From Candidatus Cloacimonadota bacterium (GTDB taxonomy: Bacteria > Cloacimonadota > Cloacimonadia > Cloacimonadales > TCS61): a stretch of 64,000 nt of DNA. Position 1 is the first letter of the stretch; the number at the start of each line of letters is the position of its first letter. Positions 1 through 64,000 of the stretch are shown piece by piece. The DNA lies in NCBI GenBank assembly GCA_030600585.1, contig JAUVLU010000005.1, forward strand, positions 1 through 64,000, in the 5' to 3' direction. Position numbers and translations under genes: made by a program. Below the pieces are notes generated by a model, which was not told where the DNA came from, made no database searches, and saw only the letters and a program-made list of their open reading frames with translations.

Positions 1-123
1 TCAATCAGAAAAGCGGTGAAAGAAGCAATAAGTATTTATAATGAGGAGCGTCCTCATTTAAGTCTTGCTTATAAAACCCCTACAGAAGTTTATAATAAAA
101 ATGATGATAAGAAAGCAGCGTAA
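1..123 (+). CDS. IS3-family transposase (OrfB), C-terminal end, cut by window edge
   Basis: The open frame from base 1 to the TAA at 121-123 reads as the last 40 residues of an IS3-family DDE transposase. The diagnostic part is the run YNEERPHLSL followed by YKTPTEVY, which is the C-terminal signature of the rve integrase core in IS3/IS150-type OrfB proteins. The rest of the element lies upstream of the window. A 25-bp candidate right terminal repeat follows at 170-194, so the element ends just before the heat-shock operon. Family assignment is firm; subgroup cannot be decided from this fragment. Confidence 0.85.
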   Translation, partial: SIRKAVKEAISIYNEERPHLSLAYKTPTEVYNKNDDKKAA

Positions 124-128
124 AGAGC

Positions 129-150
129 AACCTGCAGGTTGGGCTTTAAG
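129..150 (+). terminator. Terminator-like hairpin after the transposase
   Basis: Immediately after the transposase stop there is a palindrome AACCTGCAGGTT (129-140), flanked by AAAG on the left and CTTT on the right with two mismatches between. It forms a compact stem but is not followed by a clear T-run. It may be the terminator inside the insertion element. Weak call. Confidence 0.3.
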
Positions 151-169
151 GAGAAAAAACAAAAATAAG

Positions 170-194
170 TGTCAACCTTATTTAGGACTGGACA
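170..194 (+). mobile_element. Candidate right terminal inverted repeat of the IS3-type element
   Basis: TGTCAACCTTATTTAGGACTGGACA lies 46 bp after the transposase stop; the sequence starts TG and ends CA, as IS3-family ends do. Its partner at the left end would read TGTCCAGTCC... and lies outside the window, so the boundary is inferred. Confidence 0.5.
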
Positions 195-320
195 GTTCCC
201 TCTCTTGCGTTTGAAGAGAGGGACAGTAGGGTGAGTTATTTCTACCTCCGGCTTCTAATGCTTGCCCGCCTCTGGCGTGGATCTCCCTTTTCTTACTAAA
301 AGGGAGACAGCAGAGGGATT
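195..320. repeat. Two hairpins of a dispersed CCCTCTC/GAGAGGG repeat family
   Basis: First hairpin: CCCTCTCTT (198-206) pairs with AAGAGAGGG (214-222), followed by ACAGTAGGGTGAGTT. Second hairpin: CTCCCTTTT (283-291) pairs with AAAAGGGAG (298-306), followed by ACAGCAGAGGGATT. The same plan (hairpin, then GCAGAAGGGTT) recurs at 51802-51873, so these are interspersed repeats rather than dedicated terminators. They fill the gap between the insertion element and the 3' end of dnaJ. Confidence 0.55.
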
Positions 321-346
321 CAAATAATTAAAGCAGGATGAGTTAA

Positions 347-1507
347 CTAAACAAAGAATTTCTTTAATTTACTAAAAAAGCTTTTTTCAGGATTCAATTT
401 CTTTTCAGAATCAAATTTGGATAATTTTTCGAAAAGGTCTTTTTCTTCTGAGTTTAACCTGGTTGGAGTTATTACATGTACTTTGATGAACAGGTCTCCA
501 TGATAAGAAGAATTCACGTGGGGAAGACCTTGTGAACGCAGTCGGAACACTTTATTGCTTTGAGTTCCCGCCGGAATTTTCATCTTAACATGTCCGATCA
601 GAGTTGGAACATTTATATCCGTTCCCATAGCAGCTTGAGAAAAACTTATCGGGAATTCACAGATGAGATCGGCATCCTGACGTTCAAAAATATTATGTTC
701 TTTTTCCCGGATGTGAACCAGAATATCTCCATGTTCACCGCCTCGTTTTCCAATATTACCCTGACCGCGAAGGCGGATATATTGTCCTTCGGAAACACCT
801 GCAGGAATTTTTATGCTGATCGTTTTAGCTCTTTTGGTTCTTCCTTCACCTCTACATTTAGGGCAGCGGTTTTTAATGATCTTGCCTTCTCCATTACAGG
901 AAGGGCATTCCACAATAGTTTGCATTTGACCAAAAAGAGAACGGGTTAACTGGCGAACCTGTCCGGTTCCATGGCATTGACCGCAAGTTTCTACGGAACC
1001 ATCTTGAGAGCCTGAACCTCTACAAATGTCGCAAGTATCCTGCACATTTATCTTTATTTTTTTACTGATGCCTTTGGCAATTTCTTCTAAAGTAAGGGAG
1101 AGTGATATTTGCAGGTCTTCGCCTTGATTACTTCTTCTTCTACGACCTCTTCCACCACCACCGAAACCGGAGCCGAACAATCCTTCAAAAATACTGCCCA
1201 GTCCGCCGCTTCCGAAAATATCAGAAAAGTCTGAGGCGTGAGTAAAATTATCCCAACCGAATCCGCCGCCGCCGAATGCGCCTTCCATTCCGGCATGTCC
1301 AAATTGGTCATATCTATGTTTTTTATTATCATCGCTGAGAACTTCGTAGGCTTCAGATGCTTCTTTAAATTTTTCTTCAGCTGCTTTATCGTTGTCGTTT
1401 TTATCAGGATGAAATTTCATTGCCAGTTTGCGGTACGCTTTTTTTATTTCAGTTGTGCTGGCGTTTTTATCTAATCCCAGAACTTCATAGTAATCTCTCT
1501 TAGCCAT
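347..1507 (-). CDS. dnaJ: Chaperone protein DnaJ (Hsp40)
   Basis: Co-chaperone that stimulates DnaK ATPase and delivers unfolded clients in the cytoplasm. The 386-residue protein has the full type I layout: J-domain (residues 1-70) with the HPD loop at 33-35, a Gly/Phe-rich linker (about 71-125), and four zinc-binding CxxCxGxG repeats at about 159-166, 175-182, 201-208 and 215-222, then the C-terminal substrate-binding domains. AAGGAG lies 5-6 nt before the ATG. It is the last gene of the hrcA-grpE-dnaK-dnaJ operon, separated from dnaK by a 166-bp spacer that contains two long hairpins. Confidence 0.97.
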
Positions 1508-1539
1508 TGTTCTCCTTTAATAATTCAACCTTGCGAAGG

Positions 1540-1663
1540 CTTTGAAAATGTCTCTCTCTCAATTTTTCATCTTGCGTGACATCTTCAAAGTTTACTATTG
1601 CTTTTTTAAATCTAACCCTGAAAGAGTCAAGTGAGAGAATATATTCAAGAGACTTTTTCAGGG
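1540..1663 (-). promoter_or_regulatory. Two long hairpins in the dnaK-dnaJ spacer
   Basis: Arms 1540-1552 (CTTTGAAAATGTC) and 1578-1590 (GACATCTTCAAAG) form a 13-bp stem with one G-U in RNA. Arms 1616-1628 (CCCTGAAAGAGTC) and 1651-1663 (GACTTTTTCAGGG) form a second 13-bp stem, also with one G-U. No strong U-tract follows on the minus strand. They could act as attenuator, RNA processing site or mRNA stabiliser that sets the DnaK to DnaJ ratio; they could also be repeat-derived. Confidence 0.45.
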
Positions 1664-1673
1664 ATTAAATTAA

Positions 1674-3644
1674 TTATTTTTCGTCTTCGTCAACAACTTC
1701 AAAGTCGGCGTCAACCGGACCGTCTTCTTTTTTCTCTTGTTGTTTCTGTCCACCCATCTTGCTGGCATCGAAATCTGCATTTTCCATATTTGGTCCGCCT
1801 TGAGCTTGCTGTTGTTTCTGCATTTCCGCATAGATTATTTCACCAATTTTTTGTGCTTTTTTGGCAAGATCATCACGAACAGTTTCATATTCTTCTTTGG
1901 AAGCTCCACTTTTATTGAGTTCTTCAAGTTTTTCTTTAGCTTCTTTTATGGCTTCTTCGATGGGTTTCTTTTCATCGTCTTTCAGCTTATCACCATGTTC
2001 TTCCATGCTTTTTTCGGTTGAGAAGATAAGTGTGTCAAGCTCGTTACGAGCATGAATAGATTCTTTTTGTTTTGCATCTTCATCAGCATGAGCTTCAGCA
2101 TCTTTAACCATTCTATCGATTTCACTTTCATCGAGAGAACCGGTTCTTTCTATCCTGATAGATTGCTCTTTTCCTGTACCTTTATCTTTGGCATGAACGT
2201 GTAAAATTCCGTTTGCGTCAATATCGAATGTTACTTCAATTTGTGGAATTCCACGCGGTGCAGCAGGAATACCGGTAAGTTCAAAGTTGCCAAGTCTTCT
2301 GTTGTCCGCAGCCATTGAACGTTCACCCTGAAGTACAACAATAGAAACTGCTGGTTGGTTGTCGGCAGCAGTTGAGAATACCTGGCTTTTCTTAGTTGGA
2401 ATAGTTGTGTTTCTTTCGATGAGAGTAGTCATTACACCGCCCAGAGTTTCAATACCCAATGAAAGAGGAGTTACATCGAGAAGAAGAATATCACTCAGGT
2501 TTTCATCGCCGGAAAGAATTCCACCCTGAATTGCAGCGCCAACTGCAACTACTTCATCAGGATTCACACTCTTATTTGCTTTTTTACCGAAATATTTTTC
2601 TACAGCTTCGATAACAGCAGGAACTCTTGTACTTCCACCAACAACGAGGATTTCATCAATATCATTTATGCTGAGTTTAGCGTCTTTCATTGCAATTTTA
2701 CAAGGATCGATAGAACGTGCGACAAGTTCACTTATCATTCTATCGAATTGTGAACGGGATAGATCCAGATTAAGATGTTTCGGTCCGGATGCATCTGCTG
2801 TAATGAACGGCAGATTGATATTGGTTGTTTGGGTACCGGAAAGTTCGATCTTAGCTTTTTCCGCAGCTTCTTTGATCCTTTGCAGAGCCATTGCATCGTT
2901 AGAAATATCTACACCTTCCTGCTTTTTGAATTCACTTAATATCCAATCCATGATCTTCTTATCGAAGTCATCACCGCCAAGGTGTGTATCGCCGTTTGTA
3001 GAGAGTACTTCCACAACGCCTTCGGCAACTTCTAAAATGGAAATATCAAATGTTCCGCCGCCAAGATCGTAAACTGCTACTTTTTCTTCTTTTTTACTTT
3101 CGAGTCCGTAAGCAAGAGCTGCGGCAGTCGGCTCATTAATAATTCTTTTCACATCGAGACCGGCAATTTTACCGGCATCTTTTGTTGCCTGTCTTTGAGC
3201 ATCATTAAAGTAGGCTGGAACCGTGATCACAGCTTCTGTAATTTTTGTTCCAAGATGAGCTTCTGCTGTTTCTTTCATTTTAGTTAAGATCATTGCAGAA
3301 ATTTCCTGCGGTGTGAAATCTTTATTTTCTACATCGATGTGGACAGTAGCTTCACCAAATTTTCCACCTTTGATCTGATAGTTAACATTTTGGATTTCAG
3401 AGCCGACTTCATTCAGTTGTCTTCCCATAAATCTTTTAATTGAAGAAACCGTGTTCTTCGGGTTTGTAACAGCCTGACGTTTTGCAAGCTGTCCTGCTAA
3501 TCTTTGTTTGTCTTTTGTAAAAGCAACTACAGATGGTGTAGTTCTTGTACCTTCTGCATTTTGAATAACGGTTGGCTTTCCACCTTCCATCACACTAACG
3601 CAAGAGTTTGTTGTTCCAAGGTCAATACCTATGATCTTACCCAT
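1674..3644 (-). CDS. dnaK: Chaperone protein DnaK (Hsp70)
   Basis: ATP-dependent Hsp70 chaperone. The start chosen is the ATG at 3644 ([14 protein letters not shown]), preceded by GGAGG five nt upstream; an in-frame ATG 12 nt further up lies on top of that ribosome site and overlaps the grpE stop, so it is unlikely. This gives 656 residues, normal for DnaK. Visible landmarks are the N-terminal phosphate loop (GIDLGTTNS), the second phosphate motif ([10 protein letters not shown]), the adenosine motif ([10 protein letters not shown]), the interdomain linker ([13 protein letters not shown]) and a C-terminal lid with acidic tail. Third gene of the HrcA-controlled operon, 11 nt after grpE. Confidence 0.98.
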
Positions 3645-3655
3645 AATATCCTCCA

Positions 3656-4255
3656 TTATACCTTATTCTTTTTTTTATTTTTTTTATTTTGTTTGTTCTG
3701 TTCGTTTTGTTCTTTGCTAATTTCTTTCGGCTTTTCTCCATTGGAAACTGCTACACGTGCAGGTCGGATAACCTTTGAATTCATTGTGTAGCCGTTTTGG
3801 ATCACAGCTACGATTTTGTTATCTTTCATTTTGGAAGGGATGTGAGCCAGAGCTTCATGGAACTGCGGATCGAATTCCTTTTCCAGAGCTTCAATTTTTT
3901 CCACACCTTCTTTTTTAAGAACTCCATCAAGTTGTTGGAAAATAAGTTCTATTCCTTTTTCATAAGATTCACGGTTTTTTTCTACTTCAGGATGCAGTGC
4001 ACGTTCGAAATTATCGAGTACATCGCAGAGTTCCAGCACGATCCTTTCATTAGCGTTCTTTATCCAATCAGATTTTTCGGAAATGCTTCTACGGCGGAAG
4101 TTTTCAAATTCCGCAGCATTGCGAATCCATTTGTCTTTAAGCTCGGCATTTTCTTTTGTCAGCATTTCATACTTCTCGTTCAGAGTAAAAACTTTTTTCT
4201 GTTTTTTCTCTTCGCTCTTAACTTCTTGTTTTTTTTCTGTTTTTTTCTTTGTCAT
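3656..4255 (-). CDS. grpE: Nucleotide exchange factor GrpE
   Basis: GrpE releases ADP from DnaK. The 199-residue product has a Lys/Glu-rich N-terminus, a long coiled coil (about residues 25-60 and on, with [21 protein letters not shown]) and the C-terminal beta-wing ending in [16 protein letters not shown], the most conserved part of the family. The C-terminal tail is a low-complexity Lys/Asn/Gln run. The start codon overlaps the hrcA stop (ATGA, 4252-4255), indicating translational coupling. A weak GGTGG lies about 10 nt upstream of the ATG. Confidence 0.96.
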
Positions 4256-5298
4256 TTTTTTGGTACCACCATTCCTTTTTTTGTGGTTTCAGTTATAATA
4301 TTCGCAATATCCCTGATTATGGCGATATTTTTTGCATAATTCATTCTTATTGGTCCGAGCACTCCCAAATATCCCGGAATTCCAAAGATCTCATATTTGG
4401 CAAAGATCATTGCAAAATTGGTGAATTCAGGCTGTGCAAAATCTTCACCCATAAGTATGTTCCATGATTCTGTTTCCTCTTTTTGCATCAGATTTATCAG
4501 GTGATCCTGTCTCTGCATGAAATTAAGAAAAGTCAAGATAGATCTTCTATCATTGAATTCCTGCTGTTCCAAAAATGAGATGTTGCCATCAAAATGAATA
4601 TAATAATTACTGATTTCAGATAAAGCATTTTGAAGTTCATCTAAAAATTGTTTTAAGATCGTGTTCTCTTCTGTAACCTTTTCTGCGATTTCTTCTAATA
4701 CTGTATTTTGAATATCAAATATTCTCAAGCCTACAAGTGTGTCATTCATGTAGCGGACAATTGCTTTTAACTGCTGAGGTGAAATATTATGATCACATTT
4801 AAGTATCACTGTTTTATCAAGCCCTGAATTCAGACTGATCACAAAGAGCAGTTTATCGCTTGATATTTTGAAAACTTCGAGTTTTTCGAGATAACCATAA
4901 GAAATTTCCGGTTCCGCAACGAAACTTAATTGATCGGTCTCGCTGGCAAGCAGCTGCATAATATAATGAAGAGCAAGCGGAGTATCTTTATAATGTTTTA
5001 TCAGAATTTCACGTAGAATATCTGCCCGGTTGAAATGTGTTTTGGCTATTTTATCTTTGCTCTGTTCAATATAAGTTCGGTAACCTTGTATAGTGGGAAT
5101 CCTTCCTGCGGAAGTATGCGGCTGGTAGATCAGGTTTGCCTTCTCCAGCTTATTCAGGTCTATTCTGATAGTTGCCGGACTGGCATCTTCAATATATTTA
5201 TCGCAGATAAGTTTAGAAGAGATAGGTTCGCACGAATTTACATATTCTTCTACCACATACTTTAAAACTTGCTCTCTACGAATTTCATTTTTTTTCAT
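4252..5298 (-). CDS. hrcA: Heat-inducible transcription repressor HrcA
   Basis: HrcA represses class I heat-shock genes by binding CIRCE operators. About 348 residues with an N-terminal winged-helix domain (REQVLKYVVEEYVNSCEPISSKLI, then SPATIRIDLNKLEKANLIYQPHTSAGRIPT), followed by the GAF-like dimerisation region. The ATG at 5298 is preferred because GAGGA sits 6 nt upstream; the ATG two codons earlier (5304) directly abuts that site. First gene of the operon and so autoregulated through the two CIRCE elements at 5317-5343 and 5388-5414. Confidence 0.96.
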   Translation of the reverse strand: MKKNEIRREQVLKYVVEEYVNSCEPISSKLICDKYIEDASPATIRIDLNKLEKANLIYQPHTSAGRIPTIQGYRTYIEQSKDKIAKTHFNRADILREILIKHYKDTPLALHYIMQLLASETDQLSFVAEPEISYGYLEKLEVFKISSDKLLFVISLNSGLDKTVILKCDHNISPQQLKAIVRYMNDTLVGLRIFDIQNTVLEEIAEKVTEENTILKQFLDELQNALSEISNYYIHFDGNISFLEQQEFNDRRSILTFLNFMQRQDHLINLMQKEETESWNILMGEDFAQPEFTNFAMIFAKYEIFGIPGYLGVLGPIRMNYAKNIAIIRDIANIITETTKKGMVVPKK

Positions 5299-5316
5299 TT
5301 TCATTCCTCTTTTTTA

Positions 5317-5343
5317 TTAGCACCATCTATTCCCAACTGCTAA
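5317..5343. promoter_or_regulatory. CIRCE operator, degenerate copy proximal to hrcA
   Basis: TTAGCACCA, 9-nt spacer, AACTGCTAA. The outer six bases of each arm (TTAGCA/TGCTAA) are perfect and the 9-9-9 geometry is that of the CIRCE consensus TTAGCACTC-N9-GAGTGCTAA; the inner three positions of each arm have drifted. It lies just upstream of the hrcA start codon, in the likely 5' untranslated region. Confidence 0.75.
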
Positions 5344-5351
5344 CTAAAGAC

Positions 5352-5379
5352 AAATTAATTTCAATTATTCAATTGTCAA
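5352..5379 (-). promoter_or_regulatory. Probable hrcA operon promoter between the two CIRCE elements
   Basis: On the minus strand a perfect TTGACA (complement of 5374-5379) is followed after 16 nt by TAATTT (complement of 5352-5357). It lies exactly between the two CIRCE operators, which is where an HrcA-repressed promoter should be. The -35 is strong and the -10 match is only partial, so the exact -10 register is uncertain. Confidence 0.55.
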
Positions 5380-5387
5380 ATCATTTT

Positions 5388-5414
5388 TTAGCAGACATAG
5401 CAAAAGAGTGCTAA
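5388..5414. promoter_or_regulatory. CIRCE operator, distal copy
   Basis: TTAGCAGAC, spacer ATAGCAAAA, GAGTGCTAA. The right arm is a perfect consensus half-site and the left arm matches in six of nine positions, with the canonical 9-nt spacer. It lies just upstream of the predicted -35 of the hrcA promoter. Confidence 0.85.
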
Positions 5415-5833
5415 TAAATCAAGGAGATGCTTTGTTTATATTGATCTATATGGGTGATAATGATTTTGTGCTGCTGGTTAATATCTATTTTCTTTGCGAA
5501 AGAATCCCCTCTTGCTTGTCACGCCGAAGCGTAGCATAGGCAGAAGAGGGGTGCGGTTTAAACCGTGGAGTGTGTAATCTTTGAAATGATTGATTATAAA
5601 CAACTAACCATTGCGGAGGTTTACCTGCCTTTGGCAGGTTTTTAACCATCCGCAAGGTTTTATGTCCATATGGTAAAATTCTTAAAAATCTAAAACAAAA
5701 AAAAATCCCTCTTAATTATAGCCCTACGTCCTTCCCCGATTAATCGGGGCTCAGGATGACACGAGATCAGGGAAACAAAACGTGAATAAAAAGTCATATT
5801 AAATCTTAATTCTCAGCGTTTATCTGCGTTGAA
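5415..5833. repeat. Intergenic region with three different hairpin repeats
   Basis: No gene seen. The region holds (i) CCCCTCTT 5506-5513 pairing with AAGAGGGG 5544-5551 around a GCCGAAGCGTAGCATAGGC loop; (ii) a copy of the AACCATTGCG repeat, arms 5606-5621 and 5644-5659; (iii) a perfect 16-bp palindrome CCCCGATTAATCGGGG at 5734-5749 followed by CTCAGGATGAC, the reverse complement of the GTCATCCTGA motif seen at 23621. The segment just before the peptidase stop contains the phrase CAGCGTTTATCTGCGTT, a relative of the TCCGTGTTTATCTGTG repeat family. Confidence 0.5.
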
Positions 5834-8221
5834 TTATTCCTTTTTACTTTTCACAAATCTATCAAACCATTCTATCATTTCTGCCAGAACATGCAGTCCC
5901 GATTTTCTTGCTCGATAAGCATGACCTTCATAAGGTAAGATCACAAGTTTTGCAGTTCCGCCGTTTCCTTGTAACGCCTGGTAAAATCTTCTCGATTGCA
6001 TTGGATAAGTTCCGGAGTTCGGGTCATCTTCGCCATGAATAAGTAAAATTGGTTCTGTAATTTTTTCAGCATGAGCAAACGGAGAAACTTCCAGGTAAAA
6101 ATCTTTTGCTTTCCAGAAAGTGCGTCGTTCACTTTGGAATCCAAAAGGAGTTAGTGTTCTATTATAAGCACCGCTTTTTGCTATTCCAGCAGCACAGAGA
6201 TCGCTGTGAGCAAGCACATTGGCAACCATGAATGCCCCGTAACTGTGACCTGTAATTCCTACTCTGTTTGGGTCGATAATTCCTCTTTCATCCAAATATT
6301 TTATTGCTGCTTCCACACTGTTTACGGTTTGCTCGATGAATGTTTCATTCACAGTTTGGGGATCTCCTACAATTGGAATTGAAGCTTTTGTGAGAACAGC
6401 ATATCCCTGCAAAGCAAAGTAGCGAACAGAAGCTCCACTGAATCTGATGAATTTATTTGATGTAATTGTTATCTGACCGGCGGTAGTGCTATCGGCAAAT
6501 TCTTGTGGATAAGCATTAATAACTAATGGAAGTCTGTCTCCCTTTTTGTAATCCGCTGGAAGATAAAACTCTCCCGATAATGGAATGCCGTCTTTACGAA
6601 TATAAGTTATCATCTCTTTTGTCAGCTCAGAAAGTTGTTTAAAATTATTCGGATAATTTGTAATTTCTTCACGTTTTCCGGAATTCAGATCAATCAAAAA
6701 ATAATTAGGAGGAGTAACTTGATCTTCACTTTTAATGATGATTTTATTTAAACTATCATCAACAAAACTTTGAATAGTTTCATGATGACCTTCCTGACTG
6801 CGGAATAAGATGTTTTTTTCTTTTGTAGCTAAATTGAATTTTGCCAAATAGGGAAAATTACCTTTAGGAGTTGCTCCGGTATTATTTTGATAATATACAC
6901 AATCTCCACCTTTGATGAAAACATACCCGGCGCGTTTGGTTTTTCTTTGAACCAAATTTCCCGGATCATTATATTCATCATGAGTACTTAGATCATATAT
7001 TAATTTCGGTTTATTGCCAATTTCAAATAACCAGCCTTTTCGCCATAGTTTATCACGGTCATATTCATAATAAATAAGCTCATCTTCTGCTTCCGACCAC
7101 TGAATGCCGGAAAAACGGTGCTCAGTCCTGAATAATCCTTCTGCAATTTCTGTCTTCGGTGACGATATTCGCATGATCTTATCACGATGCTCAACTTTAT
7201 TTTTCGGATCACCTTCATCTAAAGCTTCAACCCAGATCAACGATGCATCTTTAAGCGGCTGCCACCCAAAATTACGGGGACCTGTGCAGGTACCACCAAT
7301 CGGGATCTCATCTTGCAAAGGGCGGGACAGAAGCGGTTTCACAAGCATTCCGTCAATATCCCATATCTCAAATTCTTTTGGGAAACGATAATACGGAAAC
7401 ATATAAGAATATGGACGTTGAATTTGCTCGATATATAAATATTCATTATCGGGAGATGGTTTAACTTCACCAAAGACTGCAGGTTTTCCAATATGTTTTA
7501 TCTTCCCGTTTTCTGTATTCAACGAAATGATCTGCGATGTAAAATAGTGATCGAAAAGTGCTTCATCATGTTTATTCTGTAGAAGATGCTGATATGTACG
7601 AACAGTACTTTTCTTGCCATAAGTTTCTTCGATGATCGGGGACTGGGGCACAACAGGTTTATCAGGTTCATTTCCGTGTTCTTCAGGAATTATCTCCAGT
7701 AAAATATTCTCATTATCATTCAACCAGCAGATTATTCCATCATTTAGAATATCATTAATGAGAAAGTTCGTAAAAACCTTACATTTTCCTGTCTCAAGAT
7801 CGGTAATAATTAGTTGAACACCATTTTCCGTTTCATTTAGTAATGCAGCTTTTTTATTATCATTAGAAATTACAATATTCCTTATTTTTGCATTTTCCGG
7901 TAATTGAATGGGAATTCGTGATTTATCTTTCAGATCAAAAATATTCATTTTATAGATCGGATAACTTTCGAGATGTGCATTCAATCTTTTGCTTATATCT
8001 TTTCCAGCCAATTTCAAAGAAGGCTCTGCAAGTTGTTCTAAAGTTTGGTGCAATTGATAATTAATTTCTAAACCAAAATTTTCAAATTGTATAAATTGAA
8101 TATACGGATTTCTTTGTGTATCGTAAATTTCAACGATCTCATCCGCAGGAAGTTTATAACCATTAGCATTTAGTGTCATTATCGCCCCCAATAATATAAT
8201 AATTATAAGTATTTTCTTCAT
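5834..8221 (-). CDS. Secreted S9-family serine peptidase (glutamyl endopeptidase-like, S9D)
   Basis: Prolyl-oligopeptidase-type peptidase, probably exported. The start is taken at 8221 (MKKILIIIILLGAIMTLNANG), with GGAG seven nt upstream; the next ATG upstream lacks such a site. The N-terminus is a signal peptide. Residues from about 60 to 520 form the beta-propeller, and the alpha/beta hydrolase domain carries the catalytic Ser in GHSYGAFMVAN, the Asp in HGEDDPNSGTYP and the His in YEGHAYR. The run SGAYNRTLTPFGFQ after the nucleophile is typical of the plant chloroplast glutamyl endopeptidase (S9D) branch rather than DPP IV. About 795 residues, single-gene unit. Confidence 0.88.
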   Translation of the reverse strand: MKKILIIIILLGAIMTLNANGYKLPADEIVEIYDTQRNPYIQFIQFENFGLEINYQLHQTLEQLAEPSLKLAGKDISKRLNAHLESYPIYKMNIFDLKDKSRIPIQLPENAKIRNIVISNDNKKAALLNETENGVQLIITDLETGKCKVFTNFLINDILNDGIICWLNDNENILLEIIPEEHGNEPDKPVVPQSPIIEETYGKKSTVRTYQHLLQNKHDEALFDHYFTSQIISLNTENGKIKHIGKPAVFGEVKPSPDNEYLYIEQIQRPYSYMFPYYRFPKEFEIWDIDGMLVKPLLSRPLQDEIPIGGTCTGPRNFGWQPLKDASLIWVEALDEGDPKNKVEHRDKIMRISSPKTEIAEGLFRTEHRFSGIQWSEAEDELIYYEYDRDKLWRKGWLFEIGNKPKLIYDLSTHDEYNDPGNLVQRKTKRAGYVFIKGGDCVYYQNNTGATPKGNFPYLAKFNLATKEKNILFRSQEGHHETIQSFVDDSLNKIIIKSEDQVTPPNYFLIDLNSGKREEITNYPNNFKQLSELTKEMITYIRKDGIPLSGEFYLPADYKKGDRLPLVINAYPQEFADSTTAGQITITSNKFIRFSGASVRYFALQGYAVLTKASIPIVGDPQTVNETFIEQTVNSVEAAIKYLDERGIIDPNRVGITGHSYGAFMVANVLAHSDLCAAGIAKSGAYNRTLTPFGFQSERRTFWKAKDFYLEVSPFAHAEKITEPILLIHGEDDPNSGTYPMQSRRFYQALQGNGGTAKLVILPYEGHAYRARKSGLHVLAEMIEWFDRFVKSKKE

Positions 8222-8449
8222 TAATATTCTCCAAATTTTTATCATTTTCGAAGAAGTTAAAAGAGTTGAGATTTGTCAAAAGAAATATAATTTTGTAACT
8301 TTAATTAACTTGTAGCGGCAGATCATCGATCTGCTTTTTGACTGACAGCTCAATGAGCTGTCACTACGCATCAAAACTTCAGATAATTCTCTTTTCTCTG
8401 TGTTGAGTTTTTATTTCTTTCTTTGCGTTCTTAGCGGCTTTGCGGTAAT

Positions 8450-9595
8450 TTAATTCCCTAAAATTCCCAGCAGCACACCGGCAGCAACAGCAGAGCCGAT
8501 AACACCGGCAACATTCGGTGCCATAGCATGCATCAAAAGGAAATTACTGCGATCATATTTCTGACCCATCATGTGAACTACACGAGCACTATCGGGCACA
8601 GCACTTACACCGGAAGCACCGATCATCGGATTCAATTTTTCTTTGAGGAATACGTTCATTAATTTAGCAAACAGAATTCCGGTAGCGGTTGCAATACAGA
8701 ATGAAAAAGCTCCTAAAGCAAATATCTTGATAGAACTTGAAGTTAGAAATCCCATATTTACACCATCTACCATTCTTACAGCTTGAGTAGATGCTCCAAC
8801 ACAGATTCCCAGAATTATTGTAATAATATCGATAAGCGCATTTGAAGCAGTTTTTGCCAGACGCTCGGTAACACCGCTCTCTTTTAATAGATTTCCAAAG
8901 AATAACATTCCTAACAAAGCTGATGCACCCGGAGCAATGAGGATTGTAACAAGAGTCCCAACGATCGGGAATAATATTTTTTCACGTTTAGTTACAAGTC
9001 GTGGAGTTTTCATGCGGATAACACGTTCTTTTTTGGTAGTAAGCAATTTTATGATCGGCGGTTGAATTACAGGAACCAGTGCCATGTAGGAATAAGCTGC
9101 AATTGCGATGGGACCCAAAAGATGAGGAGCAAGTTTAGTAGATAAAAATATCGATGTAGGACCATCAGCTCCACCGATAATACCGATCGCTCCCGATTCC
9201 ATTACATTGAATCCTAAAAGAAGAGAACCGATAAAAGTAGCAAAAATTCCAAATTGAGCAGCAGCGCCGAGTAAGATTAATTTCGGATTTGCGATCAGGG
9301 TAGAAAAATCGGTCATTGCACCAATTCCAAGAAAAATAAGCGGAGGATAAAGCCCGAACTTTACACCGGTATATAGCTGATTCATTACCGAGCCATCGGC
9401 ATAAACACCATACGCTTCAGTTCCGGGCAGGTTTCCCAAAAGTACACCGAATCCGATTGGAACAAGTAAGAGCGGTTCATAATCTTTGGCAATTCCCAGA
9501 TAGATGAACATGCCGCCTACAATCATCATTATAAGATATGGAAGCTGGATTTGAGCTAAACCGGTCGTGTTGAAAAAATTAATTAATTCTGCCAT
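8450..9595 (-). CDS. Na+-translocating decarboxylase, beta (membrane pump) subunit
   Basis: Integral membrane subunit (OadB/MmdB/GcdB family) that carries out carboxybiotin decarboxylation and couples it to Na+ export. The 381-residue protein is almost wholly hydrophobic with about nine to eleven membrane segments. Family signatures visible are GIGAMTDFSTLIANP, GIIGGADGPTSIFLS (substrate/Na+ site Asp) and the C-terminal NPMIGASGVSAVPDSARV. Last gene of the four-gene decarboxylase operon, 5 nt after the biotin carrier. The family does not discriminate oxaloacetate, methylmalonyl-CoA and glutaconyl-CoA pumps; the carboxyltransferase type points to an acyl-CoA substrate. Confidence 0.95.
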   Translation of the reverse strand: MAELINFFNTTGLAQIQLPYLIMMIVGGMFIYLGIAKDYEPLLLVPIGFGVLLGNLPGTEAYGVYADGSVMNQLYTGVKFGLYPPLIFLGIGAMTDFSTLIANPKLILLGAAAQFGIFATFIGSLLLGFNVMESGAIGIIGGADGPTSIFLSTKLAPHLLGPIAIAAYSYMALVPVIQPPIIKLLTTKKERVIRMKTPRLVTKREKILFPIVGTLVTILIAPGASALLGMLFFGNLLKESGVTERLAKTASNALIDIITIILGICVGASTQAVRMVDGVNMGFLTSSSIKIFALGAFSFCIATATGILFAKLMNVFLKEKLNPMIGASGVSAVPDSARVVHMMGQKYDRSNFLLMHAMAPNVAGVIGSAVAAGVLLGILGN

Positions 9596-9600
9596 TTTAC

Positions 9601-10029
9601 CTAAGCTCCTACTTCTATTAAGACTTCACCTTCCTGTACGGAAGCACCCTCTTTTACATGGATTTTTTTAATTATGCCTGTAGCAGTGGAAGCAATCTCA
9701 GATTCCATTTTCATAGCTTCCAATATAAGCACCGGATCTCCGGCATTTACATTGTCACCCTTTTCAACAAGTATCCGCAGAACTAAACCCGGAATAGGAG
9801 CAAGAACAGATCCGGCAGTAGTGACAACAGGTTTAGAAGGTGTTTTTACTACATCAAGTGCCGGTTGTGTTTTCGGTGAACGAACTATTTCCGTTTTCCT
9901 GCGGTCTGTTTTTTCCAATTCTATTTCATAATCGATTCCATTTACTTCAACAACGACTTGGAAATTCTTATATTTCTTGATCCTTGCATCGTATTTTTCA
10001 CCGTTTATTTTCATTTTATATGTTTTCAT
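9601..10029 (-). CDS. Biotin carboxyl carrier subunit of the Na+ decarboxylase
   Basis: 142-residue biotin carrier that shuttles CO2 from the carboxyltransferase to the membrane pump. The C-terminal biotinyl domain contains the biotinylation site EAMKMES with the lysine near residue 108, and ends in EGEVLIEVGA. The N-terminal half has a small beta domain (MKTYKMKINGEKYDARI) joined by a linker with Pro/Ala/Val residues. Its start overlaps the stop of the OadG-like gene by one base (TAATG). Equivalent to MmdC/GcdC. Confidence 0.94.
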   Translation of the reverse strand: MKTYKMKINGEKYDARIKKYKNFQVVVEVNGIDYEIELEKTDRRKTEIVRSPKTQPALDVVKTPSKPVVTTAGSVLAPIPGLVLRILVEKGDNVNAGDPVLILEAMKMESEIASTATGIIKKIHVKEGASVQEGEVLIEVGA

Positions 10030-10592
10030 TAATTACCCCTTCTTCTATTTTCTACCATTCCGGCAGCTTGCCACATACTTATTGGTTGTCTTTTCCATGT
10101 CAGATCGATCTTATCCTTTTCTTCAGCGTCATGCAGAAACATCGCAGTGATAGCTGCAACTACTCCATTACTGCTGATATGATCTTTTGGAGCTGAAACT
10201 TTTCCGATAGAAGTTTGCACTACAGATATTTTCTTTTTCTTGGGACTACCAATATGCTGCAATGAGTTTATTATTATACCGGTAATGAAAAGACTGACAA
10301 ATACAATGCCCATTCCCACAAAGATAATACCTGTATAAAATGAAGTCTTGTTCTTGTGATATTCCGCAATTGCTTTATCCAGGTTTTCATTGGAAATTTC
10401 AAGTTCCTGCATACTGACGTTAAACTCTATTTGATCATCAAGCTTGAGATATTGCACTATTTTCTTAACTGGGATATTGGTATGCGTGGATATCTCAAAT
10501 AAAGTTGTGCCGGGAGGAAAATTGAATTTCTGTTCCTTGGCAAAACAAGTTACAGTAAAAACTATAATTAGCAAAAATAATATTTTTTTCAT
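10029..10592 (-). CDS. OadG-like small membrane subunit with an N-terminal exported extension
   Basis: The C-terminal part fits the OadG/MmdD gamma-delta family: one membrane helix (about residues 86-110, FVGMGIVFVSLFITGIIINSL), a Lys-rich cytoplasmic stretch, then a short amphipathic segment with VVAAITAMFLHDAEE and a basic C-terminus (MWQAAGMVENRRR). Such subunits assemble the carboxyltransferase onto the pump. Unlike classic OadG (about 80-120 residues), this one starts with a signal-peptide-like segment (MKKILFLLIIVFTVTCFA) and about 60 extra residues with FPPGTTLFEISTHTNIPVKK. The extension resembles small helical modules of the form LxEIxxxTxIPxxKIxxxL; its role is unknown. Confidence 0.8.
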   Translation of the reverse strand: MKKILFLLIIVFTVTCFAKEQKFNFPPGTTLFEISTHTNIPVKKIVQYLKLDDQIEFNVSMQELEISNENLDKAIAEYHKNKTSFYTGIIFVGMGIVFVSLFITGIIINSLQHIGSPKKKKISVVQTSIGKVSAPKDHISSNGVVAAITAMFLHDAEEKDKIDLTWKRQPISMWQAAGMVENRRRGN

Positions 10593-10601
10593 AATTATTT
10601 C

Positions 10602-12152
10602 CTAAAGTGGGATATTACCGTGTTTTTTGGGTGGATTGGAAACTCGTTTTGTAGCCAGCATTTCCATAGAACGGATTATGCGGAAACGTGTTGCAGCCGG
10701 TTCGATGATATCGTCTATATAACCTTTTTTTGCAGCAACATAAGGATTTGCAAATTTATCTCTATATTCTTTCTCTTTCTCATCTGCCATTTTAACCGGA
10801 TCATCTGAATCATTCACTTCTTTTCGGAACACGATTTCCACTGCACCTTTGGGTCCCATTACTGCAATTTCGGCTGTGGGCCAGGCATAAACAATATCTG
10901 CACCCATACTGCTGCTGTTCATCACACAATAAGCTCCGCCGTATGCTTTACGAATTATAACTGTGATCTTGGGAACTGTTGCCTCAGCAAATGCATAAAG
11001 AATTTTCGCACCATGACGGATTATCCCGTTTTGTTCCTGATTACTGCCCGGCAGGAAACCAGGTACATCTTCAAGTACGACCAGCGGAACATTGAATGCA
11101 TCACAAAAGCGGATAAAACGCGCAGCTTTAACAGAGGCATTGATATCCAGCACTCCGGCAAGAATCTTTGGCTGATTGGCAATAATTCCAACGCTATGCC
11201 CGTTCATTCTGGCAAATCCAACCACAATATTCTGGGCATAATTTCTGGATGTTTCTAAAAATTCTTTATTATCTACAATACTGTTAATTACATCTAAAAT
11301 ATCGTATGGTTTATGTGGATTATCGGGAATTATGGAATTAAGCTCTTCGCAGTATCTATCTATAGAATCATTGGGTGCAATGTAAGGAGGAGTTTCCATA
11401 TTATTAGAAGGAAGATAGCTTACAAGCCTTTGAATGAGAAACAGTGTTTCTTCCTCATTATCGCTAACGAAATGAGCAACACCGCTTTTGCTTACGTGCA
11501 TCATCGCTCCGCCAAGTTGCTCGGTTGTAACATCCTCATTTAGAACTGTTTTCACAACTTTGGGTCCGGTAACGAACATATAGCTCGTCTGCTTATTCAT
11601 AAATATGAAATCCGTGATAGCCGGAGAATAGACAGCACCGCCGGCGCAAGGTCCCATAATTGCAGTGATCTGCGGAATTACACCGGAAGCACGAACATTA
11701 CGCAGGAATATTTCTGCATAACCAGCCAAGGCATCCACACCTTCCTGAACCCGCGCACCACCGGAATCATTAAGACCAATAACCGGTGCTCCCACTTTCA
11801 TTGCCATATCCATAACTTTACAAATTTTATCTGAATGTGTTTTAGAAAGTGAACCGCCGGTAACTGTGAAATCCTGTGCGTAAATATAGATAATTCTGCC
11901 GGCTATTGTTGCACAGCCGGTAACTACTCCGTCACCCATGATCTTGGGTTTCTTATCCATATCAAAATCTGTACAGCGATGTTCAATAAACATGTCAAAT
12001 TCTTCAAAACTATCTTCATCAACCAGGATCTTGATCCTTTCGCGAGCTGTCAGCTTCCCTTTGGAATGCTGAATTTCAATTCGTTTTTCTCCACCACCGA
12101 GCTTTGCTTTTTCTCTTCTTTTCCGGAGTTTAGAAATTTTTTCTTGTACCAT
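10602..12152 (-). CDS. mmdA: Acyl-CoA carboxyltransferase subunit (methylmalonyl-CoA decarboxylase alpha / propionyl-CoA carboxylase beta type)
   Basis: Transfers carboxyl from an acyl-CoA to biotin. 516 residues from the ATG at 12152 ([21 protein letters not shown]), with GGAG six nt upstream; the longer frame starting at 12197 has no ribosome site. The two crotonase-like carboxyltransferase halves show the oxyanion-hole motifs GGARVQEG with [13 protein letters not shown], and the second half DVPGFLPG with [10 protein letters not shown]. First gene of the operon with OadG-like, biotin carrier and beta pump, so it works as a sodium-pumping decarboxylase. Methylmalonyl-CoA is the most likely substrate by family resemblance; substrate is not proven by sequence. 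Confidence 0.92.
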
Positions 12153-12385
12153 CATTCTCTCCAAATTACAATTAATATCAATATTTATGACCTGCATATT
12201 TAAAATGTAATAGTAGTCAATAATATTATAAAAAAGATTGAGAAAAACATTTCGGAAAGAATGAATCTAATTCAATATTTATAAGTAGTATATATTAATT
12301 ATTCTTGACAGTCAATTATCAATTTAAAAATATTTACACGCTTAATTAATTTTTACACGAAATTTATTGTAAAGGATTAAAAAAA

Positions 12386-13762
12386 ATGGTAAAGGTCAAA
12401 GACAGACTTCCTAATTTTAAAGAGATGAAACTGAATGCATTTACACTTATTTTCGAAAGTGATCTTGAACAAAGTTTTATTAAAGATTATTATAAAAAAT
12501 CTATCTACCAGGTTCGTGTTTCGTTCTTTCTCGCTGTTTTACTATACGGTTTCTTCGGGTTATTGGATATACATCTTGTTTCTGAAATGCGCAACTTGAT
12601 ATGGCTTATCAGGTTTTCCGTAATTGTTCCGATCGGATTACTGGTTATTGTAACTTCCTATGCAAAGGATTTTGATAAATACCGTGATATTACCATGTCA
12701 TTTACGATGATCCTGTTCGCTATCGGGATTTTACTTATGACCATTATTTCACCCAAGCCGGTAGATTTTGCCTATTATTCGATCTTGATGGTTACATTTG
12801 TTTTCGTGTACACATTCATAGGTATCCGTTTCGTTTCGGCAACTCTTACCGGAATCATTATATTTCTTTGTTATGAGATCACAGCGATAGCTATTATAGA
12901 TACACCAATGGCAATTGTGGCAAAAAACAACTTCATTTTTATAAGCACAAATGTTGTGGGAATGTTTGCAGCATACAGCATAGAATTCTATGCTCGCCGT
13001 GATTTCTTCATTAATAAAATGTTGGAAAACGATCAGTATAAAATGTCTAAACTGAACGAAGAATTAGAAGAGCAGGTCAAGGAACAAACAGCAACACTTG
13101 TAGATACCAATAAAGGGCTTATCAAAGAAATAAAATTCAGAGAAAAAGTGGAAAAAGAACTGCTTTCTACAAATGTAAAATTGAACAAACTGCTTAACGA
13201 TACTGTAACCGGACTTGTCTCTGCTATCGAATATAGAGATCCTTATACTGCCGGACACCAAAGACGGGTCACCCAACTGGCAGTAGCTATTGCCCAGAAA
13301 ATGGGACTTTCCAAAGATGAACTGGACTGCATCCGTATTGCTTCTATGATACACGATATAGGGAAAATAAATATTCCTGTAGAAATTCTTAGTAAACCGG
13401 GTAGTATTAACCAGTATGAACTTGAATTGATGCAGAATCACCCGCAAGCAGGTTATGATATTTTAAAAGAGATCGATTTCCCATGGCCTGTTGCAAAAAC
13501 TGTTCTACAGCATCATGAACGTTTAGATGGTTCCGGTTATCCAAATAAGTTAAAAGGTGATGATATTCTCCTCGAAGCAAGAGTTATCTATGTTGCGGAT
13601 GTTGTGGAAGCCATGTCTTCTCACCGACCCTACCGACCTGCTCTGGGAATCATAAAAGCATTGGAAGAATTAGAAAAGAATAAAGGAATACTCTATAATG
13701 AGAATATTGTGGATACCTGTATAAAACTATTTCGTGAAGATAAATTTGTATTTGTAAAATAG
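12386..13762 (+). CDS. Membrane-anchored HD-GYP domain phosphohydrolase
   Basis: Probable c-di-GMP phosphodiesterase or related HD-type signalling hydrolase. 458 residues: six to seven membrane segments (about 45-205), a coiled coil (about 215-265), then HD-GYP. Metal and signature residues are visible: HQRRV near the domain start, SMIHDIGK, QNHPQAGYDIL, QHHERLDGSGYP, and ARVIYVADVVEAMSSHRPYRPALG. The GYP triad is present as GSGYP. AAGGAT lies upstream of the ATG. Divergently oriented to the decarboxylase operon with a 233-bp AT-rich gap between start codons. Ligand of the membrane sensor part is unknown. Confidence 0.9.
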   Translation: MVKVKDRLPNFKEMKLNAFTLIFESDLEQSFIKDYYKKSIYQVRVSFFLAVLLYGFFGLLDIHLVSEMRNLIWLIRFSVIVPIGLLVIVTSYAKDFDKYRDITMSFTMILFAIGILLMTIISPKPVDFAYYSILMVTFVFVYTFIGIRFVSATLTGIIIFLCYEITAIAIIDTPMAIVAKNNFIFISTNVVGMFAAYSIEFYARRDFFINKMLENDQYKMSKLNEELEEQVKEQTATLVDTNKGLIKEIKFREKVEKELLSTNVKLNKLLNDTVTGLVSAIEYRDPYTAGHQRRVTQLAVAIAQKMGLSKDELDCIRIASMIHDIGKINIPVEILSKPGSINQYELELMQNHPQAGYDILKEIDFPWPVAKTVLQHHERLDGSGYPNKLKGDDILLEARVIYVADVVEAMSSHRPYRPALGIIKALEELEKNKGILYNENIVDTCIKLFREDKFVFVK

Positions 13763-13812
13763 AACAACTATCTTTTAAAGTATTCCAAAGAAAAACTTGG
13801 GAACAAAAAATC

Positions 13813-13846
13813 AAAATTGTCATCCCCGACTTGAACGGGGATCTAC
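13813..13846. repeat. GTCATCCCCGAC hairpin repeat, copy 1
   Basis: AAATTGTCATCCCCGACTTG then AACGGGGATCTAC; CCCCG pairs with CGGGG. The same 30-bp phrase with altered arms is at 25785-25816. In both places it follows a stretch containing TTGGGAACAAAAA or TTGGAAACAAGAAA and lies between converging genes. Confidence 0.6.
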
Positions 13847-13922
13847 CTTATCTGCATAATTTCAGCAACAAATTCAACTTGTTTACGAATTCTTTTTCCC
13901 GCCACGGAGTGTCGGGCTACTA

Positions 13923-14534
13923 TTATTTTGCCAGCCACTCAGCACTTATCATTGTTTTATCATTTTCTTTAACTTTACCTGTAAAAATACTTCCCTTGTT
14001 AACAATACCAACACCTTCAGGTGTTCCCGTCATAATTATATCACCGTCATTCAAGCTCATGAACGTAAGTAATTCAGATAGGATTGCCCCGGGTTTATAA
14101 ATCATTAGATCAATATTACCGGATTGAACATTTTTTCCATTGATACTCAATTCAACAGAAAAATTCCGGTTGATGTCAGCTATCTCAACAAAATTACTGA
14201 ATACGGCTGAACCATCAAACGCCTTGGCGCGTTCCCAAGGAAGCCCTTTAGATTTCAGTTTGCTTTGCAGTTCCCTTTTTGTGAGATCCAGTCCAAAACC
14301 AATAGCAGAAAATTTGCCGTCCTCATATACAAAGCATAATTCAGCTTCATAATGAATTTGTTCAATTTGAAATGAATGAAGCTCTCTTGATATTGCGGAA
14401 TTTGGTTTTAGAAAAATGACCATATTTTCAGGAATTTCGTTGTTCAATTCTTTTATGTGTTCAACATAATTCCTTCCCACACAAATTATCTTTGAGGGTG
14501 TAACTTCCCTGTTACCAACAATTATTGTATTCAC
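13923..14534 (-). CDS. Fumarylacetoacetate hydrolase family protein
   Basis: 203-residue single-domain FAH-fold enzyme; members hydrolyse or decarboxylate acylpyruvates and related 2-oxo acids with a divalent metal. Visible family marks are IICVGRNYVEHIKEL near the start, the catalytic stretch EAELCFVYEDG, GFGLDLTKRELQ, WERAKAFDGSAVFS, and the C-terminal GDIIMTGTPEGVG. All are canonical for acylpyruvase/FAHD1-type proteins. Stands alone between converging neighbours. Exact substrate cannot be read from sequence; oxaloacetate decarboxylase activity, known for some relatives, would fit the neighbourhood but is speculative. Confidence 0.88.
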   Translation of the reverse strand: MNTIIVGNREVTPSKIICVGRNYVEHIKELNNEIPENMVIFLKPNSAISRELHSFQIEQIHYEAELCFVYEDGKFSAIGFGLDLTKRELQSKLKSKGLPWERAKAFDGSAVFSNFVEIADINRNFSVELSINGKNVQSGNIDLMIYKPGAILSELLTFMSLNDGDIIMTGTPEGVGIVNKGSIFTGKVKENDKTMISAEWLAK

Positions 14535-14803
14535 ATTATTCTCCGTTAATATTAGTAATTAAAGATCTGATTTTTCTATTTTAATATAAATTTCAATTCA
14601 ATATATACTGTCAAAAGATTTTATACATTTAGTAGATAAATCTAAACTATTCAAATGCCGGCAAAATGTGCTAAAAGATAGAATTTCCCATTTTGCTTCC
14701 CTTTGTTCTTGACACTTAAGATACAGTATTGAATTTTTTTCACAGTTTGAATGAAATAAAGTAGAATAAAATATTATAGGTTCAAAAGGTAAGGTAATAT
14801 AAG

Positions 14804-17170
14804 GTGTTAAATAAAAAATCTCTAACGGAAGCAGACATTCGTACAAAATTTATTACTCCTGCTATTGAACAAGTTGGGTGGGATAAAATCACACAATTCC
14901 GTGAAGAGGTTTATTTCACAGATGGAAGAATAATTGTTCGTGGCAAATTGGTTATGCGTGGTAAACGCAAAAGAGCAGACTACATCCTTTATTATAAACC
15001 AAATATTCCAATTGCAATTATTGAAGCGAAAGACAATAATCATAATATTGGTGATGGTTTACAGCAAGCTATCGAATATGGCGAAATCCTCGATATACCC
15101 TTTATTTATTCTTCCAATGGTGATGGATTTATCGAACATGATAAAACAAAATCTGAAGGTAAAATTGAAGTTGAGCTTTCGTTAGATAATTTTCCCACTC
15201 CACAAGATTTGTGGAATCGATATAAAGAATGGAAAGGGATATCCTCAGAATTTGAGAAACCAATTCTCCAACAATATTTTTATGAAAGAGATGGTAAAGT
15301 ACCAAGATATTATCAACGAGTTGCAATAAACAGAACTGTAGAAGCGATCATAAAAGGACAAAATCGAATTCTTTTAGTTATGGCAACAGGAACGGGTAAA
15401 ACATTTACAGTGTTTCAAATAATCTGGCGATTATGGAAAGCTGGAATAAAGAAAAGAATTCTCTTTTTAGCAGATCGAAATATTCTTATAGATCAAGCAA
15501 GAACAAATGATTTTAAACCATTCGGTGATAAAATCACAAAAGTTAAACATCGGCACATTGATAAATCTTACGAAATATATCTGGCATTATATCAAGGTTT
15601 ATCCGGTAATGAGGACTGGCAAAATATTTATAAACAATTCAGTTCAGATTTTTTTGATTTAGTCATAATTGATGAATGTCATAGGGGAAGCGCAAGAGTT
15701 GATTCTGCTTGGAGAGAAATATTGAAATATTTTTCTTCTGCAACTCAAATTGGAATGACAGCAACCCCCAGAGAAACAAAAGATATTTCCAATATCGAGT
15801 ATTTTGAAGAACCAATTTACATATATTCTCTTAAGCAGGGGATAGAAGATGGTTTTCTGGCTCCATATAAAGTTATTCGGGTTGGAATTGATAGAGATTT
15901 AGAAGGTTACAGACCACCTGAAGGAAAAATTGATAAATATGGATTTGAAGTTGCAGATAGGGAATATAATATATCAGATTATGATAGGAATTTAGTAATT
16001 GATAAAAGAACAGAACTGGTAGCAAAAAGGGTTTCAGATTATTTAAAAAACAATAATAGCCGTTTTGATAAAACAATTCTTTTCTGTGTTGATATTGAAC
16101 ATGCAACTCGAATGCGACAAGCATTGATAAACGAGAATTCAGATTTAGTGAAGAAACACAATAAATATGTAATGAAAATTACTGGAGATGACCAGATTGG
16201 AAAAATGGAACTTGATAATTTCATCGATCCTGCAAGTCGTTTCCCCACTCTAGTAACAACAAGTAAATTGTTAAATACCGGTGTAGATGCTCAAACCTGC
16301 AAATTAATTGTGCTTGATACAAATATAAACAGCATGACTGAATTTAAACAAATTATCGGTCGAGGAACTAGAATTAGAGAAGATTACGATAAACTATATT
16401 TCACAATTATTGATTTCAGAAAAGCTACAAGATTGTTTGCCGATAAAGATTTTGATGGCGATCCTGTAAAAATTAAAGAAATCCCTTCCGAAGTTGATAT
16501 TCCTGTAGAAGAAGACGAAATTAAGACGGAAGACGGTGTTTTAATTGAAGATGAAGAAATTATATTTGGTGATGTATTAAAAGATCTGGATGAAGAAGGC
16601 ATAACAAAACCTCGAAAATATTATCTCGATGATGTAGATGCAAAGATAATTCTGGAAAGAGAATTATATTACGATAAAGACGGAAAATTGATCACAGAAT
16701 CTTTAGTTGATTATTCAAAGAAAAACATAAAACAAAATTATGCGTCATTAAATGATTTCCTTATTAAGTGGAAACAAGCAGAAAAGAAGGAAGCAATTAT
16801 TGATGAATTAAGAGAACAGGGATTGCATATTGATGGTCTTCAAAATGAAGTAGGAAAAGAATTCGACCCGTTTGATTTAATCTGCCATGTTGCTTTTGAT
16901 ATGAAACCATTATCACGCAGAGAAAGAGCAAATAATGTGAAGAAAAGAAATTATTTTGCTAAATATGGAGAACAAGCAAGAGCAGTTCTGAATGCTATGC
17001 TTGATAAATATGCTGACGAAGGAATTAAAAATATAGAAAATATGAAAATTCTATATGTAAATCCTTTCAATGAAATTGGGAATCCATTGGAATTAATAAA
17101 TTCCTTCGGTGGAAAAGGACAATACCTAAAAGCTGTATCTGAACTTGAAAAACAAATTTATGCAATTTAA
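14804..17170 (+). CDS. hsdR: Type I restriction enzyme, endonuclease/translocase subunit HsdR
   Basis: DNA-translocating restriction subunit. 788 residues from a GTG start with AAGG just upstream. The N-terminal nuclease domain (about residues 10-125) has a PD-(D/E)xK pattern (RADYILYYK ... IAIIEAKD). The SF2 helicase core has MATGTGKTF (about residue 193), DECHRG (about 289), GMTATPRE (about 318) and the late motif QIIGRGTRIRED. The C-terminus matches the EcoEI-type R domain (PLSRRERANNV). First gene of an hsdR-hsdM-hsdS operon with 12 and 1 nt gaps. Complete and without frameshift. Confidence 0.95.
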   Translation: MLNKKSLTEADIRTKFITPAIEQVGWDKITQFREEVYFTDGRIIVRGKLVMRGKRKRADYILYYKPNIPIAIIEAKDNNHNIGDGLQQAIEYGEILDIPFIYSSNGDGFIEHDKTKSEGKIEVELSLDNFPTPQDLWNRYKEWKGISSEFEKPILQQYFYERDGKVPRYYQRVAINRTVEAIIKGQNRILLVMATGTGKTFTVFQIIWRLWKAGIKKRILFLADRNILIDQARTNDFKPFGDKITKVKHRHIDKSYEIYLALYQGLSGNEDWQNIYKQFSSDFFDLVIIDECHRGSARVDSAWREILKYFSSATQIGMTATPRETKDISNIEYFEEPIYIYSLKQGIEDGFLAPYKVIRVGIDRDLEGYRPPEGKIDKYGFEVADREYNISDYDRNLVIDKRTELVAKRVSDYLKNNNSRFDKTILFCVDIEHATRMRQALINENSDLVKKHNKYVMKITGDDQIGKMELDNFIDPASRFPTLVTTSKLLNTGVDAQTCKLIVLDTNINSMTEFKQIIGRGTRIREDYDKLYFTIIDFRKATRLFADKDFDGDPVKIKEIPSEVDIPVEEDEIKTEDGVLIEDEEIIFGDVLKDLDEEGITKPRKYYLDDVDAKIILERELYYDKDGKLITESLVDYSKKNIKQNYASLNDFLIKWKQAEKKEAIIDELREQGLHIDGLQNEVGKEFDPFDLICHVAFDMKPLSRRERANNVKKRNYFAKYGEQARAVLNAMLDKYADEGIKNIENMKILYVNPFNEIGNPLELINSFGGKGQYLKAVSELEKQIYAI

Positions 17171-17182
17171 TTAGGAGATAGA

Positions 17183-18604
17183 ATGCCAATTTCTAATGTT
17201 GTAAAATCAATTCAAAATATAATGCGAAAAGATGACGGAGTTGATGGAGATGCTCAAAGAATTTCCCAACTTTGCTGGATGTTGTTTTTGAGAATTTACG
17301 ATACACAAGAACAAGAATGGGAACAAATCGAAGAAAACTATATAAATATTATACCAAAGAAATTTCAATGGAGAGATTGGGCAGAAGATTCCGAAGGAAT
17401 AACCGGAGATGAACTTTTAAATTTTGTTAACAATCATCTTTTCCCGGAATTCAAAAACTGGCAATTAGATGAAACTTCCGATCCTAGAAAATTCACCGTA
17501 AAAAATGTTTTTGAAGATTCTTATAATTATATGAAATCCGGAACTTTGATAAGACAGGTTATCAACAAAATTAATGAAATAGATTTTGTTAACCAAAAAG
17601 AAAGACATCTTTTTAATGATATTTATGAGAAAATTTTGAAAAACTTGCAAAGCGCAGGAAACGCTGGAGAATTTTATACTCCCCGAGCAGTTACTCAATT
17701 CATTGTAGATATGATAAATCCACAACTGGGAGAAACCATTTTAGATCCGGCTTGTGGAACAGGGGGATTTTTAGTTTGCACTCTAGAAAACCTGAAAAAG
17801 CAGCTTTCCAATATTAACGATGTAAAACAACTCCAGAAATCCATAAAAGGAATAGAAATTAAATCTCTTCCTCACATGCTTGCAGTTACCAATATGATCT
17901 TGCATGGTTTTGATGTTCCCGATATTAAACACGATAATTCACTGGCAAAAAAAGTTACTGACTACAAGGCAAAAGAAAAAGTTAATATTGTAATAACCAA
18001 TCCTCCTTTTGGCGGTACCATAAAAGACGGAATAGAAATGAATTTTCCATCTACTCTTCGAACTAAAGAAACTGCTGATCTTTTCCTTATCTTGATCATG
18101 CATATTCTTAAACCTGGCGGCAGATGTGGAATGGTTCTTCCTGACGGATTTTTGTTTGGAGAGGGCGTAAAAACCAGGATTAAGGAAAAACTGCTTTCAG
18201 AGTTTAACCTGCATACAATAGTTCGTTTGCCGAATGGTGTCTTCGCACCTTATACAGGAATAAATACGAACCTCTTATTTTTTGAAAAAGGAATTCCAAC
18301 TCAAGAAATTTGGTTCTTTGAACATCCTTTACCGGATGGTTATAAAAATTATACAAAAACTAAACCAATTAGAATCAGTGAATTTAAACTTGAAAAAGAA
18401 TGGTGGAACAATAGAAAAGAAACCGAATGTTCCTGGAAAGTAACAATTGAAGAGATAAAAGAAAAAAACTATAATTTGGATTCAAAAAATCCTTCGATAA
18501 TTAAGGAAGAAAAAGAATATAATTCCAATGAACTTATTAACAAAATTAACGAAAAACTTGTTTTCGCAAAACAGCTTTTGGAACATATAAAGAGTAATAT
18601 CTAA
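17183..18604 (+). CDS. hsdM: Type I restriction-modification system, N6-adenine methyltransferase HsdM
   Basis: 473 residues. The N-terminal helical domain (about 10-130) recognises HsdS. The methyltransferase domain contains SAM motif I DPACGTGGF (188-196) and catalytic NPPF (273-276), followed by GGRCGMVLPDGFLFG, all typical of HsdM. GGAG precedes the ATG. The hsdS start follows the stop after a single base, so the two should be co-translated. Confidence 0.96.
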   Translation: MPISNVVKSIQNIMRKDDGVDGDAQRISQLCWMLFLRIYDTQEQEWEQIEENYINIIPKKFQWRDWAEDSEGITGDELLNFVNNHLFPEFKNWQLDETSDPRKFTVKNVFEDSYNYMKSGTLIRQVINKINEIDFVNQKERHLFNDIYEKILKNLQSAGNAGEFYTPRAVTQFIVDMINPQLGETILDPACGTGGFLVCTLENLKKQLSNINDVKQLQKSIKGIEIKSLPHMLAVTNMILHGFDVPDIKHDNSLAKKVTDYKAKEKVNIVITNPPFGGTIKDGIEMNFPSTLRTKETADLFLILIMHILKPGGRCGMVLPDGFLFGEGVKTRIKEKLLSEFNLHTIVRLPNGVFAPYTGINTNLLFFEKGIPTQEIWFFEHPLPDGYKNYTKTKPIRISEFKLEKEWWNNRKETECSWKVTIEEIKEKNYNLDSKNPSIIKEEKEYNSNELINKINEKLVFAKQLLEHIKSNI

Positions 18605-18605
18605 T

Positions 18606-19937
18606 ATGAATTGGAATAGGAAAAAAATATCTTTCTTTTTAAAAGAAAGACCTGACCGTTTTAAGCCTGAAGAAGCAAATGAGATGAATCTTAAAAGATT
18701 AGAAAAAATCGATTTTAGTGGAAATATGCATATCATTGAAAACAAACCAACAAAAACTGGCATGATTCTTATTAAAAAAGGAGATTTAGTAATATCTGGA
18801 ATTAATGTTGAGAAAGGGGCAGTTGCTGTTTATACTGGTGAAGATGATTTGTTAGCAACTATTCATTATTCTTCTTATGAGTTTGATGAAAACCAAATAA
18901 ATATTGGATATTTCAAATGGTTTTTAAAAAGCAAGAATTTTCATGATGTGTTATTAACGCAAACAAAAGGTGGTATTAAAACTGAATTAAAACCGAAGAA
19001 ATTTTTGCCGTTAGAGATATTGTTACCAAGAATTGATGAACAAAAAAAAATCCTTAATAAAATCAATGATGTGATAGATGAAATAAATGATGTAATTAAC
19101 TCATTTAATAATGTTGAAGATTTTGTTAATAAACTCTGCCAATCCATCCTGCAGGAAGCTGTGAAGGGAAAACTTACTGCAGACTGGCGAAAAGAAAATC
19201 CGGATGTAGAGATTGCATCTGAACTGCTCAAACGCATAAAAACAGAAAAAGAAAAACTGATTAAAGAGAAAAAAATAAAGAAACAAAAACCACTACCACT
19301 AATAACCAAAGATGAAATCCCTTTTGAATTACCAGAAGGTTGGATTTGGTGCAGGTTGGGGGAGATTCAATCCCATCTAGAATATGGTACTTCCGTAAAA
19401 TCTGAAACTGATGGTGAGATTCCAGTTTTTTCGATGGGACATATTTTAAATGGTAAACTTGTTTATAGAAACTTTAAATATACTACTATAGCCAATAAAG
19501 ATATTCCAAGACTATACTTGTATAATAACGATATATTATTTAACAGAACAAATAGTTGGGAGCTAGTTGGCAAGTCCGCTTTATTTAATGATGAAAATAA
19601 TAAATATTCATTTGCCTCGTATTTAATAAGAATTCGTTTTTTATTTGTTTCATCAATATTTATGAATTTTGTGCTAAATTCAATTTATTTTAGAAAGTCC
19701 CAAATTGAGCCACAAATCATAAAACAATGCGGGCAGGCGAATTTTAATGGAACAAAATTAAAGAATACTTTTATTCCTTTACCTCCACTCCAAGAACAAC
19801 TACAAATCGTAGAAAAAGTAGATAAATTAATGCATCTTTGTGATGAGTTAGAAGATAATGTCAAACAAGCAAAAGAATACAGTGGGCAATTGATGGAAGC
19901 AATGTTGAGGGAGGCGTTTGATGGGGAAAAGAAATAA
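18606..19937 (+). CDS. hsdS: Type I restriction-modification system, specificity subunit HsdS
   Basis: 443 residues with two target-recognition domains (about 1-150 and 240-385) separated and followed by helical spacers. The central conserved region reads SILQEAVKGKLTADWR and continues into PELPEGWIW-like FELPEGWIWCRLGEI, the standard start of the second recognition domain. The C-terminal spacer has LPPLQEQLQIVEKVDKLM and EAMLREAFDGE. An A9 run at 19042-19050 lies in the first spacer and would be a slip site. DNA target cannot be predicted from sequence alone. Confidence 0.94.
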   Translation: MNWNRKKISFFLKERPDRFKPEEANEMNLKRLEKIDFSGNMHIIENKPTKTGMILIKKGDLVISGINVEKGAVAVYTGEDDLLATIHYSSYEFDENQINIGYFKWFLKSKNFHDVLLTQTKGGIKTELKPKKFLPLEILLPRIDEQKKILNKINDVIDEINDVINSFNNVEDFVNKLCQSILQEAVKGKLTADWRKENPDVEIASELLKRIKTEKEKLIKEKKIKKQKPLPLITKDEIPFELPEGWIWCRLGEIQSHLEYGTSVKSETDGEIPVFSMGHILNGKLVYRNFKYTTIANKDIPRLYLYNNDILFNRTNSWELVGKSALFNDENNKYSFASYLIRIRFLFVSSIFMNFVLNSIYFRKSQIEPQIIKQCGQANFNGTKLKNTFIPLPPLQEQLQIVEKVDKLMHLCDELEDNVKQAKEYSGQLMEAMLREAFDGEKK

Positions 19938-19987
19938 ATGATTGACTTATTTTTCCAAAAATAAAATATTCATTTTGGAGAAAGGAA

Positions 19988-20488
19988 ATGAATACTACAA
20001 TAATTCCAATAACTAAAGAGAATATTGAATATTTGATTAGTTGTGAAAAACAGATTGAGTCAGTAGATAGAAAAGAATTTAAAATTGAGCAATGTCATAA
20101 GAAAAATGGTTTTAAACTTTTATCTACAGACAAGAAGCATAGTTTTTCTGTTTTTATGAGAATTAATGAAGAATTTAGGGAAAATTTTAGTATAGGACTA
20201 GTGTATAAACCAGTTCTTGATAAAAGCATTATGCTTTTTCGTTGTAATGGTCCTCATAATCATAAGGAAAGACCAAATTCGGAACATCATAAATCATATC
20301 ATTATCATTATGAAGTAGAAGAAAATATTGCAAATGGACTAAATCCGATGGATCATTCTGAAATCGTAGAAGAATATGCTACATTTCGAGAAGCTTTTCA
20401 ATTTTTCATTCAACGATGCAATATTGCTAACGCTGATGATTTCTTTTCTGAATATACAGAACAAGTTTTTAATTTTATGGATGAGTAA
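19988..20488 (+). CDS. DUF6978-like protein of the R-M island
   Basis: 166 residues, soluble, no signal peptide. The middle has SFSVFMRINEEFRENFSIGLVY followed by LFRCNGPHNHK and a His-rich run EHHKSYHYHYEVEENIANG, which I recognise as the pattern of the DUF6978 family. Function is not known. It starts 50 nt after hsdS with GGAGAAAGGAA upstream of the ATG, and its stop is 2 nt before the next gene. Together the two genes look like a two-component cassette, possibly a toxin-antitoxin or defence module riding with the type I R-M genes. The family name is from memory of the motif. Confidence 0.6.
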   Translation: MNTTIIPITKENIEYLISCEKQIESVDRKEFKIEQCHKKNGFKLLSTDKKHSFSVFMRINEEFRENFSIGLVYKPVLDKSIMLFRCNGPHNHKERPNSEHHKSYHYHYEVEENIANGLNPMDHSEIVEEYATFREAFQFFIQRCNIANADDFFSEYTEQVFNFMDE

Positions 20489-20490
20489 TA

Positions 20491-21249
20491 ATGAATTATT
20501 TAGATATTGTAAGATCAGAATTCAATAATAAAGTTAGTTTTACTGAAAAAAGACCTGGTATTTTTCAGTTAAATTCACCCCTATTTCACGAAGATGGAGA
20601 TATGGTTGATATCTTCTTAACTGAAATCGAAAAAGATAAAATCAGAATTTCAGATTATGGCATGACTATTATGAGGTTGTCTTATACTTACGATTTGAAT
20701 ACTGAAAATAAAATGAAAATATTTAACCAAATAATTGGTGAAAATAAAATTCTCAATGATAATGGAAATCTGTATATTGATACAAATATTCGTGATCTTT
20801 TTTCTTCAATAATGCATTTTTCTCAAGTTGTAGCGAAAGTTAGTAATATGAGTTATTTTAAAAGAGAAATGATAAGGTCTCTTTTTTATGAAATGCTTGA
20901 TGAACATATTCATGAAAGATTTGATTCTATATATAAAGTCGAAAGAAAAATATTTCCTTTGCCAGCAAGAGATGATTTAGAAGTAGATTTTTCATTCGAT
21001 GTTGGAAAGCGTCCAATTTATCTTTTCGGTGTTAAAGATGTTACAAAGGCAAGACTTGTGACAATATCTAATTTAGAATTTTTAAGGAATGATCTCATTT
21101 TCAAAAGTTTTATAGTTTATGAAGATATTAACAATATCAATTCAAAAGATAGAAATAGACTATTAAGTGCTTCTGATAAACAATTCCCTAGTTTTGAAGA
21201 TTTCAAAGAAAATGGAGAGAACTTTTTACAAAGAGAGACAACCGGTTAA
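20491..21249 (+). CDS. DUF1828 domain-containing protein of the R-M island
   Basis: 252 residues, soluble. The first 100 residues have the DUF1828 pattern (HEDGDMVDIFLTEIEKDKIRISDYGMTIMRLS), a family found in prophages and mobile islands. The remainder has VAKVSNMSYFKREMIRSLFYEML, then ARDDLEVDFSFDVGKRPIYLFGVKD and a C-terminal DKQFPSFEDFKENG. The second half is rich in beta-strand pattern with conserved D and K residues (EVDFSF ... YLFGVKD) reminiscent of a nuclease-like fold, but this is only an impression. Starts 2 nt after the previous stop, so co-translation is likely. Confidence 0.65.
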   Translation: MNYLDIVRSEFNNKVSFTEKRPGIFQLNSPLFHEDGDMVDIFLTEIEKDKIRISDYGMTIMRLSYTYDLNTENKMKIFNQIIGENKILNDNGNLYIDTNIRDLFSSIMHFSQVVAKVSNMSYFKREMIRSLFYEMLDEHIHERFDSIYKVERKIFPLPARDDLEVDFSFDVGKRPIYLFGVKDVTKARLVTISNLEFLRNDLIFKSFIVYEDINNINSKDRNRLLSASDKQFPSFEDFKENGENFLQRETTG

Positions 21250-21416
21250 TTACAATATTTTTCAATTTCTTAACACCATCCTTTCTCCTACAACTTTTAC
21301 CGGCAGGGTCAACGAAAATTTTGGTAAGTTTTTAATAATAAATTTGAAATGTTGTTATTCCGTAGGGAACAAAATCCGAAAACAATAATCAGTTTAAAAT
21401 ATAATATGAGAATTAA

Positions 21417-21935
21417 ATGAATCGCAAAGCAAATAGATACAAAGATTATAATTATTCATCGTCAGGATATTATTTCGTTACGATTTGCACAAAAGATCGG
21501 TTATCGTTTTTTGGTAAAATAGAAAACGGTAAAATGATTTTGAATGAATGTGGTGAGATAGCAGAAAAATGTTGGTTAGAAATCCCCAAACATTTCCCAA
21601 ATGTAAAAACAGATGAATTTGTGATTATGCCCAATCATTTTCACGGCATAATTATTATTGATGGTTTTGTAGGGAACAGGCATGCCTGTTCCCTACAAAA
21701 TGGTAACGTAAACCGACAACATCAGAAATTACCTGTTATCATCGGTTCGTTCAAATCTGCCGTAACCAAATTAATACATCGAAAATGTGATAATAGTTTT
21801 CAATGGCAAAAATCCTATTATGATCACATAATTCGTGATGAATCGTCGTTGGATAATATTCGACAATATATCAGACAAAATCCCATAAATTGGGATACAG
21901 ATAAGAATAATTTGTTGTTTTGCAGCTACCGCTGA
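21417..21935 (+). CDS. REP-associated tyrosine transposase (RAYT, Y1/IS200-like)
   Basis: 172 residues of the Y1_Tnp HUH family, which nick and rejoin DNA at palindromic REP-type sequences. Visible are the N-terminal YNYSSSGYYFVTICTKDR, the HUH motif in IMPNHFHGIII, and the catalytic Tyr region WQKSYYDHIIRDE followed by IRQYIRQNPINWDTD. No clear ribosome site. The coding sequence contains a perfect 36-bp palindrome (21665-21700) translated as part of a loop just after the HUH motif, without breaking the frame. A 32-bp stretch of its 5' end recurs at 23112-23143. Confidence 0.92.
   Translation: MNRKANRYKDYNYSSSGYYFVTICTKDRLSFFGKIENGKMILNECGEIAEKCWLEIPKHFPNVKTDEFVIMPNHFHGIIIIDGFVGNRHACSLQNGNVNRQHQKLPVIIGSFKSAVTKLIHRKCDNSFQWQKSYYDHIIRDESSLDNIRQYIRQNPINWDTDKNNLLFCSYR
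21665..21700. repeat. Perfect 36-bp palindrome inside the RAYT gene
   Basis: TTTTGTAGGGAACAGGCA is followed directly by its exact reverse complement, with no spacer. It encodes about residues 83-95 (FVGNRHACSLQNG) in frame. It has the size and form of the REP/BIME-like palindromes that such transposases act on. The phrase GTAGGGAACA also occurs 5' of the gene at about 21361-21370. Confidence 0.85.
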
Positions 21936-22011
21936 GTTAAAAACGACGCAGTCGGATTTGACTTAAGAATTGCGGATTTTAGCGATTACTTTTTCATTCT
22001 TAACTCAATTC

Positions 22012-22050
22012 CTCAGCAAGCTGAGTTATTAAGTCAAGTCCAGACAAGAT
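22012..22050 (+). repeat. CTCAGC hairpin plus 22-bp direct repeat, copy 1
   Basis: CTCAGCAAGCTGAG forms a small hairpin at 22012-22025. It is followed by TTAAGTCAAGTCCAGACAAGAT (22029-22050), which recurs exactly at 23393-23414. Both copies are preceded by TTCTTAACTCAA, so the repeated block is about 60-70 bp with a variable centre. The two copies bracket the decayed AbiE locus. Confidence 0.65.
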
Positions 22051-22076
22051 ATTATTTCGCAGAAACCTAAATTATT

Positions 22077-22181
22077 CCTGATCTTTTAGTTTGGCAAGAT
22101 GGAAGATATAGTAACGATTATTTAAAAAGCTTTACAATAAAACCATTAAAACAATATTTGGATCGTTTTCAAGGCAAATAA
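22077..22181 (+). pseudogene. C-terminal scrap of an unidentified gene
   Basis: A frame open only after a stop at 22068 reads PDLLVWQDGRYSNDYLKSF and ends FQGK at a TAA. It has ordinary protein composition, no start codon and no ribosome site, and lies between the RAYT 3' repeat and abiEi. It is probably what remains of a gene removed by mobile-element activity. Family not recognised. Confidence 0.35.
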
Positions 22182-22217
22182 AATGTATCTGCCTTGAATA
22201 AAGACCAAGGAGTTCTA

Positions 22218-22814
22218 ATGGAAAAGCTAATTAAATTCTTTAAAGCACATCGAGGTTATTCAAGAATGAAGGATATGCGTAATTCAGGTATTCATCCTAG
22301 AGATATTACTAGAGCTATGAACATGAATGTAATCGAGAAAATTAATCCTGGTCTTTATAAGCTGACAGATCATTCTTGGGATGAACATCTTGGTTTTATT
22401 GATGTAGCTAATGCTAAAAACAATGCTGTTGTCTGTCTTATTTCCGCACTAGATTATCATGAACTGTCTACGATCAATCCTTCTGTAATTTCTATTGCTG
22501 TTCCTCACAACACAGATAAATTCAGTATGAAATATCCTCCGGTTAAAGTTTATTATTTTCAAAATACATTTTATGATCTTGGAATTGAAGAGATAAAAAC
22601 AAAGACAGGTATATTCAAAATTTATAATGCAGAAAAAACAATATGCGATATGTTTCGCTATCGTAATAAACTGGGGGAAGATCTCGCTCTGGAAGGACTG
22701 AGGAATTATCTTAAGCGTAAAGATGCAAATATTGCCAAACTTAGAGAGTATGCAATTAAATGTCAGGTAAAGATAGTTCTGCTTCCATATCTGAAAGCGA
22801 TGGTAGTAAAGTGA
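22218..22814 (+). CDS. abiEi: AbiEi-family antitoxin/transcriptional regulator
   Basis: Antitoxin of the type IV AbiE system, which represses its own promoter and counteracts the AbiEii nucleotidyltransferase. About 198 residues. The start is the ATG at 22218, which has AGGAG five nt upstream; the frame extends upstream but without a better site. The N-terminal winged-helix (YSRMKDMRNSGIHPRDITRAMN ... VIEKINPGLYKL) is followed by the C-terminal antitoxin domain (CLISALDYHELST, YNAEKTICDMFRYRNKLGEDLALEGL), both typical. It is intact while its toxin partner is truncated. Confidence 0.9.
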   Translation: MEKLIKFFKAHRGYSRMKDMRNSGIHPRDITRAMNMNVIEKINPGLYKLTDHSWDEHLGFIDVANAKNNAVVCLISALDYHELSTINPSVISIAVPHNTDKFSMKYPPVKVYYFQNTFYDLGIEEIKTKTGIFKIYNAEKTICDMFRYRNKLGEDLALEGLRNYLKRKDANIAKLREYAIKCQVKIVLLPYLKAMVVK

Positions 22815-23041
22815 AAAAGCAAATAAAGAATGTTGAAGCATCCGTGAGAGCAAGACTACTGAAGATAGCCAAAGATTCTAATCGTGATTTCAATGCAATT
22901 TTGCTTCAATACTTTCAGGAGAGGTTGCTCTACCGTCTTTCAATTTCTGTATATAAATATAATTTTATATTAAAAGGTGCTCTTCTTTATCTTGTCTTTG
23001 ATTTATCACGTATCAGACCCAATGAAGAGCATTTTTGTTAA
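22811..23041 (+). pseudogene. AbiEii toxin, N-terminal fragment (truncated nucleotidyltransferase)
   Basis: A GTG overlapping the abiEi stop (GTGA) opens a 76-residue frame reading KKQIKNVEASVRARLLKIA, then LLQYFQERLLYRLSIS and FILKGALLYLVFD. This is the N-terminus of AbiEii-type toxins, which are normally about 250-300 residues. The frame ends at 23041, just before the DxD part of the nucleotidyltransferase motif that normally follows the GALL strand, so the catalytic site is absent. Downstream DNA is scrap that includes a piece of RAYT sequence. The toxin must be inactive. Confidence 0.82.
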
Positions 23042-23111
23042 GAATGGAATTAGACACAAACACAACATTTGCAACTTGCATAATAATTATCAGAGATTTT
23101 ATCGAAGCTGT

Positions 23112-23143
23112 ATTATAATTATTCATCGTCAGGTTATTATTTC
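23112..23143 (+). mobile_element. RAYT gene fragment
   Basis: ATTATAATTATTCATCGTCAGG followed by TTATTATTTC matches the 5' coding part of the nearby RAYT gene (YNYSSSGYYF) at 31 of 32 positions. It lies 70 bp after the point where the AbiEii toxin frame ends. Confidence 0.65.
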
Positions 23144-23392
23144 TTTTATTCATGTTTATCAGTGTTATCAGTGGTTAATTTTTTGCGTTCTTAGCGGTGA
23201 AAAGTTCGTAAAGGTTTCTAAGTTATTAAGTTAAGTATAGCAGAAAAGATTTACTATTTCATTTTTCTTTTGTTAGTTTTTGTTAGTTTTTGTTCGTTGT
23301 TAATTTTTTCTGCCTGCCGTGGCGAAGTCTTTACGAAGACAGGTTCTTAACTCAAGTTTTCAGTTAGGTAAAGATGAGAGATTTCTGCATTC

Positions 23393-23414
23393 TTAAGTCA
23401 AGTCCAGACAAGAT
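23393..23414 (+). repeat. 22-bp direct repeat, copy 2
   Basis: TTAAGTCAAGTCCAGACAAGAT, identical to 22029-22050, 1364 bp apart. See copy 1. Confidence 0.7.
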
Positions 23415-23474
23415 TTGATTTGCAGCGAACGAAGTGAGTGTGAATCGAGAATTGTGAATCTTCAATTTTCTACC

Positions 23475-23531
23475 AACCATTGCGAAGGTTAATTTGAGAG
23501 AATTCCTAAAGAAGAAACCATTCGCAAGGTT
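23475..23531. repeat. AACCATTGCG palindromic repeat, copy 2
   Basis: Arms AACCATTGCGAAGGTT (23475-23490) and AACCATTCGCAAGGTT (23516-23531) pair with two symmetric single-base bulges. In the copy at 5606-5659 the central pairs are TTGCGGA/TCCGCAA; here they are TTGCGAA/TTCGCAA. This is a compensatory change that preserves the stem. Confidence 0.65.
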
Positions 23532-23827
23532 TTATCAACTGAAAATGAATTGACTCTATAACCTCCAGATTTTTTAAGACATATATGAAAATAATGAGTT
23601 CTGCATAATAGATTGTTTTTGTCATCCTGATCCCGAAAGCTTTCGGGATTGTTCTCTGGAAGGATTTTCACTTATAAGGAGACTTGTCCGCTGTGGTGGA
23701 TTCTTCGTCGAATGCCTATGTGAGTTTTTATCAGCCTTAGGCTGACAAGCCTCAGACTGTGTCCGGCTTTTGACGGAAAGACAACTATTTTGCAGAACCC
23801 TTTAAGAAAATATGAGGTAGAGGAATA

Positions 23828-25651
23828 ATGAGAAAAATTAAAAACATTGCCATTATCGCTCATGTTGATCATGGCAAGACCACTCTGGTAGATGGAGCTT
23901 TAAAGCATTCCGGGATATTCAGAGAAAATCAGAACGTTGCCGATCGCATAATGGACAGCAATGATCTTGAAAGAGAACGGGGAATCACCATATTTTCCAA
24001 AAATGCATCTCTTACTTATAAAGATTATAAAATAAATATAGTCGATACACCAGGTCATGCCGATTTTGGCGGTGAAGTTCAACGAATTATGAAAATGGTG
24101 GATTCTGTTTTGTTATTGGTCGATGCTTTTGAAGGTCCGATGCCGCAAACAAAATATGTGCTGAAAAAATCTTTGGAATTAGGATTAAATCCGATTGTTG
24201 TCATCAATAAAATAGATAGACCGAACGCACGACCCTCCGATGTACTCGATATGGTGTTCGACCTTTTCTGCGATCTCAATGCAAACGATGCTCAATTAGA
24301 TTTTCCTGTTCTGTATGCATCGGGAAAAGATAGTATTGCAAGATATGAACTGGAAGACAAAAATAATGACCTGATCCCTTTATTTGAAACGATCATCCAC
24401 AAAGTGAAAGATTCGGAAGGTGATGAATCCAAGCCTTTCCAAATGCTGATTTCTGCCATTGAATACGATAATTATCTGGGGAAAATTGGAACGGGAAAAA
24501 TTACGAATGGGCAAGTAAGTCAAGGTGAAGAAGTCGTATTATTAAAACGCGATGGAGAAAGATTACTCTATAGAATTTCCAAAATTTTCCAATATGACGG
24601 ATTAAAAAAGAAAGAGATAAAAACAGCGTATGCCGGAGATATTGTCTCTCTTGCCGGAATGGAACGAGTTGATGTAGGTGAGACTGCAGCCTGCAAAGAT
24701 AATCCAAAACCGCTTCCAATTATCGAGATCGATGCTCCAACTTTATCGATGACATTCAGGGTTAATGATTCTCCTTTTGCCGGAAAGGAAGGGAAATGTG
24801 TAACTTCCAGAAATATCTGGGAGAGACTGCAAAAAGAGCTTCAAACCAATGTGAGTATCGTGGTTGAGCCTACCGAAAACGCAGATGAATTTATTGTAAA
24901 AGGACGCGGCGAACTTCAGCTTGCTATCCTCATAGAAAATATGCGGCGTGAAGGTTTTGAATTCCAGGTTTCCACACCTAAAGTTATTTATCGTCAGCTT
25001 GATGGAAAACGTACGGAACCTATCGAACTTGCTGTTATCGATGTGGCTGATGAATTTGTGGGAACGGTTATCGAAATGCTTGGCATACGAAAAGGTGAAA
25101 TGTTGAATATGGTACAGGGTAACGACGGCTACACTCGTTTGGAATATAAAGTTCCAGCTCGCGGTTTGATCGGGTTCGGAAACGAATTTCTTACCACCAC
25201 TCGTGGAACGGGCATTATCAATCACAGTTTTTATGAATATGAATTTTACAAAGGTGATTTAGATAAGAAAAAACGCGGTGCCCTCATCGCTATGGAAAAT
25301 GGAACTTCTACCGGCTATTCGCTGTTCAATTTTCAGGCTCGTGGAATTCTGTTCATTGGTCCGGTTGTGGAAGTTTATGCCGGAATGATTGTTGGAGAGC
25401 ATTCACGTGAAAATGATCTGGTGTTAAATGTTGTGAGAGGTAAGAAACTCACAAATGTTCGGGCATCAGGTTCTGACGATGCGATCAAACTTGCGCCGCC
25501 AAGACAATTCAGTTTGGAACAAGCTCTTGAATATATTAATGATGATGAATTGTTGGAGGTAACTCCTAAAAATATTAGAATGCGGAAAAAAATTCTCGGC
25601 GAAGTTGATAGAAAAAGAGAGATGAATAGATTGAGTAAATTGAGACAATAA
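23828..25651 (+). CDS. typA: Translational GTPase TypA/BipA
   Basis: Ribosome-associated GTPase of the EF-G superfamily involved in 50S assembly and stress growth. 607 residues, normal length. G motifs are visible: AHVDHGKTTLVD (P-loop, residues 10-21), ERGITIFSK, DTPGHADFGGEVQR and NKIDRPNARP. The TypA-specific C-terminal domain shows PARGLIGFGNEFLTTTRGTGIINH and KLTNVRASGSDDAIKLAPPR. GAGG precedes the ATG. Single-gene unit between repeat-rich spacers. Confidence 0.97.
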   Translation: MRKIKNIAIIAHVDHGKTTLVDGALKHSGIFRENQNVADRIMDSNDLERERGITIFSKNASLTYKDYKINIVDTPGHADFGGEVQRIMKMVDSVLLLVDAFEGPMPQTKYVLKKSLELGLNPIVVINKIDRPNARPSDVLDMVFDLFCDLNANDAQLDFPVLYASGKDSIARYELEDKNNDLIPLFETIIHKVKDSEGDESKPFQMLISAIEYDNYLGKIGTGKITNGQVSQGEEVVLLKRDGERLLYRISKIFQYDGLKKKEIKTAYAGDIVSLAGMERVDVGETAACKDNPKPLPIIEIDAPTLSMTFRVNDSPFAGKEGKCVTSRNIWERLQKELQTNVSIVVEPTENADEFIVKGRGELQLAILIENMRREGFEFQVSTPKVIYRQLDGKRTEPIELAVIDVADEFVGTVIEMLGIRKGEMLNMVQGNDGYTRLEYKVPARGLIGFGNEFLTTTRGTGIINHSFYEYEFYKGDLDKKKRGALIAMENGTSTGYSLFNFQARGILFIGPVVEVYAGMIVGEHSRENDLVLNVVRGKKLTNVRASGSDDAIKLAPPRQFSLEQALEYINDDELLEVTPKNIRMRKKILGEVDRKREMNRLSKLRQ

Positions 25652-25784
25652 ATAGATAAATAAATCAGAAATAGTTTTGTTCAATATCGTAACAAAGTGT
25701 TTACTCCGGCATTTGACGGATTGTCTTCGTAACGTATATTCACGTGTTCCCAAGAAGAAATTGGAAACAAGAAATTACAAACAG

Positions 25785-25816
25785 AATTGTCATCCCCGAC
25801 TTAATCGGAGATCTAC
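25785..25816. repeat. GTCATCCCCGAC hairpin repeat, copy 2
   Basis: AATTGTCATCCCCGACTTAA then TCGGAGATCTACTTTTT; relative of 13813-13846. Lies between the converging typA and phosphoesterase genes. Confidence 0.55.
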
Positions 25817-25841
25817 TTTTTCAGCATCATAAAATCTTATC

Positions 25842-26681
25842 TTAATCAAGTAAAATTCGCTCTGCTTTTTCAGGAAATTCAGGATTGAATTTTATTAATG
25901 CTAATTCTGTTCCATCCCAGGCAGCAGAAAAGGAATTTGTCTTTTTGATTTTCTGTTGCCAGTGTCCTGTAATCCGGGAAGATTCATGAATGTGACCGTG
26001 CAGTGTGATCTTCGGTTGTCTATTCTCAATAAATTTTTTTATAGCAATACTTCCCACATGTACATCCACCTGAACATGATCAAATATATAACCATCCAAA
26101 TCAGCTCTGTCCAGATTAGTTTTATATGGTGGAGCATGAAAAAGGCAGATCGCTCTAGATAGATTTCCCTTCATCAAATTCTGTAAATCTTTAGCAATTG
26201 TGTAATGCTCAATATCTATAGGATTCACCTTAATCGTTCGTGAACCTTCGAGAGGTGAAACGCAGCCAATATCAGTATGACGGGAAATATCGAATTTTTC
26301 CCAATCTTTTAATCGAAATGGTGTAGGCGGAACATACGCATAACCATAAAAATCAAAACCATTATGTGTGATCTTTTTCTCATTCAGATAATTCCAGATT
26401 CCCATTTTTTCTGCTTTGATCAATTTTTCTTCTTCGATGCGGGGATCATCATTTCCCATGATAATAAAAATTTTCGGATAGTTTTCCTCCAGCTCTGTTT
26501 TCAACTCTTTAAATTTGGGAATTAAATATTCTGTGATGAAATCTCCATACAACGTATTGAAACCAGGCAGAAGATCACCACCTATTAGTACAACATCAGG
26601 CAGCTCCTTTTTGATCTGATTAATGAGAGATTGGTAACGAGAGATTTTACCATGCAAGTCAGACACGAAAAAGCAGTTCAT
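25842..26681 (-). CDS. Calcineurin-like metallophosphoesterase
   Basis: 279-residue cytoplasmic phosphoesterase with the metal-binding signature: VSDLHG (residues 7-12), GGDLLPG, MGNDDPR (GNxD), HAPPYKT and the C-terminal HGHIHES. Substrate unknown. It starts on the base next to the stop codon of the nucleotidyltransferase gene, and is the last gene of a minus-strand operon with that gene, a membrane protein and a secreted propeller protein. Confidence 0.88.
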   Translation of the reverse strand: MNCFFVSDLHGKISRYQSLINQIKKELPDVVLIGGDLLPGFNTLYGDFITEYLIPKFKELKTELEENYPKIFIIMGNDDPRIEEEKLIKAEKMGIWNYLNEKKITHNGFDFYGYAYVPPTPFRLKDWEKFDISRHTDIGCVSPLEGSRTIKVNPIDIEHYTIAKDLQNLMKGNLSRAICLFHAPPYKTNLDRADLDGYIFDHVQVDVHVGSIAIKKFIENRQPKITLHGHIHESSRITGHWQQKIKKTNSFSAAWDGTELALIKFNPEFPEKAERILLD

Positions 26682-27065
26682 TTAATCCACCACCTTCAAT
26701 GGTCTGGCAGCATCGGTTACTGCACCGATTTTTACAGCAAAACTGGTTTTATTTTTTATATCTTCATCGGTTACAAGGTGCACATCCAGTAAACCGTTGG
26801 TAACATAACCAGTTTTTTGTTTGTTTATCTCTGCCAAAGCTTGACTCCATCCATCCAACCAGGCAAGAAGGCATTCCTCTTGTCCTTTATTCCCACGAAA
26901 ATGGATAAGAATATCAATATCACTGGCTGGTCCGGCAGTTGCATTTTTAGTGCTGCCAAAAATATAAAATCCTTTCACACCGAATTTTTCAAAATCCAGT
27001 CTTTTGCAAATTTTCTCTGCCATTTTATAACGCCATTGCCAGTCTGGTATATTCTTTAAAGGCAT
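26682..27065 (-). CDS. MNT-type small nucleotidyltransferase domain protein
   Basis: 127 residues with the minimal Pol-beta nucleotidyltransferase pattern: YIFGST followed after ten residues by SDIDILIHF (the GS...DxD catalytic triad), and a later acid in LLDVHLV. AAGGAAG precedes the ATG. Minimal nucleotidyltransferases often work in HEPN/MNT toxin-antitoxin pairs, but no HEPN protein is adjacent here; the partner is instead a phosphoesterase that begins immediately after its stop. A pairing of transferase and hydrolase in one unit is possible but unproven. Confidence 0.75.
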   Translation of the reverse strand: MPLKNIPDWQWRYKMAEKICKRLDFEKFGVKGFYIFGSTKNATAGPASDIDILIHFRGNKGQEECLLAWLDGWSQALAEINKQKTGYVTNGLLDVHLVTDEDIKNKTSFAVKIGAVTDAARPLKVVD

Positions 27066-27081
27066 TAATAACTTCCTTATT

Positions 27082-28248
27082 TCATCGCATGATCTCAGTC
27101 TTTATCGAATCTGTTTCTGCATTGTAAGTAGTTATACCAAGGGCAAAAGTTCCATCTTCTTTTATAACTTTTCCCTCACCTGTTATGGTTAATAAATTAC
27201 CATCAACAGATAAATCATATTTTCCATTCTTATTTTCAGCAGGAATAGCAACATCTGAAAATGTAAGTTCTTCTAATTTTAGATCACTTTCCTGAGAATT
27301 TGTTAAATACCATTGACGAGTACTATAAGCTATTTTGGTACAGTCAGAAATCACCATTTGTCTATTAGAATTTAAATTTTGTGAATCAATAATGCTATTA
27401 GTACTATCAACATGTTTTGTAGAAGACCACAAATTATAGCAAAAAGCTAAAATAGGAATTATCAAAATAAAGGAATATAATTTTCTTAATGTTGTTTGTT
27501 TTGTTTTGAAAAAATGAATTAAGAGGAAGCTTGAGAATACAATGCCAAATATAAAATAGAGTGTTGTGGCATAAAAAGTTACTCCAAAATTTATTTGTCC
27601 GAAATTCACAATTGGTGGAGCTAAAATAAATTTAATACTCATTGGAATCGAAACTACGATCATGTATGTTATTATACCAAGTAGTAATGCTAAGAAGATA
27701 ATGTTTAGACCGGAAAGGATTATTGCAAACCATGCAGGTTTGATCGGTTCAGACAGCAATTTTTCTTTTTCGGTCTTCATAAATTTTTTGGAGAAGAACA
27801 CAAAAAATAATGCAAATAGTATGATAATTCCAATACATGATAGAATTGTTGAATAAAACATATTAGAAATTTTTGCATTAACTAATCCCTCAGCAAGTAG
27901 TTTAACCATGCCTACTACAGTTAATCCTAAGGCATGTGTGATCCAGGCACTTCCAAAAGGTTTTTTAATCAGTTCTATAGTTTCATCAAAATCTACATTA
28001 ATTTCAGTACCCAACTCTTGCAGTTTTACTAAATCAAATCCTTCGATGCTTTGTGGCATCATATTGCTGAAATCTCCGTAGAAAATACTATCTGATATTA
28101 CAGCATAATAATTGAATATCTCTATACCTTTTTCAGCGTCTTTTCCACCAAGATAGATTTGTACACGTGTTGGTAAAATACCAACAATAATTACACAGAC
28201 AATTGCAAATAGAATTGCTTTTACGATCAATAATTTTGAAAATTTCAT
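27082..28248 (-). CDS. Polytopic membrane protein with exported C-terminal domain, function unknown
   Basis: 388 residues. An N-terminal membrane anchor, a soluble loop (about 30-110), then four more hydrophobic segments (about 120-275), and a soluble C-terminal domain of about 105 residues. The tail has CTKIAYSTRQWYLTN, then LTFSDVAIPAENKNGKYDLSV and a run of short beta strands. This tail resembles the C-terminal part of pseudopilin-like proteins, where AQQYY-type helices are followed by a small sheet. Not a family I can name. AAGGAG precedes the ATG, 15 nt after the propeller gene stop. Confidence 0.5.
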   Translation of the reverse strand: MKFSKLLIVKAILFAIVCVIIVGILPTRVQIYLGGKDAEKGIEIFNYYAVISDSIFYGDFSNMMPQSIEGFDLVKLQELGTEINVDFDETIELIKKPFGSAWITHALGLTVVGMVKLLAEGLVNAKISNMFYSTILSCIGIIILFALFFVFFSKKFMKTEKEKLLSEPIKPAWFAIILSGLNIIFLALLLGIITYMIVVSIPMSIKFILAPPIVNFGQINFGVTFYATTLYFIFGIVFSSFLLIHFFKTKQTTLRKLYSFILIIPILAFCYNLWSSTKHVDSTNSIIDSQNLNSNRQMVISDCTKIAYSTRQWYLTNSQESDLKLEELTFSDVAIPAENKNGKYDLSVDGNLLTITGEGKVIKEDGTFALGITTYNAETDSIKTEIMR

Positions 28249-28263
28249 GGCTTTTTCTCCTTT

Positions 28264-30054
28264 CTATTTTAAAAGCAGCATTCGTTTAGTTTCAGAAAAA
28301 TCATTTCCTACTTTTAATCGATAAAGATAAATCCCGCTTGAAACAGCTTGGTTGTTTTCATCCGTTCCGTTCCAGATTATGGAGTAGCCGACTCCGTCGG
28401 CTGTTGTGGAGAGAGACTCTCCACACTCCAAAGTTTTTACCTTCTGTCCTTTCAGATTGTATATCTCAAGAGTCACAAACAGGGATGTTTGTGGTACAGA
28501 AAAAGAAATCGTTGTTGTTGGGTTAAATGGATTGGGATAGTTGCCGAGAAGTTTCGGGTTGATTGGAATCAGAGTATCATCTACATCTGATGGGTTCCAA
28601 TATTCTGCATCATTTGAAAATCCTGATTCATAGCCGCCACTGTAAATTGCTGTTACATTAAAAAGATTGAGACCTGGAATCATCTCAGTAATAATATACA
28701 TCGTGCCTGTTAATCCTTCAGCTTCCAATTCTCCGTTTCTGTATACGTTGTAATATTCTAAACCACGTATCGGAGCATTCCAGCTAAGAATAAAATTTGG
28801 AGGTATCGCCTCTAAAATTAAATTATTAGGTGGATTCAGAACAACTGTTGCCACAACTGTTGCCGGTTCCGATTCTCCTTCTTCATAAACTGCGGTTACT
28901 TCAAAATAATAATCTCCGGCAGCAAAAGGACCGTAGAAATCAAAAGGACAATCTGTTACAAATTCAATTAGAACACCTTCAAAATAAATATTATATCCGA
29001 GAAGTTCTCTTTGTTCTGTTCGAGTTGCTGCACCCCATTCAAGACGGATTATTGAATTATAATCGATAACAATGGCAATTAGATTTTCAGGTGGAGGAAA
29101 TGTTGGTTCCTTTTTCAGGATCACGCCATTGTCTCCAACTACGAAACCCAAACTTTCATTTAAGAAAACTACCGAATTTAATTGAGAGTAAACACCCGAA
29201 TCTTCAGCTTCCCAAACTATTCCGCCATCAGTAGTATGAAGTATTGTCCCGTTTTCTCCCACCACATAGCCATCGGTTTCTGTGGAAAAATCTATACCGT
29301 AAAAAGGTGTTGGAAAGTGTTGTGTTGTCCAGTTATTAAGATCGGAAGTGGCTGAAATACAGCCGAGCCCATCCCATCTTCTTCCTGCTGTAACTCCATT
29401 GAATTCATCAAAGAAGTGTCCATCAAAAAGCTTACCTTCATTAAACACACCACCCTGAACAAAATAGAAATTATAAAAACTGAAACTTGTACCCGAATTG
29501 ACGGTTTTTCCTACAAAAGGTTGAAAAATGGAATTTGAGCCAAAGACAAAACCAACATCACCATCTACCATTTGAGTGCCTTGCCAGCCGCCGCCCATAT
29601 ATCCTGTTTGAGTAATAGACCAGCTATTCCCCGCATTATCTGTTCTGAGGATTGTCTGATCGCTGCCGCCGGCAATACCGTTTCCGCTAATATCGATATC
29701 AACTGAAATAAGGTTGCTATATACACCTACGGTAATTGGTAACCAGCTTACTCCGCCATCAATTGTGCGTAAAATGGTTGCATTATCACCAACAGTTACA
29801 ATTGTATCTTCATTTATGAAACATACATCGTTTAGGGTGTTATATGTTCCTGAAACAACACCTTCCCATGTATTTCCACCATCAATTGTATGCAAGATCG
29901 TACCGTTATCACCAACTGCTATTCCGTGAGATATATCTATAAAATCAACGGAATTCAAATTTATTGTCGTACCGGAATTTAATATAGTCCAATCTGTTTG
30001 AGCGATCAGAAACACCGGAAAAAATAAAATCATCAGATAAAATATTTTTTTCAT
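28264..30054 (-). CDS. Secreted YCF48-like beta-propeller protein with type IX sorting domain
   Basis: 596 residues. Signal peptide (MKKIFYLMILFFPVFLIAQ), then about seven 42-residue repeats of the form LNSVxFxDxxxGxAVGDNGTILxTxDGGxxW, the YCF48/BNR-like propeller. Two fibronectin-type segments follow (about 325-480). The C-terminus carries the type A sorting domain: YPNPFNPTTTISFSVPQ, KGQKVKTL, WNGTDENNQAVSSGIYLYRL and final RMLLLK. It should be exported by Sec and delivered to the surface by a type IX-like system. First gene of the operon through 25842. Confidence 0.88.
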   Translation of the reverse strand: MKKIFYLMILFFPVFLIAQTDWTILNSGTTINLNSVDFIDISHGIAVGDNGTILHTIDGGNTWEGVVSGTYNTLNDVCFINEDTIVTVGDNATILRTIDGGVSWLPITVGVYSNLISVDIDISGNGIAGGSDQTILRTDNAGNSWSITQTGYMGGGWQGTQMVDGDVGFVFGSNSIFQPFVGKTVNSGTSFSFYNFYFVQGGVFNEGKLFDGHFFDEFNGVTAGRRWDGLGCISATSDLNNWTTQHFPTPFYGIDFSTETDGYVVGENGTILHTTDGGIVWEAEDSGVYSQLNSVVFLNESLGFVVGDNGVILKKEPTFPPPENLIAIVIDYNSIIRLEWGAATRTEQRELLGYNIYFEGVLIEFVTDCPFDFYGPFAAGDYYFEVTAVYEEGESEPATVVATVVLNPPNNLILEAIPPNFILSWNAPIRGLEYYNVYRNGELEAEGLTGTMYIITEMIPGLNLFNVTAIYSGGYESGFSNDAEYWNPSDVDDTLIPINPKLLGNYPNPFNPTTTISFSVPQTSLFVTLEIYNLKGQKVKTLECGESLSTTADGVGYSIIWNGTDENNQAVSSGIYLYRLKVGNDFSETKRMLLLK

Positions 30055-30079
30055 TTCATACTCCTTTTCCTACCCTTAT

Positions 30080-30194
30080 CTTTCCGAAGCTTCCACCACA
30101 GGAATTCTCTCAACTGAGATTCGGAAAGTTACGACCGACTTAAAACTTTCCGAATCTTAAATTTAAGAATCACTTTACAAGAAGCTTCGGAAAG
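30080..30194. repeat. CTTTCCGAA...TTCGGAAAG double hairpin repeat, copy 1
   Basis: Two successive hairpins with the same 9-bp arms: CTTTCCGAA at 30080-30088 with TTCGGAAAG at 30120-30128, and CTTTCCGAA at 30146-30154 with TTCGGAAAG at 30186-30194. The first loop contains GCTTCCACCACAGGAATTCT. The array sits directly upstream of the secreted propeller gene, as its relative at 35553-35758 sits upstream of rarA. Confidence 0.75.
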
Positions 30195-30301
30195 GCTATA
30201 CTTTTTTCATAATCTTTCAAAGCTTCTGCTTCGTAAAGTACAATCTCAAATGCAATATTCCTGCATCCGGACTGAAGCTTGGATGCAAGAATTTCAGGTC
30301 T

Positions 30302-33300
30302 CTATTTCAAAAGAAGCATTTTCCTGCTCTTCTCAAAATCACCCGACTTCAATTTATAGAAATAAATACCGGATGCTGCCTGTTTACCATTACTATCTTT
30401 TCCGTTCCAGATTACAGTATGTTTTCCAGCCGGAAGAATTTCATTAACAAGCTGCTTCACTTTCTGACCTTTTATATTGTAGATTTTAACATTTACAAGC
30501 GAGGATGTTTGTGCTACAGAAAATGAAATAGTTGTAGTTGGATTGAACGGATTGGGATAATTGCCATACAATTCCGTAACTGATGGAACCAAATCTCCAT
30601 CGGCATCAACAGTGGTATATTCCACTATCTCAGAAGCATCAGATTCCATTTCCTGCTGATTAACAGTCGTAATATAGAATTTGTAAGTTGTATAAGGAAT
30701 GTATTCATATTCATAAATATACTGGGTACCGATCGTTTCATCGAACAGTTCAAAGTTATCATCGTTCACAGCTAAGTAGATATTGAAATGATCGAGGTCA
30801 TTTATCGGCGGCATATCCCAACTAAGATCAAGTAGTGGATCATCAATCCATTCAAGTGTTACATTTTCTGGTGCAGGTGGAGTTTCGGGAACAGCCCCAT
30901 AAGTAATTGTTCCAAAATCATCTGCGGCAAACAAATTAATATTCTGTATTGGCCACCAGCCATCGAAACCATGCGGATCGGGAGCATTGTCATCCAGTAC
31001 AAAAATTGCCAAGCCTGATTGATTTTCTACGCTGGGATTGATTTCCCATGTTTCATCTCCGATCGGGATCATGAATTCATAAACCAGATAACCTTCGGCA
31101 ACAGAAACTTCCAATTGCGGATCGGGAAGATAGAATACCGTTCCCACTCCACCGGTATCGTAAATAGGTCGGAATTTCAATTGATTTCCGGAAGCATAAT
31201 AAGCAGCCCAGTAATTTCCCTCATTGCCTTGAGCTTCAGGAGAAAAAGTACCATCATTATTATCGTCCATATAAAGAGCTACTTCATCGTGATCTTCCAA
31301 GACAGAATCGTTATAATTGATGTATGCTACATAAAGTTCTGTCATATCGGCATTCATTTTGAAGTACCCGATCACACTGCCGATTGGTTGGATCGTGTTG
31401 TCGTGTGTTCCCCAAAAGTCGGAAGTATCCAACATAAATGCGTCATCCCATTCACCCGGTGTTATTGTGCCGTCAATTGTGGGAGTGGTCCCTTCATATA
31501 CACTGATCTCATCAACCACAAATCCTGAACATGTCCAGCCCATGTCTTCATTGGAATATGGACTTTCTCCCTCTTCATATATTGCAGTTACCACATAATA
31601 ATATTCTTTTAATGGTAATGCAGATGAGTCTATAAAAAATTCTTCATCTGCAGGAATAGTTGCTAAAGGTGTTTCCGGATAACTATCTTGCTCGTATTCT
31701 TTTCGATAAATATTTATTTCCAATGTATTTTGAGGATATTCCCACCACCATAATTCAACCGTTTCATTTAAGCCTTTTGTGGCATTTAAAGAATTTGGGG
31801 GATTCCCGATTGGAGTTAGAGTTGCATCCGGTAAATTTGTTGTTTCATCTTCGTTAACAATAACATTTGATGATATGACGGGAATATAGCCAATCTTGGA
31901 AAGTTGCACACCATACAAACCGGCAGGAACGTTATTCAAAGTAAAATTACCATCATAATCGGAGTAGGTGTAGTAACCGATCAGATCAAGAACCTCAATT
32001 TTAACTCCCGAATTATCTTCCTCTCCTTCCAGGTTTACTGTTCCGGTTATAAAGCCGCCGCCCAGATCACAATCTACACAATAAAGCAAACCTCCACTTC
32101 CCATTACACGAGCATGTACGGCTTTCCCGCCAACTGTACAAAAAGAGCCGTCGGAAGCCATGTCTAAAGCAAACATAGAGCCTGGAGTATTAATTTCATA
32201 AACAGGGATATTGCTCTCTTTTCGGAATAGCAGGAAATCTGCTGTGCTGTGATTCATAGGTCCATAACCGGCTGCAGCTATCAAAGACCCGTTATAGTTC
32301 ATATCGATATTTGTTACATAATCTCCAAAATTTTCATAGATCCAGATCGGGTTGGGAGAATAAGTATTGAAAACAAATATCTCACCATCGAAACCTCCTG
32401 ATACAAACACCAAAGTTCCTACAGCAATTGTACTTCCATCGCCGGAAATACTCATTCCGCCGATCCATGTAGAGGAACCGCCACCGGTTGCATTAAAGTT
32501 CCACTTTTCTTCATAAGTTTCCAATATTTCATTATACTCATACACATGAACATAGCCGGAATAATCTCCATTTACAATTATTGAAGCATCATCACAGATA
32601 GCAGGTGAATTCTGGTTATATTCCGGTCCCTGAAAAATAACACTTCCATCAGAAGAATCGAGTACCCACATATTGCTGTTGCCGCCGCCATATTGAGTGA
32701 AGATCAAGGTCGAACCATCACCGCTAATATCAAGTGTCTGAGAACTTCCAACAAAACCAACAGACCAGACTGGAGTAGCATTACCTATTTCAAATTTTTC
32801 TACTCTTCCCTGACCTGAATAATAATAAGAAACGTAAACACTTAGTCCATCAGGTGCAATTTTTAATCCTGTCATCGTGTTGGCTATTGTATGTTCCCAT
32901 GTTGGTGTCGATGAATCCGGTCCAAATATTTTTATGATAGTGCCGTCTCCAACTGCCAGAACTGTGCCGTCTTCCAGCATATCGATAGGATAGCCATAAT
33001 CAAGATCGCTAACAGAATGTTCCCAAACCGGAATTGCCGAATCATGAAATAGCGATACTCTCTCATAATTTAAATGCCATTCTACAAATGAATTCTCTAA
33101 AATCGGAGACACGCAGGCAGCTCCGGCGATTGCGCCCGGATCGGATGTTTGCCATAAAGTAGATACCCTGTCATCACGGCTGACAAATGAAGAATTCTGA
33201 ATTTTTGAATTAATTTGATCGGTCTGTTCAAATTTTGTTTCTTCACCTTCGTTTTCAATTGTGAGTGATTGCTGCCCCATGTTGGCAGTAAGTAATTGTG

Positions 33301-33343
33301 CAAAAACTACAAATACAAATAAAACTAATGCTAAATTTTTCAT
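30302..33343 (-). CDS. Large secreted multidomain protein with type IX sorting domain
   Basis: 1013 residues. Signal peptide (MKNLALVLFVFVVFAQLLTANMG). Residues about 60-430 form a WD40/PQQ-like propeller (repeats such as ISGDGSTLIFTQYGGG, NMWVLDSSDGS). Then a carboxypeptidase-regulatory-like sheet (about 435-520, GYYTYSDYDGNFTLNNVPAGLYGV), a fibronectin segment, a CBM9/DOMON-like domain (about 620-800, PTIDGTITPGEWDDA), another fibronectin segment, and the sorting domain (YPNPFNPTTTISFSVAQ to final KMLLLK). Likely a surface adhesin or polymer-binding protein; no catalytic motif seen. Confidence 0.85.
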   Translation of the reverse strand: MKNLALVLFVFVVFAQLLTANMGQQSLTIENEGEETKFEQTDQINSKIQNSSFVSRDDRVSTLWQTSDPGAIAGAACVSPILENSFVEWHLNYERVSLFHDSAIPVWEHSVSDLDYGYPIDMLEDGTVLAVGDGTIIKIFGPDSSTPTWEHTIANTMTGLKIAPDGLSVYVSYYYSGQGRVEKFEIGNATPVWSVGFVGSSQTLDISGDGSTLIFTQYGGGNSNMWVLDSSDGSVIFQGPEYNQNSPAICDDASIIVNGDYSGYVHVYEYNEILETYEEKWNFNATGGGSSTWIGGMSISGDGSTIAVGTLVFVSGGFDGEIFVFNTYSPNPIWIYENFGDYVTNIDMNYNGSLIAAAGYGPMNHSTADFLLFRKESNIPVYEINTPGSMFALDMASDGSFCTVGGKAVHARVMGSGGLLYCVDCDLGGGFITGTVNLEGEEDNSGVKIEVLDLIGYYTYSDYDGNFTLNNVPAGLYGVQLSKIGYIPVISSNVIVNEDETTNLPDATLTPIGNPPNSLNATKGLNETVELWWWEYPQNTLEINIYRKEYEQDSYPETPLATIPADEEFFIDSSALPLKEYYYVVTAIYEEGESPYSNEDMGWTCSGFVVDEISVYEGTTPTIDGTITPGEWDDAFMLDTSDFWGTHDNTIQPIGSVIGYFKMNADMTELYVAYINYNDSVLEDHDEVALYMDDNNDGTFSPEAQGNEGNYWAAYYASGNQLKFRPIYDTGGVGTVFYLPDPQLEVSVAEGYLVYEFMIPIGDETWEINPSVENQSGLAIFVLDDNAPDPHGFDGWWPIQNINLFAADDFGTITYGAVPETPPAPENVTLEWIDDPLLDLSWDMPPINDLDHFNIYLAVNDDNFELFDETIGTQYIYEYEYIPYTTYKFYITTVNQQEMESDASEIVEYTTVDADGDLVPSVTELYGNYPNPFNPTTTISFSVAQTSSLVNVKIYNIKGQKVKQLVNEILPAGKHTVIWNGKDSNGKQAASGIYFYKLKSGDFEKSRKMLLLK

Positions 33344-33593
33344 TTTTCTCTCCCTTTTTATAATTTATTAAAATCGATTAGAAAATGCAAATAGCACAAA
33401 ATTTTGTCAAATGAAAAGCATATGTTTTATCTATATATTATTTTAACATTCTGATCAAAGCGTTTTTTTTACCTGTTTTTAATGATCTGCAAATGAATCA
33501 TTTAAATAATTATCAAACTTTCCAATTGACTATTTCATTCCCGATAAAACAATTAATTTTAAAAATATGAATAAATAAGTGGAGAATTATAAA

Positions 33594-34163
33594 ATGAAAA
33601 ATATATGTGTATTTTGCGGTTCGAGTCCCGGGATAGACCCTGCATATTTGCGAATGGCTAATAAGTTGGGAGAAGAGATTTCAGCTCGCGGGTTGGGTCT
33701 GGTTTATGGTGGATCAAATCTGGGATTGATGGGTGCTGTTGCGAAGAGTACTCTATCCGGCGGCTCTTGTGTTACAGGAATTATGCCTAAAGTATTTGAA
33801 GGCAAAGTACAGCATCCGGATCTGACGGAGCTTATAATTACAGATACAATGCATCAGCGTAAAGCAATAATGTTCGAGATTTCAGATGCTTTTATTGCTT
33901 TGCCCGGTGGATTTGGAACTTTTGAAGAAATGCTGGAAATATTTACATGGTTACAGATCGGGTATAGTTCTAAACCTTGCGGAATTCTTAATGTTAACGG
34001 ATATTATGATGAACTGCTAAAATTTTTTGATAAAGCAGTGGAGATGAGATTTGTAAGAAAAGAACATCTGGATGCGATAATTGTGGATACTGATTCCAAA
34101 AAGATCTTTGATAAATTTGAAAAATTCAAACTTGTAAAAGTAGATAAATGGATAGACAGGTAG
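33594..34163 (+). CDS. LOG-family protein (TIGR00730, nucleoside 5'-monophosphate phosphoribohydrolase-like)
   Basis: 189 residues from the ATG at 33594 (MKNICVFCGSSPG), with GGAG nine nt upstream; a GTG start five codons earlier is on top of that site. Rossmann-like fold with the family motifs GLVYGGSNLGLMGA, TDTMHQRKAIM and the PGGFGTFEEMLE signature with the catalytic Glu. These enzymes release the base from nucleoside monophosphates (cytokinin-activating in plants; housekeeping in bacteria). Divergent from the large secreted protein; own transcription unit. Confidence 0.92.
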   Translation: MKNICVFCGSSPGIDPAYLRMANKLGEEISARGLGLVYGGSNLGLMGAVAKSTLSGGSCVTGIMPKVFEGKVQHPDLTELIITDTMHQRKAIMFEISDAFIALPGGFGTFEEMLEIFTWLQIGYSSKPCGILNVNGYYDELLKFFDKAVEMRFVRKEHLDAIIVDTDSKKIFDKFEKFKLVKVDKWIDR

Positions 34164-34220
34164 GATAGAAACTTTTCTTTCAGTTCACTTGAGAGGCTAT
34201 GATTTTTAAATATTGCGTCT

Positions 34221-35531
34221 TTACGAATTTTCATCTCTCAATTTCTTCCACCAGTCCAACCGCTTCTGCACCTCTTTTTCAAATCCGAATTTGGATGGGA
34301 TATAATATTCTTTTTCATCCATTTTATCGGGAAAATATTTCTGATAGCTATAAGCATTTTCTGCTTTATGATCATATTTGTAATCTTTGCCGTAATCCAG
34401 GTCTTTCATCAGTTTTGTGGGAGCATTCCGAATGTGGAGCGGAACACCGAGGTGACTTGTTTTTACGGCATCTTCAGAAGCTTTTTTGTAACCTGTGTAA
34501 AGTGCATTGCTTTTTGGTGCGGTGGCTAAGTAAACCACAAGCTGCGCCAGCGCAGTATTTGCTTCCGGCATTCCCAAAAAATGACAGGCTTCTTTAGCAG
34601 CTATTGCTTGAACCAGCGCATTGGGATCGGCAAGTCCAATATCTTCGGAAGCAAATCGCACCAAACGGCGAGCCACATAGAGCGGATCTTCTCCCGCTTC
34701 CAGCATTCGGGCAAGCCAGTATAATCCTGCTTGAGGATCACTTCCACGCAAAGATTTATGCAAGGCGGAGATCACGTTATAATGTTCTTCACGGTTTTTA
34801 TCGTAGAACATTGCTTTCCGGCTGAGGATATTGGAAATAAATTCAACATCGATCTTCTTTTTGCCTTTTGAATTTATAATAATGCTTTCTAAATAATTCA
34901 ATGCTTTTCGTGCATCGCCTCCGCAAAGTTCTGCAATGTAGGGAATACACTTTTCTTCAAATTCAATTTTTGCATTTATCTCTTCTAATGCACGCTCAAT
35001 TATTCTTACGATATCATCATCAGAAAGCTGATTCAATACAAAAACATTACAACGGGAAAGCAGTGCCGGAATAATTTCAAAAGAGGGATTTTCGGTTGTA
35101 GCTCCAATTAAGATGACAGCGCCTGATTCCAAATAATGAAGAAAGGCATCCTGTTGAGATTTATTGAATCTATGTATTTCATCGATGAACAAAATTGTGC
35201 TTTTATTTTGTGTTTTAAGAGTGAATTCCGCTTCCTTCATAACAATTTTTACATCTTTAATACTGGACAGCACAGCACTGAAAGAGATGAATCTGGATTT
35301 AGTTTTCTTCTCGATCAGTCGAGCGATAGTTGTCTTACCCGTTCCGGGCGGTCCCCATAAAATAAAGGAGCTGTAATTATCGTTCTCTATCATATTCCGC
35401 AGTTGAGAGCCGCCTTTCATTATTTCATATTGTCCTATTATATCTTCAATTTTAGTAGGGCGGATCTTTTCTGCTAATGGAATATTGGTTGGTGTTTTCT
35501 CTTCTGAAAATAATGATATTTGATCAGACAT
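34221..35531 (-). CDS. rarA: Replication-associated recombination protein RarA (MgsA)
   Basis: AAA+ ATPase acting at stalled replication forks. 436 residues. Walker A WGPPGTGKTTIA (about 59-70), Walker B ILFIDEIHRFNKSQQDAFL, sensor IGATTENPSFEI and the RarA C-terminal tetramerisation domain (HLGVPLHIRNAPTKLM, GYKYDH-like DYGKDYKYDH). The N-terminus has PLAEKIRPTKIEDIIGQ. Hairpin repeats of the TTCGGAAAG family lie just upstream. Confidence 0.95.
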   Translation of the reverse strand: MSDQISLFSEEKTPTNIPLAEKIRPTKIEDIIGQYEIMKGGSQLRNMIENDNYSSFILWGPPGTGKTTIARLIEKKTKSRFISFSAVLSSIKDVKIVMKEAEFTLKTQNKSTILFIDEIHRFNKSQQDAFLHYLESGAVILIGATTENPSFEIIPALLSRCNVFVLNQLSDDDIVRIIERALEEINAKIEFEEKCIPYIAELCGGDARKALNYLESIIINSKGKKKIDVEFISNILSRKAMFYDKNREEHYNVISALHKSLRGSDPQAGLYWLARMLEAGEDPLYVARRLVRFASEDIGLADPNALVQAIAAKEACHFLGMPEANTALAQLVVYLATAPKSNALYTGYKKASEDAVKTSHLGVPLHIRNAPTKLMKDLDYGKDYKYDHKAENAYSYQKYFPDKMDEKEYYIPSKFGFEKEVQKRLDWWKKLRDENS

Positions 35532-35552
35532 ATTACTCCTTTTTTTCTCTAT

Positions 35553-35758
35553 CTTTCCGAAGCTTCCCCGTTGAGGAATTCTTTCAATTAAGATTCGGAA
35601 AGTTTAAACCCACAACAAAACTACTTCGCAATTCCAACCTTCCCCGCAAAGAAATTCTTAAAGCTAAGATTCAGAAAGTTTAAACTTACATAGAAACTTC
35701 AAATCCCAACCTTCCGAATTCTCTCCATAAGAAAAAATGAAAGATAGGCTTCGGAAGG
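35553..35758. repeat. CTTTCCGAA...TTCGGAAAG hairpin repeat array, copy 2
   Basis: Hairpin one: CTTTCCGAA 35553-35561 with TTCGGAAAG 35594-35602; loop GCTTCCCCGTTGAGGAATTC is close to the copy at 30080. A decayed unit follows (about 35637-35681, AACCTTCCCCGCAAAGAAATTC ... GATTCAGAAAG). Hairpin three: CCTTCCGAA 35710-35718 with TTCGGAAGG 35750-35758. The T-A to C-G exchange in both arms of hairpin three is compensatory. Confidence 0.75.
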
Positions 35759-35763
35759 GTATT

Positions 35764-36660
35764 TTAACAAATCAAATTCAGTTTTTTAGGTAACAGCTCA
35801 ATAGTGAAATGAAGCGGGTTTTTTAACTCAGGCAATTCACCATCATAATAAACAGGAAGCGGCTTATTTGTTGTGATCTCTATCTTGCGGCTTTGATGAA
35901 GCACAATTTCAGGTTCTTTGAGATGTTTTCCTTTAATGGTAGAAGGCAGCAAACTAAGTATTCGTCTCCGGTTGATCTTGTTAATGAAGCAAATATCCAA
36001 CAGTCCGTCATCAACACGCGCTTCCGGTGTGAGCAGAAATCCACCACCGGTTGACATTCCATTCCCAATAGAAAGAAGCAGGAACGGATCGTTCAAAGTG
36101 CAAGTATCTATTTTGATCTCAGCCTCGACCATTTTAAGCGAAATAAGTGCTTTCAATACTGCTGCCAGGTATCGCGATAATCCATTTAAATGCTTTAGTT
36201 TATTTGAAATCATGGCAACTCTGGCGTCGAAGCCGATACCCAGAGCATTAATGAAATATCTGTCTTCAATTTTGCCAACATCAATTTTTCTCGTATTAAA
36301 TTTTTGTAGAATATCCACAGCTTTATCAATATTGGAAGGGAGATTAAAATTTACTGCAAAATCGTTCCCGCCGCCTTCCGGAAGAATACCAATATTTACT
36401 TCATCCGATTTCCCTGAAAGCATTACTCCGTTAACTATTTCATTTAGTGTACCGTCTCCACCTACGGAAATAATATTATGAAATCCTTTTTTTATCGCTT
36501 CTTGAGCAAGTTGGGTCGCATGTTTTGGTGCTTTTGTCAATTCTACTTCAAAATCGAGTTTATGTTTATTTATCGATGTTATCAATTTGTTTATTTTCTT
36601 CCCTGTTCTACCTCTGCCTGCTGTTGCATTAACAATGAAAAACCATTTTTTATCTCGCAT
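35764..36660 (-). CDS. Diacylglycerol/lipid kinase family protein (YegS/BmrU-like)
   Basis: 298 residues with the DAGK catalytic domain: FIVNATAGRGRTGKKI near the start, SVGGDGTLNEIVNGV (GGDGT signature) and LPEGGGNDFAVNF. The C-terminal half has the YegS-type sheet (ISIGNGMSTGGGFLLTPEARVDDGLLDICFI). Phosphorylates a lipid or sphingoid alcohol; exact substrate unknown. GGAG precedes the ATG. Its start overlaps the end of rsmI by 11 bp, so it is the last gene of the YfhO-like/rsmI operon. Confidence 0.9.
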   Translation of the reverse strand: MRDKKWFFIVNATAGRGRTGKKINKLITSINKHKLDFEVELTKAPKHATQLAQEAIKKGFHNIISVGGDGTLNEIVNGVMLSGKSDEVNIGILPEGGGNDFAVNFNLPSNIDKAVDILQKFNTRKIDVGKIEDRYFINALGIGFDARVAMISNKLKHLNGLSRYLAAVLKALISLKMVEAEIKIDTCTLNDPFLLLSIGNGMSTGGGFLLTPEARVDDGLLDICFINKINRRRILSLLPSTIKGKHLKEPEIVLHQSRKIEITTNKPLPVYYDGELPELKNPLHFTIELLPKKLNLIC

Positions 36661-37357
36661 ATTTTCTCCATTTATTAATTGTGATCTTTCTTAAAATAAA
36701 AACAAATTCACCTTTTGGAAGCTCCTGTGTCATAATAGTAAGTTCTTGTAAACTTCCCCAAAATATTTTCTCATTTGGTTGTGTTAGTTTATAAGCAATT
36801 ATTGCCTGTCTGTTTGGTCCCAAGATCTTTTTCATATCACCAAGCAATTGTTTGAGACGGTAAGGAGTTTCCAGGAAGATAAGATCATAATTGTTGGGAA
36901 GGCGTTTAATAGCGCGTTTGCGTTCATCTTTATTGGCTGGCAGGAATCCGTAATATAAGAATTGCTCAAGTTTAAGTCCGCTCACCATCAAGGCTGCCAT
37001 TATGGATGAAGCACCGGGAATTGGAACTACATTAATTCCGCTTTGATGACAATGCCAAACCAGATTATTGCCCGGATCGGCAAAGAGCGGTGTGCCTGCA
37101 TCACTTATCATAGCTGCAGTTTCACCATCCAGAGCAAGTCTATTTAGAATTACTTGAGTTTGTTCTGCTTCGTTATGTTCATTCAAGAGTTCCAGCGGCT
37201 TATTAATATCATAACCCTTCAGCAGTCTGCTTCCTACTTTGAATTCCTCGCAGATCACAAAATCCACCTCTTTAAGAATTTTAAGTGCTCTTAAAGTAAT
37301 ATCGTCAGGATTTCCAATATGCGTTGCAACAACATATAATTTATTCTTTGAAGACAT
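36650..37357 (-). CDS. rsmI: 16S rRNA (cytidine(1402)-2'-O)-methyltransferase RsmI
   Basis: Methylates the ribose of C1402 in 16S rRNA. About 235 residues from the ATG at 37357 (MSSKNKLYVVATHIGNPDDITLRAL), with AGGGGA nine nt upstream; the longer frame starts inside the upstream gene. Tetrapyrrole-methylase fold motifs are ATHIGNPDDIT, VICEEFKVGSRLL, AAMISDAGTPLFADPG and VVPIPGASSIMAAL. Overlaps the upstream YfhO-like gene by 17 bp and the downstream kinase by 11 bp, so translation is probably coupled. Confidence 0.94.
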   Translation of the reverse strand: MSSKNKLYVVATHIGNPDDITLRALKILKEVDFVICEEFKVGSRLLKGYDINKPLELLNEHNEAEQTQVILNRLALDGETAAMISDAGTPLFADPGNNLVWHCHQSGINVVPIPGASSIMAALMVSGLKLEQFLYYGFLPANKDERKRAIKRLPNNYDLIFLETPYRLKQLLGDMKKILGPNRQAIIAYKLTQPNEKIFWGSLQELTIMTQELPKGEFVFILRKITINKWRKYAR

Positions 37358-39752
37358 ATACGATCTTCCCCTGATAATTTGAGCGAATATATTTGTATAC
37401 CCCAATTAGGAAGATCAATATTGCCAGGATCAACCCGATAAGGCTGAGTTTAAGGCTTAATAAATATGTTTTAGATTCAAATTTTATTTCCAGAACATGT
37501 TCACCTTTTGGCACAACTACTCCGCGCAGGATATAATTAGTTGCAAATATTTCTGTCTCTTCTCCATCGATATATGCTTTCCAGCCGGCAGGATAATAAA
37601 TTTCGCTTATCGTAAGGAAAGAAGTTGTGTCTGTGGTTACATTGAATTTAAGATCATGGAGAGCAAATTCTGCAGGAGTGACAGAACATTCTGTCGGAGT
37701 ATAAGTTGCAGGAATATCTTTTTCGACAATAGCAGTTTGTGCAGGTGAGAATTCAGGGTCATTCAGTTTTTTCCAGATCGCTTTATTATTTGTTATTAAC
37801 TCTGTGTTATTCACGAACCAGGCTCGCGGCAGATAAGTTTTATTCCAATATACTGTTTGTTTTTGCTTTCTATCATAATATACGTATTCCAGATTATCCA
37901 ACGGCAGTTTTTGTGTGAAGATCACATATTTTACATTAAGCATATTCACAATATTCCAGTTGATAGGAATCCTGTTGAGGAACTCCGCATTCAGGCAATG
38001 CTCAATAATATCCTGGTATCTCTTCAATTTTGCGCCATGATATCCGCCGATAGTTTGATGATAATATGCCCATCTGTTCTGACCAAATTCTCTGGCAAGC
38101 GGATATATCCTATAATTTTCTGTATCCTGTAAAAGGAATCTATCAGCATTAGTTTCATTATATTGTTTCTCAATATTTTGCTGTGGAGTTACATTTTGCA
38201 GGAATCTACTGTCAATGAGGAGAAGGTCGGTAATCACAAGAATTGCAATAAGAATTAAAAACGGATATTTTCCAATTTTTTTTCTTCCGGCTAACAGGAT
38301 CAATCCGATGCTTGCCAGCAGGAAGAGTCCTGTTTGAAGTCCATCATTAACCAGTTTTTCTGATCTAAGAACTTTAAGCTGTTTTATTTGTGCAGGATTA
38401 TATTTGGAAGAATCTCCCGAATGCTGCAATCCAAGATGTTCCAATGAACTGCTGAAGGCGAGGAAAATAATAAAAAGTACAAATACTGTTATGAGTATCT
38501 TCTGGAAGAGATCGAAGAATTTCTTATCATCTTCTTTTATTTTTTGAATAATGGTTTTTATACCGAACCCCGCCAGTATTACTGTGCAGAATTGCAGGAG
38601 AACAAGTATCATTGCCGGCACCCTGAATTTATTGAATCCCGGCAAATACTCCAACAGGAAATTAGAAAGGAATGGCAAGTGTCTTCCAAAAGAAAGAAAA
38701 AGTGTGAATATGGAAACACTGAATAATATTTTCACCATTCTGTTTTTATTATAAAATATTGCGATAAGTGCGAATAGAAAAATGATAATTCCCATGTACA
38801 TTGAAGTTTGTGTGAATGGCATCCAGCCCCAGTAAAATGGAGAAACTCCACCAAAGAAACTTGGGTTTACAAAGGTTAATATTTCCAATGGGTGGAACGA
38901 CCAACTGGTCGCATAACTTTTACTCAACCCGCTTGAGCCGCCGCGGATAGTGTATTCCCCGTATTCATAAGTAGAAAAATATGGTTGAGCAATTGCCATG
39001 AATGCAATAAAAAATGCCAGTAAAAGCAGGGCAGAAAATATCAAGTGTGATCTTAATTCTTTATCTTTTACAGCCCAGATCATTTGTGCGATCCAGTAAA
39101 TTCCGATCATTAAAAAAGTGTAATAGGAAATCTGCGGGTGATTAGCTCTAAGCTGTACTATCAAAAGAATTGCAGTTGCACCCAATGCAAGCAGACTACG
39201 CCGCTGTTTTAAATAATGAACTGCAAACATTATCCATGGAATATATACAACCGCTTTGAATTTTGTGTTATGCCCGATCTCTAAGAGTCCTAAAAAATGA
39301 CATGATAGCGGTAAGGCAATAGCACTGATGAAGGCGATGATCGGATCGAATTTAAGATGGATCATGAATAGGTAAACACCCAGAGCCATAATGAATAACA
39401 TCAATATTCGCCAGTTCATTACTCTGTTTGTAAGTTTATATATCTTGCTTACAAATGGATATTTTGTGCCGAATGAAATTAAATAACCCGGCATTCCAGA
39501 AAAGACATTACTGTTCCAAAGTGCCTGATCTTTGTTGTTTTCATTATATTCTATCATACATTGAGCAGATGAACGCCATTGGATCGTATCACTTGCCGGA
39601 GGTTCGTAATTTAAAAAGGCGATCTTGAAAAAAAATACAGATAGAATAATGAACAATAAACTAATAAAAATCACATGCTTATATTTTCCCTCAAGTATCT
39701 TTTCCAAAATTCCAATTTGCTCTATTGATTTTTGTTTTTTCTTTTTTGCCAT
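37341..39752 (-). CDS. YfhO-family polytopic membrane protein
   Basis: 803 residues. A basic N-terminus (MAKKKKQKSIEQ), then about twelve membrane segments over residues 30-510, a periplasmic domain (about 520-760) and a last membrane helix (about 770-795). The first loop NSNVFSGMPGYLISFGTKYP and the later YLPGFNKFRVPAMI fit the YfhO family of GT-C-like membrane proteins, related to lipid-linked glycosyltransferases. The periplasmic end, YPAGWKAYIDGEETEIF with LRGVVVPKGEHVLEIKF, is also typical of the family. GAGG precedes the ATG. Substrate unknown. Confidence 0.85.
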   Translation of the reverse strand: MAKKKKQKSIEQIGILEKILEGKYKHVIFISLLFIILSVFFFKIAFLNYEPPASDTIQWRSSAQCMIEYNENNKDQALWNSNVFSGMPGYLISFGTKYPFVSKIYKLTNRVMNWRILMLFIMALGVYLFMIHLKFDPIIAFISAIALPLSCHFLGLLEIGHNTKFKAVVYIPWIMFAVHYLKQRRSLLALGATAILLIVQLRANHPQISYYTFLMIGIYWIAQMIWAVKDKELRSHLIFSALLLLAFFIAFMAIAQPYFSTYEYGEYTIRGGSSGLSKSYATSWSFHPLEILTFVNPSFFGGVSPFYWGWMPFTQTSMYMGIIIFLFALIAIFYNKNRMVKILFSVSIFTLFLSFGRHLPFLSNFLLEYLPGFNKFRVPAMILVLLQFCTVILAGFGIKTIIQKIKEDDKKFFDLFQKILITVFVLFIIFLAFSSSLEHLGLQHSGDSSKYNPAQIKQLKVLRSEKLVNDGLQTGLFLLASIGLILLAGRKKIGKYPFLILIAILVITDLLLIDSRFLQNVTPQQNIEKQYNETNADRFLLQDTENYRIYPLAREFGQNRWAYYHQTIGGYHGAKLKRYQDIIEHCLNAEFLNRIPINWNIVNMLNVKYVIFTQKLPLDNLEYVYYDRKQKQTVYWNKTYLPRAWFVNNTELITNNKAIWKKLNDPEFSPAQTAIVEKDIPATYTPTECSVTPAEFALHDLKFNVTTDTTSFLTISEIYYPAGWKAYIDGEETEIFATNYILRGVVVPKGEHVLEIKFESKTYLLSLKLSLIGLILAILIFLIGVYKYIRSNYQGKIVYVFKE

Positions 39753-39943
39753 AATATTTCCTCAATTATTTAATAAATTTTCAAGTAATACATCATCACT
39801 GATAATATTACTTTCCTGAAATTTATTGTAGTTGAATTGAAGTCAAATAAAAAAGTTATTATCTTTTCTATTTGAAAGGTACGTCGAGTAGGAAAGAGGC
39901 TTAAAAAAAGGTTTCGAGTCGTTGTTTCTTATGACAACATGCC

Positions 39944-40169
39944 CGTCACTCTGAGGAATCTCCTTGCCCTTGTGGAATTGTGCATCGCACACCTGTTTCA
40001 CAGGATTCCACGGGGCTTGCTGTTACTCTTAACGAAGAGTTAGGGTAATATATAATTGATTTATATCGTCTATTCTTCCTATGGAGAGCAGCGCCTGCCC
40101 CGCTGAATAGCCTGGGGTGCAAGATTCGACCCATCTACGCACTGCTACGACGTGGCAGGGAGAATGACG
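39944..40169. repeat. MITE-like element with a compact three-way-junction fold
   Basis: About 226 bp bounded by inverted ends CGTCACTCT (39944) and AGAATGACG (to 40169). Inside, 39972-40011 folds completely: GTGGAAT, hairpin TGTGC-ATC-GCACA, hairpin CCTGT-TTC-ACAGG, then ATTCCAC, with GCCC/GGGC extending the base stem. A further hairpin ACTCTT-AACG-AAGAGT lies at 40025-40040. Base composition is richer in G+C than the surroundings. No convincing gene; one short minus-strand frame runs through it but looks like a by-product. Confidence 0.55.
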
Positions 40170-40182
40170 CATAACTGCAACA

Positions 40183-41874
40183 TCATTTCAAAAGCAAACA
40201 TTTTCTTATTGCTTTTTCTTTTCCATTCACTTTTAGCTTATAGAAATAAACACCGGAACCGACTTTTTTCCCGAACGAATCTTTGCCATTCCAGATAATA
40301 TTGTGCGTTCCTTTTTCAAATTCATCATTAATAAGAATTTTAACTTTTTGTCCTTTGATGTTGTAAATTGAAAGATCAATTTTGCTTGCTTCAGGAATAG
40401 AAAAAGATATCGTAGTTTCTGGGTTGAAGGGATTTGGGAAATTGCTAAAATTGAGTTTGTTGGAGATTATATCTTCATTTAGCTGGTTTCGATATCTGCC
40501 TTTAGATACAAATATATAATCAATCTTATCGCTTAGGATCGTTGGAGAATCAAAAGTGACTTCAAAACCTCCATTTTCTCCAAATTCAAAATAATCCTCA
40601 TCTTCAAATAAAATCAGGGAACGAACATCTGAACCATTCTTTAAAGAATTTGCAGAAATAATTGAACAACTTTGAATATCTAAATTGTTGCTATTTCGAC
40701 CTTGGTCCATCACAAAAGCAATTCCATGAACTTCAATATCTTCGGATGATTTGATGATAATATTACCAAAACCTTGAGTTATTAAATATTCAGGTATTTG
40801 AGAATACGATATATTTAGATTTTCATAAATACCCACAACATCAAAAACATAAGTTGAATCACGATAATTATTATCTCCTATTGCAATATTACCTTTGTCA
40901 CCCAAAGCTCTGCTATTATATTTCATACAAGTTAACTTTAAAAAAACTTCATCATTCTGAGGAAGAGTATATTCATCAAGAGAAATAATTATTGAATCAT
41001 TTGCAGGTATAACAAATATGCTATCCCTTCCTGTTTCTATATGTATTTCTCTTCGTAAATCATACGAAAAAATTTTACCCTGTCCTGTTACACCGATAGT
41101 TTCATTCTCAGGATGACAAACAGCAATTAATCCTGTATAATCAAAGTAATTTATATTATCCTGATTTTCTAAAACCTTGAATGAGAGATCATTATGATTT
41201 ATTTTATTTTTTAAAAGCTTATATTCCCGAGTATCTTCGCTTTGATTTTCAGCAAGTGAAACCAGGTTGTTTTCCAGCTCTCCTTTGCTGTATAAAGTGG
41301 GGCAACCTCCTCCACCATTATATTCTGAAACACAAAAAAAAGGATCACAATTAGGACCATACCAATAACTTTTTTTTATCAATCCATCAAAACTAACAGG
41401 ATTATTTACATAAAACAAATGACCGATATTTATCCACAAAGTAAGATTTCCAGATAATCCCCACCCTATACACTGATCAACTGTAGGCATCATAACACTA
41501 ATAGTACCATTGGTGTTAAATGAAACGTAGTTATTTAGATTATAACTATTATCATTTTCATCTTTCAAAGAAACATTGAAATTATTATTACCGTTATTAA
41601 TTGATATACTTCCATTATAAGGTAACCGAAGTTTAAGAACATGGTTCTTACCATAATAAACACCACCAGAATATACTCCATAGTAAGTAGCGTAAAACAT
41701 ATCTCTATTAATATCTTCAGGAAGGAAAATTGGAAATGGTGGATAATCACCGTAATCAAAAGGTTCTGTAATTACCTTGTCACTCGTATCATAATCATCG
41801 ATTGTGATTACAATATCATCTAATGTAACATCGGATAGTATTATTCTTTTTACAAAACTTTTTGCCAGGATATA
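40183..41874 (-). pseudogene. C-terminal part of a type IX-secreted beta-helix protein, cut off by an in-frame TAA
   Basis: The frame is the direct continuation of 41875-43548: both are in the same phase and only the TAA at 41875-41877 separates them. The 58 codons after the stop (YILAKSFVKRIILSDVTLDDIV ... PIFLPEDINRD) are stop-free and protein-like. Then comes a region of beta-sandwich character (MFYATYYGVYSGGVYYGK) and a type A sorting domain (FPNPFNPETTISFSIPEAS, KGQKVKIL, GSGVYFYKLK, final CLLLK). There is no signal peptide or ribosome site on this part, so it can only be made by read-through or from a repaired allele. Confidence 0.85.
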
Positions 41875-43548
41875 TTAACTATAGTCTGCAATACATAAAT
41901 CTACTACTTTATTATTCCAATCTCCAATAATATTGTTATTCTGTTCTATAGTTACTTGTATCTGTGTACTTTGATTATGATATGTCAAATAAACTATTGT
42001 AAGTTCTTTCTGGGTATTTCCTGTTAGGGGGTCATTGTTGGTGTAGAAATATGCATCATATTGATCTCTGGAAGGTTCATTTATATTGAGATGATTCCAC
42101 TGTGCTAATACGGTTTTAATCCCACCAGAATCCCATCGGTCTTTTGCTGGATTATTACAGTTTGTCGTTCCCGGTTCACCATTTGTAGGATGATATGGCC
42201 ATTGGTATTCCGGAATAAAATCCGGTCTTGTGTCTTTATAATATGAAATGTCTTCCCAATACATATCACTATGAACTCCATTACCCCAATAACCTTCATT
42301 TGGGTGTAACCAATCAAAGCAATGAATATTTGCTTTGTAATGTCCTTCACCGTGCATAGACCAAGGCCATGTAATTGAAAAATCAGTATAATAAAAACGA
42401 CAATTTACTATTATTTGATCATCGTTATCATTGTTTGGATATAATGGATTTAAATCCCAGTCAGCTATTTTAGGTGCTCTATTCCTGAATATTAGATTGT
42501 TAATCCCATTTTCTCCATGAGCTTTATCAAACTGTATAAATTCAGCAATATTTCCTTCGACGAGATTAAACTCTGGTGGATCGGCATTAGTGCCAGAAGC
42601 ACCATGAAAACAAATATCAGTAGGTTCATAATTTGTTGACCCTTGGGAATCATTTTCTCGTGAATAATTGTAACCCAAGACATTATGATAAGCGTGATTA
42701 CCAAATATCATTGAGTGTCTTAATTTTCTGAAAACATTGTTTTCAATTAAACAATGATGTGAATCATTACCTATTACAACGCCATATCCATTACCTCCAC
42801 TAGTTCTATGAATAGATTCATTTATGTAACATTCCCTGACTTCTATATGATTATTGCCTGAACCTATTGAGATATGGTGTCTTTCTGAATAATTACTTTG
42901 AATACCATTGATCCAACAATGATCTGAATAAGAAAATACGAAATATCTTCCTCCAATATACTCATCACCTGTGAATGGTCTAGTTTCAATCCATTGAGAT
43001 GAATGTGTTATTTTGAAATCTTCAAATCCTATATTTGATGATGAATATATTTTGAAGCTATCATCATATTCCCAACCTGCTGCTGTTGGGATACCCTCAA
43101 CTTCATATTTAATATAATCATATCTAAAAAGCAAAGTCGTCTCTTCCGCACCTGCCCCTTTGAATACTACATTATTACGGTTGATTTCTATGGTCTCATC
43201 AAATTCATAAACACCTGGTGGAAAGTAGAAGAGGATATTTGATTGATTGAAATCTGAATTATCTGGATCTATAATATAGAGAATTTTCTGCGTTAATGTG
43301 TTTCCCTGTATTATTGGGTCTTCCAAATCTTGAGTAACATCAATAAATTTATCAATTTCCAATCCACCATCTGCTTGTAGTTGCTTTAGACAACCTGCAT
43401 TTTGCCATGGTAAAACCATTTCAGTTGGATTCCACCATGCTTCCTCTAAATCTGGTAACCTATCACTTGGAATATGTGTTCCAATTTGAGCAAATAAACT
43501 TGCCGTGTAAATTATAACTACCAATAAAACTAAAATATTCGTTTTCAT
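41875..43548 (-). CDS. Secreted right-handed beta-helix protein, N-terminal part of a 1121-codon gene
   Basis: 557 residues to the TAA. Signal peptide (MKTNILVLLVVIIYTASLFAQ), a conserved leader module (IGTHIPSDRLP, NAGCLKQLQADGGLEIDKF, FYFPPGVYEFDETIEINRNNVVFKGAG), then a pectate-lyase-like parallel beta-helix (about 105-400) with runs such as NHIEVRECYINES, NYSERHHISIGS, HCLIENNVFRKLRHS. Third and only full-length copy of a gene present three times in tandem. Preceded by AAGGAG and 10 nt after the lipoprotein-like gene. The downstream sorting domain is separated from it by one nonsense codon, so as written the product would be released but not sorted. Confidence 0.85.
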   Translation of the reverse strand: MKTNILVLLVVIIYTASLFAQIGTHIPSDRLPDLEEAWWNPTEMVLPWQNAGCLKQLQADGGLEIDKFIDVTQDLEDPIIQGNTLTQKILYIIDPDNSDFNQSNILFYFPPGVYEFDETIEINRNNVVFKGAGAEETTLLFRYDYIKYEVEGIPTAAGWEYDDSFKIYSSSNIGFEDFKITHSSQWIETRPFTGDEYIGGRYFVFSYSDHCWINGIQSNYSERHHISIGSGNNHIEVRECYINESIHRTSGGNGYGVVIGNDSHHCLIENNVFRKLRHSMIFGNHAYHNVLGYNYSRENDSQGSTNYEPTDICFHGASGTNADPPEFNLVEGNIAEFIQFDKAHGENGINNLIFRNRAPKIADWDLNPLYPNNDNDDQIIVNCRFYYTDFSITWPWSMHGEGHYKANIHCFDWLHPNEGYWGNGVHSDMYWEDISYYKDTRPDFIPEYQWPYHPTNGEPGTTNCNNPAKDRWDSGGIKTVLAQWNHLNINEPSRDQYDAYFYTNNDPLTGNTQKELTIVYLTYHNQSTQIQVTIEQNNNIIGDWNNKVVDLCIADYS

Positions 43549-43558
43549 TTTTTTCTCC

Positions 43559-44587
43559 TTAATTTGTTATTAGATTTTTACTTATAGGATTTGTTAAATA
43601 AGTTCCAACATAGATAATTCTATCATAATCTGTCGAGAATCTTGCTGTTCGTCCCATCTCCATAATATTTTCAATTTCTTCTGTAATAAAATTGTAAGAA
43701 AAGATTTCACTATTTTCAGTTATATGTGATGTGCTAAAAATTATCCCAAAATTTGAAATGTGAGGTTGCTTTCCTTCATGAATTTCATAAATAATTGTTT
43801 CATTTTTTAGGTATTGAATTATTGGGTAATTAATATAAACTAGTTTCTCTTTATCATTTGAAATCCAGTAAGAATATGTTGATACTTCATAAATTAGACT
43901 CGTGCTATTGCCAGTATCCTTATCATATTTGAACAATTCTGGGCCATGCTCTAAAGTTTCTATGTAATATATTGTATTGAGATTCTTATAAGAAGGTAAG
44001 CCTATGAAAAAATCTGGAGTTGCTATAGTTAAAATAGTATCAACATTTACGGTTGTTAAATCAAGCTCAAGAATTGAATAAGAATTTATATCATTTTCAC
44101 TAAATACAATTAATTCATTATTTGGTGATAAAGCTGGATTTTGACAATTTCGTAGAGAATTCTGATAGATAATTTCTAATTGATCTTCAATAATTTCATA
44201 TCGGTATAAATCCTTTGCAGGATATCTGTCAGATTCAGCACAAAAATAGAAATAACTACCATCTGATGTTACACAAGCATATTCATAATTTGCAACTTTC
44301 AATTCCCCGCTTATCTTCATATTGTCTGTCCCATCTTCATTTACCGTATAAAGGCTACTATCAGCAAGATAAAGCAATTTGTTTGAATTTGGAATAAACT
44401 GCACATTGTCACAATTATCTACATCAATCACTTTCTGCTTGTTATTCCCATCTGCATCCATAATGTAGATGGCATCCTGGTAGATGGGTTCATAATCATT
44501 ATTGTCACCACCATAATTACAACCGCAAAACAATAGTGGTAACAGCAATGATATAAAAAATATCGGTAAAAATAGTTTTGTTTTCAT
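43559..44587 (-). CDS. Surface beta-propeller protein (TolB/PD40-like), unit 3
   Basis: 342 residues. Signal sequence ending LLFCGCNYGG, with a possible lipid-anchor Cys after FCG. The conserved front part (DAIYIMDADGNNKQKVIDVDNCDNVQFIPNSNKLLYLADSSLYTVNEDG) is nearly identical in the three paralogues and has TolB/WD40-like blades. The middle differs (VANYEYACVTSDGSYFYFC ...) and the tail (LTNPISKNLITN) is shared again. It starts inside the stop of the truncated beta-helix gene (ATGA overlap, 44584-44587), with GGAGG upstream. Confidence 0.75.
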   Translation of the reverse strand: MKTKLFLPIFFISLLLPLLFCGCNYGGDNNDYEPIYQDAIYIMDADGNNKQKVIDVDNCDNVQFIPNSNKLLYLADSSLYTVNEDGTDNMKISGELKVANYEYACVTSDGSYFYFCAESDRYPAKDLYRYEIIEDQLEIIYQNSLRNCQNPALSPNNELIVFSENDINSYSILELDLTTVNVDTILTIATPDFFIGLPSYKNLNTIYYIETLEHGPELFKYDKDTGNSTSLIYEVSTYSYWISNDKEKLVYINYPIIQYLKNETIIYEIHEGKQPHISNFGIIFSTSHITENSEIFSYNFITEEIENIMEMGRTARFSTDYDRIIYVGTYLTNPISKNLITN

Positions 44588-44991
44588 CTTAATACCTCCA
44601 TATTTTTTATTCGGTTTTTTTTAATTGTTTCACCCATTCCCGCACCTTTAAATACCACATTATCGCGGTTGATTACTATGGTCTCATCAAATTCATAAAC
44701 ACCTGGTGGGAAGTAGAAGAGGAGGGAATGGTTGGTATTTGCTGGAGTATATAATGTATCGCTAATAGCTGCACTTAGATTATTTTGATCAAATTCTTCA
44801 ATATTGTAAAATTTAGTAATATCCAATCCACCATCTTCTTGGAGTTGCTTTAGACAACCCGCTTTGGTCCATTCAAGAACACCAAAGTTGTCGTATGGTA
44901 AACTTTCTTGAGGAATATGGGTCCCAATTTGGGCAAATAAACTTGCTGTTAATAATATAACTACCAATAAAACTAAAACATTCACTTTCAT
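44584..44991 (-). pseudogene. Truncated beta-helix gene, unit 2
   Basis: 135 codons: signal peptide (MKVNVLVLLVVILLTASLFAQIG), the conserved leader module (AGCLKQLQEDGGLDITKF, SLLFYFPPGVYEFDETIVINRDNVVFKGAG), then an abrupt change after GETI into KKNRIKNMEVLR, which is simply the translated leader of the next gene (it contains the GGAGG used by the gene at 44587). The whole beta-helix and sorting domain are missing. The frame itself is intact, so it could still make a small secreted peptide, or act as a recombination donor. Confidence 0.75.
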
Positions 44992-45001
44992 TTTTTTCTC
45001 C

Positions 45002-46075
45002 TTAATTTGTAATTAGATTTTTTTGTACAGGATTGGTTATGTACTGACCAATGTAAACAATTTGAGAAGTATCTTTATTAAATCTGGGCATCATTGAATC
45101 TTCAGTTAACAAATTTTTATTAAAACCATCAAATTGAATAGAATATATTGAGCATAATCCGGTTCTCAAATCAGTATATAAAATTGTATCCTCCGATAAT
45201 GTGAAATTATATCCTTCTTCAAAATTAGTACTAATTTGAAAAGTGTAATCAAATAGAGTCATATAATCATTTTGGTGATAATAAAGTAATTTTGTGACTA
45301 TTTGTGATAACTCATGTGAGTAATATGGGATTGCACCCTTAGCAATAAATTCATATTCAATGAATCCATCTTCAACTGAAGAATATTGATAAATGGAACC
45401 ATCCACATTCCCCCAAAAAACAAATAATTTATCAGTATTTTCGTCATATTTAGGATCAGCAAATCCATTTGCATAATCTAAATTAGATAATTCTTTTATG
45501 TAACATGTATCAATAATACTATTGGCTAAATTCATCTTACTAACTGTACTATAGCTACCATCTCTGTTATTAAAATATGTGACATATAGCAAAAATTCTT
45601 GATTTTGATATTGAATAAAAGTAGCTTCTTTTTCACTTACATCAACTGTATTCGTTAAATTCGTTAGTTCATTACCTGTCGGTTCTGTCATATAGAGGTC
45701 ATAAATGTAATCACGAGAATCGTAATAAACAGCAAACGCAATCTTTTCTCCATCATTAGAAATTGCAGGTAAATCCCATCTTACATTCAAATCTTCACTT
45801 ATCTTAACATTCTCAGTCCCATCCTCATTCACTGTATAAAGGCTGTTATCAGCAAGGTAGAGCAGTTTGTTGGAATTTGGAATAAACTGCACATTGTCGC
45901 AACCGTCCACATCAATCACTTTCTGCTTGTTATTCCCATCTGCATCCATAATGTAGATGGCATCCTGGTAGATGGGTTCATAATCATTATCGCCACCACC
46001 ATAATTATACCCGCAAAACAATAGTGGTAACATCCATGTAATAAACATTATCGGTAATAATAGTTTTGTTTTCAT
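45002..46075 (-). CDS. Surface beta-propeller protein (TolB/PD40-like), unit 2
   Basis: 357 residues, paralogue of the genes at 43559 and 46520. The first about 95 residues match unit 3 almost exactly (DAIYIMDADGNNKQKVIDVDGCDNVQFIPNSNKLLYLADNSLYTVNEDG), the middle is different (WDLPAISNDGEKIAFAVYYDSRDYIYDLYM, as in TolB blades), and the tail YITNPVQKNLITN is shared. The Cys of unit 3 that could be lipidated is Tyr here (FCGYNYGG), so this copy may be secreted rather than lipid-anchored. Start overlaps the stop of the truncated beta-helix gene by ATGA. Confidence 0.75.
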   Translation of the reverse strand: MKTKLLLPIMFITWMLPLLFCGYNYGGGDNDYEPIYQDAIYIMDADGNNKQKVIDVDGCDNVQFIPNSNKLLYLADNSLYTVNEDGTENVKISEDLNVRWDLPAISNDGEKIAFAVYYDSRDYIYDLYMTEPTGNELTNLTNTVDVSEKEATFIQYQNQEFLLYVTYFNNRDGSYSTVSKMNLANSIIDTCYIKELSNLDYANGFADPKYDENTDKLFVFWGNVDGSIYQYSSVEDGFIEYEFIAKGAIPYYSHELSQIVTKLLYYHQNDYMTLFDYTFQISTNFEEGYNFTLSEDTILYTDLRTGLCSIYSIQFDGFNKNLLTEDSMMPRFNKDTSQIVYIGQYITNPVQKNLITN

Positions 46076-46509
46076 CTTAATACCTCCATATTTTTTATTC
46101 GGTTTTTAGTTGTCTCTTCCGCTCCCGCACCTTTGAAAACTACATTATCACGATTTATCTCAATTGTTTCAGTAAAATTATACTCTCCTGGTGGGAAGTA
46201 GAAGAGGAGGGACTGTCCATTATAAACATCATCATTTTCAACAAGATCTATAATTTTCTCAGTCAATGTACTGCCTTCAATAACTGGATCATCCAAATCA
46301 GTTGTTACATCAATAAATTTATCAATTTCCATGCCACCATTTTCTTCTATCTGTTTTAAACATCCTGCATTCTGCCATTCGGTTATTCGTGGATTTGAAC
46401 TAACCAAAGGTAATCTTTCATCAGGGATATTAGTTCCAATTGTACTTTGTGCAAATAAGTTTACTGAAAAAATTATAACTGCAATTAAAATTAAAATATG
46501 TTTCTTCAT
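46072..46509 (-). pseudogene. Truncated beta-helix gene, unit 1
   Basis: 145 codons: signal peptide (MKKHILILIAVIIFSVNLFAQS), the leader module (IGTNIPDERLP, NAGCLKQIEENGGMEIDKFIDVT, LLFYFPPGEYNFTETIEINRDNVVFKGAGAEETT), then the same foreign tail KNRIKNMEVLR as in unit 2. Truncation is at nearly the same codon as in unit 2, showing that both arose by the same rearrangement or that one was copied from the other. 10 nt after the unit 1 propeller gene. Confidence 0.75.
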
Positions 46510-46519
46510 TTTTCTCTCC

Positions 46520-47515
46520 TTAATTTGTTATTAGATTTTTACTTTTGGGATTTGTAATATATTTACAGATGTATGTGATTTTTTGAGCATTATCCGAAAA
46601 CTTACCTTTGAAAGCATGTTCAGCAAGAAAGGCATCTTCAAAAGTTATAAGATTAAACACTCTTACTTCGCTATTATAATCTCCCCAGTTTGTTGAGTAA
46701 ATCATTTTATCATTTGAAAAATCAGGATATTCACCATTAACGATATTTTCAACATTTCCATTATTAATCTTTATCCTATATATAAAAGAATCTGTTTTGA
46801 AAATATACTGACTATTATACCAATCTAATTTACCACCCCAGGTTAAACTAGTGATTATCTGCTCAATATCAGTTATGATATTGAATTTATAAATACCGTT
46901 TTCAATTATATCTCCTGTTTTCGAATAATATATTTCTGTATTGTCAATTCCAAATATTGGGGAAATTAAACTAATATCTTGTTGCGTATATACAATTGTT
47001 TCAACTTCTTGTTCTATTAATGAATATTTGCAGATCGAAATTAACGAGTTTTCAGAAATTTTTAAGAAGATAATATTGTTATTTTTATAATCAATGTAGG
47101 ATTCGTGATAGTCCTCTGATTGTGTTATATTTTCATAAACATTATCGATTAAATCAATTTGATAAACATCTGCATTGGCCATTCTTTCTTGGTATGCTTC
47201 AAAAAAGCAAAATTGACCATTATCAGATATTATTGGTCTTGCATAATAAAGATCCAATTCTCCACTTATCTTAACATTCTCTGTTCCATCCTCATTCACT
47301 GTATAAAGACTGTTATCAGCAAAATAAAGCAGTTTGTTTGAATTTGGGATAAACTGTACGTTATCACAATTATCCACATCAATCACTTTTTGTTTGTTAC
47401 TACCATCCGCATTCATAATGTATATAGCACCCTGATATTCGGGATTATGTTCATAATCGTTATCATTACAAGCTATCAAAATCAATAGCATTAATATTAT
47501 GATTATATTTTTCAT
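46520..47515 (-). CDS. Surface beta-propeller lipoprotein (TolB/PD40-like), unit 1
   Basis: 331 residues; first gene of the cluster. Clear lipoprotein signal (MKNIIIILMLLILIACND, lipobox LIAC, Cys16). Conserved front (GAIYIMNADGSNKQKVIDVDNCDNVQFIPNSNKLLYFADNSLYTVNEDG), unit-specific middle (YYARPIISDNGQFCFFEAY, VYQIDLIDNVYENITQ), shared tail (YITNPKSKNLITN). The 360-bp region upstream holds the probable promoter for the six-gene cluster. Confidence 0.78.
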   Translation of the reverse strand: MKNIIIILMLLILIACNDNDYEHNPEYQGAIYIMNADGSNKQKVIDVDNCDNVQFIPNSNKLLYFADNSLYTVNEDGTENVKISGELDLYYARPIISDNGQFCFFEAYQERMANADVYQIDLIDNVYENITQSEDYHESYIDYKNNNIIFLKISENSLISICKYSLIEQEVETIVYTQQDISLISPIFGIDNTEIYYSKTGDIIENGIYKFNIITDIEQIITSLTWGGKLDWYNSQYIFKTDSFIYRIKINNGNVENIVNGEYPDFSNDKMIYSTNWGDYNSEVRVFNLITFEDAFLAEHAFKGKFSDNAQKITYICKYITNPKSKNLITN

Positions 47516-47874
47516 TTTTACCTCTTAATTTTTAGATTTCATTACATTATTAAATAAAAGCTCTCTTATTCCACTTTTTCTAAATTCACTTTCTTTTTCA
47601 TCCTCTCTAATCTCTCAGAGAGTATTTATCCGAATAAACTTATTTTTACCAATGTAGAATATGTTATTCGATTTATATACTCTACTTCCTAAAATTGCTA
47701 AGTTGTTTTTTTCTGTAAAGATTAAAATTGTATTTTTATAGTTGGATTGAAACATAATAACTGTGGAGTTAATAAACTGGAAAGAATATATCTCTTAAAA
47801 TCATTCTCAATAAAATGCTTGCCATATAAAAGAAGATAATTAAAAAACTCACATGTTTTTATTGGTAAAAAAGT
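47516..47874. promoter_or_regulatory. Divergent intergenic region between the propeller/beta-helix cluster and uvrB
   Basis: No gene. It must carry promoters for both directions because both neighbours start here. A small hairpin CTCTCTAATCTCTCAGAGAG lies at about 47602-47621. No SOS (LexA) box could be recognised in front of uvrB. Confidence 0.4.
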
Positions 47875-49869
47875 ATGAATAAATTTAAGTTAATATCAAA
47901 TTATCAGCCAAGAGGTGATCAACCTCAGGCAATCTCCGCCTTAGTTGACGGCATTGAAAATAATGAAAGATTTCAGACATTGCTCGGTGTAACCGGTTCC
48001 GGAAAAACTTTTACAATAGCCAATGTAATAAAAGAAGTAAATAAACCTACACTGGTAATTTCCCATAATAAAACTCTGGCAGCTCAATTATATGGTGAAT
48101 TCAAACAGCTTTTCCCCGAAAATGCAGTTGAGTTTTTTATAAGTTATTACGATTATTATCAGCCGGAAGCTTACATACCCGGTCAGGATGTGTATATAGA
48201 AAAAGACTCGGATATCAATAGTCAGATCGAGAAACTGCGGCTGCGTGCGACCATGAGTTTAATGGAACGGCGGGATGTGATCATTGTGGCAAGTGTGTCA
48301 TGTATATATGGATTGGGAACTCCGCAGAATTACCGTGATGCTCTCATTCGGATTAAGGTCGGAGATACAATTGATAGAGATGAGCTGCTTAAAAAACTGA
48401 TAGAAATTCATTACGGTAGGAACGACATGGCGTTTGAACGTGGTGCTTTCAGAGTACGGGGAGATATTGTCGATATTTATCCTGCCTATCTGGAAAATTC
48501 CATTCGGATAGAATTCTTTGGTGATGAGATAGAAAATATATCACGGATAAATCCTTTGAATAATAGGATTCTGGAAGAAGTTGAAGAGTATCCAATTTAT
48601 CCTGCGAATCATTTTATTATTTCTAAAGATACACTGAAAACAGCTATCGAGCAGATAAAAGAAGAACTCAAAAATAGGATCAAATATTTTGAAAAAGAGG
48701 GAAAACTTCTAGAAGCGCAACGGATAGAACAACGGGTTAATTTTGATATTGAAATGCTTAATGAACTTGGATTTTGTTCCGGTATCGAGAATTATTCACG
48801 TCATCTTACCGGTGGGAAAAAAGGAGAGCCTCCATACTGTTTGTTAAATTATTTCCCAGATGACTTTCTTATGATCATCGATGAATCACATGCTTCAATT
48901 CCACAAATTCACGGGATGTTTGGTGGTGATTATACACGTAAGAAAAATCTAATTGATTACGGTTTCAGGCTTCCTTCCGCTTTTGATAATCGTCCCTTGA
49001 AATTTGATGAATTTGAGAATAAAATAAATCAGGTTATTTTTCTATCTGCAACTCCGGCAGATTATGAACTGGAAAAAACCGAAGGTGTCTTTGTAGAACA
49101 GGTTATCCGCCCAACCGGATTGATGGATCCGATCATCGAAATTAAGCCGATAGAAACACAGGTTGATGATCTTATAAAAGAGATAAATGGACGAACTGCA
49201 AAAAAAGAAAAAGTATTAGTTACAACTTTAACCAAACGGATGGCAGAAGATTTGAGTGAATATTTAAGCAAGGCGGGAATCAGAACCAGATATCTGCATA
49301 GCGAGATCGGCACAATGGAACGATCCCAGATAATTAGGGAATTACGTCTCGATGAATTCGATGTTCTGGTTGGTATCAATCTTTTGCGTGAAGGTTTGGA
49401 TCTGCCGGAGGTATCATTGGTTGCCATTCTCGATGCCGATAAAGTAGGTTTTTTACGCTCGGCAAGATCGCTCATCCAAACTGCCGGAAGAGCTTCCAGA
49501 AACACAAATGGAAAGGTGATTTTCTATGCTGAGAAAATATCCTCAGCTATGCAGACAGCTATCTCTGAAACAAATCGCAGAAGAACCAAACAGAAAAAAT
49601 ATAATTTAGATAATAATATTACTCCGCAAACTATTAAGAAAAATATAGATGACATAATGACCTCTACAAGTGTTGCTGACGGTTATAAGAAATCTGATAA
49701 AAAAGATAAAAGAACAGATAAGGATAAGTTCAAAGAATATTTAGAGTTAGACTCAATAGAAAGTATTCTGGAATTATTGGAAAAAGAGATGAATGAAGCA
49801 TCGGAAAATCTGAATTTTGAGAAAGCTGCCGAACTCAGAGACAGGATATTTGAGCTTAAAGAACTTTAG
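47875..49869 (+). CDS. uvrB: Excinuclease ABC subunit B (UvrB)
   Basis: Damage-verification helicase of nucleotide excision repair. 664 residues, normal length. Landmarks: Walker [11 protein letters not shown] (about 39-48), the beta-hairpin [19 protein letters not shown]-type [13 protein letters not shown], the late motifs [27 protein letters not shown] and QTAGRASRN, and the C-terminal UVR motif ([24 protein letters not shown]) that binds UvrA/UvrC. The gene is alone on the plus strand. Confidence 0.98.
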
Positions 49870-49985
49870 CTAAATATCGAAGGATAATGAGAAATAATAA
49901 ATTTCATCGAAATTTCATTCTCGTTCCAAGCTGCGCATCAGTGCAAGTCCGAAAATGAATGGGTTTTTGTTTGACATAGTAATAA

Positions 49986-50030
49986 TGTCTTCCTGAGTGC
50001 CGCCTTAGCGGAGTATCGAAGGATGCAAGA
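49986..50030. repeat. GTC(A/T)TCCTGAG-type dispersed element
   Basis: GTCTTCCTGAGTGCCGCC ... GCGGAGTATCGAAGGATGC with a small CCGC-CTTA-GCGG hairpin; a relative of the GTCATCCTGA elements at 5734-5760 and 23621-23660. Sits in the 188-bp gap between uvrB and the fumarase gene. Confidence 0.4.
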
Positions 50031-50057
50031 AATAAAAAATGTTAACAAGGTGGTTCT

Positions 50058-50903
50058 ATGCGGGAAATAAATGTAAAAGATCTGATCCCGATTGTAAAAA
50101 AACTCTGCATCGATGCCAATTATTACATTGGTAAAGATGTAATTTCCAAAATTAAAGAATTCAAAGAAAAAGAAGAATCTCCCACAGCAAAAAGTGTATT
50201 AGATATTTTACTGGAAAATTACGAATTGGCTGCTGAAGAGCAAATGCCGATCTGTCAGGATACGGGAATTGCAGTTTGTTTTGTAGAAGTGGGACAAGAT
50301 GTTCACATCGTGGGTGGAGATTTTACCGAAGCGATAAACGAAGGTGTGCGGCAAGGCTACAAAGACGGCTATCTGCGTAAGTCGATGGTTGACGATCCGA
50401 TAATAGACAGAATCAACACAAAAGATAATACACCGGCTATTATTTATACGGATATTGTGCCCGGCGATAAGATCAAGATCACGATCGCACCTAAAGGCGG
50501 AGGCAGTGAAAATATGAGTGAAGTTAAGATGATGAAAGCTGCCGATGGTATCGAGGGTGTTATTGAATTTGTGGTTGATCGTGTAAAACGTTCAGGTGGA
50601 AACCCCTGTCCTCCGATAATTGTTGGAGTAGGCTTAGGCGGGGATTTTGAGCAGAGTGCGCTGTTGGCAAAGAAATCTCTCTTGCGTTCACTCACAGAAA
50701 AAAATCCTGATCCCAAATGGGCAAAAATCGAAGAAGAAATATTAGAAAAGATAAATAATCTGGGGATCGGTCCTCAAGGACTCGGCGGCAGAACAACAGC
50801 TTTGACTGTTCATATTCTTTCCAAACCGTGTCATATTGCTTCCATGCCGGTTGCCGTGAATATTCAATGTCATGCTGCGCGTCATAAAAGTGCTGTGATT
50901 TAG
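50058..50903 (+). CDS. Fumarate hydratase class I, alpha subunit (Fe-S, two-subunit type)
   Basis: N-terminal half of the oxygen-sensitive [4Fe-4S] fumarase (TtdA/FumA-N family), interconverting fumarate and malate. 281 residues. The three cluster Cys are visible in MPICQDTG (Cys66), GGNPCPPI (about 184) and NIQCHAARH (about 271). Other marks are ITIAPKGGGSENMSEVKM and GLGGRTTALTVHI. Related tartrate dehydratases look alike, but the beta subunit next door and the malic-enzyme remnant favour fumarase. The last 20 bases of coding sequence are duplicated at 51116. Confidence 0.93.
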   Translation: MREINVKDLIPIVKKLCIDANYYIGKDVISKIKEFKEKEESPTAKSVLDILLENYELAAEEQMPICQDTGIAVCFVEVGQDVHIVGGDFTEAINEGVRQGYKDGYLRKSMVDDPIIDRINTKDNTPAIIYTDIVPGDKIKITIAPKGGGSENMSEVKMMKAADGIEGVIEFVVDRVKRSGGNPCPPIIVGVGLGGDFEQSALLAKKSLLRSLTEKNPDPKWAKIEEEILEKINNLGIGPQGLGGRTTALTVHILSKPCHIASMPVAVNIQCHAARHKSAVI

Positions 50904-51233
50904 AATGGCTCACGGATATACACAGATGGGCACGGATAGAAAGTAGTAACGTGACAGATACAAAAAAGAAGAATAAACTGGATCAACAAGATTAACTGGG
51001 CAAAAAAATTAATGAAAAATAACTTTCGTAAAATTTGGATTTGGTAAGTTGAAGATTGGAACATAGTGTCGTTTCTTTTTTCAACAAAATCCTGTTGATC
51101 ATGTTAATCCCGTCAATAAAAGTGCTGTGATTTAGAATGGCTCACAGATACACACAGATGGGCACGGATAAAAAATAGTAGTAAAATTAATATGAATAAA
51201 TTTGAATCTGTGTTTTCCGTGTTAATCCGTGAG
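50884..51233. repeat. Insertion-like spacer between the fumarase subunits: 55-bp direct repeat inside nested inverted repeats
   Basis: 50884-50938 (ending of the alpha-subunit gene plus CTCACGGATATACACAGATGGG...) recurs at 51116-51170 with 2 mismatches in 55. CTCACGGATATACACAGAT (50909-50927) is mirrored by ATCTGTG...ATCCGTGAG (51206-51233), and CTGGATCAACAAGATTAACT (50978-50997) is mirrored by the GTTGATCATGTTAATCC phrase at 51094-51110. No gene in the 347 bp. Confidence 0.7.
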
Positions 51234-51250
51234 CAAATAAGGAGAAAATA

Positions 51251-51799
51251 ATGGAAGCATATTTAACTACGCCGATAAAAACCGAAGTTTTGGAAAAGCT
51301 GAAGATCGGAGATCAGGTTTATATTACCGGAACAATTTACACCGGAAGAGATGCTGCTCATAAAAGACTTGTTGAACTTCTAAAAAAAGGAGAAAAATTA
51401 CCTTTTGATATAGAAGGACAAATAATATATTATGTGGGTCCTGCGCCCGCTACTCCCGGAAAACCAATCGGTTCTGCCGGTCCGACTACAAGCTACAGAA
51501 TGGATCCTTATACTCCCGCACTTTTAGATGCAGGGCTTAAAGCGATGATCGGTAAAGGTCCTCGAAATCAGACAGTGATAGATTCAATGATAAAGAACAA
51601 AGCAGTTTATTTCGCTGCGGTAGGCGGTGCAGCCGTTGTGATCGCAAAATCCATAAAAGAGTCAAAAATAATAACATACGAAGATTTGGGACCCGAAGCT
51701 ATCCGAAAAATGAAAGTAGAGAACTTTCCATGTATTGTGGCAAATGATATGTATGGAAATGATATTTACAAAGCTGGTGTAGAGCAGTACAAGAGATAG
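51251..51799 (+). CDS. Fumarate hydratase class I, beta subunit
   Basis: 182 residues, C-terminal (FumA-C/TtdB) half. It has the swivelling-domain motifs VYITGTIYTGRDAAHKRL, IIYYVGPAPATPGKPIGSAGPTTSYRMD, MIGKGPRNQTVIDSMIKNKAVYFAAVGGAA and the C-terminal VENFPCIVANDMYGN. Separated from the alpha subunit by 347 bp of repeat DNA, which is unusual because these genes are normally adjacent. GGAGAAAATA precedes the ATG. Confidence 0.94.
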   Translation: MEAYLTTPIKTEVLEKLKIGDQVYITGTIYTGRDAAHKRLVELLKKGEKLPFDIEGQIIYYVGPAPATPGKPIGSAGPTTSYRMDPYTPALLDAGLKAMIGKGPRNQTVIDSMIKNKAVYFAAVGGAAVVIAKSIKESKIITYEDLGPEAIRKMKVENFPCIVANDMYGNDIYKAGVEQYKR

Positions 51800-51801
51800 T
51801 G

Positions 51802-51873
51802 AACCCCCTTTAATTCGGGGGATAAATTAGCTCCCCTTTATAAGGGGAGAAGCGACAAAGTCGCAGAAGGGTT
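51802..51873. repeat. Multi-hairpin repeat after the fumarase genes (possible terminator)
   Basis: Starts AACCC and ends GGGTT. Inside are CCCCC/GGGGG, a perfect CTCCCCTT-TAT-AAGGGGAG hairpin (51831-51849) and GCGAC-AAA-GTCGC. It starts 3 bp after the beta-subunit stop and is followed by AAATTAATAAATAT, so it may terminate transcription, but its plan matches the dispersed repeat at 195-320. Confidence 0.5.
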
Positions 51874-51911
51874 AAATTAATAATAAATATAAAATATAAA
51901 AGGAAATATTT

Positions 51912-52205
51912 ATGAAAAAGTTGAGAATGGATTTCACGAATTTAGATGAAGTCTTTCCTGAAGATTTTTCGGAGGAACAAATTACCAAAGCCAAAACATT
52001 GTTCCTGAAAAAAATGTCGGAAGATGCTCACAAATTTTATGGTGGAAAGATCCAGACTGTTCCAAAGGCAGGTGTATTTGGTTTTAATTGGTTCAACATC
52101 TGGTACACACCGGGTGTTTCTAAAGAGAACAATAATAAATATTTTTCTGATTTTGTTTTTAGTTTTGAACATATTTTTCTCCTACTTTGTCCCGACGTAG
52201 TTTAG
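51912..52205 (+). pseudogene. Malic enzyme (malate dehydrogenase, decarboxylating), N-terminal fragment
   Basis: The first about 71 residues read as the beginning of an NAD(P)-dependent malic enzyme: HKFYGGKIQTVPKAGVFGFNWF followed by NIWYTPGVSK, where the next family block (STTIR ... LTNRGNLVAVVSDSTRVLGDGD) should follow. Instead the frame runs into ENNNKYFSDFVFS and stops after 97 residues; the remaining about 300-400 residues are gone. GGA precedes the ATG. The break point is near 52125; the following DNA (CTACTTTGTCCCGACGTAGTTTAGCGAAGCCGG) looks like a dispersed repeat. A complete copy probably exists elsewhere in the genome. Confidence 0.75.
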
Positions 52206-52224
52206 CGAAGCCGGATTAATGATC

Positions 52225-53253
52225 TTATTCTTTTGCACCTGAATCTTTAAGTATTGTGATAATTTCATTTGAGTTCGATATATTATCTATATCTATAAAA
52301 CTCAATGAGATTAGTATCACATATGTATCCTCCGGGTATTCAAACCAGATTCTAAGATAAGTTAAATATTGCAAATCAGGTGTAATATTAGAATCCATAA
52401 CAATTTCATAAACGTCCGCTGGTATACGGAAAGTACGCAATCCCTTACTGTTGATATTATATAAATATTGGCTGCCATCCAATGCAAATGAATAATGGAT
52501 ATACGAATTAGTCAAATCGAGCATTCCATTATAGTTCAGATCTTCCGTATCCAATCTGCAATTATGTTCAGTTCCATTAATTTCTGGATATTCTTCAAAT
52601 CCATCAACAATAATTCTATTATTATCAAAATCATCATACTGATCGTCTCCAATCTCTCCAGATGCAATTCTATCCAAACCAATATCTTCACCAGCATCCA
52701 TCAATCCATCCAAATTGATAATACCATCTTCCATATCAGTTATAAAACTTTCTCCCGGACGATAAAAATCTTCACTAATTTTTCCAATGTCAATATGCAT
52801 TATTATTGGTACATCAGGAAATACATCAGCGTTTTCCAGGATTTGACATTCGATATAGTCAATGTCAGATAGATTTATTGGTTCTTCCAGATATTGCATT
52901 AATCCCGACCAACTATTACTTATATAGCCGGGACTAGTAATTGGGCAAGTGGTCAATTTGTTTCGCAAGAGAGAAATATTTTCGTTCATTTCAATATTTG
53001 AAAGAAGAGAATCTTCAAAAACATCGCTCAAAAGAAAATCCTGGGAATTAAAATAATTAATAGATCCTTTTGGTTGATTTGTGTCGAATGGTTTACTGGC
53101 AAAACACCAATGAGGACGATGCGTAAATGGATTAACTTCAAAATCGTGTGGTGATGTAATTTCGCTATTTTCGCAGGATATCAACATGAAGATTACAAAT
53201 AATAATAATGATAATATTCTTTTTTCTTTTGTGTTTGAAAATAGACAATTCAT
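52225..53253 (-). CDS. Lipoprotein with a SprA-like module
   Basis: About 342 residues. The ATG at 53253 is chosen because AAGGAG lies six nt upstream; the ATG at 53268 overlaps that site. Lipoprotein signal with lipobox LISC (LLLFVIFMLISCEN). Residues about 95-330 resemble repeated modules of SprA, the type IX outer-membrane translocon: LEEPINLSDIDYIECQI, DGLMDAGEDIGLDRIASGE, RLDTEDLNYNGMLDLTNSYIHYSFAL, KGLRTFRIPADVYEIV and YLTYLRIWFEYPED. SprA itself is over 2000 residues, so this is a stand-alone module on a lipid anchor. Function unknown; may be part of or mimic the sorting system. Confidence 0.7.
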   Translation of the reverse strand: MNCLFSNTKEKRILSLLLFVIFMLISCENSEITSPHDFEVNPFTHRPHWCFASKPFDTNQPKGSINYFNSQDFLLSDVFEDSLLSNIEMNENISLLRNKLTTCPITSPGYISNSWSGLMQYLEEPINLSDIDYIECQILENADVFPDVPIIMHIDIGKISEDFYRPGESFITDMEDGIINLDGLMDAGEDIGLDRIASGEIGDDQYDDFDNNRIIVDGFEEYPEINGTEHNCRLDTEDLNYNGMLDLTNSYIHYSFALDGSQYLYNINSKGLRTFRIPADVYEIVMDSNITPDLQYLTYLRIWFEYPEDTYVILISLSFIDIDNISNSNEIITILKDSGAKE

Positions 53254-53493
53254 GGATTTCTCCTTCATTCATTTTTATTTTTGCATATTTCTACTTAAGC
53301 AATTTTACTTTATCGAGAGGTCAAGTTAAAATTATACTTGCATGTTTATTATGTAATTTCAAATTGTTAACAGTGTTTCATAATTAATAAAAAAAGAAAA
53401 AGATAATTAGCTATGAACTTCAAAAAGAAACACGAAGATAAAATAGTTTAGCAAAACTTTGCGTTCTTAGTGGCTAAATACTGGAGAATTATT

Positions 53494-56232
53494 GTGAGAA
53501 AGAAACTATACTTGATAGATGGGACAGCTTATATTTACAGAGCTTTTTTCGCATTCATTCGTAATCCTCTTTATAACAGTAAAGGGAATAATACGAGTGC
53601 TATTTTCGGCACGATAAATTCATTTATAAAACTGGTGGATGATTTTAAGCCGGAACATATTGCCATCTCTTTTGATAGACAAGAAAAAACTTTTCGTCAT
53701 GAAATCACAGATACTTACAAGGCAAACAGACCTCCGGCACCGGATGAACTTCATCAACAGGTTGAACCGATTAAGGAATTCTTTGCAGCTATTGGTCTGC
53801 CGGATATTTCCAAAGCAGGTTATGAAGCAGATGATGTTATAGCCACTCTTGCAGAAAAAAATAAAGAACAATTTGATATTGTTATTGTGTCAGGAGATAA
53901 GGATTTTGCACAGTTGGTAGATAATCGGGTAACACTTTATGATCCTAAAAAGAACAAGAATATTAACGCAGAGAATATTAAAGAAAAATATGGGATCAGT
54001 CCTGAACAATTTATAGATTACCTTGCTATCTGCGGTGATACTGCCGATAACATTCCCGGCGTAAAAGGAATTGGGCCGAAAGGAGCTTCCAAATTACTGA
54101 ACGAATTTGAAACTCTGGATGGAATTTATGAAAATCTCGATAAGATAAAAGCCAAGGGGATTCTGGAAAAACTAACCGAGCATAAAAAAGATGCGTATCT
54201 TTCTAAAAAACTGGTTACGATCATCCGTGATGTTCCATTGCAAATAGTTGAGGAAGAGTTTGTTTTTGATAAAAATAAATTGCAGAACGGCATAAATATT
54301 TTGAATGATTTTGAACTTTTCTCAATTGCAAATAAGATAAAAAAATTGTTTTCTCAACCAAAAATTGTGCCGGAAACAAAAGAAGTGCTGAGCTTTAATA
54401 ATGAATTTAATTTCAATACGAATGGAACGGAGTTGAAGTATCAAACAATTCTAACCGATACAAAAGAGAGCTTTGCATATCTGCTTTCATTATTGAATAC
54501 GGCGGAGATAGTTGCTATCGATACGGAGACAACTTCCAAAGATCCGCATCTCGCTGAGTTAGTTGGAATCTCTATTTGTGCGGATGTAAACAGATCATTT
54601 TATATTCCTCTTAAGCATCAGATGGCACAAAATCTTGATCCTGAATATGTTTTAGCCCAATTGAAAGATAAACTTAAAAATAAGATACTTGTCGCTCATA
54701 ATTCCAAATATGATCTTCTCGTTTTAGAAAATGCAGGTTGGAAGATCGACGAGAATATTTTCGATACAATGATTGCGCATTATCTTATAAATCCTATCTC
54801 TAAACATTCACTTGCAAATTGTGCTTTAGAGGAATTCGGACATGAAATGATACCGATCTCCGAGCTTATCGGGAAAGGGAAAAAACAGATAACTTTTGAT
54901 TTGGTTACAACCGATCAGGCAGCTAAATATGCCGCCGAAGATGCTTACATAACCTTTAAATTATATAACATCTATTTAGAAAAATTGAAGAAAAATGAGC
55001 TTTATGAACTTTTCCAAAGTATTGAACTGCCCCTGATCTTTGTTTTAGCTGATATGGAAAAAAACGGTGTTTTCATCGATAGGAAAATACTATCTGAATT
55101 TTCTAAACGAAATCAGAAAAGGCTGGGTGAGCTGACAAAAGATATCTTTGAATTAGCCGGATCACAATTCAATTTAAATTCTCCACAGCAGCTTTCTAAA
55201 GTCCTTTTTGAAGATCTCGGTATTAAACCTGAAAAATCGACAAAAACAGGCTATTCCACAAATATCACAGTTCTGGAATCTCTGGCGAAGGAACACGAAA
55301 TTGCCAGATTTCTAATTGAATACAGACAGATTTCAAAATTGGAATCTACCTACGTTTCTGCTCTTCCTGAACTTATCAATTCGCAATCGAATAGAGTGCA
55401 TTCATCATTCAATCAGACAGTCGCTTCAACCGGAAGATTATCCTCTTCCAACCCGAATATGCAGAACATACCCATACGAACTGAGATGGGAAGAGAGATA
55501 CGAAAAGCATTTTGCGTAAGTGGTGATGGTCATGTGATTTTGGCAGCAGATTACTCTCAGATCGAGTTGCGTATTTTGGCGATACTTTCCGGTGATGAAA
55601 AGATGATAACAGCTTTTAATAATAAACAGGATATTCATTGTGAAACTGCAAGCATTGTATTTAATGTTCCTAAAATAGAAGTTACACCAGATCAGCGGAG
55701 ATTTGCCAAGATCATCAATTTTGGTTTAATGTATGGAATGGGATCTTTTCGGATTTCGCAGGAACTCGATATTTCGCGAAAGGAAGCCAAAGAATTTATA
55801 GAAAATTATTTTAATAAATTTCCTACGATAAAAGAATATATTCATTCAGGTATTCAACAGGCAATTGTTGATGGATTTGTTTCAACAATTTATGGCAGGA
55901 AGCTCTATCTTCCCGATCTTTACAGTTCAAATAAAATGCTGGCAGAAGGGGCAAAGCGGGTCGCAACCAATATGCCGATTCAGGGAAGTGCTGCGGATAT
56001 TATCAAAGCTGCAATGATATCCTTACATAAAAAAATTAAAGATAATGTTGATATTAAGATGATAATTCAGGTTCATGATGAACTCGTTTTTGAAATACGA
56101 AAAGATAAATTGGAAGAAGCTAAAAAACTTATTATTGATGAGATGGAAAACGCCCTGCCGGAAAGATTTAGGAATATCGTTCCGCTTATTGTCGATGTGG
56201 GAATTGGACAGAATTGGTATGAAGCACATTGA
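53494..56232 (+). CDS. polA: DNA polymerase I
   Basis: 912 residues from a GTG start (VRKKLYLIDGTAYIYRAFFA) with GGAG seven nt upstream; the earlier in-frame GTG at 53470 lies within a dispersed repeat phrase and has no site. The 5' nuclease domain (about 1-290) has YEADDVIATLAE, VSGDKDFAQLVD and CGDTADNIPGVKGIGPK. The 3'-5' exonuclease is intact (VAIDTETTSKD, VAHNSKYDLLVLE, YAAEDAYITF), unlike many Gram-positive PolA. Polymerase motifs A (AADYSQIELRILA), B (RRFAKIINFGLMYGMG) and C (QVHDELVFE) are present. Followed 24 nt later by deoD. Confidence 0.97.
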   Translation: MRKKLYLIDGTAYIYRAFFAFIRNPLYNSKGNNTSAIFGTINSFIKLVDDFKPEHIAISFDRQEKTFRHEITDTYKANRPPAPDELHQQVEPIKEFFAAIGLPDISKAGYEADDVIATLAEKNKEQFDIVIVSGDKDFAQLVDNRVTLYDPKKNKNINAENIKEKYGISPEQFIDYLAICGDTADNIPGVKGIGPKGASKLLNEFETLDGIYENLDKIKAKGILEKLTEHKKDAYLSKKLVTIIRDVPLQIVEEEFVFDKNKLQNGINILNDFELFSIANKIKKLFSQPKIVPETKEVLSFNNEFNFNTNGTELKYQTILTDTKESFAYLLSLLNTAEIVAIDTETTSKDPHLAELVGISICADVNRSFYIPLKHQMAQNLDPEYVLAQLKDKLKNKILVAHNSKYDLLVLENAGWKIDENIFDTMIAHYLINPISKHSLANCALEEFGHEMIPISELIGKGKKQITFDLVTTDQAAKYAAEDAYITFKLYNIYLEKLKKNELYELFQSIELPLIFVLADMEKNGVFIDRKILSEFSKRNQKRLGELTKDIFELAGSQFNLNSPQQLSKVLFEDLGIKPEKSTKTGYSTNITVLESLAKEHEIARFLIEYRQISKLESTYVSALPELINSQSNRVHSSFNQTVASTGRLSSSNPNMQNIPIRTEMGREIRKAFCVSGDGHVILAADYSQIELRILAILSGDEKMITAFNNKQDIHCETASIVFNVPKIEVTPDQRRFAKIINFGLMYGMGSFRISQELDISRKEAKEFIENYFNKFPTIKEYIHSGIQQAIVDGFVSTIYGRKLYLPDLYSSNKMLAEGAKRVATNMPIQGSAADIIKAAMISLHKKIKDNVDIKMIIQVHDELVFEIRKDKLEEAKKLIIDEMENALPERFRNIVPLIVDVGIGQNWYEAH

Positions 56233-56256
56233 TATAATTAGGGATTAGAGATTATA

Positions 56257-56961
56257 ATGAGTATACACAATGAAGCAAAAAAGGGAGAGATCTCTGAAAC
56301 AATACTTTTACCGGGAGATCCGCTGCGGGCAAAATTTATCGCGGAAAATTTTCTGGAAGATGCAGTTTGCTACAATAAAGTCCGCAATATCTTTGGTTAT
56401 ACGGGAACATATAAAGGGAAAAGAATATCGGTTCAGGGAACGGGAATGGGAATTCCATCAATGTCGATCTACGTTACTGAATTGATTAGAGATTACGGTG
56501 TAAAAAATCTTATAAGAATTGGAAGTTGCGGTGCTATCAAACCGGAGATCAATTTAATGGATGTGATATTGGCTGAAGGAGCATCAACCGATTCCCAAAT
56601 GAATAAACTAGTTTTTGGTGGCTCTGATTTTGCGGCAATTGCCGATTTTGAGTTACTGTTAAAAGCTTATAATATTGCAAAAGAAAAGAATATAAATGTC
56701 CATGTCGGGAATATTCTTTCTTCTGATCTTTTCTATTCTGACGATCCAAATTTTTGGAAGATCTGGGCGAAATACGGAGTACTGGCTATCGATATGGAAA
56801 CAACCGCTTTATACAGTATTGCCGCAAAATATGGTGTTAATGCTCTTACTATTATTACAGTAAGTGATCAAATTGTAAGAGGCAAATCTACAACCAGTAA
56901 AGAGAGACAAACAGGATTTTATAGAATGATAGAAATCGCTTTGGAAACAGTTGGAAGATAA
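56257..56961 (+). CDS. deoD: Purine-nucleoside phosphorylase, DeoD type
   Basis: 234 residues, hexameric bacterial PNP family. Motifs: [19 protein letters not shown] at the start (phosphate-binding Gly-Asp), [30 protein letters not shown], and the catalytic end [32 protein letters not shown]. Cleaves purine (deoxy)ribonucleosides phosphorolytically for salvage. Probably co-transcribed with polA. Confidence 0.96.
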
Positions 56962-56989
56962 TATTCTATTGCTGTAACTCATCCTGCTA

Positions 56990-57011
56990 TCCTTCTCTCA
57001 TGAGAGAAGGA
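56990..57011. repeat. Perfect 22-bp palindrome downstream of deoD
   Basis: TCCTTCTCTCA followed directly by its reverse complement TGAGAGAAGGA. No T-run follows, so it is more likely a relative of the CCCTCTC/GAGAGGG repeats than a terminator. Confidence 0.55.
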
Positions 57012-57121
57012 ACATAAGATGCCATAGGAAGAATTTATTTCAGATTTCCGATTGAAGATTTGTACGACTGGGCATATTTGAGAATGAAAAAATCTGTCTT
57101 TCTGTCTGCCAAACTTTTACA

Positions 57122-57156
57122 GGGCGTATCATTTTGATGCGCCCATTTATTTTAAT
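57122..57156 (+). terminator. Probable terminator of the polA-deoD unit
   Basis: GGGCGTATCA, TTT loop, TGATGCGCCC forms a 10-bp stem with one G-U, followed by ATTTATTTTAATT. It lies 160 bp after deoD and 25 bp before the end of the converging TPM gene, so it separates the two units. Confidence 0.55.
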
Positions 57157-57180
57157 TCATTATCTGTAAAATTTTATATT

Positions 57181-57927
57181 TTACCAACCACCGGAAGCAC
57201 CACCACCGCCGAAGCTGCCGCCACCGCCGGAGAATCCGCCAAATCCGCCGCCGAATCCACTACTGCCTCTGCTATGTCCTCCACCGATCATACTTCCCAG
57301 GAACAAGGCTGTAAACAAACCACCTCTTCTTCTTCCCAATCCACCAAAAACGAACATAAATAAGAAAACGAAAAAACCGAAAGGAACTTGCTTACGCTTT
57401 CCAGATCTTTGCTGTTGATCATACTTTGCAAGCTGTTCATCGGTGATTTCAAATTCGTTTGTAACAAGACCGCTGATTGCCAGCAGTCCGTTCGTGATCC
57501 CGCCAGTATAATCTCCACGCTTAAAACCGGGAACAATATAATTCCGAATAATATATCCGCTTTTTGCATCGGTAATAATTGATTCGAGTCCATAACCAAC
57601 TTCAATACGGATCTTTTTCTCACTGAATGCGATAAGCAGGAGAACACCATTATCAAATTCTTTCTGACCCAATTTCCATTCTTGAGCAACTCTCAGGGAA
57701 TAATCTTCCAGGTTTTCACCTTGTAATGAAGAGATAGTAAGCAAAGCAACCTGCGAAGAAGTTTTAGCTTCCACATCTCGCAAAAGTGCTTCCAACTTTT
57801 CTTCATCTTTAGAATTAATTATTCCGGCATAATCATTGACCGCACTTTTAAGGCGTGGAACATCCAGAGAGAATAAAGCACTCACAGTTAGGATAAACAG
57901 GGCTGAAATTAATATTATCTTTTTCAT
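57181..57927 (-). CDS. TPM-domain exported protein (YgcG family)
   Basis: About 248 residues from the ATG at 57927 (MKKIILISALFILTVSALFSLDVP), with GGAG seven nt upstream. Signal peptide, then the TPM domain (about 25-165: VNDYAGIINSKDEEKLEALLRDVE, SSQVALLTISSLQGENLEDYSLRVAQEWKLGQK, DNGVLLLIAFSEKKIRIEVGYGLE), a membrane helix (about 190-205), and a Gly/Ser-rich tail (SSGFGGGFGGFSGGGGSFGGGGASGGW). Standard YgcG layout. Follows a second TPM gene by 1 nt and belongs to the lemA cluster. Role in the envelope is not established. Confidence 0.9.
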   Translation of the reverse strand: MKKIILISALFILTVSALFSLDVPRLKSAVNDYAGIINSKDEEKLEALLRDVEAKTSSQVALLTISSLQGENLEDYSLRVAQEWKLGQKEFDNGVLLLIAFSEKKIRIEVGYGLESIITDAKSGYIIRNYIVPGFKRGDYTGGITNGLLAISGLVTNEFEITDEQLAKYDQQQRSGKRKQVPFGFFVFLFMFVFGGLGRRRGGLFTALFLGSMIGGGHSRGSSGFGGGFGGFSGGGGSFGGGGASGGW

Positions 57928-57928
57928 C

Positions 57929-58603
57929 TTATTTCTCCAGGATATCAATGTCATCGGTTAGTTCATTTTTATCATCAGCTTGGATAGGGAAGTGCTCTGC
58001 CAACAGATCTCCACATTCGTTTATCGATTCTGTGAGATGAACAGTTATATCTTTCTGCTTGATACCTTCGATGATATTATCCACAATATTCTGCCACTTT
58101 TCTACTGAGATCTTTTCATTTATTCCGCTGTCTGCCAGCAACTCAACCCGCCTTTCCATAATTGAAATAAATATCAATATTCCGGTTCGATCTTTTGTGT
58201 TATATATTCCTGATTCCATAAAATAACGGGTCGCCCTTTCCTGCACTTTTTGATTTCTTATCTTTTTAGGAACGATCAGACGATCGATGCTGGAAATATT
58301 CCCAATAAAATAGAAGATAGTTATCATAATGAAAGTAGAAAAGCCATAGAACATTATAAGATAATTCACAGAATAATCCCAGAATTTTCCTTGCAGCCAT
58401 TGTTCGATACTGCCTGCAAAGAACATCATTATCACAAAGTATAAAAGACCGATTATCATTGCGAACATTAATTCATAAATCGCATAATTATAGCTCTCTT
58501 TTATCATGGCAGTGGCAATCTCACCGGAAGTTTTACTCTCTGCTGCCTTAACAGCAGAGCCAATCTTTTTCATATCATCTTTACTTAATTTAAATCCTGG
58601 CAT
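57929..58603 (-). CDS. TPM-domain membrane protein, second type
   Basis: About 224 residues from the ATG at 58603 (MPGFKLSKDDMKKI), with AAGGAG seven nt upstream; the 13-codon upstream extension is translated repeat DNA. A short N-terminal TPM part (ESKTSGEIATAMI), two membrane helices (about 40-66 and 80-102), then the rest of the TPM fold (RATRYFMESGIYNTKDRTGILIFISIMERRVELLADSGINEKI). Such split TPM proteins commonly accompany lemA and ygcG. Separated from lemA by a 166-bp spacer made mainly of a repeat. Confidence 0.85.
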   Translation of the reverse strand: MPGFKLSKDDMKKIGSAVKAAESKTSGEIATAMIKESYNYAIYELMFAMIIGLLYFVIMMFFAGSIEQWLQGKFWDYSVNYLIMFYGFSTFIMITIFYFIGNISSIDRLIVPKKIRNQKVQERATRYFMESGIYNTKDRTGILIFISIMERRVELLADSGINEKISVEKWQNIVDNIIEGIKQKDITVHLTESINECGDLLAEHFPIQADDKNELTDDIDILEK

Positions 58604-58621
58604 TTTAATACTCCTTTTTTC

Positions 58622-58759
58622 AACACAGAGACACAGAGTCACAGAAAAAAAATATTTAAATTTCTCTGTGTCTCAGTGTTTACCCTATTTTCATTTTTAA
58701 CTTTTTTCGTAGAAATTTTTTTATACAAAATCTACTCTGTGCCTCTGTGTCTCTGTGTT
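58622..58759. repeat. Switchable hairpin repeat (CACAGAGACACAGAG family) between lemA and the TPM genes
   Basis: AACACAGAGACACAGAG (58622-58638) can pair with CTCTGTGTCTCAGTGTT (58664-58680, 16 of 17) or with CTCTGTGTCTCTGTGTT (58743-58759, 17 of 17). The two alternatives are mutually exclusive. Located in the transcribed spacer of the lemA cluster. Confidence 0.7.
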
Positions 58760-58769
58760 TACCTTTTCA

Positions 58770-59381
58770 TTAAAATTCTACTTTTGGAGCTTCTTCTGCA
58801 CCTTCTGTAGATTTAAAATATTGTTTTTCATTGAATCCGAACATATTAGCAAGAATAACTTTGGGGAACAACTTGATGTAAGTATTGTAGTATCTCGCAG
58901 CTTCGTTAAACCTTTTTCTTTCAACTGCGATACGATTTTCTGTTCCTTCCAGTTGATCTTGCAGAGCAAGGAAATTCTGATTTGCTTTAAGATCGGGATA
59001 TTTTTCCATCACGACCATCAATCTTTGCAGTGCTCCACCTAAGCTGCTTTGAGCTTGTTGAAATTTTTGGAACATTGCCGGATCGTTAAGTACCTGCTCG
59101 GAAATATTAAAAGTTCCACCAGCTTTTGCACGGGCTTCGGTAACTGCGGTAAATGTTTCCTTTTCGTGTGCAGCATAGCCTTTAACAGTATTAACAAGAT
59201 TCGGAATGAGATCATATCTTCGTTGATATACATTCTCTACTTGACTCCATTTTTCCTTAACACCTTCATCTAATTTTACCATATTGTTGTAAGTTCCAAT
59301 TATACTGGAAATTGTAATTATAATAAGAATTACAACTACACCGATTGCAATAAGGCAGCCTTTCTTTGCATTTTTACTCAT
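58770..59381 (-). CDS. lemA: LemA family protein
   Basis: About 203 residues from the ATG at 59381 (MSKNAKKGCLIAIGVVVILI), with GGGAG upstream; the earlier ATG overlaps that site. One N-terminal membrane helix (about 9-31), then the LemA helical domain with YNNMVKLDEGVKEKWSQVENVYQRRYDLIPNLV, TVKGYAAHEKETFTAVTEARA and the C-terminal YNTYIKLFPKVILANMFGF. Widely found with YgcG/TPM genes, as here. Function unknown; an envelope stress or assembly role is often proposed. Confidence 0.94.
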   Translation of the reverse strand: MSKNAKKGCLIAIGVVVILIIITISSIIGTYNNMVKLDEGVKEKWSQVENVYQRRYDLIPNLVNTVKGYAAHEKETFTAVTEARAKAGGTFNISEQVLNDPAMFQKFQQAQSSLGGALQRLMVVMEKYPDLKANQNFLALQDQLEGTENRIAVERKRFNEAARYYNTYIKLFPKVILANMFGFNEKQYFKSTEGAEEAPKVEF

Positions 59382-59443
59382 TTTTATCTCCCTTTTTTTG
59401 CTCACCAGTCTTCGTTAAAACTACGACTCGGCAAGCGGATTTT

Positions 59444-59537
59444 CACAGATTTGAACGGATAAAAAACTAAAATTCATAATTCTATAAATCTCTAATCATT
59501 TTTATTCTTAATCCGTGTTTATCCGTGTTTATCTGTG
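59444..59537. repeat. TCCGTGTTTATCTGTG inverted repeat
   Basis: CACAGATTTGAACGGATAA (59444-59462) is mirrored by TTATCCGTGTTTATCTGTG (59519-59537) with 15 of 19 positions paired; TTAATCCGTG precedes the right arm. Relative of the elements at 50909-51233 and, more distantly, 58622-58759. Sits in front of lemA. Confidence 0.6.
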
Positions 59538-59560
59538 AGCTAATTTTTAATATCTCCTTA

Positions 59561-60145
59561 TTATTGTAATAATCCTTCATCAAAATCTGAGCCAAGATAA
59601 CTTTGCCAATCTACCCATGAACCTTCTTTTTCATCACCATCACTGTAAATAAGCCGGTAATCTCCGTGTTGATGCAGATCAATAAAAATATATGTTTTAA
59701 AACTTGAAATTCGATATTTCCATATTTGATAATCTTTCTGTGCATACTTAGTATTTACTCCGGTATTCAATTTTAATATTTCAAATGGTTTACCATGCTT
59801 GATGTAAATTCTGCCTATATCTGTTTTCCAGCCTTTACTAAAATGCGAATAATGCTTATTGCAATATTCAATTCGGGTTATGATTTCCAGTAGGAATTCA
59901 TTGCCTTCTGTTGCCGGATTTAGGTCTTGTGCTTTCCAGAAAGCTGAAATATATTCCCATTTGTTTTTTTTATCGAGTTTCTTATAATATCTTCTCTGAT
60001 TTGGTGAAAGAAAATAACTTACAAGTTTATATTCATCTTTCAAATTACTAAAAACATGATCTTCTCTTTTGGGAATTGAATCTATATCGACTGAAATTCC
60101 AATAAATATTCCAGTCATAATTATAATAAATAGAATTCTTTTCAT
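59561..60145 (-). CDS. GWxTD domain-containing protein, copy 2
   Basis: 194 residues. Signal peptide (MKRILFIIIMTGIFIGISV), then the GWxTD domain: YEYVSYFL-like EYKLVSYFLSPNQRRYYKKL, WKAQDLNPATEGNEFLLEIITRIEYCNKHYS, and the signature KGWKTDIGRIYIKHGKPFEI, then YQIWKYRISSFKTYIFID. The GWxTD family is found mainly in FCB and related phyla; function unknown, thought to be envelope-associated. 11 nt after its paralogue. The two share nearly identical signal peptides and similar bodies, so a recent tandem duplication. Confidence 0.85.
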   Translation of the reverse strand: MKRILFIIIMTGIFIGISVDIDSIPKREDHVFSNLKDEYKLVSYFLSPNQRRYYKKLDKKNKWEYISAFWKAQDLNPATEGNEFLLEIITRIEYCNKHYSHFSKGWKTDIGRIYIKHGKPFEILKLNTGVNTKYAQKDYQIWKYRISSFKTYIFIDLHQHGDYRLIYSDGDEKEGSWVDWQSYLGSDFDEGLLQ

Positions 60146-60156
60146 CTTAATATCCT

Positions 60157-60744
60157 TTATTGTAATAATGTTGCATCAAAATCTGTACCAAGATAATCAC
60201 GTAAATTTGCCCATGAACCTTCTTGTTCATCACCATCACTAAAAACAAGTCTAAAATCTCTATGTTGCTGAGGATCGATAAATAAAAATGTTTGAAAACT
60301 TGATATTCTGTATTTCCAAATTTGGTATTCTCTCAATGCAAGTTTAACATATGATCCAGTATTTGTTAGTTCCAAAATTTCAAATGGTTCACCATGCTTT
60401 ATATAAATTTTGCCCATATCTGTTTTCCAACCTTTCTTAAAATGCGAAAAATGTTTGTTGGAATATTTAATTCTATGTATGATTTCCAATAGGAACTCAT
60501 TATCCTCTGTCTCCGGATTTGGATCTTGTACTTTCCAGAAAGTTGAAAGATATTCCCATTTGTTTTCTATATCAAGTTTCTCGTAATACCTTTTCTGATT
60601 TGTATTAAGAAAATAACTCACAAGTTTGTATTCATCTTTTAAATCACTAAAGACATGACCTTCTTTTTGGGGAATTACTAATGGATCAGCTGAAATTCCA
60701 ATAAATATTCCAGTCATAATTATAATAAATAGAATTCTTTTCAT
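60157..60744 (-). CDS. GWxTD domain-containing protein, copy 1
   Basis: 195 residues with the same plan as the next gene: signal peptide MKRILFIIIMTGIFIGISA, then LKDEYKLVSYFLNTNQKRYYEKL, WKVQDPNPETEDNEFLLEIIHRI, KGWKTDMGKIYIKHGEPFEI (GWxTD signature), YQIWKYRISSFQTFLFID and the C-terminal LGTDFDATLLQ. Its start overlaps the end of the EamA transporter gene by 4 bp (ATGA), so the three genes are probably one operon. Confidence 0.85.
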   Translation of the reverse strand: MKRILFIIIMTGIFIGISADPLVIPQKEGHVFSDLKDEYKLVSYFLNTNQKRYYEKLDIENKWEYLSTFWKVQDPNPETEDNEFLLEIIHRIKYSNKHFSHFKKGWKTDMGKIYIKHGEPFEILELTNTGSYVKLALREYQIWKYRISSFQTFLFIDPQQHRDFRLVFSDGDEQEGSWANLRDYLGTDFDATLLQ

Positions 60745-61658
60745 CTTACTTTTTTCCTTTTATAGCTAATCTCAACAATTGCCAAAATCATTATTGATGC
60801 ACTTATCCACTGTATCGGCGACAGCAAATGATGATTGATAAAATAATCGAATAATATTGCTGAGATTGGAAAGAATAATTCGCAGATAGTAGAAACCATT
60901 GCAGTCACTTTGTTAAGTCCGAAATAAAATAGGAAGATCGCACCCGAGCCTGTGGTTATGGCAATTATAAGAAAGAATAACCAGTTGGTCGGCGTAACAT
61001 TCTGGAATTCACCAAGCTGCCCGATTATTAAAACATAGATCAACATAAGAAGAGCAGTAAACCCAAATCGGAAGAAATTGGTTGTGTAATAAGGTAATCT
61101 TGTTAATGCTTTTTTTCCCAGAACTGTGGCGCTTCCAAATGAAAATGCAGCTACAAGTGCCCAAAGTGCTGCCTTGATCAGAGATGCATTTTCACTCATA
61201 TTTGGTTTATTGAATCCAAATGTCAGGAAATAACTGGCGATAATGGCTAACAGTGCCCAAAAGATAAATCTACGCTTGATCTTTTCTTTCAGGAAGATCG
61301 CAGCGAGAGTGATAGCAAATATTGGCTGAAGTTTTTGAAGTAAAACAATTACCGAAAGATGATTAAAATCAACTAGGAATAAAGCTTTAACAATTGCCAG
61401 TGTACCGAGAGCACCACCGAAAAATGCAATTCCTCCCAGAAGTAAAAAATCAGCTTTTGTAAACGTTTTGAGTTTTTTATATTCCTTAAAAAGGAATGTA
61501 TTCATTAACACAAATGGCACAAAATGCAGCATGAAAACTACAAATCCAACATTTAAATTGTAAAGATTCGGGGTAAGAACAACGCCATCAAATCCCCACA
61601 TAGTTGCTGCCAGTATTATCGCTGTGGCTCCGATATATCTTTTTTTAGTTTCTTCCAT
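60741..61658 (-). CDS. EamA-family (DMT superfamily) transporter
   Basis: 305 residues with ten membrane segments arranged as two EamA repeats (about 10-145 and 160-295). Marks include IILAATMWGFDGVV in helix 1, NHLSVIVLLQKLQPIFAITLAAIFLKEKIKRR at the end of repeat one, and VSTICELFFPISAILFDYFINHHLLSPIQWISASIMI at the end of repeat two. Exports or imports small metabolites; substrate not predictable. First gene of a unit with the GWxTD pair. Confidence 0.88.
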   Translation of the reverse strand: MEETKKRYIGATAIILAATMWGFDGVVLTPNLYNLNVGFVVFMLHFVPFVLMNTFLFKEYKKLKTFTKADFLLLGGIAFFGGALGTLAIVKALFLVDFNHLSVIVLLQKLQPIFAITLAAIFLKEKIKRRFIFWALLAIIASYFLTFGFNKPNMSENASLIKAALWALVAAFSFGSATVLGKKALTRLPYYTTNFFRFGFTALLMLIYVLIIGQLGEFQNVTPTNWLFFLIIAITTGSGAIFLFYFGLNKVTAMVSTICELFFPISAILFDYFINHHLLSPIQWISASIMILAIVEISYKRKKVR

Positions 61659-61708
61659 TTTTATATTCCATAATTTAACTTACTTCGTTGCGAGTCAAGT
61701 CTTGCTGA

Positions 61709-61912
61709 TTAATTAGTGAAGAAATCAAAGATATTTCCAAGTGCGCTTGAACTAGCTTTGTAAATTTCAGTATATTTACATCAAGTGCAGGTAACAGTTG
61801 TAAATTTCTTGTTCTGAACATCGAATATTTTACTGAACATTCCACCGGTTGCACGGAATTCGTCTGTTTCGTATTCTGTATTTCCACATTTTGGGCAAAC
61901 ATATTTTGCCAT
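61709..61912 (-). pseudogene. Small zinc-ribbon protein gene with an in-frame TGA
   Basis: ATG at 61912 with GGAGG five nt upstream. It reads MAKYVCPKCGNTEYETDEF, then ATGGMFSKIFDVQNKKFTTV and TCT, then TGA at 61781-61783, then CKYTEIYKASSSALGNIFDF and FTN before TAA at 61709-61711. The family (Zn-ribbon nucleic-acid-binding-like proteins of about 65-70 residues) has two CxxC knuckles and the C-terminal SxxLGNIFDFF; here the TGA falls inside the second knuckle (C-T-stop-C). The sequence after the stop is fully conserved, so the nonsense codon is very recent, is a sequencing error, or is read through. One base change (TGA to CGA or AGA) restores the frame. Confidence 0.75.
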
Positions 61913-62016
61913 ATTTTCCTCCAAAATTTAATTTTAGTAAAAAATTAATTCCTAAATAAAGTGTCAATTTTTAAGTATCTTAAATCACTTATTATAAATA
62001 TAATAATGTATTTTTT

Positions 62017-64000
62017 CTAGATCATCTCACCAGCAAATTCTTCAGCATTACGCACAAAGATAGTTGTTTTTAAACCATTGGAAAGTTCATTCAATCTAGT
62101 CACGTATTTTCTTTCTTCACCTTTTTGCGGAATGTTCAATCCCATAAATACTAGGTTTGCATTACGGCTGTGCTCATGAATTATTTCAGTAACAGATCTG
62201 TCTGTGGGTTTTATGATGATCTTAGGTTCTGCTTTTATGCGAACTTCATTGATCATATCCTGTACATTTTTCAACATGAATTCACGATCTTCCTCTCTCA
62301 GAATGACTGTATAAATGAATATCTTAGCGTTTTTCCACTCACTATTCAAACTGAGAAGATGAGCCAGTAATAGCATAAGATCTCCATTGCTGTGCATACC
62401 GCGCCACCAGATATCCATTCTGTCCCGACCGGATATTTCCGGTGATTCGTTTATTCTAACCAGGAGTGAACTTTTTTGTAATTCTGAAATTATGCGGATT
62501 GTTTTAAGCAAAGATATCATTCGCACATTTTTGTCTGACCAGCCAATCATAATTGTATTGGAATTAAGTCCGGCGATACCATTTGCTTGAGTAATATTTA
62601 TAATTCCGTTTTCGAATTGAGAAACAACATTTATTTCACTAAATGCCGGAATTCCCGCTTGTTCCAGTACCTTATCCATTTTATCTATTTCTTTTTTAAT
62701 GTCGATCTCATTTCTCTTTAGATTACCAATGATCATGTTGCATACAGTTAAAATCCCGCGACGCTGGTTTAAAAAGTTTGCTAATTGAATCAATGATAAA
62801 CGCTTTTTTACATCACCGGCAAAAACCAGAATATTAGGTCGCCAATTGCGAGGATCATTTGCATGTTTCTTCAGTTTTAAAAGAGCAAAACGTGCTAGAG
62901 TTCCCCAGAATCCTGCTCTTACATCACCCCATTCTTTTTGCATGGAACGTTGTCGCAATATCCAGAATAAAATGATCTCAAAAGCAATTGCTAAAATACA
63001 GGCTATAGGACTGATTAAGAACATTACGGCAATTGCTCCGAATGAACCCAGTAATGACACAATCCAAGGTACCTTTATTTTTGGTCGGTAGGATGTATCA
63101 CTGGTAAGACTTTCCAAAGCAGCACTAAAATTTATAATAACATAAAGAGTGAGAAAAAGAATTGTAACAAATTGAGCAACTGCATTCAGATCACCCAAAA
63201 CAACTGCTGCCAATGCAATAGCACCACTAACCCAGGTGGAAATTGTAGGTTGACCGGTCTTGGAAAGCTTCGCCAAAAAGGAAGGAGCCAGTCTATCCTG
63301 AGCAAGTGATTGTAAAACTCGTGGACCACCCAGCACGCTGCCGAAAGCAGAAGAAAGTATCGCCCCAAAAATGCCGGGAACAACAAGTAAAGAACCAAAG
63401 ATGGCAATTTTACTCCATGTTTCTACCCCACCATTAGCTAAACTTTCAGGACTCATTTTGGTTGTTACAGCAAGGAAAACAGGGATTGCCAGATAAACAA
63501 GCGTTCCTGTAGTAACTGCGAGTAGAGTCCCTTTGGGAATTGATTTTCGCGGATCTTTTAAATCTCCGCTCATACCGATACCGGCAGTAAATCCTGTAAC
63601 AGCAGGGAAGAAAACAGCAAACACATACCAAAAACTCTTGGGTGCTGTGCGGAAAGTTGCTGTCATTTCCGGTGCATGGAATTTCCCGCTAAAAATTCCA
63701 ATTAACAATGCTAATATTGATAATCCAACAGCGATCAATATTGGAATTTGTAATTTAAGTGTAAGTGCAGCACTTTTACCGGAAAGGATAGTGATTCCAA
63801 CAATGATAACAACTGTTATCATCTGTATCATGTAGGAAGGCATAATTCCCAATGAAGCAGGCCAGAACATCATAATAGCTTCTGCCAAACCGAAACTGTA
63901 AAAGGTAATACTGAGAGTTCTGCATAAATAAAGTGGAATACCAATTGCACCACCTAATTCTAAACCTAAACTGCGGGAGATCATATAGTATTCTCCACCC
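62017..64000 (-). CDS. SLC12-like (Na-K-Cl cotransporter type) APC-superfamily permease, N-terminus outside window
   Basis: 661 codons within the window; the frame is open to the right edge (GGEYYMISRSLG ...), so the true start lies beyond 64000. About nine to ten membrane segments in the first 370 residues, beginning with GGEYYMISRSLGLELGGAIGIPLYL and including AVFFPAVTGFTAGIGMSGDLKDPRKSIP, which is typical of bacterial cation-chloride cotransporter homologues. A soluble C-terminal region (about 390-655) has a USP-like fold pattern (NILVFAGDVKKRLSLIQLANFL) found in SLC12 relatives. Ends TAG at 62017. Confidence 0.85.
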   Translation of the reverse strand, partial: GGEYYMISRSLGLELGGAIGIPLYLCRTLSITFYSFGLAEAIMMFWPASLGIMPSYMIQMITVVIIVGITILSGKSAALTLKLQIPILIAVGLSILALLIGIFSGKFHAPEMTATFRTAPKSFWYVFAVFFPAVTGFTAGIGMSGDLKDPRKSIPKGTLLAVTTGTLVYLAIPVFLAVTTKMSPESLANGGVETWSKIAIFGSLLVVPGIFGAILSSAFGSVLGGPRVLQSLAQDRLAPSFLAKLSKTGQPTISTWVSGAIALAAVVLGDLNAVAQFVTILFLTLYVIINFSAALESLTSDTSYRPKIKVPWIVSLLGSFGAIAVMFLISPIACILAIAFEIILFWILRQRSMQKEWGDVRAGFWGTLARFALLKLKKHANDPRNWRPNILVFAGDVKKRLSLIQLANFLNQRRGILTVCNMIIGNLKRNEIDIKKEIDKMDKVLEQAGIPAFSEINVVSQFENGIINITQANGIAGLNSNTIMIGWSDKNVRMISLLKTIRIISELQKSSLLVRINESPEISGRDRMDIWWRGMHSNGDLMLLLAHLLSLNSEWKNAKIFIYTVILREEDREFMLKNVQDMINEVRIKAEPKIIIKPTDRSVTEIIHEHSRNANLVFMGLNIPQKGEERKYVTRLNELSNGLKTTIFVRNAEEFAGEMI

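Follow-up and report, generated by a model that had tools for sequence, protein, structure and literature searches.

Two small genes that directly follow a type I restriction-modification (R-M) operon in a 64,000-nucleotide stretch of a Candidatus Cloacimonadota genome (hereafter the window) recur in other genomes as a pair, read in the same direction and almost constantly adjacent; their spread, as computed here, is patchy, restriction genes are enriched around them, and temperate phages carry them between repressor and integrase. We propose, with a probability of roughly 0.4, that these genes, here called A and B, form a mobile two-gene anti-phage module of the kind catalogued as PDC-M24, which would be organized like a toxin–antitoxin system, with A as the effector and B as its keeper or sensor.

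Results

Gene A (positions 19,988 to 20,488, forward strand) is an ORF of 166 amino acids and gene B (20,491 to 21,249, forward strand) an ORF of 252 amino acids, both with an ATG start. The original prediction had placed them 2 nt apart and 50 nt behind hsdS, in the same direction, and our ORF calls agree. The operon ahead of them is complete, as had been claimed, with all three genes on the forward strand and matching their families: hsdR (14,804 to 17,170; PADLOC REase_I at 1174 bits, Pfam EcoEI_R_C), hsdM (17,183 to 18,604; PADLOC MTase_I, Pfam N6_Mtase), and hsdS (18,606 to 19,937, its stop; Pfam Methylase_S, PADLOC Specificity_I). The gap between hsdS and A contained no terminator-like site on the forward strand, the scan doing no better than on shuffled sequence, and one promoter common to the hsd genes and A–B could not be demonstrated because promoter and terminator matches equaled those in shuffles.

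The pair lies in a hotspot of variable content (12,386 to 23,828) between an HD-domain gene and bipA. In one genome (G097, locus L141) these two flanking genes are ∼0.9 kb apart with a single gene in between, and in another (G098, locus L140) the gap holds ∼9 kb of other genes, one of them PDC-S01-like; because the two genomes differ in content there, we regard the insertion spot of the window island as variable. Directly 3' of B is an IS200-like/REP-associated tyrosine transposase gene (21,417 to 21,935, forward strand; over the Pfam cut-off and below that of NCBIfam). It is followed at 22,218 to 23,041 (forward strand) by an AbiGI-like gene (PDB 6y8q/9hlo, E 1.2e-13) and a truncated AbiGII-like gene, a combination that is intact in the sibling genome G099 (L145:484-1928; AbiGII E 2e-35). 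This remnant is probably the nearby broken toxin–antitoxin locus of the original prediction; such a locus does exist and is AbiG-like, but it is a unit separate from A–B.

To follow the pair across genomes, GTDB species genomes were scanned with five B proteins, which yielded 136 relatives, and the best 80 by full-length B match were used. At 78 of these best 80 loci an A homologue or remnant preceded B; searched with the A profile, the region upstream of B held a full gene at 61, pieces at nine, a partial gene at five, a contig edge at three, and nothing at two. Where A was full length in one frame (61 of the best 80), the A–B gap ranged from −20 to +50 nt in 60 of 61 cases, and a 4-nt overlap was the commonest arrangement (16 of 61). 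One locus tallied as having a full A (L029) carries an in-frame stop by another search. With A as the bait, 396 Acidobacteriota genomes gave eight A genes in seven genomes, every one adjoining B, and B itself was found in 16 genomes. Among 124 Cloacimonadota genomes DUF1828, the family of B, was present in 13 and DUF6978, the family of A, in 10, all 10 of which also had DUF1828; A and B were adjacent in nine, and in the tenth (G104) they were split over two contigs. The three B-only genomes comprise one whose A was missed by Pfam (G036), one with a 30-residue remnant (G028), and one in which none was found (G010). In an older branch of DUF1828-DUF1829 proteins A preceded B in 18 of 19 loci; nine of those loci had seeded the profile, so the independent count is 9 of 10. 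The fixed pairing claimed from the window alone therefore extends well beyond this genome, while presence remains patchy (13/124 and 16/396 genomes). The closest relative we found, L118, is from the same phylum, with A 68% and B 76% identical to the window proteins.

Other genes were occasionally seen next to B. Two loci without A (L031, upstream of 10001, and L042, upstream of 7564) have a DUF2283 gene, over its cut-off, directly before B, and a further locus (L045) has one 3' of B. A DUF4258 gene that we had read by eye before DUF2283 in L031 and L042 was not confirmed on checking; DUF2283 was. In L151 a different partner gene, a 201-residue frame that we take to resemble SocA/DUF4065, is upstream of B, and in L154 the corresponding frame has 174 residues and an RYHEHI motif and may be a remote A.

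A matches DUF6978 (PF22398) over its full length at 28.4 bits (E 2.3e-6), narrowly short of the curated cut-off of 29.6 bits, and 46 of 63 A relatives match the family at E ≤ 0.1. It also covers nearly the whole PDC-M24A profile of the PADLOC library (E 1.9e-5), matches phrog_27326 (E 1.5e-15), and matches the classical DUF6978-type A genes profile to profile (probability 96.4, E 1.2e-9). On these profile matches A is a diverged DUF6978 protein, in line with its earlier description as DUF6978-like. Its histidine-rich motif, N87...H90...H101...H105-x-H107 (20,246 to 20,308, forward strand), proved real and conserved: among 63 homologues N87, H105, H107, and G70 are each kept in 63, H90 in 62, and H101 in 59. 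The conserved N/H residues are a candidate active or metal site. The HxH, together with an upstream R-x-[ND]..H, is kept in most A genes of the older DUF1828-DUF1829 branch when that alignment is read by eye.

The AlphaFold model of A is beta-rich and confident (pLDDT 89, pTM 0.86). Compared with PDB structures it gave a best Z of 6.0 and Foldseek values all at E ≥ 0.26, with no clear match to a solved fold, and searches of A's sequence against solved structures returned zero matches. A viral model library returned one uncharacterised phage protein (E 1.2e-3), all others being at E ≥ 0.18. Neither the PDB nor the viral library provided a match to a known toxin, and the fold comparison provided none to a housekeeping family.

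B was recognized as DUF1828-like from the outset, and it matches PF08861 at 61.7 bits (cut-off 22) over residues 30 to 117; 81 of 81 B homologues in our alignment A3 match DUF1828 at E ≤ 0.1. Further matches are to PDC-M24B (E 1.7e-14), where residues 12 to 148 cover the N-terminal half of the profile, and to phrog_5059 (E 1.5e-22). A direct HMM match to DUF1829 (PF08862) is absent from window B and from the families listed for the 81 homologues of A3. B does align nearly full length with DUF1828-DUF1829 proteins in a profile-profile comparison (probability 98.6, E 1.3e-15), and the DUF1829 HMM matches 18 of the 18 proteins used there. We therefore describe B as DUF1828 followed by a divergent DUF1829-type domain.

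The AlphaFold model of B has a pLDDT of 90 and a pTM of 0.58, so that each of its two domains is well predicted on its own but their relative placement is not. Residues 1 to 128 (20,491 to 20,874, forward strand) have a predicted fold like that of type III secretion chaperones, and residues 129 to 252 (20,875 to 21,246, forward strand) one like that of PD-(D/E)XK proteins. Among the best 50 PDB matches for B, ∼20 are type III secretion chaperones (Z 7.5–9.0) with two relatives, 21 are PD-(D/E)XK proteins, and the remaining seven are receiver- or flavodoxin-like chains, the classification being our own. The chaperone-type matches include SigE, SycE, and CesT, along with DR_1245 (Z 7.5–9). B differs from these chaperones in having its own conserved set, D35-G36-D37 and D55, and in that no secretion genes were seen around the pair. 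The C-terminal domain contains, by the order of elements in the predicted model, the alpha-beta-beta-beta-alpha-beta core of the PD-(D/E)XK superfamily, and its top matches are Bax1 (Z 10.2), PspGI (10.1), and Can2 (10.0); Can1, EndoMS/NucS, and BstEII align too. Foldseek repeated some of these nucleases, with E-values of only 0.007 to 0.1 and with receiver-like folds scoring similarly, and the sequence of B gave only chance matches to solved structures (6fx6, E 0.53; in a profile search 2ejc, E 0.11). The comparison with nucleases that had been suggested thus ended in a predicted nuclease-like half of B joined to a chaperone-like half.

Conserved Asp and Lys residues had also been claimed for this half of B, and the columns of the 81 homologues bear this out in part. 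D166 is D in 79 and K230 is K in 81, and position 134 (E134) is E or D in 81, but K182 is K in only 55, with N in 13 and R in 11. Position 180, where by the spacing in NucS the third-strand acid would be expected, is G in 71, A in nine, and P in one. The conserved D...(D/E)xK set of the superfamily is thus absent from B, as judged from columns and not from superposition on a solved site. We infer that the catalytic set is degenerate and that the C-terminal domain would act mainly in nucleic-acid binding or sensing.

Because E134 and D166 are strongly kept, B may yet be a catalyst, and the main rival to our reading, which we consider possible although rather unlikely, reverses the roles. B would then be the effector, cutting like a restriction nuclease through an unusual PD-(D/E)XK site made of E134, D166, and K182 or K230, and A would load or license it as an adaptor or sensor. 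The nuclease alignments, the invariant acidic position 134, the near-invariant D166, the invariant K230, and the frequent R-M neighbors described below all fit this arrangement. Arguing against it are the G, A, or P at position 180 and the N or R that replaces K182 in 24 of 81 homologues; the equivalent strand of the DUF1829 group, read by eye in alignment A8, shows K, N, R, or Q.

The state of the A genes also bears on this choice. Among the best 80 of the 136 relatives, A is in pieces or partial at 14 loci and absent from two, and B persists at all of these, which speaks against B as an effector that needs A. B matches in 49 genomes included none with an internal stop. Broken A genes, interrupted at scattered positions beside an open B, suggest that keeping A, unlike B, has a cost, although this asymmetry is biased since ranking by full-length B match hides broken B genes. 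In Acidobacteriota the asymmetry is weak: A is broken or not found and B intact in L149, L150, L159, and L160, and L153 is the reverse case, with A intact and B split over two frames. At one locus (L044:4577-6751) A is shortened, and a 472-aa ORF, probably an insertion, lies between its remnant and B.

The pair is also carried by phages. A viral scan with alignment A3 (81 B homologues) found nine loci; viral scans with a single A or with alignment A4 found no relatives, and a plasmid search with window B found none. Window-type B is present in three Pseudomonas phages, and in the one opened the pair comes after cI. Eight further phage or phage-like records (L107–L113, L117) were opened, seven of which have a regulator gene on the upstream side of the pair and a gene for an integrase or recombinase on the other; L112, an archaeal virus, has neither. 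The pair sits between repressor and integrase in seven of the nine phage-type records opened, a region where prophages keep genes that are expressed during lysogeny. L113 is a plasmid record that carries phage genes, and L114–L116 are plasmid records without the repressor–integrase setting.

The pair thus resembles toxin–antitoxin systems in being a compact operon of two coupled genes carried on mobile DNA, and it might be a plain addiction module that stabilizes islands and prophages and has no direct anti-phage action. That the pair occurs in phages, in a satellite phage, and in plasmid records is consistent with such a role, as is the frequency with which A is broken. We nevertheless judge it unlikely, because the enrichment of R-M genes around the pair and its embedding inside type III operons exceed what addiction requires.

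That enrichment was measured on 872 neighboring ORFs from 79 loci (L033, nearly identical to L032, was left out), taking as a proxy for methyltransferases any ORF of ≥250 aa with an [NDS]PP[YFW] motif; the ORF caller was simple, and genes of one locus are not independent. Such ORFs numbered 14/139, 6/102, 2/87, 0/87, and 0/33 in successive 2-kb bins from the pair, or 20/241 within 4 kb versus 2/207 beyond (odds ratio 9.3, Fisher p 2.5e-4). PADLOC family matches were also more numerous for the nearest genes (140 and 94, sets A5 and A6) than for distant genes (52, set A7); we relied on the motif gradient since these tallies are not convertible to gene counts. The pair is therefore enriched next to restriction genes, and the defence-gene setting first noticed in the window is found in other genomes too. 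An R-M-like gene lies within 2 kb of the pair at 17 of the 79 loci. In L040 and L052 the pair is embedded between type III mod and res (mod-A-B-res), and according to PADLOC a type III methyltransferase is encoded upstream in L040 and type III restriction enzymes (E ∼1e-20) are encoded downstream at both loci; L037 has the order res-mod-A-B. L034, from a Bryobacteraceae genome, repeats the hsdR-hsdM-hsdS-A-B order of the window, with HsdR 44% and HsdM 43% identical and HsdS weakly similar. In L128, from the window's phylum, AbiLi-like and Lmu-like genes adjoin the pair.

The association with a type I R-M operon seen in the window did not hold as a rule. Around L118, the closest relative found, a search of 20 kb turned up nothing that matches the hsd genes of the window, which led us to reject strict R-M coupling. 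Other copies of the pair adjoin methyltransferase genes, of type III or another kind, or are carried by phages. The pair might nonetheless be an accessory or guard of restriction systems, of the PrrC-like kind, and the type I order in the window and L034 and the type III orders in L040, L052, and L037 are what one would expect if it acted only with a neighboring R-M system or when a phage inhibits one. We think this improbable given that by the same criteria 62 of the 79 loci lack an R-M-like gene within 2 kb, that the nine phage-type copies opened have no annotated R-M gene beside the pair, and that L118 is without hsd. We attach similarly little weight to a general restriction-linked guard, in which B, with its chaperone-like domain and dead nuclease fold, would clamp a toxic, His-dependent A of new fold and release it when a phage attacks or inhibits neighboring restriction, B being an exchangeable keeper (in L031 and L042 DUF2283 replaces A). 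That the pair has a housekeeping or metabolic role unconcerned with phages, in favor of which one could cite that A, having no fold match, might have any chemistry, is very improbable in view of the patchy presence, phage carriage, defence neighbors, and variable insertion site.

Discussion

The window pair has the same two-gene make-up as the PADLOC candidate PDC-M24, its adjacent A and B matching the PDC-M24A and PDC-M24B models as judged by E-value and coverage rather than by PADLOC's own score and coverage thresholds. It is a divergent branch of that candidate: A falls below the DUF6978 cut-off, and the second domain of B is not reached by the DUF1829 model nor fully by the M24B model. Papers using the PADLOC library state that its PDC entries were nominated through guilt-by-embedding and that most lack validation, and PDC-M24 is not named in the main texts of the open literature we searched. 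Since both A and B match its models, the pair counts as catalogued yet unvalidated. PDC-M24, a candidate without an assigned function, had been missed by the original prediction; the structural and contextual evidence and the divergent branch are new. The nearest classical counterparts are DUF1828-DUF1829 proteins of the Lactobacillus prophage Lj965 and Staphylococcus phage 37, which have an upstream DUF6978-type gene and a near full-length profile match to B; they are about 15–17% identical to window B, and DUF1829 is recognisable in them and not in window B.

The possibility of an antiphage or addiction function, raised from the window alone, has become our leading idea, and we consider it probable that the pair serves defence or superinfection exclusion as such. 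The division of labor between A as effector and B as keeper or sensor is more tentative, falling somewhat short of even odds. It is the best supported assignment because broken A genes occur beside open B genes, A keeps its His set, the catalytic set of B is weak, and HipAD (DS-6) offers a precedent: there a DUF1829 protein, DS-6B, and a HipA-like kinase make up a two-gene system with validated defence activity, which its authors read as toxin–antitoxin (PMC13092281). HipAD differs in that its partner is a kinase and not DUF6978, and its second protein is DUF3037-DUF1829 and not DUF1828; A matches DUF6978 and M24A and no kinase family. The nuclease-like half of B recalls the defence and repair PD-(D/E)XK nucleases Can1/Can2, Bax1, PspGI, and EndoMS/NucS (Z about 8–10), from which it differs in its missing third-strand acid and variable lysine.

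Under the module we favor, A would be a harmful effector whose near-invariant N/H residues form an active or metal site, and B would keep A inactive: the chaperone-like N-terminal domain would bind A, and the PD-(D/E)XK-like C-terminal domain would serve mainly to bind nucleic acid or to sense. Infection by a phage would disturb B, freeing A to halt growth or phage replication; if A is released in this way upon infection, a prophage with the pair would be expected to exclude rival phages.

The fold of B, the His set of A, the position in the lysogeny locus, and the type III embedding together turn a catalogue entry into a concrete question, namely which partner harms the cell and whether B senses phage. 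If B is indeed a keeper of the chaperone type whose nuclease fold is dead, it would join in defence two protein classes that, to our knowledge, have not been joined there before.

Follow-up and report, generated by a model that had tools for sequence, protein, structure and literature searches.

An operon-like array of predicted propeller lipoprotein genes with exchangeable cores ahead of a beta-helix gene in Cloacimonadota

Introduction

CDI/Rhs toxins, hsdS genes and surface antigens are known to exchange specificity segments as modules, with most examples coming from pathogens that have been studied in depth. In CDI/Rhs loci, tandem orphan modules lie beside one full-length gene and are related to the modules of other strains, and the homology between strains is bounded by a conserved motif (PMC3150448). 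In duplicated hsdS and pilE/pilS loci, conserved segments flank swappable specificity segments, and the copies are located side by side (PMC7394358). Nothing relevant to recombination or surface variation in Cloacimonadota was found in the literature searched.

The locus reported here is located in a 64,000-nt stretch of a Cloacimonadota metagenome assembly (contig JAUVLU010000005.1; hereafter the window). It is a case of modular exchange in manner, and not a member of the CDI/Rhs, hsdS or pilS families. As in CDI/Rhs loci, the shared core of the first propeller gene, P1, and an orphan unit of another genus (G017a) has sharp borders, at the KISGEL codons and the stop. Unlike in CDI/Rhs loci, the orphans lie upstream, keep the start of the beta-helix gene, and carry complete propellers with their own start and signal peptide, and the variable parts do not co-vary with the neighboring gene; no toxin family was identified by Pfam in the seven ORFs scanned, and no small variable gene follows the modules. 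Conserved flanks, swappable segments and several adjacent copies are shared with the hsdS and pilE/pilS loci. By contrast with those, convincing inverted repeats or a recombinase are absent from the locus, the copies are complete, and the exchange is seen between genera and not within a genome.

Results and discussion

Organization of the gene array

Six genes, all on the minus strand, form three propeller/beta-helix units in the transcription order P1, bh1, P2, bh2, P3 and bh3. The predicted propeller lipoprotein gene P1 (46520..47515, 331 aa) consists of an arm (~47515-47258) and an exchanged core (~47255-46512), and is followed by bh1 (46072..46509, 145 aa), a cut beta-helix gene comprising a signal peptide, an FKGAG module and a short tail. 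The second unit contains the propeller gene P2 (45002..46075, 357 aa; arm ~46075-45790, core ~45784-45002) and the cut gene bh2 (44584..44991, 135 aa), and the third contains the propeller gene P3 (43559..44587, 342 aa; arm ~44587-44300, core ~44299-43559) and the long gene bh3 (41875..43548, 557 aa to its stop). The coordinates, orientations and spacings of the six genes given in the preliminary description were reproduced, including the 10 nt from propeller stop to beta-helix start in three of three units and the 4-nt ATGA overlap at both bh1/P2 and bh2/P3. Also borne out was the claim that bh1 and bh2 are cut at the same codon, both ending in KNRIKNMEVLR right after the FKGAG(A/M)xET module, with a tail that is the translated leader of the next propeller gene. 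The P2 leader (46076..46107, minus strand), fused to bh1, contains a GGAGG ribosome site, and the same leader precedes P3 (~44588-44619; 88% identity). All three propeller genes are complete, each with its own start, signal peptide, ribosome site and stop.

Direct repeats in the locus belong to a 300-nt and a 190-nt family, with three copies each, far above chance. The copies differ from one another by 11-35%, and the array is therefore not a simple assembly duplicate. A search of the rest of the genome for further beta-helix cassettes, suggested in the preliminary description, returned no additional beta-helix gene or unit in the 2.58-Mb, 89-contig assembly. A promoter and terminator scan yielded a promoter count no higher than in shuffled sequences and gave no usable signal; operon status, like the lipobox, was read from the sequence.

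The beta-helix genes

The third beta-helix gene, previously described as the only long one, is indeed the sole long copy, but it is not full-length, being terminated by an in-frame TAA (41875-41877). Beyond this stop, the bh3 frame stays open to 40183 (40183..41874, minus strand), with an ORF from the ATG at 41700 and a Por_Secre_tail-type sorting tail at its end. In the Pfam analysis of the seven ORFs, the 40183-41700 frame ended in a PF18962 match (29.4 bits, cut-off 27), and the beta-helix part scored under the cut-off for PF12708; the TAA thus separates the beta-helix part from the sorting domain, which is in another frame. In G017, the homologous gene forms one uninterrupted 1125-aa frame, with CAA (Gln) at the position of the TAA. 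As read, this genome is without an intact beta-helix copy, unless the stop at 41875 is a sequencing error.

The cut genes bh1 and bh2 retain only ~135 codons. We considered them as donors of variation to the long gene and rejected this role, since the cuts precede any variable part, and copies holding the N-terminal module alone cannot donate variation to the remaining beta-helix protein. The cut starts have dN/dS values of ~0.3-0.5, similar to those of the full genes, and the cut starts of the window and G017 cluster together in the tree, with less than full support (91/92). The long gene is also mosaic: it is ~93% identical to its G017 counterpart in the last third, and the G017 gene is nearer to G032 in part of its first third.

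Prevalence of the layout in Cloacimonadota

Four further Cloacimonadota genera show this layout: G017, G032, G116 (another family) and, in decayed form, G090 (a third family). Where it recurs, one or more orphan units come first, and only the last beta-helix gene is full. The cut beta-helix remnants measure 116 aa in G017, 80 aa in G032 and about 70 aa in G116. In G090, three propeller genes are separated by two intergenic spacers with a decayed beta-helix start, detected with a z of 7.8 in one spacer and ~95% identical in the shorter second one; the first and third propellers are 77-100% identical in the arm and ~40% in the core. G023 contains a single unit, and G114 reaches a contig edge after a 153-aa fragment. 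Propellers are in some cases present without a beta-helix gene. Outside Cloacimonadota, only weak TolB-like matches were obtained as relatives, and a search for viral carriers found no relative in IMG/VR.

Tandem duplication, the alternative offered in the preliminary description, accounts for this layout. In genes of ~1100 or more codons, every cut falls within the initial ~40-140; if cuts were uniformly distributed, four to five independent ones would fall there with a probability of ~1e-4, a rough value that assumes independence. This position suggests that the short beta-helix start is a favored unit end, and perhaps a recombination handle.

Misjoining of units or strains during metagenome assembly would be an alternative source of such arrays, in view of the metagenomic origin of all the sequences and the contig ends common at these loci (G030, G114 and G116). 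We consider it extremely improbable, given that the layout is present in five genomes with diverged sequence, that units within one genome differ by 11-55%, and that the frames are open across the joins.

Variation and exchange of the propeller core

As judged from the alignments, the variable element of the locus is the propeller, specifically its core. Within the propeller gene, the 5' arm (~260 nt) and the region from the stop to the beta-helix signal peptide are conserved, and the core (~740 nt) is unrelated between the window units. Protein alignment of propellers from the window and three other genera revealed conservation of the first ~95 residues and of the end, with core identities of 14-24% between most units. 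Sliding nucleotide identity of P2 and P3 was 85-98% from the leader through most of the first 250 nt, fell to ~45% in the following ~700 nt, and was 85-87% again around the beta-helix signal peptide. An alignment of the units for gene-conversion tracts, as had been proposed, found no recent tract between P2 and P3, whose arms have a dS of 0.54 and whose cores are unrelated. A close relative of the P3 core was not found. By eye, the lipobox region reads LIAC in P1 and FCGC in P3; in P2 (45002-46075) the second cysteine of this region is lost (CGC to CGY), and P2 may be lipidated at another cysteine or not lipidated.

An opposite pattern was observed for P1. Its core is 95% identical at the nucleotide level to that of G017a (sliding identity 90-98%), between an arm of 81% and a following beta-helix start of ~70% identity (Fisher's test, p 1e-7 for arm versus core and 6e-25 for core versus beta-helix start). 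The dS of this core is 0.12, against 2.1 for uvrB between the window genome and G017. The breakpoints coincide with the KISGEL codons on one side and the stop/ribosome site on the other. In the core tree, P1 and G017a were joined with support of 100/100 and a clade of the three window units was rejected (p-AU 8e-52), and in the arm tree this clade was not rejected; both trees were built from few taxa, with low resolution in the arm tree. A second core type, to which that of P2 is related, is common to the first unit of G032 (G032a) and the single unit of G023, and is also present in G107, from a different family. A core has been exchanged between genera by recombination within conserved flanking segments, and of such exchanges only one recent and one older are clear. 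All genomes compared are metagenome assemblies, in which a join at the conserved arms could in principle be chimeric; for P1 and G017a, a chimera is argued against by a core identity of 95% and not ~100%. A comparison of strains for unit number and swapped segments had been recommended; across genomes, unit number differs, as do the cores. The arrangement is not identical and fixed, exchange is visible, and its strongest instance is between genera and not between window units.

The core common to P1 and G017a, both orphan units, has a pN/pS of 0.34 (p 8e-4). This orphan core is under purifying selection and hence not a silent donor, and at least the orphan propeller of the P1/G017a type appears to be used. 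These data bear on two alternatives. Plain tandem duplication followed by decay, in which exchange plays no part, the propellers having diverged vertically and the surplus beta-helix starts being debris, seems unlikely to us. The layout would follow directly from one duplication and one more unit copy, and beta-helix copies are frequently broken (the bh3 stop, a deletion in G030 and the G090 remnants); however, a core of 95% identity across genera, flanked by an arm of 81% and a beta-helix start of 70%, cannot result from vertical divergence, nor can the opposite pattern in P2/P3. The orphan core is under purifying selection.

Antigenic variation from silent cassettes within one genome, with incomplete units feeding an expressed copy by gene conversion in a pilE/pilS-like manner, has less probability still. 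Same-orientation direct repeats with conserved anchors, mosaic sequences and the location of the units all together would be consistent with it. Yet all propellers have a start, signal peptide and stop, the cut beta-helix copies are without the varying part, the P2/P3 arm dS and missing recent conversion tract do not fit, no long perfect inverted repeats occur near the locus (the pairs found were weak, 14-32 nt long and 72-93% complementary), and the orphan core is under purifying selection. The earlier view of a recombination-varied locus is thus supported by the exchange, but not in its form of one expressed full-length beta-helix copy with incomplete donors: that copy is itself interrupted by a stop, and the orphan propeller core is not silent.

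Predicted fold, export and role

Structure models of P3 and P2, which have unrelated cores, both gave 2ojh as the first PDB match (E 4e-10 and 8e-9, respectively); 2ojh is a putative TolB. Model confidence was moderate (pLDDT 71 for P3 and 68 for P2, best of five, with a large spread), and both are, with moderate confidence, TolB-like propellers by fold. Unlike TolB-like/PD40 propellers, the window proteins reach only 14-15 bits against Pfam PD40, under the 20.9 cut-off, and have lipoprotein-like signal peptides and a conserved arm with an exchangeable core.

The genome encodes SprA, and the type IX sorting tail (PF18962) matches it 117 times within 2.58 Mb, both indicating type IX secretion; for a genome of this size, so many matches represent a very large repertoire of secreted proteins. 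Like type-IX-secreted beta-helix proteins, the beta-helix protein of the locus has a sorting tail above the Pfam cut-off and is probably exported by this route; it departs from them in its beta-helix part, under the PF12708 cut-off, and in the stop that splits the window copy.

We infer that the propellers are specificity-type lipoproteins under diversifying pressure. Cognate propeller/beta-helix pairing was considered and set back, as the core type and the neighboring beta-helix variant do not co-vary between genomes; the window and G017 have the C-terminal part of the beta-helix protein in common and unrelated last propellers. The same observation weighs against a reading of the beta-helix protein as an antagonistic effector, with propellers kept as protective partners like CDI/Rhs orphans. 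Those systems likewise have orphans related to the loci of other strains and borders set by motifs (PMC3150448), and here too the propeller is retained where the partner gene is lost. No toxin domain was found by Pfam, though, propeller core and adjacent beta-helix variant do not travel together, and propellers also exist without a beta-helix gene, and we regard this reading as very improbable.

It is reasonably probable, from the comparisons above, that the locus encodes, in operon-like order, several propeller lipoproteins of the outer surface or periplasm, whose cores are interchangeable and exchanged between genomes, and finally a secreted beta-helix protein. Tandem duplication would have extended from the propeller leader to the first 40-140 beta-helix codons, leaving the last copy alone full, and cores would be swapped by recombination inside the conserved arm and the conserved 3' junction. 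The propellers may serve in recognition, giving specificity for a glycan, a partner protein, a phage or a predator, either jointly with the beta-helix protein or next to it. Selection for diversity would retain several propellers, one beta-helix copy would suffice, and in the window genome this single copy would since have gained a stop codon. Only tentatively do we suggest an undescribed Cloacimonadota diversification system, with arrays of orphan propeller modules, the arm and beta-helix start as recombination handles, cores crossing genera, and a repertoire maintained ahead of a single secreted beta-helix protein. If true, this would provide a natural set of interchangeable propeller cores in an uncultured phylum, across genera and in recurring arrays, and would hint at strong diversifying pressure on Cloacimonadota (phage, predator, substrate or neighbor recognition).

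Genomic site

The locus lies within a variable block (39865..47811, no strand assigned). In the same-genus genomes G007 and G009, only ~29 nt are present at this place, and ~200 nt separate uvrB from the gene for an 803-aa membrane protein. Other genomes of the genus carry different secreted proteins at the uvrB-side spot. The site is filled differently or empty across the genus, and is therefore a variable-cargo site. In G008 (contig C70, L137), the cargo at this spot differs from that of the window, comprising genes for another beta-helix-like protein (1343 aa) and for a sorted protein of 765 aa; the upstream leader is common to both over 131 nt (47602-47732 in the window).

Assignments for genes beyond the locus were made by eye on the translated sequences. 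Just downstream of the array, a G+C-rich non-coding stretch (39895-40180) represents a REP-like dispersed repeat, of which the genome contains 14 partial copies at 73-100% identity. The region 14804-21935 contains type I restriction-modification genes and, downstream of them, a REP-associated-transposase-like ORF (21417-21935), with a possible link to this repeat. Farther along the window, two adjacent near-duplicate genes of ~195 aa (59561-60145 and 60157-60744) appear GWxTD-like.
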